A stretch of DNA of 38,055 bases from Gammaproteobacteria bacterium (GTDB taxonomy: Bacteria; Pseudomonadota; Gammaproteobacteria; Burkholderiales; Gallionellaceae): assembly GCA_018819205.1 (NCBI GenBank), contig JAHJQE010000051.1, positions 1-38,055 on the forward strand. The letters are read 5' to 3'. A model generated the notes under the pieces. It was not told the DNA's origin, did not search any database, and worked only from the letters and a program-made list of their open reading frames with translations. Below are positions 1 through 38,055 of this stretch, piece after piece (positions within the stretch are counted from its first letter, which is position 1; the number at the start of each line of letters is the position of its first letter). The translations under genes and the position numbers were made by a program.

Positions 1-1569
1 ATCATCGGCAAGACGGTGTTCGAGATCGCGCCGCAGCCACAGTCGGAGGTCTATCGTGACAAGGATCTTGATCTGCTCACCTCAGAAACCGGAGTGCAGG
101 TGTATGAAAGCAATGTGAAGCATTGCGACGGTACCCTGCATGACGTGATTTTCCACAAAGCCAGGTTGAACGACAGCAACGGCGACCCAATGGGCATCAT
201 CGGTGTCATCCTCGATATCACCGATCGCAAACAATCCGAACGCGATATCCACCAGCTCGCCTTCTATGACCCGCTGACTCAATTGCCCAATCGAAGGCTG
301 CTGATGGATCGTGCGCTGCAGGCCTTGTCGGTCAGTGCGCGTAGCGAGCGCTATGGCGCCCTGATGCTGCTTGATCTGGATGATTTCAAAAAGGTCAATG
401 ACAGCAAAGGTCACGATGTGGGCGACCAGTTGTTGTGTGAAGTGGCGGAACGTCTGCGCAGGACAGTACGCGAAGGGGATTCAGTGGCGCGACTGGGCGG
501 TGACGAGTTCGTGGTGGTGCTGGAAGAATTGGGGCAGAGTGCTGCAGAGGCGGCGGCTCAGGCAGAATTGGTGGCGGAAAAGATACGCGACGTGCTGAAC
601 GATCCCTATCTGCTCGAAGGCAATCGCCACTTCAGCTCGCCCAGCATCGGGGTGGTGCTCTATCGCGGGCATGAGGAGACCATCGAGAACCTGCTCAAGT
701 TCGCCGACATCGCCATGTACCAATCCAAACAGGCAGGGCGCAACACCATCCGCTTCTACGATCCTGCGATGCAGGCAGCTATCGACACCCGGCTGGAGTT
801 GGAAAGCGAGCTGGACATCGCAATCCGGGAAAAACAGTTGCAGCTTTATTATCAGGTGCAGGTGGATGGCATGCGCCGTCCACTTGGGGCAGAAGTCCTG
901 ATGCGCTGGCAACATCCGCAGCGCGGATTGATATTGCCTGCACAGTTCATCCCGCTATCGGAAGATACCGGGCAAATCGAGGTGATGGGGATGTGGGCCC
1001 TGCGCACGGCGTGCCTGCAACTCAAATCCTGGCAGCAGCACGCGCATACCCGGCATCTCACACTTGCGGTCAACGTCAGTGCGCGTCAGTTCCGCAAGGC
1101 AGAGTTCGTCGCTCAGGTGAGCCGTGTGCTGCTGGATACCGGCGCACGTCCTTCCCTGCTCAAACTGGAACTGACGGAAAGTACGGTGTTGCTGGATGTG
1201 GAAGACACCATCGCCAAGATGCGTGAACTGAAGCTATTGGGCATCAGCTTCTCCATGGACGACTTCGGTACCGGTTATTCATCATTGCAATATCTCAAGC
1301 GCCTGCCGCTGGACCAGATCAAGATCGATCAGAGTTTTGTGCGCGACATCGCGAGCGATCCAAACGATGCTGCCATCGTGCAGACCATCATCGCCATGAC
1401 CGGTGCACTGGGGCTGAACGTGCTCGCAGAGGGCGTGGAAACGCCGGAACAGCAGGAGTTTCTGGAACTGCGTGGTTGCTACAACTTCCAGGGTTTCTTG
1501 TTTGGCAAGCCTTTACCGCTGGAGGAATTCGAAGCTGCACTGCGGCCAGAACAGTTATCATCCGCGTAA
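1..1569 (+). CDS. PAS-GGDEF-EAL cyclic-di-GMP protein, 5' truncated by window edge
   Basis: Predicted bifunctional c-di-GMP synthase/phosphodiesterase. The reading frame is open from base 1, so the true start lies outside; an in-frame GTG at 16 sits inside a PAS fold and is not a credible start. Visible order (codons counted from base 1): the end of a PAS domain with its PAC tail (to about 80), GGDEF (RLGGDEF, codons 166-170 for GGDEF) preceded by an RxxD inhibitory site (REGD) five residues upstream, then EAL. The EAL signature is EVL (E at codon 298), followed by RW; the other catalytic motifs NVSARQF, ELTES, DDFGTGYSSL, KIDQSFV and EGVET are all present, so hydrolysis is plausible despite Ala to Val. 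It is followed 14 bases later by the FIST gene. Very similar to the gene at 2747-5344, which suggests duplication. Whether synthesis or hydrolysis dominates cannot be read from sequence. Confidence 0.95.
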   Translation: MIGKTVFEIAPQPQSEVYRDKDLDLLTSETGVQVYESNVKHCDGTLHDVIFHKARLNDSNGDPMGIIGVILDITDRKQSERDIHQLAFYDPLTQLPNRRLLMDRALQALSVSARSERYGALMLLDLDDFKKVNDSKGHDVGDQLLCEVAERLRRTVREGDSVARLGGDEFVVVLEELGQSAAEAAAQAELVAEKIRDVLNDPYLLEGNRHFSSPSIGVVLYRGHEETIENLLKFADIAMYQSKQAGRNTIRFYDPAMQAAIDTRLELESELDIAIREKQLQLYYQVQVDGMRRPLGAEVLMRWQHPQRGLILPAQFIPLSEDTGQIEVMGMWALRTACLQLKSWQQHAHTRHLTLAVNVSARQFRKAEFVAQVSRVLLDTGARPSLLKLELTESTVLLDVEDTIAKMRELKLLGISFSMDDFGTGYSSLQYLKRLPLDQIKIDQSFVRDIASDPNDAAIVQTIIAMTGALGLNVLAEGVETPEQQEFLELRGCYNFQGFLFGKPLPLEEFEAALRPEQLSSA

Positions 1570-1583
1570 AGGAGGGGGACATC

Positions 1584-2738
1584 ATGGGACATAAGGACGC
1601 ATTGCACTATCTACCGTCGATCGCCCCTGCAGAGCTGGACGACATCCTGTCCCGCTGGCAATCGGCATATCCTCAAGCGGGGCTGTGTGCGCTGTTGCCC
1701 GAGGCGGAGAAGGACAAGCTGCCCCTCTTGCAGACGGCATGCAGGAACAAGGCATTGCCTTTGGTCGGCGGCATCTTTCCGGCCCTGCTCGAAGGCGGGG
1801 TGTTCCGTACGCAAGGCGTATGGCTGCTGCGCTTCGACCGGATGCCGCCGACCATGCTGCTGGAAGACTTGCCGACCGATGCGGAGGCCACCGAAGCACG
1901 CATGCGCGAAGTCTGCGCCTCGCTGGTGTCACACCTGAACGGAACTGCGCATGCGACCCTGTTCATGCTGTTCGATGCCATGCAGCCCAACATCGGCTCC
2001 ATCCTCGACGCGCTCTATCTCAATCTTGCCAACCGCGTGCATTATGCCGGTGTCAATGCGGGCAGCGAGACCTTCCAGCCCATGCCGTGCCTGTTCGATG
2101 CTGAACGGGTGATCGGCAACGGAGCGTTGTTCATGCTGATCCCCGACCATCAGGGCGCGATCCTGGAACATGGTTACCATGCGCCCACGCGCACCGTGTA
2201 TGCCACATCCACCGAGGGCAACCGCATCGCGCAGATCGACTGGCGCCCCGCGTTCGAGGTCTACCAGGAGCTGGTGCGCGAGCAATACGGCATCGAGATC
2301 GACCAGCAGAACTTTTACGAGCATGCGGTGCATTTCCCGTTCGGTATCGTGCGTGCCAACCATCACGTGGTGGTGCGCATCCCGGTCGCCTTGAACGATG
2401 ACGGATCACTGTTCTGTGTCGGTGAAGTACCGGCCAATTCGGTACTGACCCTGCTGGAACGTCCGGAGGTCGATACCCACGAGACCTTGCGTGTGTTGAT
2501 GGATGGCCTGCAGGCGATGGGCGACGGGAAAAAAGGTGACGACCTGTTGCTGTTCTACTGCGCGGGTCGGCGCATGCACCTGGGGATGGAGCAGGCGACG
2601 GCCGAGCTGCAGGAGTTCAGCTCCCGCACTTCGCCATCCAACATCGCTGGCGCACTCTCGCTGGGCGAGATCGGCGGTTCCACACTGCACGGCTATCCCC
2701 TGTTCCATAACGCCACGCTGGTTGTGGCGCGCTGGTAG
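1584..2738 (+). CDS. FIST-domain sensor protein (NosP-like candidate)
   Basis: A 384-residue soluble protein without signal peptide or membrane segment. The start is the ATG at 1584, preceded by a very strong ribosome site (AAAGGAGGGGG) just after the stop of the upstream gene. The N-terminal half has FIST_N-like features (LVGGIFPALLEGGV, HYAGVNAGSE) and the C-terminal half ends with the FIST_C pattern LGEIGG...LFHNATLVV. FIST domains are small-ligand sensory modules; one FIST group, NosP, binds heme and nitric oxide and controls a partner kinase or GGDEF/EAL enzyme encoded beside it. Here the next gene starts 8 bases downstream and is a GGDEF/EAL protein, exactly that arrangement. The family call is secure. 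Heme/NO binding is inference, because I cannot verify the ligand histidine without an alignment. Confidence 0.88.
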   Translation: MGHKDALHYLPSIAPAELDDILSRWQSAYPQAGLCALLPEAEKDKLPLLQTACRNKALPLVGGIFPALLEGGVFRTQGVWLLRFDRMPPTMLLEDLPTDAEATEARMREVCASLVSHLNGTAHATLFMLFDAMQPNIGSILDALYLNLANRVHYAGVNAGSETFQPMPCLFDAERVIGNGALFMLIPDHQGAILEHGYHAPTRTVYATSTEGNRIAQIDWRPAFEVYQELVREQYGIEIDQQNFYEHAVHFPFGIVRANHHVVVRIPVALNDDGSLFCVGEVPANSVLTLLERPEVDTHETLRVLMDGLQAMGDGKKGDDLLLFYCAGRRMHLGMEQATAELQEFSSRTSPSNIAGALSLGEIGGSTLHGYPLFHNATLVVARW

Positions 2739-2746
2739 ATGGGGCA

Positions 2747-5344
2747 GTGCAGCAACCACGCGACATACTGCCGGTCCTCTACGATCTGTCGGTCACGATA
2801 GGATCGGAGATCAAGCTGCACACGCTGCTGGTGCGTACCTTGCAACGTCTGCTGTATCACACCTCATACTCTGCCGGTTTCGTCTGCCTGGATGTCGAAA
2901 ACTGCATGCAGTCCGAAGGGGCGCAGCTGATGAAGATCGAAGCCGCAGTCGGTGATTTCGACTTGGTGACGATGACCGGCAAGACCGTCGAATTGCCGCG
3001 TGCGCTGGTGTGCGCAAACAGTGCTGCTGGCGTTGAGGAGAGCGTGCTCTCGGTTCCGATCAAGGGGGTGCATGCGCCTTATCACGCTTTCCTGAGGCTG
3101 CCACTGGAAGGGCATGCATTGCTGGTCTTGCTGGGTATTGAAAAACCGGAGACCACGCTGGCGCTGCCGCTGATCCTGAAGCCGGTACTGGCGCAGTTAT
3201 CCAGAGCGATCCTGCTGTGCCGAAACAACGATGCCCAGATCGCGGCCTCCGAAGCCAGGCAGAAGCAGATGCAACACTCCCTGCTGCAACTGGAAAAAGA
3301 ATTCCGTTCATTGGTCGATCTGAGCCCGATCGGTGTGGGTTTCTCCAGTGACGGGCTGATACTGGATGTCAATTCCGTATGGCTGGAAATGTTCGGCTAT
3401 GCCGACAGCGGCGAGTTGCAGGGACGCTCCTTGCTGGATGTCATCGCACCGTCATCCCGTGCGGATGTGGCCGACAAGTTGCAGAAGCGTGTGCAAGGGG
3501 AGCAGGTCCAGAACATCTATGAGACCCGGGGTTTGCGCAAGAATGGCAGTGAGTTCCCGGTGCTGGTGTCGGCAAAACGGGTCGATACAGAGGAGGGCGC
3601 GCGCACCTTTTCCTTCTTCATCGATCTGACGGAGCAGAAGAAGAACGAACGGATGTTGTACGAGGCGAATGAGATGCTGCGTTCCGTACTGGAGACTGCG
3701 CCCATACGTATCTTCTGGAAGGACAGGCAACTGAAATATCTTGGATGCAACACAGCCTTTGCGCACGATGCCGGATTGCATGCGCCGGAAGAATTGATAG
3801 GGCGTGATGATTTTTCCATGGGCTGGAGCGCACAAGCGGAGCAGTACCGCGATGATGACCGGAAGGTGATGGATTCCGGCAAGGCGAGGTTGAACTTCGA
3901 TGAACAGCAGAGCACGCCGGAGGGTAGAACGCTCTGGTTGCGCACTTCCAAAGTGCCGTTGCGCAACGCTCAGCGCGAGGTCATCGGCGTACTGGGCATG
4001 TACGAAGACATCTCGGATCGCAAGGAAGCCGAGTCGCAGATCCATCAATTGGCTTTCTTCGACACGCTGACAGGACTGCCGAATCGCCGGCTGATGCATG
4101 ACCGTTTGCAGCAGGCGCTGGCGGCAAGTGCCCGCAACAAGCGGTACGGAGCCTTGTGCATGCTTGATCTGGACGATTTCAAGGTCATCAACGATACCAA
4201 GGGGCATGCTACCGGCGACGAACTGTTGAAGGAGGTCGCGCGACGTCTGGTCGCCAGCGTGCGTGATGGCGATACCGTGTCGAGATTTGGGGGGGACGAG
4301 TTCATCGTCATCATGGAAGGCTTGAGCGAGAAGGCGGCAGAAGCGGCTGCAATGGCAGAGAACATCGCCGAGAAATTCCGGTCCATGCTGCATGAACCTT
4401 TTGATTTAACGGGGATCCCGGCGCGTGTATCGACGAGTATCGGTATCGTGACCTTCCTCGATAACCAGACCAGGATCGACGACCTGCTGAAATATGCCGA
4501 CACCGCCATGTATCAGGCCAAGGCAGCAGGGCGTGATGCGATCCGCTTCTACGATCCCGCACTGCAGGCCGAACTGGAGTCTAGACTGAAGCTGGGCGAA
4601 GAGTTGACGCATGCGGTAGAGAACAATGAGCTCAGATTGTACCTGCAGCGTCAGGTGGACAGCACCGGCAGGGTGATAGGTGCCGAGGCGCTGGTGCGCT
4701 GGCAGCATCCAGAGCAGGGGCTGATCCAGCCGAGCCACTTCATCCCGCTTGCAGAAGAGAACGGCTTGATCCTGCCGATAGGGAAATGGGTGCTGGAGAC
4801 CGCGTGCGGATATCTCAAAGCCTGGCAGTCGCACCACACCACGCGCGAGATCGTGTTGTCCATCAACGTCAGTGCGCGGCAGTTCCGTCAGCCTGATTTC
4901 GTTGCGACGGTGCAACATGCACTGTTGACGAATGGCGTCAAAGCCTTCCGCTTGAAGCTGGAGCTGACCGAAAGCACGGTGCTTGAAAATGTGCAGGACA
5001 CCATCAGCAAGATGCGCGAGCTGAAACTGTTCGGCCTGCATTTTTCGATGGACGATTTCGGTACCGGTTATTCTTCATTGCAATATCTCAAGCAGCTGCC
5101 GCTCGATCAGGTCAAGATCGACCAGAGCTTTGTGCGTGACATCGTGAATGACCATAATGATGCCGCCATCGTGCAGACCATCATCGCCATGACCGAAGTA
5201 CTGGGGCTGGACGTGATCGCCGAGGGGGTGGAGACTGAAGCGCAGCGCGATTTCCTCGATCAGCGCGGCTGTCATCACTTTCAGGGCAATTTTTTCGGCA
5301 CGCCGCTGCCTTTGCATGAGTTCGAGCAATCGCTGGATGCCTGA
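2747..5344 (+). CDS. GAF-like/PAS/PAS/GGDEF/EAL cyclic-di-GMP protein
   Basis: An 865-residue cytoplasmic protein. The start is a GTG 8 bases after the FIST stop, implying translational coupling. Order: GAF-like N-terminus (about 1-165), a short coiled linker, PAS (about 185-300), second PAS (about 300-425), GGDEF (515-519, RFGGDEF) with an RxxD site (RDGD), and EAL (E647, canonical AEALVRW). Catalytic motifs NVSARQF, ELTES, DDFGTGYSSL, KIDQSFV and EGVET are intact, so both activities are possible. The FIST neighbour is its likely regulator. The two glycines of GGDEF are both encoded by GGG, making a run of seven G at 4289-4295, a possible slippage site. The EAL half is strikingly like the gene at 1-1569, including long nearly identical nucleotide stretches. 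Confidence 0.95.
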   Translation: MQQPRDILPVLYDLSVTIGSEIKLHTLLVRTLQRLLYHTSYSAGFVCLDVENCMQSEGAQLMKIEAAVGDFDLVTMTGKTVELPRALVCANSAAGVEESVLSVPIKGVHAPYHAFLRLPLEGHALLVLLGIEKPETTLALPLILKPVLAQLSRAILLCRNNDAQIAASEARQKQMQHSLLQLEKEFRSLVDLSPIGVGFSSDGLILDVNSVWLEMFGYADSGELQGRSLLDVIAPSSRADVADKLQKRVQGEQVQNIYETRGLRKNGSEFPVLVSAKRVDTEEGARTFSFFIDLTEQKKNERMLYEANEMLRSVLETAPIRIFWKDRQLKYLGCNTAFAHDAGLHAPEELIGRDDFSMGWSAQAEQYRDDDRKVMDSGKARLNFDEQQSTPEGRTLWLRTSKVPLRNAQREVIGVLGMYEDISDRKEAESQIHQLAFFDTLTGLPNRRLMHDRLQQALAASARNKRYGALCMLDLDDFKVINDTKGHATGDELLKEVARRLVASVRDGDTVSRFGGDEFIVIMEGLSEKAAEAAAMAENIAEKFRSMLHEPFDLTGIPARVSTSIGIVTFLDNQTRIDDLLKYADTAMYQAKAAGRDAIRFYDPALQAELESRLKLGEELTHAVENNELRLYLQRQVDSTGRVIGAEALVRWQHPEQGLIQPSHFIPLAEENGLILPIGKWVLETACGYLKAWQSHHTTREIVLSINVSARQFRQPDFVATVQHALLTNGVKAFRLKLELTESTVLENVQDTISKMRELKLFGLHFSMDDFGTGYSSLQYLKQLPLDQVKIDQSFVRDIVNDHNDAAIVQTIIAMTEVLGLDVIAEGVETEAQRDFLDQRGCHHFQGNFFGTPLPLHEFEQSLDA
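4289..4295 (+). repeat. G7 mononucleotide tract in GGDEF codons
   Basis: Seven consecutive G spanning the two glycine codons and the first base of the Asp codon of the GGDEF active site. A one-base slip here would cut the protein off inside the cyclase and remove the EAL domain. Confidence 0.9.
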
Positions 5345-5385
5345 TGGCGTCTGCCACCATATATTTGACCCGGGAGTGAGCCACG

Positions 5386-6612
5386 ATGGCCCAATACAAC
5401 ATCAATCTGCATGAAGCGATCTATTCGCTGTCCGACGCGCTCGATCTGGTCGGTGTGACGCACATCCACCACGGCAAACGTGTCGCCTTCATGGCAGCCG
5501 AATGCGCCAAAAAGATGGGTTGGCAAGGTAGGCGCGTGGACGATCTGTTCCAGGCTGCGATCCTGCATGATTGCGGGGTATCCAAAACGGTCGTGCACGA
5601 ACGTCTGGCGCAGTTCGAATGGGAGCAGGAGAACGATCACTGCGTGCTGGGGGAACAGCTGCTGAAGAGCTGCCCAATGCTCGAGCCGCTTTCGCCCGTT
5701 GTGCGTTACCACCACACCCACTGGTCGGAACTGAAGGCTATGGACCTGCCGGAAGAGGTCAAGTGGAATGCGAACTGCATCTACATGGTGGATCGCGTGG
5801 ATGTCCTTTCACTCGCCTTTCTGGTCGATCAGAACAATCTGCTGCTTGGGCGCGAGCACATCCGCGAGAAGATATGGGAGAAGCGCGGTGACTGGTTCTG
5901 TCCGGAGCTGGTGGATGCCTTCATGGAGGTGTCGCACTCGGAAGCTTTCTGGCTGTCATTGGAGAGCGGACAGGTCAGCGGCTATGTGTCGGTCTGGCTG
6001 TCGGAGACAAAGCAGCAGCCGATGGATTTCGCGGAACTGCGCAGTATCGTTCGCATCTTCTCCTTCATCGTCGATGCCAAGAGCTCGTTCACCCGGCAAC
6101 ATTCGGATGGCGTGGCACGGCTGGCGCGCTACCTCGGCACACTGTTAGAGCTGCCGGAAGACAGCTGCGAGATGCTGGAACTGGCGGGGCTGTTGCATGA
6201 CATCGGCAAATTGCGCCAGCCCGATGCCTTGCTGGAGAAAACCGAGCGTCTGACCGATGAAGAATATGCGCATATCCAGCGTCACAGTTTCGATACCTAT
6301 TCCATCCTGCACAACATCAAAGGGTTGGAGACCATCACGCAGTGGGCGGCGCAACATCACGAGCGGGCCGATGGCACGGGTTATCCCTATCATCTGAAGA
6401 ATGGCGTCCTGTCCCTGGAAGCGCGCATCGTTGCGGTGGCTGACGTGTTTCAGGCATTGGCACAGAAACGTCCCTATCGCGAACCACTGCCGCCTGAGAT
6501 GATCATGCGGATACTCAACGAGATGATGGCAGACGGCAAACTTGACCGGGAAGTGGTGATGCAGGTGGACAATCATCTGGATGAGTGCTGGAGGCAGGCG
6601 CTCGGCACGTAG
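5386..6612 (+). CDS. Tandem HD / HD-GYP phosphodiesterase
   Basis: A 408-residue soluble protein starting at ATG 5386 behind GGGAGTGAG. The C-terminal half is a full HD-GYP domain, the second known class of c-di-GMP phosphodiesterase: HD pair H271-D272 (LLHDIGK) and HHERADGTGYP at 324-334. The N-terminal half is a second HD fold: HHGKR around 28-32, AILHDCG with H61-D62, H86, H109-H110 and D136 keep the metal-ligand pattern, but the GYP loop is absent. So this is one HD-GYP unit plus a GYP-less HD unit. HD-GYP enzymes degrade c-di-GMP to pGpG or GMP; the function of the N-terminal unit is unknown and could be regulatory or a different phosphohydrolase. No receiver domain is present, so input may come through the N-terminal half. 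Confidence 0.92.
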   Translation: MAQYNINLHEAIYSLSDALDLVGVTHIHHGKRVAFMAAECAKKMGWQGRRVDDLFQAAILHDCGVSKTVVHERLAQFEWEQENDHCVLGEQLLKSCPMLEPLSPVVRYHHTHWSELKAMDLPEEVKWNANCIYMVDRVDVLSLAFLVDQNNLLLGREHIREKIWEKRGDWFCPELVDAFMEVSHSEAFWLSLESGQVSGYVSVWLSETKQQPMDFAELRSIVRIFSFIVDAKSSFTRQHSDGVARLARYLGTLLELPEDSCEMLELAGLLHDIGKLRQPDALLEKTERLTDEEYAHIQRHSFDTYSILHNIKGLETITQWAAQHHERADGTGYPYHLKNGVLSLEARIVAVADVFQALAQKRPYREPLPPEMIMRILNEMMADGKLDREVVMQVDNHLDECWRQALGT

Positions 6613-6709
6613 TACCGCATTCTGCGGGCGAGGCGGGCTTTCCCCTCGCAAATCCCTCATCAAGCCATTACTATGGCAAGAAAATAGCAGGATAGGTACG
6701 AGGAGGGGT

Positions 6710-9511
6710 ATGAGTTCAATCTTCAGGATGATGAATCCGCGCCGAAGTCTGCGCGCAGAGATCAGTCTGGCCAGTGGCGCTGTCGTGCTGCTGCTATCCA
6801 CTGCATTGAGCTTTTATGCGGCTGATGTGAGCAAGCAGCAGATCGAGCGGAGCGAGGGCGAGGGATTCATGCGGCGCGCACAGACCGCGCTGGATGTGCT
6901 CGATCGCGGCATGTATGAACGCAGTCGCGAGATCCGCAATGCCGCATTGCTGGACGAGATGCGCGATCCCAAAGTTTCGGTGCCGCGCAAGCGCGAGCTG
7001 ATGGAACGTCTGCAACAGAACTTCGACGCCTACGCATGGATCGGATTCTGCGGGCCGGATGCCATCGGGCTGGTCGGCACCGGTGGCTATCTGGAAGGCA
7101 AGGATCTTTCCAGGCGCCCGTGGTGTATCGAGGGACGTCAGGGTGATTACATCGGCGATGTGCACGATGCCATGCTGTTGGCAAAGTTGTTACCCAACCC
7201 CAGCGGCGAGACCTTCTATCTGGTCGATGTCGCTTCGCCCGTGTTCGATCACAAGAACAATCTGCTCGGAGTGCTGTGCGGACATATCTACTGGAGCTGG
7301 GCTTCCGAAGCGTTGGACAGCAAACGTACACCCGGGCAGGACATCTTCCTGTTGAGCAACGATGGCAAGGTATTGTCCGGGCCGGAAGCCGCCTGGGCAG
7401 ATTTCAACGCCATGGCACCCGATACCATGGCGCATATTCGTTCGGGCGCCAAAAATGGTTACCAGATCGAACAGTTCAATAACGGCCGAACCTATCTGGT
7501 CGGGCATGCCACGTCGTCGGGTTATCGCGATTACAAGGGTTTCGGCTGGACGGCAGTGGTGCGCGAGGACATCACGACAGCTTTTGCGCCGGCGCGTGCC
7601 CTGCAGGAGCATATTCTGCTGGTGGGCGCACTGCTCGGTCTGTTCTTCACCTGGCTGACCTGGCTGATGGCAGGTCGTATCGCAGGCCCGATCCGTAACA
7701 TCAGCCTGGAAGCCGAGAAGGTCGCGGGGGGGGATCTGAGCTACGATGTACCGCCACACCGCAGCGAGAACGAAGTGGGGCATCTGAGTCAGGCCATCCA
7801 CGACATGGTGGATAACCTGACCCGTGAGATCAAGCAAAGACGTGAAGCGGAAGCCGGCCTGAGTCTGGCGGCCAAGGTGTTCGAGCAGAACAGCGAGGCC
7901 ATCATCGTCACAGATGCCGAGAATCGCATCGTGATGGTCAACCGCGCCTTCTCGGATATCACCGGATATAGCGCCAATGAGGTCATCGGAAAGAATCCGC
8001 GCTTCATGGCATCGGGGCGGCAGGTGGCGCAGTTCTATCGTGCGATGTGGAAGGAGCTGCTGGAAAAGAACAGCTGGCGCGGCGAAATCTGGAACAAGCG
8101 CAAGAGCGGGGAGATATTCCCCGAATTCCTGACGATCAGTACCGTGCGCAGTGAACAGGGCGAGATTACGAACTTCATCGGCGTGTTCATCGACATCACG
8201 GAACGCAAGCTGGAAGAAGAGCGCATCACTCGCCTGGCCAATTACGACACACTGTCCGGCTTGCCCAACCGCAACCTGCTGGCCGACCGTGTCGAGCAGG
8301 CGGTGGCGCAGGCAGAGCGGCATGACAGCAAACTGGCGATGTTCTTCATCGACCTTGACCACTTCAAGCACATCAATGATTCACTTGGACACGACATCGG
8401 GGACGAATTGTTGAAGCAAGTCTCGGAGCGCTTGAAGCTCTGCCTGCGCCGCACCGATACGCTGGCGCGTCAGGGGGGCGACGAATTCATCGCACTGATC
8501 ACCGATATCGGCAGCGAGAACGAGGCGAGCTTCGTGGCCGACAAGATGATCTCCGCTTGCGCCAGCGGTTTCGAGATCAACGGTCATCTCCTGCATGTGA
8601 CGCCGAGTATCGGCATCAGCCTGTGTCCGGATGACGGTAATACACAGGTACAACTGATGCGCAATGCCGACCTGGCCATGTATCGTGCCAAGGATAGCGG
8701 GCGCAACCGTTTCGCCTTCTACGAGGAGCAGATGAACCGCAAGGCGGTGGAGCGGCTGCGACTGGAGAACGATCTGCGCGGTGCCATCGAACAGCAGCAG
8801 TTCTCGCTGTATTACCAGCCCAAGGTGGCTTGTGTCGACCATAGTGTGGTGGGCATGGAGGCCTTGCTGCGCTGGCAGCATCCGGAGTTCGGTTTCATTT
8901 CGCCTACGGTGTTCATCCCGGTGGCCGAGCAGACCGGGTTGATCAACGGCATCGGCGACTGGGTGCTGCGTCAGGCTGTGCTGCAGCAACGCATGTGGCA
9001 ATCGCAGGGACACAGCATCGTGCCGGTTTCAGTCAACCTGTCAGTCGCCCAATTCCAGCAGGCCGATCTGGTCGATCGTATCGTGCGCATCGTGCGCGAA
9101 GGCGGACTGGAAGCGCGCTACATCGAACTTGAGCTGACCGAGAGCATGCTGATGGAATCCGCCATCGATCAGCACAATGTGCTGAATCAGCTGAGTGCAG
9201 CGGGCTTCAATCTGGCGCTGGACGATTTCGGCACCGGCTATTCGTCGCTCAGCCGTCTGAAGATGATGCCCATGAGCAGTCTGAAGATCGATCAATCGTT
9301 CGTGCGCGATATCGCCAGCGATGCGAACGACCGCAGCATCGTCAGTGCGACGGCCGCGCTGGCGCATGCCATGGGGATCAAGGTGGTGGCGGAAGGTGTG
9401 GAACAGCCGGGCCAACTGGAATTCATCCAGTCGCTGCACTGCGAGGAATATCAGGGCTTTCTGTTCAGTCCTCCGCTCCCAGCCGAGGAAGCTGTGCGCT
9501 TTCTGAAATGA
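6710..9511 (+). CDS. Membrane Cache-HAMP-PAS-GGDEF-EAL protein
   Basis: A 933-residue inner-membrane sensor enzyme. I choose ATG 6710 because AGGAGGGG lies directly in front of it and the protein then begins with a short basic stretch and TM1 (about 16-38); the frame stays open upstream, but that part overlaps the previous gene. Layout: TM1, periplasmic double-Cache-like sensor (about 40-300), TM2 (about 300-323), HAMP (about 324-375), PAS (about 385-505), GGDEF (588-592, RQGGDEF) with an RxxD site (RRTD), EAL near 715 (MEALLRW). NLSVAQF, ELTES, DDFGTGYSSL, KIDQSFV and EGVE are present, so both catalytic domains look intact. The Cache fold typically binds small periplasmic ligands such as amino or organic acids; the ligand here is unknown. 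A G8 run lies in the HAMP region. Confidence 0.93.
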   Translation: MSSIFRMMNPRRSLRAEISLASGAVVLLLSTALSFYAADVSKQQIERSEGEGFMRRAQTALDVLDRGMYERSREIRNAALLDEMRDPKVSVPRKRELMERLQQNFDAYAWIGFCGPDAIGLVGTGGYLEGKDLSRRPWCIEGRQGDYIGDVHDAMLLAKLLPNPSGETFYLVDVASPVFDHKNNLLGVLCGHIYWSWASEALDSKRTPGQDIFLLSNDGKVLSGPEAAWADFNAMAPDTMAHIRSGAKNGYQIEQFNNGRTYLVGHATSSGYRDYKGFGWTAVVREDITTAFAPARALQEHILLVGALLGLFFTWLTWLMAGRIAGPIRNISLEAEKVAGGDLSYDVPPHRSENEVGHLSQAIHDMVDNLTREIKQRREAEAGLSLAAKVFEQNSEAIIVTDAENRIVMVNRAFSDITGYSANEVIGKNPRFMASGRQVAQFYRAMWKELLEKNSWRGEIWNKRKSGEIFPEFLTISTVRSEQGEITNFIGVFIDITERKLEEERITRLANYDTLSGLPNRNLLADRVEQAVAQAERHDSKLAMFFIDLDHFKHINDSLGHDIGDELLKQVSERLKLCLRRTDTLARQGGDEFIALITDIGSENEASFVADKMISACASGFEINGHLLHVTPSIGISLCPDDGNTQVQLMRNADLAMYRAKDSGRNRFAFYEEQMNRKAVERLRLENDLRGAIEQQQFSLYYQPKVACVDHSVVGMEALLRWQHPEFGFISPTVFIPVAEQTGLINGIGDWVLRQAVLQQRMWQSQGHSIVPVSVNLSVAQFQQADLVDRIVRIVREGGLEARYIELELTESMLMESAIDQHNVLNQLSAAGFNLALDDFGTGYSSLSRLKMMPMSSLKIDQSFVRDIASDANDRSIVSATAALAHAMGIKVVAEGVEQPGQLEFIQSLHCEEYQGFLFSPPLPAEEAVRFLK
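7726..7733 (+). repeat. G8 mononucleotide tract in HAMP region
   Basis: Eight consecutive G in the codons for Ala-Gly-Gly-Asp (VAGGD) of the HAMP segment. A frameshift here would leave the periplasmic sensor and membrane anchor without the PAS, GGDEF and EAL output. Confidence 0.9.
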
Positions 9512-9515
9512 CACG

Positions 9516-11222
9516 ATGAAACTGACGACCCGCTTCCTGCTATTGCGTGCTGCTGTGTTTCTGCTGTTCGGGGCACTGCTGTGGCTGACGTTCATCGCGA
9601 TAGTCGAGGATATCAACCAGCGCTGGGGGCACGAGCTCGCCCAGCGGCAGGTGTTGTTCGACAAATATCGCACGCTGTCCCCGCTGATCAGCGAAATCGC
9701 GCTGGCACGCAAAATGGCCGCCGAGCCGGCCCTGATCGAGATGGCGTTGAACGAGCGCGATCCTGTGCTGCGACGTCGGGGACTGCAGATACTCGAGGAC
9801 TATCGTTTCCGCTTCAGCGACCACAGCTATTTCGCCGCTTTTGCGGATAGCGGGAATTATTACTATAACGATGCGGATAACAGCTTCGCCGGTCGTCAGC
9901 ATCGCTACACCCTGTCGCCCGGGAACAAAGGCGATATGTGGTTCTATGCAACCCTGACTGCGGATACGGACTATCAGGTCAATGTCGATCCCGATGTACA
10001 TCTCGGTGTGGTTAAGGTCTGGATCAATGTTCTGCTCAAGCACGAAGGCAAGACATTGGGCGTGGTGGGCACCGGTATCGATCTGTCCGATTTCCTCAAG
10101 CAGAGTGTCGGCATCAAGCAGGAGGGCGTGGACAACTTCTTTGTGGACAAGAGCCTTGCCATACAGCTTTCCACCGATCCGGATCTGATCGACTATGCCA
10201 GTATCGCCAAGAAACTCGATGAGCGTATCCGGGTCGATGTGCTGTTTAGGAATCCGGCTGACATGCAGGCATTGCAAGTCGCTGCTCAGGAGTTACTGGA
10301 CAAGCCGGGCGGGGACTTGTTGACGCTGTGGGTGGAATACCAGGGAGCGCGCCATCTGCTGGGGATCTCTTATCTGCCTGAACTGGGATGGTATGACCTG
10401 ACGCTGATGGACGAACAGAGTGTCGCTGTACTGCAGGGCTATGCCTGGATGCCGCAGCTGTTCTCGCTGTTGCTTTTGCTGGCGCTGGTCGCGCTGGGTG
10501 TGTTGCTTAATCGCTGGGTGCTCTATCCGATCCGCCGCTTGCATGAAGCGATGCAGACCATCCAGAGCGGTGACGACAGCATAGAGCCCCCGCTGGTGGG
10601 TAAGGGGGAAATGCTTGCCTTGTCCAATTCCTTCGCGCAGATGGTGCATGTGGTGCGGGATACACATGCCGAACTGGAACGCAAAGTGAGAGAGCGCACC
10701 GAGGCCTTGCAGCATCTGAGCGAGATCGATCCGCTGACCGGCCTGCTCAACCGGCGCGGCATGATGATCCGCTTCGAAGAGGAGTTGTCCAGACAGGCGC
10801 GCCAGGACGGCACACTGGGACTGCTATTGCTCGACCTCGATCATTTCAAGGATGTGAACGACCGCTATGGGCATGCGGCGGGCGATCTGGCGCTGTGCGC
10901 CGCTGCCAAGGCGCTGGGTGACATGATGCGACCCTACGACCATGCGTCGCGCTGGGGCGGGGAAGAGTTCCTCGTTCTGCTGCCGGATTGCAATGAAGCG
11001 GACCTGCTCGCGATCGCAGAACGCATTCGAGCAAGTATCGAGGCATTGGTGCTTGATACGGGTCAGCAGAAGATATCGTTCACGGCGAGTGTAGGTGCTT
11101 GTCTGCAGCAGACACCACAGACACCGGACGCAATGTTGCAGCAGGTGGATCGCGCGCTGTATGCCGCCAAGGCTGCCGGCCGCAACTGTGTGAAACTGTC
11201 GTCTAGGGCAGAGCTATCTTGA
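9516..11222 (+). CDS. Membrane Cache-HAMP-GGDEF diguanylate cyclase
   Basis: A 568-residue protein starting at ATG 9516, four bases after the previous stop. TM1 covers about 8-30, a periplasmic Cache-like domain about 31-308, TM2 about 311-331, then HAMP, a coiled linker containing KVRERTEALQ, and a C-terminal GGDEF domain with GGEEF at 481-485 (RWGGEEF). An RxxD product-inhibition site (RPYD) sits five residues upstream. There is no EAL, so this is the one gene in the cluster predicted to be a dedicated diguanylate cyclase. Its stop codon (TGA, 11220-11222) is nested in the TTG start of the next gene, so the two are translationally coupled. The ligand of the Cache domain cannot be told. Confidence 0.94.
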   Translation: MKLTTRFLLLRAAVFLLFGALLWLTFIAIVEDINQRWGHELAQRQVLFDKYRTLSPLISEIALARKMAAEPALIEMALNERDPVLRRRGLQILEDYRFRFSDHSYFAAFADSGNYYYNDADNSFAGRQHRYTLSPGNKGDMWFYATLTADTDYQVNVDPDVHLGVVKVWINVLLKHEGKTLGVVGTGIDLSDFLKQSVGIKQEGVDNFFVDKSLAIQLSTDPDLIDYASIAKKLDERIRVDVLFRNPADMQALQVAAQELLDKPGGDLLTLWVEYQGARHLLGISYLPELGWYDLTLMDEQSVAVLQGYAWMPQLFSLLLLLALVALGVLLNRWVLYPIRRLHEAMQTIQSGDDSIEPPLVGKGEMLALSNSFAQMVHVVRDTHAELERKVRERTEALQHLSEIDPLTGLLNRRGMMIRFEEELSRQARQDGTLGLLLLDLDHFKDVNDRYGHAAGDLALCAAAKALGDMMRPYDHASRWGGEEFLVLLPDCNEADLLAIAERIRASIEALVLDTGQQKISFTASVGACLQQTPQTPDAMLQQVDRALYAAKAAGRNCVKLSSRAELS

Positions 11223-14065
11223 GCCGCTTGCACAAGTTTATTTCGGGTATGGCCCTGCTGGCAGGGCTGGTCCCCATGACGCAAGCGGCAGCGCAGGAAG
11301 TACATATCGGGGTGCTGTCGTTCCGTCCGCTTGAGCAGACGCGTCAGCAGTGGCAGGCCACCGAGGATTACCTGAACGCCCATGTGCCCGGCGGTTATCA
11401 CTTCAGCATGGAACCGCTGTTCCTGAAAGACATGGATGTGGCGGCTGCCGAGCGACGTTTTGATTTCATCCTCACCAATCCCAGCCACTACATCGTGCTG
11501 CGAACTCGCCATGATCTGGCGGTGATCGCCACCCTGATGCAGAAGATCGAAGGTCGGCCGGTGGACAGCTTCGGCGGGGTGGTGTTCGCGCGTGCCGAGC
11601 GTGCCGATATCCGTGATTTCGCAGACCTGCGCGGGCGCAAGGTCGCAGCCGCCGAGGAGCAGTCGTTCGGTGCCTATGCAGTGCAGCGCTGGGCTTTGTA
11701 TGAACAAGGCATCCAGATCAGCGAAGTGGGCAAAGTGACCTTCACCGGCATGCCGCAGGACAATGTGGTGATGGCGGTGCTGCGTGGCGAGGCCGATGCG
11801 GGCTTCGTGCGTACCGGCGTGCTGGAGAACATGGCGCGCGAAGGCAAGATCAAACTGGATGATGTGAAAGTGCTGAATCTGGAGAAGGATGCGGATTTCC
11901 CGCAAATGCTCTCCACCAGACTGTATCCGGAATGGGCGCTCTCCGTTTTGCCGGGCGTGCCGGAGGCTTTGACTCGGCGGGTGGTGCTGGCCTTGCTGCG
12001 CATCAAGCCCGAGGATGAGGCGGCGCGCACAGGCAAGTACTACGGTTTCACGCCGCCCGGCAACTATGCGCCGGTGGAGGCGGTGATGCTGCGGCTGAAA
12101 ACCAATCCCGATCTGGCGCAGGAGTTCGATCTGCGCGACATTCTGAACAAATACATGCATCCGCTGGTCGCTATGGGTCTGTTGATGCTGCTGCTGACTA
12201 TGTGGCTGGCCGGTTTTCTGGCGCGCAACAACCGCCGTTTGCGTGCCAGCATCGTTGAGCGGGACAGGCTTGATGAAGCCCTGCGATTCGCCAACACTTC
12301 CCTGGAGCAAAAAGTGACGGCACGCACGCTGGCACTGCAGAAAAGCGAGGCGCGTTTCCGTCACATGTTCGAGAGTCACGCTTCGCCGATGCTGCTGATC
12401 GAGCCGGAAAGCGGAAGTATCGTGAACGCCAACATGGCCGCAGCGAACTTCTACGGATATTCGATCGAGCAGATGAAGGATATGGGCATCAGCCAGATCA
12501 ATACCCGGAACCCGGAAGAGATCGCACAGGAGCGGATGCAGGCGCTGCGCGAAGAGCGAAACTATTTCGTGTATCCGCACCGCTTGGCCGACGGCACCTT
12601 GCGTACGGTGGAAGTGCATTCTTCGCCGGTCGAGGTGGATGGCCGCAAGTTGCTGTTCTCGGTAGTGCATGACATCACCGAGCGCAAGCGACTGGAACAG
12701 CAGATGCACGACCTGGCGTTCTACGATGTGTTGACCGGCCTGCCCAACAGGCGACTGCTGCTCGACCGCCTGAATCAGGCGCTTTCGACCTGCGTTCGGA
12801 ACCGGCAACACGGCGCCCTGATGTTCCTCGATCTGGACCACTTCAAGTTGTTGAACGATCTGCATGGCCATGACATCGGTGACCAGATGCTGGTCAAGGT
12901 CGGACGACGTCTGCGAGAGTGCCTGCGCGAAGGGGATAGTGCCGCCCGCTTCGGCGGTGATGAATTCGTGGTGATGCTGGAGAACTTGTCCGCCGATGTC
13001 GAGGAGGCGGTGTTGCAGACCGAAGTAGTGGCCGAGAAGATCCGCCAAGTGCTGGCAAGACCCTATCTGCTGCATCGGTCCGGGGCGGGGGGGGAGTCGG
13101 AAGAGATCGTTCACCATTGCTCTTCCAGTATCGGCATCACCGTGTTCGGGGATCACGAGGAAGAGATGGATCAACTGCTCAAGTGGACGGATATGGCGAT
13201 GTATCGCGCCAAAGAAGAGGGACGCAACGCCATCCGTTTCTTCGATCCGACCATGCAGGCTGCCGTGGAGAAGCGTGCCGCCCTGGAAGCAGATCTGCAT
13301 GAAGCGCTGTCGTCCGGGCAATTCGAACTGTTCTTCCAGGTGCAGGTCGACGCAGCGCGCCGCCCGCAGGGAGCCGAGGTGTTGCTGCACTGGAACCATC
13401 CGCAGCGCGGCCTTGTACCGCCGCTGGAGTTCATCCCGCTGGCAGAAGAGACCGGACTGGTCCTGTTGATCGGTAACTGGGTGCTTGACTCGGCTTGTGC
13501 CCAGATCAAGGCGTGGCAGGGCATGCCGACGCTGAGCAATATGACGCTGGCGGTGAACGTCAGTGCACGGCAATTCCGCCAGCCCGATTTCGTGGAAATG
13601 GTGCAGGCCGCCGTAGCTCGGCACGGCATCACGCCGACCTCGCTCAAGCTGGAGTTGACCGAGAGTCTGGTGCTGGAAGATGTGACGGACTCCATAGCCA
13701 AGATGAAGGCACTGAAGGAATTCGGCGTCAGTTTTTCCATGGACGATTTCGGTACAGGGTATTCCTCGCTGTCGTATCTGAAGAACCTGCCGTTGGAGCA
13801 GCTCAAGATCGACCAGAGTTTCGTGCGCAGCATCGCCAGCGACTCTGCCGACCGGGTGATGGTGATGGCGATCGTCGATCTGAGCATGAACTTCGAACTC
13901 AATGTGGTCGCCGAGGGCGTCGAGACCGAAGCACAATTCGCACTTCTGCACCGCTATGGTTGCGGGAGTTTCCAGGGTTATCTGTTCAGCAAACCCTTGC
14001 CAGTCGGCGAGTTTGAAAAGCTGGTCGAGGATTTGGCGCAGCAAGGCAAGCGGGTCACCCACTGA
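11219..14065 (+). CDS. PhnD-like binding domain/PAS/GGDEF/EAL sensor protein
   Basis: A 948-residue protein. The TTG start at 11219 overlaps the previous TGA; it is preferred because it supplies the basic N-terminus of a signal peptide (about 1-25, ending AQAAA-like TQAAAQ). Residues about 27-310 form a PhnD/TtrS-type periplasmic binding domain (HIGVLSFRPLEQTRQQW, FDFILTNPSHYIVL). TM about 314-337, coiled linker, PAS (about 375-490), GGDEF (579-583, RFGGDEF, RxxD site REGD), then an EAL domain whose signature is E720-V-L-L-H724-W instead of EALxRW. NVSARQF, ELTES, DDFGTGYSSL, KIDQSFV and EGVET remain. Loss of the signature Arg may weaken hydrolysis and tilt the enzyme to synthesis. PhnD-type sensors in TtrS-like kinases detect oxyanions, so an oxyanion ligand is a reasonable guess but unproven. 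Confidence 0.93.
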   Translation: MSRLHKFISGMALLAGLVPMTQAAAQEVHIGVLSFRPLEQTRQQWQATEDYLNAHVPGGYHFSMEPLFLKDMDVAAAERRFDFILTNPSHYIVLRTRHDLAVIATLMQKIEGRPVDSFGGVVFARAERADIRDFADLRGRKVAAAEEQSFGAYAVQRWALYEQGIQISEVGKVTFTGMPQDNVVMAVLRGEADAGFVRTGVLENMAREGKIKLDDVKVLNLEKDADFPQMLSTRLYPEWALSVLPGVPEALTRRVVLALLRIKPEDEAARTGKYYGFTPPGNYAPVEAVMLRLKTNPDLAQEFDLRDILNKYMHPLVAMGLLMLLLTMWLAGFLARNNRRLRASIVERDRLDEALRFANTSLEQKVTARTLALQKSEARFRHMFESHASPMLLIEPESGSIVNANMAAANFYGYSIEQMKDMGISQINTRNPEEIAQERMQALREERNYFVYPHRLADGTLRTVEVHSSPVEVDGRKLLFSVVHDITERKRLEQQMHDLAFYDVLTGLPNRRLLLDRLNQALSTCVRNRQHGALMFLDLDHFKLLNDLHGHDIGDQMLVKVGRRLRECLREGDSAARFGGDEFVVMLENLSADVEEAVLQTEVVAEKIRQVLARPYLLHRSGAGGESEEIVHHCSSSIGITVFGDHEEEMDQLLKWTDMAMYRAKEEGRNAIRFFDPTMQAAVEKRAALEADLHEALSSGQFELFFQVQVDAARRPQGAEVLLHWNHPQRGLVPPLEFIPLAEETGLVLLIGNWVLDSACAQIKAWQGMPTLSNMTLAVNVSARQFRQPDFVEMVQAAVARHGITPTSLKLELTESLVLEDVTDSIAKMKALKEFGVSFSMDDFGTGYSSLSYLKNLPLEQLKIDQSFVRSIASDSADRVMVMAIVDLSMNFELNVVAEGVETEAQFALLHRYGCGSFQGYLFSKPLPVGEFEKLVEDLAQQGKRVTH
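13087..13094 (+). repeat. G8 mononucleotide tract between GGDEF motif and EAL
   Basis: Eight consecutive G within a Gly-rich insert (SGAGGES) of the GGDEF domain downstream of its active site. The sibling proteins at 1-1569 and 2747-5344 lack this insert. A slip would remove the EAL half. Confidence 0.9.
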
Positions 14066-14286
14066 GGGCTGGCGAAAGAGCATTCCGCGCTCAATGGTCC
14101 CGGCTGCGAGCCTTCCCCGTTACATTTTGCGTGTCCCGCCCGGAACTTAATTCCCCGACTTTCGGTCGCAGGGCAGGCTACCTGTGGCTGGTGCCATGGT
14201 GACTAATCGAAGAAGTGAAGATTGTCAACTTTGCAAAATTTTTTTCCCCTATAGAATCGCGCCCGTTTTCGAGGAGCCATAACAGA
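14066..14286 (+). promoter_or_regulatory. Intergenic leader of cytochrome operon, weak promoter candidate
   Basis: 221 bases with no gene. The best promoter-like match is TTGCAA (14231-14236) and TAGAAT (14252-14257) with a short 15-base spacer; TTGTCA at 14222-14227 is a better -35 hexamer but too far from any -10. A T-rich run (14239-14245) lies between. No convincing intrinsic terminator for the upstream c-di-GMP genes is visible, so read-through into the cytochrome genes is possible. Confidence 0.3.
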
Positions 14287-14877
14287 ATGTCGGATAAAGA
14301 GGCAGTGCAGGTGAAGGTTTGGGATGTGCCGGTCAGGCTGTTCCACTGGTCGCTGGTGGCGGGTTTTGCAGCGGCATATTTCTCCGCCGAACTGCACAAG
14401 ATGACCGTGCATGTATGGGTCGGTTATGCCTTGATCGCCTTGTTGCTGTTCCGCCTGGTGTGGGGTTTTGCTGGCAGCCAGTATGCCCGCTTCAAGTCCT
14501 TCATCTTTTCGCCGCAGGAAACATTGGCCTATGTGCGTTCCATTCGCGCAGGCCACCCCAGGCATTATTACGGCCATAACCCGGCCGGAGCGTTGATGGT
14601 GTTTGCATTGCTGGGTTTGTTGCTGGCGATCTTTGCCACAGGTCTGGTCACGCTGGCGGTGATCGACTTCGAAGGGCCGCTGCTGTTCATGGCCAACAGC
14701 GTCAGCGACGAGACGGCATATTTCTTCCGTCACGCGCATGACTGGATGGTGAACATCGCGCTGTTGCTGATCCCGCTGCACCTGCTGGGCGTGGTGAGCG
14801 GCAGTTTGCAGCACAAGGAGAATCTGGTGCGCGCGATGGTGACCGGCATGAAAGCCAAAGCGCCGGAAGCGCAGTGA
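14287..14877 (+). CDS. Cytochrome b561-like membrane protein of SHP operon
   Basis: A 196-residue integral membrane protein; start ATG 14287 behind GAGGAG. Four main hydrophobic segments (about 18-35, 41-61, 100-124, 152-172) carry the His pattern of bacterial di-heme b-type cytochromes: H20 in VRLFHW, H42 in VHVWVG, H151 in HDW and H165 in IPLHLLGV. Such proteins pass electrons between quinol and periplasmic c-type cytochromes. A cytochrome b of this kind is the standard partner of SHP and DHC, which follow two and three genes later. So the likely role is electron supply from the quinone pool to DHC and then SHP. Heme number and direction of flow are inferred from the family. Confidence 0.9.
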   Translation: MSDKEAVQVKVWDVPVRLFHWSLVAGFAAAYFSAELHKMTVHVWVGYALIALLLFRLVWGFAGSQYARFKSFIFSPQETLAYVRSIRAGHPRHYYGHNPAGALMVFALLGLLLAIFATGLVTLAVIDFEGPLLFMANSVSDETAYFFRHAHDWMVNIALLLIPLHLLGVVSGSLQHKENLVRAMVTGMKAKAPEAQ

Positions 14878-14918
14878 TAGTGAAAAAAATAGTATCGATT
14901 TATCAAGAGGAGGAAGTT

Positions 14919-15545
14919 ATGGATGTTAAGCAACGTAGCGGCATGGCGCTGGCAGGTGCCGTGATGCTGGCCTGGACCGGGCTGGCGGGCGCGCAGGAAG
15001 CGCCACTCGACCTTTCCACACCGGCGCAGGCCTATGCACAACGCGCGATGCCGATGATGCTGGCCGCGAACGACAGTGTGGTGGCGACGGATAAGTCGCC
15101 GTCCGTGACAGCGCCGAGCGCGCAGCCAGAGTTCGAGGAATCATGGCTGACCGGCGGCAAGGCCCACATGGTGCTGGGGCTGGCCACCATCGCCACCGCG
15201 CTGGCGACCGGCGCGACCGCTCCCGGCGAGGGCTGTGAGACAAATTGTCCGGCGGTGTTGCCTCCGCGCGAGACCAATGGTACGCACGCCAAGCTGGCCA
15301 AGCTCACTACGGCACTGGCCGTTGCGACCGTGGCGACCGGCTTGTACTACCACTGGGACGACTTCCATCTGGAAGACGGCCTGACCGATCCGGATAACTT
15401 GCACGTCATCCTCGGCGTGACCGGCGCGGCGCTGATGGCGTATGCCACGGCCAAGTCGGCCGGCTCTACCACACCGGTGAGCCATGCCGGCATGGGCATG
15501 GCCGGTGCCTACGGCATGATCGCCGCAGTCAAGATCGCTTGGTAA
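14919..15545 (+). CDS. Unrecognised exported four-helix membrane protein with aligned histidines
   Basis: A 208-residue protein not assigned to a family. Start ATG 14919 is preceded by AGAGGAGGAAG, a strong ribosome site. Residues 1-25 are a signal peptide ending LAGAQE. After a low-complexity Ala/Ser/Pro stretch come four short hydrophobic helices (about 82-100, 122-141, 161-178, 188-205), each opening with a His: H83 (KAHMVLG), H123 (THAKLAK), H162 (NLHVILG) and H189 (SHAGMGM). H145 and H150 lie just after helix 2, and C106/C110 are in the loop between helices 1 and 2. One His near the same end of each of four helices resembles heme-b four-helix proteins, so a b-type cytochrome is possible, but this is inference. 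It sits inside the SHP operon, 41 bases after the b561 gene and 10 before SHP. Confidence 0.85.
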   Translation: MDVKQRSGMALAGAVMLAWTGLAGAQEAPLDLSTPAQAYAQRAMPMMLAANDSVVATDKSPSVTAPSAQPEFEESWLTGGKAHMVLGLATIATALATGATAPGEGCETNCPAVLPPRETNGTHAKLAKLTTALAVATVATGLYYHWDDFHLEDGLTDPDNLHVILGVTGAALMAYATAKSAGSTTPVSHAGMGMAGAYGMIAAVKIAW

Positions 15546-15555
15546 GGGACACGAC

Positions 15556-15954
15556 ATGAAAAGACTTACTGCGATGTTGATGGTGCTGGGGCTGTTCGCT
15601 GCCGTGCCGGCTGCTGCCACACCGGCCAGCGATACGCTGCTGGTGAAGTATCAGTCCGATGGCGCTGGCAAGCCAGATGCCGCCAAGGGCAAGAAGGACT
15701 GGACGCGCGAGGAAGTGGTGGACGGCGAGAAGATGTCCTGCGCCACCTGCCACGGTACCGATTTCAGCAAGCCGGGCAAGCACCACAAGACCGGCAAGGT
15801 GATCGAGCCGATGTCGATGAAGGTGAATGCCGAGCGCTTCACCGACGTGAAGAAGATCGAGAAATGGTTCAAGCGCAACTGCAAGGATGCCTGGGGGCGT
15901 GAATGCACAGTGCAGGAGAAGGCCGATTTCCTGACCTTCCTGCTGGCTCAATAA
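15556..15954 (+). CDS. shp: SHP-type cytochrome c (DUF1924 family), oxygen/NO-binding heme protein
   Basis: A 132-residue periplasmic monoheme cytochrome c with a signal peptide (about 1-21, AAVPAAA). The heme site is CATCH at 62-66. Near the C-terminus the family hallmark FKRNCKDAWGREC appears: N108 corresponds to the Asn that serves as displaceable heme ligand in sphaeroides heme protein (SHP), and C109/C117 could form the nearby disulfide. SHP is unusual among c-type cytochromes in binding O2, NO and other small ligands, and it takes electrons from DHC, encoded by the next gene. Start ATG 15556 behind AAGGGAC. The physiological reaction (gas sensing, NO or O2 chemistry) is not settled for the family. 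Confidence 0.9.
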   Translation: MKRLTAMLMVLGLFAAVPAAATPASDTLLVKYQSDGAGKPDAAKGKKDWTREEVVDGEKMSCATCHGTDFSKPGKHHKTGKVIEPMSMKVNAERFTDVKKIEKWFKRNCKDAWGRECTVQEKADFLTFLLAQ

Positions 15955-15969
15955 TTCCGGAGAAAGAAT

Positions 15970-16530
15970 ATGCATATGAAGATTAAATCCATGATCCTGC
16001 TGGTGGCCCTGCTGGGTGCGACCGGCGCCGCGCAGGCAGAGGAATCCGTATGGACCTGGCTGGGCACGATCTGGCGCCAGAACGAAGTGAACCCCGTGAG
16101 CAACGCGGCCTGGCAGGAGGAGTGCGGTTCCTGCCACTTCGCCTACCAGCCCGGCCTGCTGCCGACGCAATCCTGGGAGAAGCTGCTGGACGCCAAGGCG
16201 CTGGAAGACCACTTCGGCGAGAACGCCGAACTGGATGCCGACACGCTGAAGGAAGTGCGCGATTTCGCGCTGGAGAACGCGGCCGACAAGTCCTGGTACA
16301 AGCGCGCCCGCAAGATCGCCAAGGCGACCGAGAACGGCGAAGCATCGTTGCGTATCACCGAGGTGCGTTACATCAAACGCAAGCATCACGAGATACCGGA
16401 GAAGATGATCAAGGGCAACAAGGATGTGAAGTCGCTGAGCTATTGCGATGCCTGTCACACGCAGGCCAAGAAGGGCGTGTTCGACGAGGACACCGTGCGA
16501 ATCCCAAACTATCCCGACTGGGAAGACTGA
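15970..16530 (+). CDS. dhc: Diheme cytochrome c (DHC), electron partner of SHP
   Basis: A 186-residue periplasmic protein with a signal peptide (about 1-23, ATGAAQA). Two heme-c motifs are visible: CGSCH at 52-56 and CDACH at 159-163, widely separated as in DHC. The sequence WRQNEVNPVSNAAWQEECG before the first heme and the C-terminal PNYPDWED also fit DHC. The start is ATG 15970 behind GGAGAAAG; a second ATG two codons later (15976) is an alternative. DHC reduces SHP, so with the upstream cytochrome b it completes a quinol to b to DHC to SHP chain. The operon ends here, 15 bases before a strong hairpin. Confidence 0.92.
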   Translation: MHMKIKSMILLVALLGATGAAQAEESVWTWLGTIWRQNEVNPVSNAAWQEECGSCHFAYQPGLLPTQSWEKLLDAKALEDHFGENAELDADTLKEVRDFALENAADKSWYKRARKIAKATENGEASLRITEVRYIKRKHHEIPEKMIKGNKDVKSLSYCDACHTQAKKGVFDEDTVRIPNYPDWED

Positions 16531-16545
16531 ACCGCTTAAGTCGAC

Positions 16546-16585
16546 GTCATGAAAAAGGGCAGCCTTGGCTGCCCTTTTTCATGAC
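16546..16585 (+). terminator. Intrinsic terminator, symmetrical
   Basis: A 19-base perfect inverted repeat (GTCATGAAAAAGGGCAGCC and its complement) separated by TT. The A5 tract on one arm and T5 on the other make it terminator-like on both strands. It closes the SHP/DHC operon; with the next gene also on the + strand, its main role is to isolate the cytochrome operon from downstream genes. Confidence 0.9.
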
Positions 16586-16694
16586 GGATATAGACCGGTA
16601 TATAGGCCATTGGATATATCGTTATTTGAATGTGTCGCAGTTATAGTGCGCGGGCGTTGGCGCGTGAGGGGCCATCATTCAATCAGGAGAGGTC

Positions 16695-17678
16695 ATGCAG
16701 TCACAACAGGAACATGCTTTCGAGTTCACCGGCAAAGGCTGGGAATATTTCAGGATATGGATCGTCAACCTGTTGCTGTCCATCCTCACGCTGGGCATCT
16801 ACAGCGCCTGGGCAAAGGTGCGCCGCTTGCAGTATTTCTACCGCAACACTCGTCTGGCCGGTGCCGGTTTCGAATACCACGGCACACCCATCGCCATCCT
16901 CAAGGGGCGCATCATCGCTTTCGTGTTGCTGCTGGCCTACACCATCGCAGGCCAGACGAATCCGCTGATGGCCATCCTGATCTTCGTACTGCTAGCGGGC
17001 GTGATGCCCTGGCTGATCGTGCGTTCGCTGCGTTTTAAACTTTATAACAGCAGCTACCGCGGTCTGCGTTTCGGCTTTGCAGGCAGTGACGGTGCAGCCT
17101 ATGCAGTGTTCCTGTTGTTCCCCATCCTCACCGTGCTGACGCTGTACCTGCTGGCACCGTTCACGCATTACAAGATCAAACAGTACCAGCACAACAACAG
17201 CCGCTTTGGCGACACTTTCTTCCGTTTCGATGCCACATCTGGAAATTTCTACGGCATCTATCTCAAGGCATTGGGCTTGCTGGTGCTGGCCGGTGTGTTC
17301 TTCGGCATCTCTGCCGCCTTGCATATGCCTGTCCTGATGCTGGTCCTGCCGCTGTTCTATCTGTACATCGCCGGCTTTCTGTCGGTGCGCCTGCCCAATC
17401 TGATCTGGGATAAAACAGGTCTGGGTGAGCACGATCTGTACAGTCGCATGGAAGTAGGCAAGTACCTGTGGATTGCCTTCACCAACCTGCTTGGCATCGT
17501 GTTCACGCTAGGCCTTTACATCCCCTTCGCGCAGATCCGCATGTCCCGTTACAAATTCAGCTGCATGGGCTTATTGGCACAAGGCGATCTTGCCGAGTTT
17601 GTGGCAGGACAGGCGCAGTCGGATAGCGCCACCGGTGAAGAGACCGCCGAGATGTTCGATCTGGATATCTCCCTATGA
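16695..17678 (+). CDS. YjgN-family (DUF898) inner-membrane protein
   Basis: A 327-residue polytopic membrane protein starting at ATG 16695 behind AGGAGAGG. It shows the two-repeat DUF898 pattern: a short soluble start (FEFTGKGWEYF), then hydrophobic segments with the recurring motif of a helix followed by GIYSAWAKVRR (about 35-45) and again GLYIPFAQIRMSRY (about 275-288). About six to eight membrane segments are predicted. The function of YjgN is unknown. A M48 peptidase gene follows after 69 bases; YjgN/M48 pairs encoded together are a familiar bacterial arrangement, which suggests a shared envelope role. The 100 bases upstream contain AT-rich patches (TATAGT at 16642-16647) but no -35 at good spacing. 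Confidence 0.9.
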   Translation: MQSQQEHAFEFTGKGWEYFRIWIVNLLLSILTLGIYSAWAKVRRLQYFYRNTRLAGAGFEYHGTPIAILKGRIIAFVLLLAYTIAGQTNPLMAILIFVLLAGVMPWLIVRSLRFKLYNSSYRGLRFGFAGSDGAAYAVFLLFPILTVLTLYLLAPFTHYKIKQYQHNNSRFGDTFFRFDATSGNFYGIYLKALGLLVLAGVFFGISAALHMPVLMLVLPLFYLYIAGFLSVRLPNLIWDKTGLGEHDLYSRMEVGKYLWIAFTNLLGIVFTLGLYIPFAQIRMSRYKFSCMGLLAQGDLAEFVAGQAQSDSATGEETAEMFDLDISL

Positions 17679-17707
17679 TGACAAATTCGCGTAGCGATTC
17701 GTTTGCC

Positions 17708-17731
17708 CTTTCTCCCGCGTGCGGGGGAAAG
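17708..17731 (+). repeat. Hairpin (REP-like inverted repeat) before the M48 gene
   Basis: 11-base arms, CTTTCTCCCGC and GCGGGGGAAAG, with a GT loop and one G-T wobble. It has no T-run, so it is not a classical terminator. It lies only 16 bases before the M48 start and could be an intergenic repeat, a transcript-processing site or a partial attenuator. Confidence 0.6.
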
Positions 17732-17747
17732 TCGGATAGGGGGTGAT

Positions 17748-18770
17748 ATGATCGCCGCGCAATATTTCGATGGCATGACCGCCGCCGCGCAGGTGGTGAC
17801 GCTGACGCTCGACGGCGAATGGCTGCAACTGCGCGGTGAAGTGCTGGCGCACGAATGGCCGCTGCGGGATGTCAAAGTCAGCGAGCGTCTGGGTGACACA
17901 CCACGCCGGATCGAGTTTTCCGATGGAAGTCATTGCGAAGTGACCGACCATGCCGCGCTGGATGTGTTGCTCAAGCAAGGCGGTTATCGCAGCAGCTGGC
18001 TGGATGGCATGCAGCACAGCATGCGCTGGGCCTTGCTCTCGGCAGTATTCATCGTGCTCATCTTCGCGGCCGCATACCGTTACCTGTTGCCCTTGGGGGC
18101 AGAGGTCGTCGCGCAGAGTATCCCGCCCAAGATGTTGCAGAAGATGGGCGCCTCGTCCCTGCAGACACTGGACAAGCTGATGCTCGAACCCAGCAAGCTC
18201 GCCCCCGAACGTCAGCAGGCCTTGCGCGCTGCCTATGCCAGGCTGGCGGCCTTGCCCGATGCGCAGCTAGCCTACCGCATCGAATTCCGCAGTGCACCGC
18301 AGATCGGCCCCAACGCCTTCGCCCTGCCGGACGGCAACATCGTCATGCTGGACGAACTGGTGGTACTGACGCAAGACGATGACGAGATACTCGCGGTACT
18401 GGCCCACGAGCGCGGCCATGTCGAGCAGCGCCACGCCTTGCGCATGGTGTTGCAGAGTTCGGCGGTGGGTCTGGCGATGACCTGGTACATGGGCGACGTC
18501 AGTTCATTGCTGGCGACGGTGCCGGCCATGCTGGTGCAAGCCAGTTACTCGCGCGATATGGAGCGCGAAGCGGATGAATACGCGGCGCGCACCCTGCAGT
18601 TGAACGCGAAGTCCCCCTGCCTGCTGCCCGACATCCTGCAGAAACTGGAAGCCGCGCATGCCAAACGCCAGGCAGAAGCCCGCAAGGAAAACGGCGGTTC
18701 GGTGATGGACTATCTGGCCAGTCATCCGGCCACACAGGAGCGCTCGGCGCTGCTCTGCCCCGCGCATTGA
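17748..18770 (+). CDS. M48-family membrane-anchored zinc metallopeptidase
   Basis: A 340-residue protein; start ATG 17748 behind GGGGGTGAT (frame open 45 bases upstream, but the hairpin lies there). The N-terminal ~85 residues form a small beta-rich domain typical of this subgroup, followed by one membrane segment (about 93-110). The peptidase domain has the zinc site HERGH (220-224) and the third ligand region MEREADEY (E274). SHPATQER near the C-terminus is also typical of M48. Relatives act in envelope protein quality control. Paired with the YjgN-like gene upstream. Substrate unknown. Confidence 0.92.
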   Translation: MIAAQYFDGMTAAAQVVTLTLDGEWLQLRGEVLAHEWPLRDVKVSERLGDTPRRIEFSDGSHCEVTDHAALDVLLKQGGYRSSWLDGMQHSMRWALLSAVFIVLIFAAAYRYLLPLGAEVVAQSIPPKMLQKMGASSLQTLDKLMLEPSKLAPERQQALRAAYARLAALPDAQLAYRIEFRSAPQIGPNAFALPDGNIVMLDELVVLTQDDDEILAVLAHERGHVEQRHALRMVLQSSAVGLAMTWYMGDVSSLLATVPAMLVQASYSRDMEREADEYAARTLQLNAKSPCLLPDILQKLEAAHAKRQAEARKENGGSVMDYLASHPATQERSALLCPAH

Positions 18771-18788
18771 TTCAAAAACTAATCTAGA

Positions 18789-18918
18789 CCACGAAAAACA
18801 CGAAATTCACGAAATGTGAGTCCAACTGTTGCACTACATTGCAGTAGTCACACTTCAGGTGAAGGTGCGAAACTATCTTGGCCTTTGGTTCTTTCGTGTC
18901 TTTTAGTGCATTTCGTGG
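18789..18918. repeat. 130-base element with imperfect terminal inverted repeats
   Basis: The left end carries three spaced CACGAAA units (CCACGAAAAACACGAAA then TTCACGAAA); the right end carries the matching TTTCGTG and TTTCGTGG units in opposite orientation with the same spacing (about 26-base imperfect inverted repeat). A small internal hairpin (ACTAC...GTAGT, about 18835-18849) lies between. It has no coding capacity. It fits a dispersed intergenic repeat or MITE-like element. It fills most of the 198-base gap between the M48 gene and hslO. Confidence 0.65.
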
Positions 18919-18968
18919 ACAACTGATTTTTTCAGGTTGATCCGCTCGCTGCGGTATCATCGCGCGCC

Positions 18969-19850
18969 ATGAAAACGCCATCCGATTCCCTATCCCGTTT
19001 CCTGTTCGAACAGCTGCCGCTGCGCGGCGAGATCGTGCGTCTCGACGACGTCTGGCAGCATGTGCTCGACCGCCACGACTATCCGCCCGTATTGCGCGAC
19101 ATGATGGGCGAGCTGTGCGCGGCCGCCGTGCTGCTGGCCGCCACGCTCAAGCTGGACGGTTCCATGGTGTTGCAGGTGCACGGCAAGGGCGCGGTGAAGT
19201 TGCTGGTGGTGGAGTGCAGCGGCGATCTTGAGTTGCGCGCCACGGCCAAATGGGAAGGCGAGATCACCCACGGCACGTTGCCGGAACTGGTGGGCGACGG
19301 ACGCTTCGTCATCACCCTGGATCCCAAGGAGGGCGGGCAAGCCTATCAAGGCATCGTGCCGCTGGAAGGCGACAGCATCGCCGACATCCTGCAAGGCTAC
19401 ATGACACGCTCCGAGCAACTGGAGACACGTCTGTGGCTGGCGGCGGATGCCAACAGCGCGGGCGGCATGCTGCTGCAGAAACTGCCGGAGCAGGGCGAGA
19501 CTGACGACGAGGATGCGTGGGACCGCGCGACACAGATCGCCGATACGCTCAAGCCGGAAGAATTATTGAATTTGCCCGCAGCAGAACTGGTGCATCGCCT
19601 CTATCACGAAGAAGACATCCGCATGTTCGACGCCCAGCCCGTGGTGTTCCGCTGTACCTGTTCACGCGACAGCGTCGCCAACATGCTGCGCATGATCGGG
19701 CGCGAAGAGGTGGACGAGATCCTGACCGAGCGCGAAGAGATCGAAGTGCACTGCGAGTTCTGCAACGAGCGCTACGTGTTCGACAAAGTGGATGCCGATG
19801 CAGTGTTCGTAGATGTGCCGGCGGTCACCGCCAGCAAGACCTTGCACTAG
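18969..19850 (+). CDS. hslO: Redox-regulated holdase chaperone Hsp33
   Basis: A 293-residue cytoplasmic chaperone. The C-terminal redox switch is present: C229-T-C231 and C262-E-F-C265, which bind zinc when reduced and form disulfides under oxidative stress, activating the holdase. The N-terminal substrate-binding domain and the characteristic stretch VQVHGKGAVKLL match the family, and the length is normal. ATG 18969 has no clear ribosome site; a TATCAT box lies only 8 bases upstream (18955-18960), so a very short or leaderless transcript is possible. Its TAG stop overlaps by four bases (CTAG) with the stop of the convergent oxidoreductase gene, with no terminator between. Confidence 0.97.
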   Translation: MKTPSDSLSRFLFEQLPLRGEIVRLDDVWQHVLDRHDYPPVLRDMMGELCAAAVLLAATLKLDGSMVLQVHGKGAVKLLVVECSGDLELRATAKWEGEITHGTLPELVGDGRFVITLDPKEGGQAYQGIVPLEGDSIADILQGYMTRSEQLETRLWLAADANSAGGMLLQKLPEQGETDDEDAWDRATQIADTLKPEELLNLPAAELVHRLYHEEDIRMFDAQPVVFRCTCSRDSVANMLRMIGREEVDEILTEREEIEVHCEFCNERYVFDKVDADAVFVDVPAVTASKTLH

Positions 19851-21442
19851 TTATTGACCATATCCAGCGCCACGGCCTCTGCCACTTCGATGCCGTCCAC
19901 CGCTGCCGACAGGATCCCGCCCGCATAACCCGCGCCTTCTCCGGCCGGGTACAGACCCTTGATGTTGATGCTCTGATAGTTCTCGCCGCGTTTGATGCGC
20001 ACCGGCGACGAGGTGCGTGTCTCCACGCCGGTGAGCAGTGCGTCGTCCATGTCGAAGCCTTTGATCTGTTTGCCGAAGGCGGGCAGCGCTTCGCGGATGG
20101 CGGCGATGGCGTAGTCGGGCAGGGCGGTGGAAAGGTCGGTCGGCGTCACGCCCGGCGTGTAGGAGGGCACGACTTCGCCCAGGTGTGTCGAGGGTCGTCC
20201 GGCGAGGAAGTCTCCGACGCGCTGCGCCGGGGCAGAATAATCTTTACCGCCCAGTTCGAATGCGCGCGATTCCCATTGGCGCTGGAATTCCACCCCGGCC
20301 AGCACATCGCCCGGATAGTCCTCCGGCGAGATGGTGACCACGATGCCGCTGTTAGCGTTGCGCTCGTTGCGCGAATACTGGCTCATGCCGTTGGTCACCA
20401 CGCGGCCTTCCTCGGAAGTCGCCGCCACCACCGTTCCGCCCGGGCACATGCAGAAGCTGTACACCGCGCGGCCGTTGCTGGCGTGGTGCACCAGTTTGTA
20501 ATCCGCCGCACCCAGCAATTCGTTGCCCGCGTTCGCGCCGAGGCGCGCGCGGTCGATCAGCGATTGAGGGTGTTCGATGCGGAAGCCGATGGCGAACGGC
20601 TTGGCCTCCATGTACACGCCGCGCTTGTGCAACATCTCGAAGGTGTCGCGCGCGCTGTGGCCGACGGCCAGCACCACGTGCTTGCTGGCGATGCGTTCGC
20701 CGTTGGCCAGCACCACGCCGCGCACCTCGTTGTTCTCGATCTCGATGTCTGCCACGCGACTCTGGAAGCGGATCTCCGCGCCGAGCGCCTCCATCTCGTG
20801 GCGCATCTGTTCCACCATACCGACCAGACGGAAGGTGCCGATGTGCGGTTTGCTCACGTAGAGGATCTCTTCAGGCGCACCCGCCTTGACGAACTCGGCC
20901 ATCACCTTGCGCCCGTAGAACTTCGGGTCCTTGATGCCGCTGTACAGTTTGCCGTCGGAGAATGTGCCCGCGCCGCCCTCGCCGAACTGCACGTTCGATT
21001 CCGGGTCGAGCTTGCCCTTGCGCCACAAGCCCCAAGTGTCCTTGGTGCGTTCGCGTACTTCCTTGCCGCGCTCGAGAATGATGGGTTTGAACCCCATCTG
21101 CGCCAGCAACAGCCCGGCGAAAATTCCGCAGGGGCCGGTGCCGATCACCACCGGGCGTTCGGCGAGACCTTGCGGTGCCTGAGCCACCACGTGGTAGCTC
21201 ATGTCCGGCGCCTGCGCGACATGCGGGATGTTCTTCTTCAGCAGCGCCGCTTCGTTCTTCACTTCAACATCGACCGTATAGACGAACATGATGGCGTTCC
21301 TCTTGCGCGCGTCATGGCCGCGCCGGAAGATGGAAACATCGATCAGATCATCGGTTTTGATGCCTAGCCGCTTGAGGATGGCGGCCGGCAGATCGGGTTC
21401 TGCATGGGAGATCGGGAGGCGGATTTCGGTGAGTCGTAGCAT
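19847..21442 (-). CDS. FAD-dependent oxidoreductase (COG2509-like)
   Basis: A 531-residue protein read on the - strand from ATG at 21442. After a ~95-residue N-terminal domain (IFRRGHDARKRN) comes the dinucleotide-binding motif VIGTGPCGIFAG (glycines at 101-106), then NVQFGEGGAGTFSDGKLY, FCMCPGG and a C-terminal FAD-binding stretch GLYPAGEGAGYAGG. These are hallmarks of the large uncharacterised FAD-dependent dehydrogenase family found widely in bacteria. Substrate unknown. It is convergent with hslO (4-base stop overlap) and divergent from the heme-kinase operon. Confidence 0.93.
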   Translation of the reverse strand: MLRLTEIRLPISHAEPDLPAAILKRLGIKTDDLIDVSIFRRGHDARKRNAIMFVYTVDVEVKNEAALLKKNIPHVAQAPDMSYHVVAQAPQGLAERPVVIGTGPCGIFAGLLLAQMGFKPIILERGKEVRERTKDTWGLWRKGKLDPESNVQFGEGGAGTFSDGKLYSGIKDPKFYGRKVMAEFVKAGAPEEILYVSKPHIGTFRLVGMVEQMRHEMEALGAEIRFQSRVADIEIENNEVRGVVLANGERIASKHVVLAVGHSARDTFEMLHKRGVYMEAKPFAIGFRIEHPQSLIDRARLGANAGNELLGAADYKLVHHASNGRAVYSFCMCPGGTVVAATSEEGRVVTNGMSQYSRNERNANSGIVVTISPEDYPGDVLAGVEFQRQWESRAFELGGKDYSAPAQRVGDFLAGRPSTHLGEVVPSYTPGVTPTDLSTALPDYAIAAIREALPAFGKQIKGFDMDDALLTGVETRTSSPVRIKRGENYQSINIKGLYPAGEGAGYAGGILSAAVDGIEVAEAVALDMVNN

Positions 21443-21552
21443 GGTTGCATTTTACATTCAGGAGGGAGTTGTTCGCTGCTTTCTGTTTCCGGTGGTGAGC
21501 TTTTGGCATTGGTGGTATGTTGCAAGTGCGTACTCGATCACATGCAATTGCC

Positions 21553-21567
21553 GCGTCATCATGACGC
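21553..21567. promoter_or_regulatory. Perfect palindrome, candidate operator
   Basis: GCGTCAT-C-ATGACGC, seven-base perfect arms around one base, ending 11 bases before the TATAAA box, so it covers the expected -35 position. It suits binding of a dimeric regulator. Confidence 0.5.
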
Positions 21568-21587
21568 AATCGGGTGGCTATAAAAGC

Positions 21588-21622
21588 ATGACAGCGCTTC
21601 GTCGCACAGGCTACGCTGTCAT
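21588..21622. promoter_or_regulatory. Second inverted repeat over the predicted transcription start
   Basis: ATGACAGCG (21588-21596) and CGCTGTCAT (21614-21622), nine-base perfect arms around 17 bases. It shares the ATGAC/GTCAT half-site with the palindrome at 21553-21567. It may be a second operator or an RNA stem-loop in the leader. Confidence 0.45.
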
Positions 21623-21702
21623 CCAGCGCAGAGGTCGACGGAGTTTGCGCCCGCTACGCGGATGGTTGATGCATCAATAATGATCAGACCGGGAGTGCAG
21701 GA

Positions 21703-24700
21703 ATGCGACGCATGGAATTTTCGCGAACTCAGTTGTATTGGCGGAATATCAAGCTGCTCATGCTGTTCTGGACGCTGGTCATCATCACCTCGTTGATCTG
21801 GAGCTTGTATTCACAGCGCGAGAGCATCAATGCGAGCCTGCATATGCAGGCTACGGCGATTCACAACATCGAGATGGAATACCGAAACTGGGTGATCCAG
21901 AACGGCGGGGTTTATGTGCCGGTGTCCGAGAGGATCCAGCCTAGCCCGTGGTTGAGCCATGTGCCGGAACGCGACATCAGGACGCCCTCCGGAAATCAGC
22001 TGACACTGCTCAATTCATCTTATGTGGTACGGCTGGTGCATGAAAACATGCGCACCAGCGGGAACCCGTTGCGTGATCACATTGCCAGCCTGCGCCCGAT
22101 CAACCCGGTCAATGCCGCCGATGTCTGGGAACGCAAGGCGATCGAAGCATTCGCTCGTGGTGAAAACGAGTCGGCGTCATTCGACGTGTTGCCGGACGGC
22201 AAGACCTATTACCGCTATATGAAGCCGATGGTCACGGAAGAGTCATGCCTGAAGTGCCATGGGCGCTTTGGCGACAAGCTCGGCGATATTCGCGGTGGTG
22301 TCAGCGTCTCCATTCCGGTCGATGCGGTCATGCTCGCCGAACGCAACGAACGCAACGCGATGATCGCCGGCCATGGACTGATCTGGGGGCTGGGCTTGAT
22401 CGGCCTGTTCGTCGGCGGCAGAAGGCAGCGGCAGGCGGTGCAGGCGGTCGAGAAGGGCGAGGAGACCTTGCACACCAATGAAGAGCGGCTCCAACTCGCC
22501 ACCACGGCCGGGAATATCGGTATCTGGGATTGGGATATCGTCAGGAACGAACTGCTCTGGGATGAGAGCATGTACGCTCTGTACGGTATCCGCAAAGAGG
22601 ATTTCGGCGGCGCCTATGATGCGTGGATCAGCACGCTGCATCCCGACGACCGTGAAGCTACCGATGGGGAGATACAGGCAGCCCTGCGCGGCGAACGGGA
22701 GTATGAACCCGAATTTCGCATCATCCGTCCGGACGGCACGGTGCGGAACATCAAGGCCGCCTCCAAAACCTACTACGACCAACAGGGCAAACCCCTGCGC
22801 ATGGTCGGCACCAATATAGACATCACCGAACACAAGCGTGCGGAAGCGACGCGTACGCAACTGGCTGCCATCGTTGAATCTTCGGACGATGCCATCATCG
22901 GCAAGACCACCGACGGCATCATCACCAGCTGGAACAAGGGCGCCGAAAGGATGTATGGCTACACCGCTGACGAGGTCATCGGCCAATCCGTCACGATCCT
23001 CGCGCCACCCTCGCGTCATGCCGAGATACGGGAGTTCCTGGAGCGGATACGCAACGGCGAGACGGTGGCCAACCACGAGTCCGAACGGCTGCGCAAGGAT
23101 GGTACACCGATCTACGTCTCGCTCACCCTGTCGCCCATCCGTGACGCGTCGGGTCATGTGACTGGAATATCCACCATCACGCGTGACGTCACCGAGAAAA
23201 GGCGCATGGAGGAAGAACTGCGCGAGGCGAGTGTCTATAACCGCAGTCTGATCGAAGCAAGCATGGATCCGCTGGTGACCATCAGCTTGGAAGGCAAGAT
23301 CACCGACGTCAACAAAGCGACCGAGGCGGTCACCGGCAGAAGCCGTTCCGAGCTGATCGGAACGGACTTCCTGGATTACTTCTCCGAGCCGGACAAGGCG
23401 CGCGACGGCTACCGGCAGGTGTTCGCCCAGGGCTATGTCACCGATTACCCGCTGGCTTTGCGCCACCGCGACGGACATCTCACCGAGGTGCTGTACAACG
23501 CCAGTGTCTATCGCGACGAGACCGGCAAGGTGCTGGGCGTATTTGCCGCTGCGCGCGATGTCACCGAGCGCAACAAGGCAGAGCGGGAAGTAAGACAATT
23601 GAGCCAGCAGAACCGGCTGATACTGGATTCGGCGGGCGAAGGGATCTATGGGCTGGACATCGATGGCCGCTGCACATTCGTCAATCCGGCGGCAGCGCAG
23701 ATGCTCGGTTTCCCGGTCGAAGAGTTGCTCGGCCAGTCCAGCCATCCTCTGTTCCATCACACCAAGCCGGATGGCAGTCCCTACCCGCAGGAAGAATGCC
23801 CGGTCCATGCAGCTTACAAGCGCGGTGAAGTCCAGCACGGCAGCGACCTGTACTGGCACAAGGACGGCAGCAGCTTCCCGGTGGAGTTCATCAGCACACC
23901 AATCCTGGAGTCCGGGGAGATCACCGGCGCGGTGGTGACGTTCCGCGACATCACCGAACGCAAACAGGCCGAGGAGCGTTTGCGGCGCAGCGAGGAAGGA
24001 TTGAAAGAAGCACAACGCATCGCCCATCTGGGCAGTTGGCATATGTACCTGGCGACCAATGAGGTTTTCTGGTCGGAAGAGCTCTACAAGATGTATGGCT
24101 TCGACCCGGCACTGCCGCCGCCGCTCTATACCGAATCCATGAAACTCTTCACGCCGGAGAGCTGGGAAAAACTGAGTGCTTCCATAACCCGGGCTGCAGA
24201 AGCGAACATCCCCTATGAGATCGAACTGGAGATGGTGCCGAAGGCCGGCGGCCGCGGGTGGATGCTGGCACGCGGGGAGCCGATTCTGGGTGAGAGCGGC
24301 GCGGTCGTCGAGATACGCGGCGTGGTGATGGACATCACCGAGCGCAAGCGCGCCGAAGAGAAGTTGCGGCGCAGCGAGCATGGTCTGGCCGAGGCGCAGC
24401 GTATCGCGCACCTCGGCAACTGGGAGCTCGATCTGGTGAGCAGCGTGCTGACCTGGTCGGACGAGATCTACCGCATTTTCGAGATCGACCCGCAACAGTT
24501 CGGCGCTTCCTACGAGGCTTTCCTGAATGCGATCCATCCGGATGACCGCGACATGGTGAACAAGGCCTACACCGATTCGGTCGCCGACAAGATACCGTAT
24601 GACATCGTGCACCGGCTGCAGATGCCGGACGGACGGATCAAATACGTCAACGAAAAATGCGAGACGTATTACGACAAGGACGGCAAGCCGCTGCGTTCGG

Positions 24701-26052
24701 TCGGCACGGTGCACGATATCACCGAGCAACAACTGGACGAGGAAGCATTGCAACGGCTGAACCGAGAGCTGCGCGCCATCAGTAATTGCAACGAGACCCT
24801 GATGCGGGCCGAAGACGAGCAGGCGCTGCTTGACGACATCTGCCGCATCGTTTGCGATGATGCCGGCTACCTAATGGCCTGGGTGGGGTATCCGCAGAAT
24901 GACGAGGCCAGAACCATCCGTCTCATTTCCCGGGCCGGGGCCGATAGCGGCTATCTCGAACAGGCACAGCTCACCTGGGCGGATACGGCACGCGGGCGTG
25001 GGCCCAGCGGAACCGCCATCCGCAGCGGCAAGAGCGTCAGCATCCAGGATTTCAGTGCCGATCCCGAAGCTGCCCCATGGCGCGAGGCCGCCCTGCAACG
25101 CGGCTACCGTTCCAGCATCGCGTTGCCGCTCAAGGATGAAAACGGAAAGGTATTCGGTATCCTCAATATCTATGCGGCCATGCCAGATGCCTTCACGCCG
25201 GAAGAAGTGCGGCTGCTGGAGGAGCTGGCCGGGGATATGGCCTTCGGCATCATGGTGCTGCATACCCGGATCGAACGCCGGGAAGCAGAGGAAGAAGTAC
25301 GCGCGCTCAACCGTGAACTGGAGCAGCGGGTGGCTGCGCGCACCGCCGATCTGGAAGCGGCCAACAAGGAGCTGGAAGCTTTTGCCTATTCGGTCTCGCA
25401 CGACCTTCGCGCACCGTTGCGTGCCATAGACGGCTTCTCCCATATCCTGCTGGAAGATTATGCCGGCAAGCTGGATGACGAAGGCAAACGCCTGCTGAAT
25501 GTGGTGCGTGACAACACCAATCGCATGGGGCAGCTCATCGATGACATCCTGAAGTTCTCACGCGCCGGCAGACTGGAAATGACTTTCTCCGAGATAGATA
25601 TGGAGGGGTTGGTGCACGAGGTCTATGAGGAACTGCGCCCGACCGCTGCCGGACATGAGTTGCAGGTGGAGATCGAACATATCCCTTTCGCCAGTGGCGA
25701 TCGTGCGATGATGAGACAGGTGTTCGTCAACCTGCTGTCCAATGCCATCAAGTTCAGTCGCAACCGGGCTCCCGCCCGGATCAAGGTGGGCGCTTCCATC
25801 AAGGGAGATGAGACCGTTTACTATGTACAGGACAATGGCGCCGGCTTCGACATGCAGTTCGCGGACAGGCTGTTCGGCGTATTCCAGCGTCTGCATTCCA
25901 TGACCGAGTTCGAAGGTACCGGCATCGGGCTCGCCATCGTCAAGCGCATCGTCACCCGTCATGGCGGTCGGGTGTGGGCCGAGGGCAAGGTCGATGAAGG
26001 CGCGACGCTGTATTTTGCGTTGCCGGCAAAGACGGCGGTCGGTAACAGCTGA
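21703..26052 (+). CDS. Hybrid-input histidine kinase: periplasmic c-heme domain, six PAS, GAF
   Basis: A 1449-residue inner-membrane kinase starting at ATG 21703 (GGGAG seven bases upstream; ATG 21712 is an alternative). TM1 about 17-37; periplasmic Tll0287-like (DUF3365) domain about 40-215 with a covalent-heme motif C182-L-K-C185-H186; TM2 about 222-241. Then six PAS domains with PAC tails (approximately 256-381, 382-503, 504-626, 627-756, 757-884, 885-1010), a GAF domain (about 1010-1190), a coiled coil, HisKA with phospho-acceptor H1233 ([15 protein letters not shown]) and an ATPase domain with NAIKF, DNGAGFD and GTGIGLAI. It carries no receiver; its partners are the receivers encoded downstream. 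PAS5 and PAS6 begin with near-identical linkers, showing internal duplication. The heme suggests redox or gas input. Confidence 0.94.
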
Positions 26053-26075
26053 TGAGATACGGCGGAAGATCAGTC

Positions 26076-27728
26076 ATGTCATCAAACAACAAGCTATCCC
26101 GCTTTAACCGAAGTCTCTTGCTGACGGTAGGCATGTTCGTCATATTCGCCGTCACCTTGACCATTTACATCGATGCCGAGAAAAAGATCGACCGTGTCAA
26201 TGAGGCGCGCTATCGATCCTATGTGCTGGCAGATGTCTTGCGACAGTCATCCGACGATCTCACGCGCATGGTGCGTACCTATGTGGCGACCGGCGACGTC
26301 ATCTACAAAAAGCACTATCAGGAGATCCTCGCTATCCGCGATGGCAAAAGTCCCCGACCGATCCAGTACGAAGATATCTACTGGGATCTGGTGTTGCCCG
26401 ACGACCAGCGTCCTCGTCCGGTTGGTCAGGCGGTCGCCTTGATGGACTTGATGCGGCAAGCCGGTTTCACAGACGCTGAATTCGCCAAACTGACCCAGGC
26501 CAAGGCCAACTCCGATACGTTGACCAAGACCGAATTCGCCGCCATGGCGCTGATCGAATCCACTACTCCGACCACCGAATCCAACCGGATCAAGGCGACA
26601 CGGATGCTGAACGATGCAGCCTATCATCAGGCCAAGAGCAACATCATGCGTCCGATCAGCGAGTTCTATCAAATGGTGGATCGGCGCACGCTGGAGGCCG
26701 TGCATGACGCCGAGCACGCTGCAACAATGGTGCGCGTGATACTCATCGCGCTGGGCTTGCTGCTGGCATTCGTGCTATGGAACGCCTATCGCGCCTTGCA
26801 GATCACACTGGGGTGTTCAGTGGATGAGCTGCAAGGACGTATCGCTCGTCTCGGCAGCGGGGATGTGTCAACCCCCATCCCGATCCCTGCCGGCATGGAA
26901 GACAGCGTTTTGGCCTGGCTGTCAGAAACACAAATTAATCTTGCCAGACTCGATGCCGAAAGCAAGCAGGCAGAGGCAGAGGTGCGCCGACTAAACGCCG
27001 AACTGGAGCGGCGGGTGGTGCAGCGCACCGATGAACTGGAAACGGCCATCTACGATCTGGAGAATTTCACCTACTCGGCCTCGCACGACCTGCGTATCCC
27101 GCTGCGCGCTATCGACGGGTTCGCCAAGCTGCTGCTGGCCGAGCATGCGCAGCAGCTGGACGAGGAAGGCATGCGGCTGCTGAATATCGTGCGCGACGGC
27201 GCGCGCAAGATGTCGCAATACATCGACGATATGACGGCGTTCACCCGCAGTGGACGCGCCACGATGAAGCTGGAAGAAGTCGACCTGGAACAGTTGGTGG
27301 GCGAGGTGATGGCGGAGACAAAGCCGGATGACATGGAGATCGAGCTGGTGCTGCACAAGCTGCCGCACCCGGTCGCCGACCGCAGCATGTTGCACCAGGC
27401 GCTGTTTTGCGTGCTGTCCAATTCCGTCAAGTTCTGCCGTCCCAAGGCGGCGCCGCAGATCGAGGTAGGTGCCCGCATTGAACAGCAGGAAATCGTCTAC
27501 TATGTAAAAGACAACGGTGTCGGCTTCGACATGCGCTTCGTCGACAAGCTGTTCGGCGTATTCCAGCGTCTGCATAGCGTGACAGAATTCGAGGGTAACG
27601 GCATCGGACTCGCTGTGTTTAAACGCATCATCACCCGCCACGGCGGACGGGTTTGGGCGGAAGGAAAGGTGGGTGAGGGTGCCACGATCTATTTCGCTTT
27701 ACCGATAAAGGAGGCTACTCATGGATGA
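26076..27728 (+). CDS. Membrane histidine kinase, paralogue of upstream kinase core
   Basis: A 550-residue kinase. ATG 26076 is chosen for GGAAG seven bases upstream; ATG 26052, overlapping the previous TGA, would add eight residues and has no ribosome site. TM1 about 11-31, a helical periplasmic sensor (about 32-218), TM2 about 219-241, a HAMP-like stretch, coiled linker, HisKA with H337 ([15 protein letters not shown]) and an ATPase domain ([15 protein letters not shown]). The ATPase half is closely similar to that of the preceding kinase ([23 protein letters not shown]), so one probably arose from the other. The N-box reads CVLSNSVKF: its first Asn is replaced by Cys but the main Asn is kept. 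It has no PAS. It likely shares the downstream receivers. Confidence 0.92.
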
Positions 27729-28176
27729 CAACGTGAAGGAAGTGGAGATCCTGCTGGTGGAGGACAACCCGACCGATGCGGAGCTTTGCATCCGGGCACT
27801 GAAGAAAAGCAATCTCGCCAACAAGCTGGTGTGGGTGAAGGATGGAGCAGAGGCGCTGGATTTCATTTTTGCAACGGGGGCTTATACCGAACGCCATGTG
27901 GAGAACGGCCCCAAGGTCATACTGCTGGATCTGCGCTTGCCCAAGGTGGACGGTATGGAGGTGTTGCGCCGGGTCAAGGAAGACGAGCGCACGCGAACCA
28001 TTCCGGTGGTGGTACTGACCTCGTCCAAGGAGGACCGCGATGTGGCGGAGAGCTACAAACTCGGCGTCAACAGCTATATCAGCAAGCCGGTTGAGTTCGA
28101 CGAATTCGCCAGGACGGTGTCCGAGTTGGGGCTGTACTGGCTGCTGGTAAACCATCCTCCGGTTCCGACGAGATAG
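27721..28176 (+). CDS. Single-domain response regulator (Rcp1-like)
   Basis: A 151-residue CheY-type receiver with no output domain; its ATG overlaps the kinase end by eight bases. The acidic pocket E14-D15, phospho-acceptor D70 (VILLDLRLP), T100 (VVVLTSS) and K122 (ISKPVEF) are all present. The extended loop [16 protein letters not shown] before D70 and the long alpha-4 region fit the Rcp1 subgroup that partners phytochrome-like kinases with the [11 protein letters not shown] phospho-acceptor box, as here. It probably relays phosphate or competes with the receiver of the next gene. Confidence 0.93.
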
Positions 28177-28178
28177 CC

Positions 28179-29588
28179 ATGGACGAAGCGCTCACGAACC
28201 GGGAGTTGCGTATCCTGATGCTTGAGGACACGCCAACCGACGCGGAACTCGCCGAGCGAGAACTGAGCAAGGCGGGCATCGACTTCACGTCATTGCGCGT
28301 GGAGACGCGGGAGTCCTTTGTGCGCGCACTCGAAGATTTCCACCCGGACATCATCATGTCCGACTACAAACTTCCCGATTTCAACGGCATGGCCGCGCTG
28401 GAGATCGTGCGGCGTGACCATCCGGAAGTGCCGGTGGTCATGGTCACCGGCGCGCTCTCCGACATCGAAGCGGTGGAACTGATCCATGCGGGCGCCAAGG
28501 ACTACGTGCTGAAGGACCGACTGGCCAGGCTGGCACCGGCCGTGCAGCGGGCGCTGGCAGCGGAGCGCAGCGCCCGTGCTCGCAAGGCGGCAGAGAAAGC
28601 TTTGCTGGAGAGCGAAGCAAAGTTCCGCGCACTGGTGGAATCCACCAGCGACTGGATATGGGAGATCGACGAAGAGTGGGTCTACATGTATTCCAGCCCG
28701 CAGGTGCATGACCTGCTGGGTTACAGTGTCGTGGAGGTCATCGGCAAGACTCCGTTCGAACTGATGCCGCCAAACGAAAGAGAACAGGACAAGGCGAAGC
28801 TCAGGGCCATACTGGCGGAGCACAAGCACTTCCGCTTGATGGAGAACGTCCTGTTGCACGATGATGGCCGCCTGATCTACCTGGAGACGAGCGGCGCTCC
28901 CATGTTCGATGCCCAAGGGGTATTCCGGGGCTATCGCGGGATCGGCCGTGACATCACCGAGCGCAAGAAGGCAGAACGGGAGCGCCTGGACAGTGCGGAA
29001 AAACTGAAACATTCCCTGCTGCAGATCATCGAGTCCATCGCCGCCACCGTCGAGGCGCGCGATCCCTACACTGCCGGCCACCAGCGGCGGGTGGCCATCC
29101 TCGCCAGTGCTATCGCCCATGAAATGGGGCTGAGCGAGAGCAAGATACAAGGCCTGTATCTGGCGGCAACAATCCACGACCTGGGCAAGGTCAGCCTCCC
29201 GGCCGAGATACTCAGCAAGCCGACCCAGCTCAATTCCTTCGAGTACGATCTGATCAAGACCCATTCGCAGATCGGGCACGACATCATCAAGGATGTGCAG
29301 TTTCCCTGGCCGATCGCTCCCATGATCCTGCAGCACCATGAGCGTTTGAACGGCTCGGGCTATCCTCAGGGCCTGACCGGTGAGCAGATGCAGGAAGAGG
29401 CAAAGATACTGGCCGTGGCTGATGTAGTGGAGGCGATGTCGTCTGACCGCCCTTATCGTCCCGGACTGGGGCTGGATGCGGCGCTGGATGAGATCGTCAA
29501 GCAGCGTGGCGTACTGTATGAGCCGGTGGTAGTGGACTGCTGCATCGCGCTTTTCAGGGCAAAGCAGTTCACCTTCGAACCCAAGTAA
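28179..29588 (+). CDS. Receiver-PAS-HD-GYP response regulator, c-di-GMP phosphodiesterase
   Basis: A 469-residue RpfG-type effector starting two bases after the previous stop. Receiver (about 10-125) with D62 (IIMSDYKLP), a PAS domain (about 145-270, PAC tail DITERKKAE), and an HD-GYP domain (about 285-465): H333-D334 in ATIHDLGK and HHERLNGSGYPQGL carrying the GYP loop. HD-GYP enzymes hydrolyse c-di-GMP. Being the last gene after two kinases and a receiver, it is the likely output of the operon: heme- or redox-controlled kinase activity would set c-di-GMP breakdown. Relative to typical RpfG it has an extra PAS between receiver and HD-GYP. Confidence 0.93.
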   Translation: MDEALTNRELRILMLEDTPTDAELAERELSKAGIDFTSLRVETRESFVRALEDFHPDIIMSDYKLPDFNGMAALEIVRRDHPEVPVVMVTGALSDIEAVELIHAGAKDYVLKDRLARLAPAVQRALAAERSARARKAAEKALLESEAKFRALVESTSDWIWEIDEEWVYMYSSPQVHDLLGYSVVEVIGKTPFELMPPNEREQDKAKLRAILAEHKHFRLMENVLLHDDGRLIYLETSGAPMFDAQGVFRGYRGIGRDITERKKAERERLDSAEKLKHSLLQIIESIAATVEARDPYTAGHQRRVAILASAIAHEMGLSESKIQGLYLAATIHDLGKVSLPAEILSKPTQLNSFEYDLIKTHSQIGHDIIKDVQFPWPIAPMILQHHERLNGSGYPQGLTGEQMQEEAKILAVADVVEAMSSDRPYRPGLGLDAALDEIVKQRGVLYEPVVVDCCIALFRAKQFTFEPK

Positions 29589-29689
29589 CGCAGCGAGGAA
29601 TAAGGCCTTGCGTCCCCATCGTGCGGTGGTTAACTAAGGGCATTGCTGGTAGATTGCACAGCTTCCCCAAGAACTGCTGATTCATCAAC

Positions 29690-31051
29690 ATGGCAAAAGC
29701 AAAAACGATCTATTCTTGCACCGAGTGCGGCGGACAATCACCGAAGTGGCAGGGCCAGTGCCCGCACTGCGGCGAGTGGAACACCTTGGTGGAGTCCGTA
29801 GCCGAGACCGCGCCGGCGGCGGGCAAGAACCGTTTCAGCGCGTTGGCGGCATCGGGAAAGTTGCAGCAACTGGCCGATGTGGAAGCGAGCGAAGTGTCGC
29901 GCACGCCGACCGGCATCGCCGAGTTCGACCGCGTGCTGGGCGGCGGGCTGGTGGAGGGCGGTGTGGTGCTGATCGGCGGCGATCCGGGCATCGGCAAATC
30001 CACCTTGTTGCTGCAGGCGCTGGCGCATCTTTCCGCCACCAGAAAAGTCCTTTACGTGAGTGGCGAAGAATCGGCGCAACAGATCGCCTTGCGCGCCAAA
30101 CGCCTCTCGCTCGATGCGCGCGAAGTGCACCTGCTGCCGGAGATACAACTGGAGAAGATCCAGCACGCCGTCACCAGCGAGAAGCCGCAAGTGGTGGTGA
30201 TCGATTCCATCCAGACCGTGTATTCGGAACAACTCACCTCGGCACCCGGCTCGGTGGCGCAGGTGCGCGAATGCGCGGCGCAGCTCACGCGCATCGCCAA
30301 GAGCGCGGGCGTGACCATCATCCTGGTCGGCCATGTCACCAAGGAAGGCGCGCTGGCCGGGCCGCGCGTGCTGGAACACATCGTCGACACCGTGCTGTAT
30401 TTCGAGGGCGACACGCATTCCAGCTTCCGCCTCATTCGCGCGTTCAAGAACCGCTTCGGTGCGGTGAACGAGCTGGGCGTATTCGCCATGACCGAAAAAG
30501 GCTTGCGCGAGGTGAGCAACCCGTCGGCACTGTTCCTGTCACAGCACGGCGCACAGGTGGCGGGTTCCTGCGTGATGGTAACACAGGAAGGCACGCGCCC
30601 TTTGCTGGTCGAGATACAGGCACTGCTCGATGATTCACACTCACCCACACCGCGCCGTCTGTCGCTGGGTCTGGAACAGAACCGCCTCGCCATGCTGCTG
30701 GCCGTGCTTCACCGCCACGCGGGTGTCGCCTGTTTCGATCAGGATGTATTCATCAATGCCGTGGGCGGTGTGAAGATCACCGAGCCGGGCGCCGATCTGG
30801 CCGTGCTGCTCGCCATCGTTTCATCGCTGAAGAACAAGCCGCTGCCGGAAAAGATGGTGGTGTTCGGCGAGGTCGGCCTGGCCGGTGAGGTGCGGCCCGT
30901 GCAGCGCGGGCAGGAACGTTTGAAGGAAGCCGCCAAGCTCGGCTTCACCCACGCCATCATTCCCAAGGCCAATGCCCCCAAGCACAAAATCGAGGGCATG
31001 CAGGTGATCGCGGTGGAGCGGGTGGAAGAGGCGGTGGAAAAGATGCGGTAA
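29690..31051 (+). CDS. radA: DNA repair/recombination ATPase RadA (Sms)
   Basis: A 453-residue protein of normal family length. Zinc finger C10-x2-C13...C24-x2-C27, RecA-like ATPase with Walker A GDPGIGKST (97-105) and Walker B-like VVVIDSIQT, the RadA-specific KNRFG motif (253-257), and a C-terminal Lon-protease-like domain (GGVKITEPGADLAVLLAI). RadA processes recombination intermediates and drives branch migration. ATG 29690 is a standard family start although no strong ribosome site precedes it. The 101-base gap after the HD-GYP gene has no clear terminator or promoter. Confidence 0.98.
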   Translation: MAKAKTIYSCTECGGQSPKWQGQCPHCGEWNTLVESVAETAPAAGKNRFSALAASGKLQQLADVEASEVSRTPTGIAEFDRVLGGGLVEGGVVLIGGDPGIGKSTLLLQALAHLSATRKVLYVSGEESAQQIALRAKRLSLDAREVHLLPEIQLEKIQHAVTSEKPQVVVIDSIQTVYSEQLTSAPGSVAQVRECAAQLTRIAKSAGVTIILVGHVTKEGALAGPRVLEHIVDTVLYFEGDTHSSFRLIRAFKNRFGAVNELGVFAMTEKGLREVSNPSALFLSQHGAQVAGSCVMVTQEGTRPLLVEIQALLDDSHSPTPRRLSLGLEQNRLAMLLAVLHRHAGVACFDQDVFINAVGGVKITEPGADLAVLLAIVSSLKNKPLPEKMVVFGEVGLAGEVRPVQRGQERLKEAAKLGFTHAIIPKANAPKHKIEGMQVIAVERVEEAVEKMR

Positions 31052-31108
31052 CGTGTTTGCTGTAACCTGCTTCCCTGTGCTGACAACAATGACGTCAAAC
31101 ATATCGAA

Positions 31109-32965
31109 ATGACAGACAAGCTGGAAGAGATCAGAGCCGCCATGATGGCCGCACAGAAGACCGGCGACCATCTGAAGGAGCACGACCTGGCGCAAGCCGG
31201 CTTGCGCCTGAATCCGGACGACGAGTTCTTCCAGTATTGCGCGGTGCTGTCCCTGTCGCGCTGCAATGCCAAACAGCGTGCGCTGGATGCTTTCTATGCC
31301 TACAAGCTACACCTGAGTAACAACGAATATGTGCGTGCGCTGGAACCGCGCATGCTGAAGGATCTCGCCTTCCAGGAGGTCGATATCACCCGGCCGAAAC
31401 CTTTCGAGGGCTTGGGAGTGGAGCACTTCCATACGGCGGCAGTCACTTATCACAAGGCCTACAACCACTTCGGCGGTCACTATTCCGCCATCAATGCGGC
31501 CACGCTGTACATGCTTTCCGGTTCGGCCTCCAGCGCCAGAGCGCTGGCCGAGCGCGCCATTGAGATGGCGATGCAGGACACCGGCCCGCGCTTCTTCCCG
31601 CTGGCGACCTTGTCCGAAGCCTATCTGTTGCTGGATAAGCCCATTGAAGCCAGTGCGGCGATACGTGAAGCGGCAAGCTACAACGAGAACAACCTGCTGA
31701 CGCGCGCGCGCATGAACCGCCAGTTGCGGCTGGTGTGCAGCTATATGGGCATCGACCCGAAGATCGTCGACCCCATGCTGCCGGAGACGGTGCTGCATTA
31801 CTGTGGCCACATCTTCGACAGCCATCGTCCATTGGATGAAACGGCCGAAGCTGACTTGCGACAACGCATAGACCAGGTGCTGGCCGACAACCGTTGCGTG
31901 ATCGCCTACGGTTCGCTCGCGGCCGGTTCCGACATCCTGTTCGCCGAGACCGTGCTGGCACAGGGCGGCGAGCTCAATGTGTGGTTGCCGTTCGCAGTCG
32001 ATGCCTTCTGCGACATCTCGGTGCGTCCCGCCGGTGAGCAATGGGTCGAACGCTTCTATCGCTGCCTGGAGCAGGCCAATCTGGTCTCCTTCGCCACCGA
32101 ATCCGACTTCCTCGGTGAGGACTCTCTGTTCACCTATTGTTCAGAGATCGCCATGGGCATGACCGTGATGCGTGGCACCTCGCTGCAAGCCAAAGTCATG
32201 CAGGTCGCGATCTGGGATCAAGTGGTGTCCGACCAGCAGTCGAGCACATACTCCAACATCAGCAAGTGGCGAGGGATGGGGCACCGTTCGGAGATCATCG
32301 ACAGCCCGGTGCGACTGCCGCAGGCCGTGGTACGCGAATTCGGCAAACACCATCCCACCCTGCGCCGCGAACCGCACGCCATCCTGTTCTCCGATGTGCG
32401 CGGCTTCAGCAAGCTCAGTGACAGCGGGGTGGTCTGGTTCTTCAACGAATTGCATCCGGTGCTGGCGGCCGCGATAGACCGCTACCGCGAAGACGTGCAG
32501 CTGGTGGATACCTGGGGGGACGCCATCTACCTCGTGGCACGCAAGGCCTCGACGGTCGCCCACATCGCTGCCGAACTGAACGATGCCATGAACAGTATCG
32601 ACCAGTCGCATCTGGCGCTGGACGAACCCTTGATGCTGCGCATCGGCCTGCACTACGGTCCGGTTTACAAACTCTATGACCATCTGGCGCAGACCGTCAC
32701 CTATTCCAGCACCGACGTCACCAAGACCGCGCGTATCGAACCGGTCACCCCGCCCGGCGAGATCTTCGGCACCGAACCCTTGGTCGCCATGCTGGAACTG
32801 GAAGGTGAACACTGGGCGCGTTACCGTTATGCGGGCACCATCCCCAGCGCGAAAGGCTACGGTGCTTTCCGCATGTTCCACATCACGCCGCTGGCACGGC
32901 GCGAGGCACTGTTCTGTTCGTTGGACAAGACCGGGCGCTTCATCGCCTTCGGGGCTAATCGCTGA
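31109..32965 (+). CDS. TPR-like/SLOG-like/class III nucleotide cyclase fusion
   Basis: A 618-residue soluble protein. N-terminal part (about 1-215) is helical and TPR-like, with repeats such as YSAINAATLYMLSG and ARALAERAIEMA. Middle part (about 225-370) resembles a SLOG/LOG-type Rossmann nucleotide-binding fold (VIAYGSLAAGSDILFAE at 264-280, ELNVWLPF). C-terminal part (about 420-595) is a class III nucleotide cyclase: metal residues D429 (FSDVRGFS) and D471 (DTWGDAIY) are present, transition-state Arg R542 is kept, but the Asn of VNxAxR is T538. The two base-selecting positions appear as D467 and T531, neither the Lys/Asp of adenylate nor the Glu/Cys of guanylate cyclases. So the product cannot be assumed to be cAMP. 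No ribosome site is obvious before ATG 31109; TGACGTCA, a perfect palindrome, lies at 31090-31097. Confidence 0.85.
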   Translation: MTDKLEEIRAAMMAAQKTGDHLKEHDLAQAGLRLNPDDEFFQYCAVLSLSRCNAKQRALDAFYAYKLHLSNNEYVRALEPRMLKDLAFQEVDITRPKPFEGLGVEHFHTAAVTYHKAYNHFGGHYSAINAATLYMLSGSASSARALAERAIEMAMQDTGPRFFPLATLSEAYLLLDKPIEASAAIREAASYNENNLLTRARMNRQLRLVCSYMGIDPKIVDPMLPETVLHYCGHIFDSHRPLDETAEADLRQRIDQVLADNRCVIAYGSLAAGSDILFAETVLAQGGELNVWLPFAVDAFCDISVRPAGEQWVERFYRCLEQANLVSFATESDFLGEDSLFTYCSEIAMGMTVMRGTSLQAKVMQVAIWDQVVSDQQSSTYSNISKWRGMGHRSEIIDSPVRLPQAVVREFGKHHPTLRREPHAILFSDVRGFSKLSDSGVVWFFNELHPVLAAAIDRYREDVQLVDTWGDAIYLVARKASTVAHIAAELNDAMNSIDQSHLALDEPLMLRIGLHYGPVYKLYDHLAQTVTYSSTDVTKTARIEPVTPPGEIFGTEPLVAMLELEGEHWARYRYAGTIPSAKGYGAFRMFHITPLARREALFCSLDKTGRFIAFGANR

Positions 32966-32995
32966 GCCGGCTTACAGGTGTATCCTTTCGACTGA

Positions 32996-34821
<1,826 letters not shown>

Positions 34822-34829
<8 letters not shown>

Positions 34830-35142
34830 GCGCGACGACGACTCTGCGTTCGCCCGCCAGGTGGGTGCGAAGGAGACACGCAAGCTGCGTGCCCAGCGCA
34901 AGGCGGTGCAGACGGTGTGGATGGGCTTCGGCATGATGGGCCTGGTCGGCTGGTCGGTGGCGGTGCCGACATTGCTGGGTACGGCGCTGGGTATCTGGCT
35001 TGACAAGCGCTATCCGGGCATCCACTCGTGGACGCTCTCGCTGTTGATCATCGGTCTGTTCATCGGCTGTCTGAGCGCCTGGTACTGGGTGGCGAAAGAA
35101 GGAAACGAGATACGCAAGGAACAGGAGACGAAGGATGAGTGA
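34822..35142 (+). CDS. atpQ: N-ATPase accessory membrane protein AtpQ (AtpI-like)
   Basis: A 106-residue protein with a GTG start at 34822 overlapping the atpC stop; the frame is open upstream, but that part lies wholly in atpC. A basic N-terminus (ETRKLRAQRKAV) precedes two membrane helices (about 31-57 and 69-92) with GTALGIWLDKRYP between, as in AtpI/AtpQ. AtpI-type proteins help assemble the c-ring. Overlaps atpR by 8 bases. Confidence 0.9.
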
Positions 35143-35431
35143 CGTGCTGCTGCTGACGTTGGCACTGCTGGCCGGACTGTTGCTGGGGGCGATGTATTTC
35201 GTCGGCCTGTGGTGGACGGTGCGCAGGGCGCTGGCCTCGCCCAGACCGGCGCAGTGGTTCATCCTCAGCCTGTTGTTGCGGGTCTCGCTCGTGCTGACCG
35301 GTTTCTATCTGGTGGCCGGCGATGACTGGAGGCGCTTGCTGGCCTGTCTGTCCGGTTTCGTCATCGCGCGCATCATCGTCATCCGCATCACAGGGATGCA
35401 AGACGCACAAGGAGTCGGCCATGCACCTTAG
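35135..35431 (+). CDS. atpR: N-ATPase-specific membrane protein AtpR
   Basis: A 98-residue protein with three predicted membrane helices (about 4-24, 40-62, 67-86). Helix 2 holds an Arg (LLLRVSLVLTGFYLV), typical of AtpR, which is found only in N-type operons and was proposed to contact the c subunit carboxylate. Position between atpQ and atpB is diagnostic. Overlaps both neighbours. Confidence 0.9.
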   Translation: MSDVLLLTLALLAGLLLGAMYFVGLWWTVRRALASPRPAQWFILSLLLRVSLVLTGFYLVAGDDWRRLLACLSGFVIARIIVIRITGMQDAQGVGHAP

Positions 35432-36110
35432 TACCGACGAGATCATCCTGTGGCAGCACGGTTTCTTCAAGCTGAACCTGACCATCGTGACCACCTGGGG
35501 GCTGATGCTGCTGCTGGCCGTGGGGGCGAAGCTGGTGACGCGCAACCTCACACATGAGGTGCAGACCACGCGCTGGCAGAGCCTGCTGGAGGTCATCGTG
35601 ATCACCATCCGCAAACAGATTGAAGAGGTCGGCCTGCGCCAGCCGGAGAAATACCTCGGCTTCATCGGCACGCTGTTCCTGTTCATCGCGATCGCGAACA
35701 TCTTCACCATCTTCCCGGGCTACGAACCACCGACCGGATCGCTGTCGACCACGACCGCACTGGCTCTGCTGGTGTTCGTGGCCGTGCCGTTCTATGCCAT
35801 CCGCGAACGCGGCCTGCGCGGTTACCTCAAGACGTTCGCGGAACCGACGCTGGTCATGCTGCCGTTCAACGTCATCAGCGAACTGTCACACACGCTGGCA
35901 CTGGCGGTGCGTCTGTTCGGAAACATGATGAGCGGCAGCATGATCCTCGCCATCCTGCTGATCGTCACCCCGTTCATCTTCCCGATGGTCATGAGCCTGC
36001 TGGGCTTGCTGACCGGGATGGTTCAGGCTTATATCTTCAGCGTGCTGGCAACGGTCTTCATCGCGGCCGCTGCCGGTACCAGTGAAACACCAATCGACGA
36101 CAAACCATGA
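35421..36110 (+). CDS. atpB: N-ATPase subunit a
   Basis: A 229-residue polytopic membrane protein; ATG 35421 with GGAG upstream, overlapping atpR by 11 bases. It forms the ion half-channels. The essential Arg is R164 in LAVRLFGNMMSG. LPFNVISELSHTLAL just before it is also typical. Slightly short compared with standard AtpB, as usual for N-type a subunits. Confidence 0.96.
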   Translation: MHLSTDEIILWQHGFFKLNLTIVTTWGLMLLLAVGAKLVTRNLTHEVQTTRWQSLLEVIVITIRKQIEEVGLRQPEKYLGFIGTLFLFIAIANIFTIFPGYEPPTGSLSTTTALALLVFVAVPFYAIRERGLRGYLKTFAEPTLVMLPFNVISELSHTLALAVRLFGNMMSGSMILAILLIVTPFIFPMVMSLLGLLTGMVQAYIFSVLATVFIAAAAGTSETPIDDKP

Positions 36111-36122
36111 AGGGACATAACC

Positions 36123-36404
36123 ATGGATAGCATGACACTCATCGCAGCCGCTTCCATCATCACCGCCGGTCTTGCCATCGGGCTGGGCGTACTGGGGCCG
36201 GGCATGGGGCAGGGGCGCGCAGTCGCATCGGCCCTGACCGCGCTGGCACAGCAACCCGATGCCTCGTCCACCATCACGCGCACCCTGTTCGTGGGTCTGG
36301 CGATGATCGAATCACTGGCCATCTACTGTTTCGTGGTCTCCATGATCCTGATCTTCGCCAATCCGTTCTGGAACCACGTCATCGGCCAAGCCGCGGCGCA
36401 CTAG
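36123..36404 (+). CDS. atpE: N-ATPase subunit c, Na+-type ligand set
   Basis: A 93-residue two-helix proteolipid forming the rotor ring. Helix 1 has GPGMGQG with Q30; helix 2 has AMIESLAIY with E63, S64 and Y68. Gln in helix 1 with Glu-Ser and Tyr in helix 2 is the ligand pattern of Na+-binding c subunits (as in Ilyobacter), so sodium coupling is predicted. It could still run on protons if Na+ is scarce. ATG 36123, 12 bases after atpB, with GAAGGGA upstream. Confidence 0.96.
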   Translation: MDSMTLIAAASIITAGLAIGLGVLGPGMGQGRAVASALTALAQQPDASSTITRTLFVGLAMIESLAIYCFVVSMILIFANPFWNHVIGQAAAH

Positions 36405-36406
36405 TT

Positions 36407-37195
36407 ATGCTCATAGACTGGTTCACCGTCATTGCGCAAGCAGTCAACTTCCTCATTCTGGTGTGGCTGCTGAAGCGCTTTCTGTATCAACCCATCCTCA
36501 AGGCTGTCGATGCACGCGAGAAACGCATCGCCGCCGAACTGGCGAGTGCGGCGGAAAAAGAGGCCGATGCCATCCGCGAGCAAGAGGCGTTTGCGCGCAA
36601 GAACGCCGAGTTCGACAGGCAGCGCAAGACGTTGCTGGAGCAGGCCAAGGCCGAGGCCGCCGCCGAGCATCATCGCCTGACCGAGGAAGCGCGTATGGAT
36701 GTGGCAGCGCTGCGCGAACGTCAGTACAGCATGCTGCATGGAGAATTCCAGAACCTGCGCACGGAAGTCTCGCGCCGCACCATGAACGAAGTGTTCGCCA
36801 TCGCCCGCCAGACACTGGGCGACCTCGCCGACGACACGCTGCAGGCGCGCATGGTCGATGTATTCATGCGGCGCCTTCATGAACTGGGCGCATCGGAAAA
36901 ACAGACCCTGAGTGCCAGCCTGCAGGCATCGCCTGATCCGGTGCTGGTGCGCAGTGCGTTCGAGTTGCCGCAAGCGCAGCGTGAACAGGTCGAAGCGGCG
37001 ATCCGTGCGACGTTTGGCGCGGGCGCTTCGACCCGGTTCGAGGTCGAGAGCGGCCTGATCAGCGGCATCGAACTGCTGATGCAGGGACACAAGATCGCCT
37101 GGAGTCTGGACAGCTATCTGGCCGAAATGGAACAAGGGCTGAACGCGCTGCTGAAGACGCAGCAGCCAGCGCAAAAAGGGACGGAACAGAAATAG
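36407..37195 (+). CDS. atpF: N-ATPase subunit b with delta-like C-terminus
   Basis: A 262-residue peripheral-stalk subunit, much longer than the ~156 residues of a standard b. Residues about 7-24 form the membrane helix, about 35-165 a long charged coiled coil, and about 170-245 resemble the C-terminal part of F1 delta/OSCP ([19 protein letters not shown], then [18 protein letters not shown], compared with the family's DPSLIGGVVIRIGDKVI pattern). N-type operons lack a separate atpH, so this extension probably replaces delta. Start ATG 36407 two bases after atpE. Confidence 0.94.
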
Positions 37196-37197
37196 CC

Positions 37198-38055
37198 ATG
37201 AACCCGTCTGCCGACAATCTGCAAAACACCTTCGAGCGCACCTTCGACCTGATCCGTCAGGTGCGCGAGACGCAGCAGCCCAGGGTCGCCACGCACGAGG
37301 TGGGTACCATCACCAGTCTGTCCACCGGCATCGCCCGGGTGTCCGGATTGCCCGGCGTGTGTTTCGAGGAAGTGGTGAAATTCCCGGGCGACCTGTACGG
37401 CATCGCCTTCAACGTGGACCAGGACGAGATCGGCGTCGTCCTGCTCGGCGATTACTGGCATCTGCATGCGGGCGACGAAGTCGAACGCCGCGGACATGTG
37501 ATGGACGTGCCGGTGGGCAACGGCCTGATCGGGCGTGTCGTCAATCCGCTGGGGCGCCCGCTGGATGACAAAGGGCCGGTGATCTCCGACAAGCGCCTGC
37601 CCATTGAGCGACCCGCGCCGCACATCATGGATCGTGCACCCGTCACCGAGCCGCTGCAAAGCGGCATCAAGGTCGTCGATGCGCTGGTGCCCATCGGGCG
37701 CGGCCAGCGCGAACTGATCCTCGGCGACCGCCAGACCGGCAAGACCGCCATCGCCATCGATACCATCCTCAACCAGCGCGGCAAGGACGTGCTGTGCGTG
37801 TATTGCGCCATCGGCCAGCGCGCTTCCGCCGTGGCCAAGGCCATCGCCGACCTGCGCGAGAACGGCGCACTGGAATACACCGTGGTGGTGGTGACCGAGG
37901 GCAACGACCCGCCCGGCCTGTCCTATATCGCACCGTATTCCGCCACCAGCATTGCGGAATACTTCATGGAGCAGGGGCGCGACGTGCTGATCGTGTATGA
38001 CGACCTGACCAATCACGCGCGTGCCTACCGCGAACTGTCGCTGCTGCTGCGCCGC
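37198..38055 (+). CDS. atpA: N-ATPase subunit alpha, 3' truncated by window end
   Basis: The first 286 codons of the alpha subunit, from ATG 37198, two bases after atpF; the frame is open to the window end. Walker A GDRQTGKT (176-183), [10 protein letters not shown] and [18 protein letters not shown] match F1 alpha. The non-catalytic partner of beta in the hexamer. atpG would be expected next outside the window. Confidence 0.97.

Follow-up and report, generated by a model that had tools for sequence, protein, structure and literature searches.

The sphaeroides heme protein (SHP) operon of Rhodobacter and other proteobacteria is defined by three proteins, namely cytochrome b (CytB), SHP and the diheme cytochrome c DHC, and residues W84, N88, C89 and C97 have been named for O2-binding SHP (PMC2909971). 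In the chain described for SHP, electrons pass from quinol through cytochrome b and DHC to SHP and then to O2 or NO, and the step from DHC to SHP has been demonstrated for Rhodobacter. To our knowledge, nothing comparable to this DHC-to-SHP transfer is known for iron oxidisers. A second described system is the iron-responsive cluster Slit_1321-1324, later named ircABCD, which encodes a cytochrome b (IrcD), a hypothetical protein (IrcC), a monoheme cytochrome c (IrcB) and a diheme cytochrome c (IrcA) (PMC8788666, PMC12442390, PMC10734462). These genes were up-regulated with Fe(II) in Sideroxydans lithotrophicus ES-1 and with iron-oxidising ability in Sideroxydans sp. CL21 (PMC12442390, PMC8788666), and rank with the best markers proposed so far for neutrophilic iron oxidation in its active state (PMC12442390). 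The Slit_1322 protein was detected in ES-1, up to the 87th abundance percentile (PMC12016527), and IrcC, found as both transcript and protein, has only the annotation "hypothetical". The names SHP and sphaeroides heme protein are absent from the irc papers where these were consulted.

The window, which is the whole stretch of 38,055 nucleotides analysed here from a Gallionellaceae genome (contig JAHJQE010000051.1), contains at 14287-16530 the coding span of four genes that follow each other head to tail on the + strand: cytochrome b (14287-14877), the gene of a 208-residue exported protein that we call X (14919-15545, ATG start), SHP (15556-15954) and DHC (15970-16530), separated by 41, 10 and 15 bases. 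Pfam identified cytochrome b, SHP and DHC strongly. The original prediction was right in its coordinates and in these three names. Cytochrome b, of the IrcD/Slit_1321 type, matched the prokaryotic b561 family (PF01292, Ni_hydr_CYTB, 1.1e-23), and its six His columns were invariant in 75 relatives. SHP, of the IrcB type, belongs to PF09086 (DUF1924) with 133 bits against a cut-off of 22.5 (5.1e-39) and has a single CXXCH heme site, CATCH. DHC, of the IrcA subtype, belongs to PF09626 with 124.8 bits against a cut-off of 22.2 (4.6e-36) and has two CXXCH sites, CGSCH and CDACH. The operon end given originally, 16585, coincides with a hairpin at 16545-16586 (+ strand; 19-pair stem, -36.3 kcal/mol, z -8.2), which is likely the intrinsic (bidirectional) terminator of the operon. 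Upstream of the operon, a weak sigma-70-like promoter match at 14230-14257 (+ strand, 9/12 matches) was not significant, with 1 found and 0.9 expected by chance.

The gene directly upstream (11219-14065) encodes, according to Pfam, a phosphonate-type periplasmic binding domain fused to PAS, GGDEF and EAL, and such an input domain is unusual for cyclic-di-GMP signalling. Downstream, Pfam identified a DUF898 membrane protein (16695-17678) and an M48 peptidase with DUF7092 (17703-18770), which are followed by an Hsp33-like protein (18969-19850) that was judged by eye; in ES-1, Hsp33 is Slit_1325, immediately after the irc cluster.

Comparison with the irc papers (PMC8788666, PMC10734462) showed that the window operon has the defining irc arrangement, with adjacent genes for cytochrome b, a hypothetical protein, a monoheme and a diheme cytochrome c in a member of the Gallionellaceae. 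The four genes, their order, the host family and the hsp33-like downstream gene are all as in Sideroxydans lithotrophicus ES-1 and Sideroxydans sp. CL21, and the X of a relative (genome G028, locus L010) was 57% identical to the window X. The window operon is almost certainly the same system as ircABCD of Sideroxydans, and X is to be identified with IrcC. In the irc papers IrcC was left as a hypothetical protein, and IrcB and IrcA were described in general terms as a mono- and a diheme cytochrome, whereas here IrcB is assigned to SHP and IrcA to DHC. Residues W104, N108, C109 and C117 of the window SHP are the counterparts of W84, N88, C89 and C97 of SHP; the pattern W-x3-N-C-x7-C was matched in the window SHP and in 55/57 X-linked SHPs, and WFKRNC was present in 52 of these 57. 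By this correspondence IrcB retains the O2/NO-pocket residues of SHP. Because IrcB is SHP by Pfam and keeps the residues named for O2-binding SHP, irc can be classed as an SHP-type operon, which makes the biochemistry of SHP and DHC (O2 and NO chemistry, and electron transfer from DHC to SHP) applicable to it. Compared with the known SHP operon (PMC2909971), the window has all three defining proteins and keeps W84, N88 and the C89-C97 pair of the distal pocket, but it has the extra gene X and a distinct DHC subtype and no adjacent sensor kinase. The window genome also has a second SHP (G000:C54:10393-10662, L173) with a DHC-like neighbour, and neither X nor cytochrome b was matched within the 8.5 kb read there.

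For X itself, single-sequence searches of Pfam, NCBIfam, PHROGs and the PDB gave no meaningful match, and profile searches of PDB sequences, one with 28 members and one with 53, gave no match. X had been proposed as a protein of no recognised family, and this holds, since no known family, non-heme families included, was found at a meaningful score in Pfam, NCBIfam or the PDB. Its export, also proposed before, is borne out by a signal peptide (residues 1-25, 14919-14993, + strand; predicted cleavage between AGA and QEA) with a near-invariant Ala25 at position -1 (79/82 sequences). The original prediction placed a His at the start of each of four helices, and in our model H83, H123, H162 and H189 do stand there, but the count was incomplete, with a fifth invariant His, H145, near the end of helix 2. 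H83 was present in 82/82 sequences, H123, H145 and H162 in 81/82 each and H189 in 80/82, and the exceptions were gaps. Since the five His are thus invariant, gaps aside, across 82 sequences that go down to about 30% identity, the pattern is evidently not due to chance. X is a real protein family. Invariant or near-invariant in 53-82 sequences were also A25, G87, G141, G169, the last residue W208 and the stretch HWDDFxxxDGxxDPDNxH, and the nearly invariant loop 146-161 was acidic, with about 5.8 Asp/Glu per sequence. The loop that joins helix 1 to helix 2, predicted to be cytoplasmic, has a CxxxC pair, C106 and C110 (about 15234-15248); most Gallionellaceae members have this pair (C106 in 51/82 sequences), and it was absent from the zetaproteobacterial X proteins read. 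New here are the X family and its range, the five invariant His, the fold model, the DHC-subtype partner and the link between irc and SHP, which together with gene content and co-occurrence come from the present analysis; induction and protein detection are taken from the literature.

An AlphaFold2 model of X was built from 53 homologues and without heme (mean pLDDT 84). It gave a four-helix bundle of residues 79-207 (15153-15539, + strand), with helices at 79-99, 122-148, 158-181 and 190-207, mostly at pLDDT 89-98, that contains the five invariant His and the acidic loop. Permutation within helices showed that positions +4, +7, +11, +14 and +18 after the four helix-start His were smaller (94 vs 131 cubic angstroms, p 1e-4) and more conserved (0.85 vs 0.62, p 5e-5) than the others. 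Because the residues below the His are small and conserved, the bundle interior, lined mostly by Gly/Ala/Ser/Thr, appears to have room for one or more flat cofactors. The outward faces of the helices are hydrophobic in the middle and have charges mostly near the ends, and hydropathy is moderate, with 19-residue maxima of 1.2-1.4, below the usual membrane threshold. With the signal peptide off and four crossings, H83, H145, H162 and the acidic loop are predicted to be periplasmic and H123, H189, Lys125 and Lys128 cytoplasmic; the signal peptide, the acidity of loop 146-161 and the basic turn at 124-129 agree with an orientation in which both N- and C-terminus are outside.

The gathering of H83, H145, H162 and invariant acidic residues at one, predicted periplasmic, helix end of the model, together with the iron-responsive expression (PMC8788666), would also suit a protein that binds a non-heme metal (Fe, Cu or Zn) through its His and the HWDD...DPDNxH loop, such as a metal chaperone or an iron sensor serving the pathway. 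We consider this quite improbable, since it accounts neither for H123 and H189, which are invariant and lie at the other end, nor for the small-residue faces under all four His, and the X gene stands in a cytochrome operon and not beside metal transporters.

We also compared X with known diheme bundles. In cytochrome b561, H1-H4 are found one per consecutive helix, with H1/H3 on the non-cytoplasmic and H2/H4 on the cytoplasmic side (PMC10691727). X is like the b561 core (PF03188) as defined there in that four helices in a row each carry an invariant His, and small residues below them would be a further likeness. Its predicted orientation, with H83 and H162 in the place of H1/H3 and H123 and H189 in that of H2/H4, is that of CYBDOM proteins, with the N-terminus outside and the C-terminus out (PMC10691727). 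But X falls below the Pfam cut-off, has no fifth or sixth helix and no evidence of an ascorbate site, and has in addition the invariant H145 and the long acidic loop. Weak Pfam matches of X concentrated on PF03188 (19/53 members, best 0.0019), PF01292 and DUF4079. The PF03188 gathering score of 23 bits was reached by no X member (best 18.9 bits, E 0.0019), none was above any cytochrome-family cut-off, and the weak b561 matches were out of register, with different helices aligned in different members. At the published b561 small positions (H1+7, H1+13, H2+14, H3+4, H3+18, H4+4, H4+18), X showed no enrichment of small residues when only Gly/Ala/Ser were counted (p 0.20) and an enrichment with Thr included (p 0.003); H3+4, H3+18 and H4+4 agreed and H1+13 failed. 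PF03188 genes were rare in the bacterial genomes searched, with 2 weak matches in 150. Homology of X to b561 in sequence is thus only suggestive, and X is b561-like on paper, with membership of the b561 family unproven.

We also considered whether X derives from the cytochrome b next to it (PF01292), and rejected this because hhalign scored no better than its reversed control; single X members had only weak matches to PF01292, the best at 0.0042. An internal duplication of the two halves of X is not claimed, as only 14 columns aligned, with a probability of 10%. The de novo diheme bundles 4D2 and CytbX and cytochrome b6 are likewise four-helix bundles with two bis-His b hemes, the ligands in cytochrome b6 being on two helices only. 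4D2 and cytochrome b6 were among the fold matches of X at Z 9-10, where sequences are unrelated and unrelated helical bundles rank level with the diheme ones. Foldseek gave no significant match for the model (best cytochrome oxidase subunit III and TRP channels, E about 0.1-0.5), and there was no solved b561 chain among the structure matches listed.

In our reading, to which we give a probability of roughly 0.55, X is a small diheme inner-membrane cytochrome b that relays electrons between the membrane and IrcA; put more broadly, the product of the gene is probably a small membrane protein that carries heme and hands electrons on to a cytochrome partner located outside the inner membrane. We infer heme binding, the pairing of the ligands, the contact with quinone and the direction of flow. 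X would hold two b hemes with bis-histidine ligation in its four-helix bundle, on the same plan as the eukaryotic cytochrome b561 core, with H83 and H162 as putative ligands of the periplasmic-side heme and H123 and H189 as those of the cytoplasmic-side heme. IrcC would be made as a pair with IrcA and, alone or with IrcD, would move electrons between periplasmic IrcA and the membrane, where the quinone pool is the likeliest partner. IrcA may then exchange electrons with the O2/NO-reactive SHP (IrcB) and perhaps with other periplasmic carriers of the iron-oxidation pathway, and the flow could go either towards SHP from quinol, the direction of the canonical SHP chain, or in reverse, into quinone during Fe(II) oxidation. 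The anatomy of X (an invariant His opening each of four helices, a conserved core of small residues, weak matches to b561-clan families) supports, but does not prove, the additional b-heme carrier proposed in the original prediction.

Among 149 relatives searched, 48 genomes carried X, every one of them from the family of the window, and a scan of 84,980 species genomes found 80 X loci, mostly in Gallionellaceae, then in Ghiorsea and other Zetaproteobacteria, with a few in gammaproteobacterial bins. A phylum-wide draw of 398 genomes had X in 26 and SHP in 86; as a survey for co-occurrence, which had been suggested along with the original prediction, it clearly linked the two, with SHP in 26/26 X genomes and X adjoining SHP in 25/26. 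The converse is not true: most SHP operons are without X, and those in the family of the window have the order SHP-DHC-cytochrome b. The recurring layouts were cytochrome b-X-SHP-DHC, SHP-(DHC)-cytochrome b-X-DHC, X-SHP-DHC (Zetaproteobacteria) and X-DHC alone. The first was the commonest, seen in 81 loci among those read, a count in which some genomes appear more than once, as would be expected if X were an accessory subunit of cytochrome b (IrcD) that completes one quinone-reactive complex and is no redox module itself. But the Zetaproteobacteria have the X-SHP-DHC operon without cytochrome b, there are X-DHC pairs with neither SHP nor cytochrome b, and X and cytochrome b have no sequence relation detectable by hhalign, which makes such a subunit distinctly unlikely, although 5/6 genomes whose X has no adjacent cytochrome b have other PF01292 genes elsewhere.

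The same DHC subtype followed X in every layout with intact flanks, either directly or with SHP between; the exceptions, a few X genes standing alone, came from genomes with a full copy as well. In the DHC tree (98 sequences), the 76 members that follow X made up one whole side of a branch (support 82), and the X label needed 1 change against about 20 in shuffles, while SHP labels needed 5 changes. X-linked DHCs are also alike in having a longer N-terminus and an insertion, KRsRKIa. The tree thus gives good but not absolute evidence, because some joins involve long branches, that X-linked DHCs make up a distinct subtype. Because X tracks one DHC subtype across layouts and in the tree, the natural unit would be X with IrcA, and SHP would be exchangeable. 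The idea that X is a membrane platform for SHP was weakened by these data, as X is tied more closely to the DHC subtype than to SHP, and some X-DHC pairs have no SHP with them.

The strict pairing with one DHC subtype could also come from a redox-inactive membrane anchor or assembly factor, a docking scaffold for IrcA whose His and acidic loop would form a site for docking or for a metal; that loop is nearly invariant and SHP is basic (calculated pI 8.9). IrcA itself is acidic (calculated pI 5.3), so simple charge docking does not fit, and docking needs less than a small-residue core together with an invariant His at the start of all four helices, on either face of the membrane. We regard such a scaffold as unlikely and keep to X as an electron relay. 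If IrcC is a diheme b cytochrome, this gives a specific and testable inner-membrane electron step in Gallionellaceae and Zetaproteobacteria. Tentatively, the IrcC family may be a new, minimal diheme membrane cytochrome b that forms with IrcA-type DHC a quinone:cytochrome c oxidoreductase module common to distantly related neutrophilic iron oxidisers; it could be a missing inner-membrane step from iron-derived electrons to the quinone pool, with the O2/NO-reactive SHP as a side branch.

Eight loci (L046, L062, L064, L070, L074, L077, L086 and L088) were hybrid operons, and because they place X and a second, X-type DHC after a complete SHP-DHC-cytochrome b set, they suggest that X-DHC was added as a module to canonical SHP operons. 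Second X copies at L056 and L060 (X alone) and L071 (X-DHC) adjoin the same helicase-like gene, by eye presumably of the DinG type, and the genomes concerned carry a more complete X operon as well.

Cyc2 genes were searched with the motif FARQTGMACSACH, taken as a Cyc2 marker. The window genome had three Cyc2-like fused cytochrome-porin genes (G000:C2:8881-10149, G000:C64:16920-18074 and 18189-19361), and on this basis the organism very probably oxidises iron. A strict tie of X to Cyc2 was rejected, because no Cyc2 match was obtained in five X-bearing gammaproteobacterial bins, though these bins may be incomplete or their Cyc2 divergent. X is therefore not simply an iron-oxidation gene, and its link to iron may be indirect, for example via life at low O2 or with NO. 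Within the family, Cyc2 was found in 32/33 near-complete genomes with X and in 18/31 without X (p 1.6e-4, a statistic that ignores kinship), which agrees with the published iron-responsive expression of irc.
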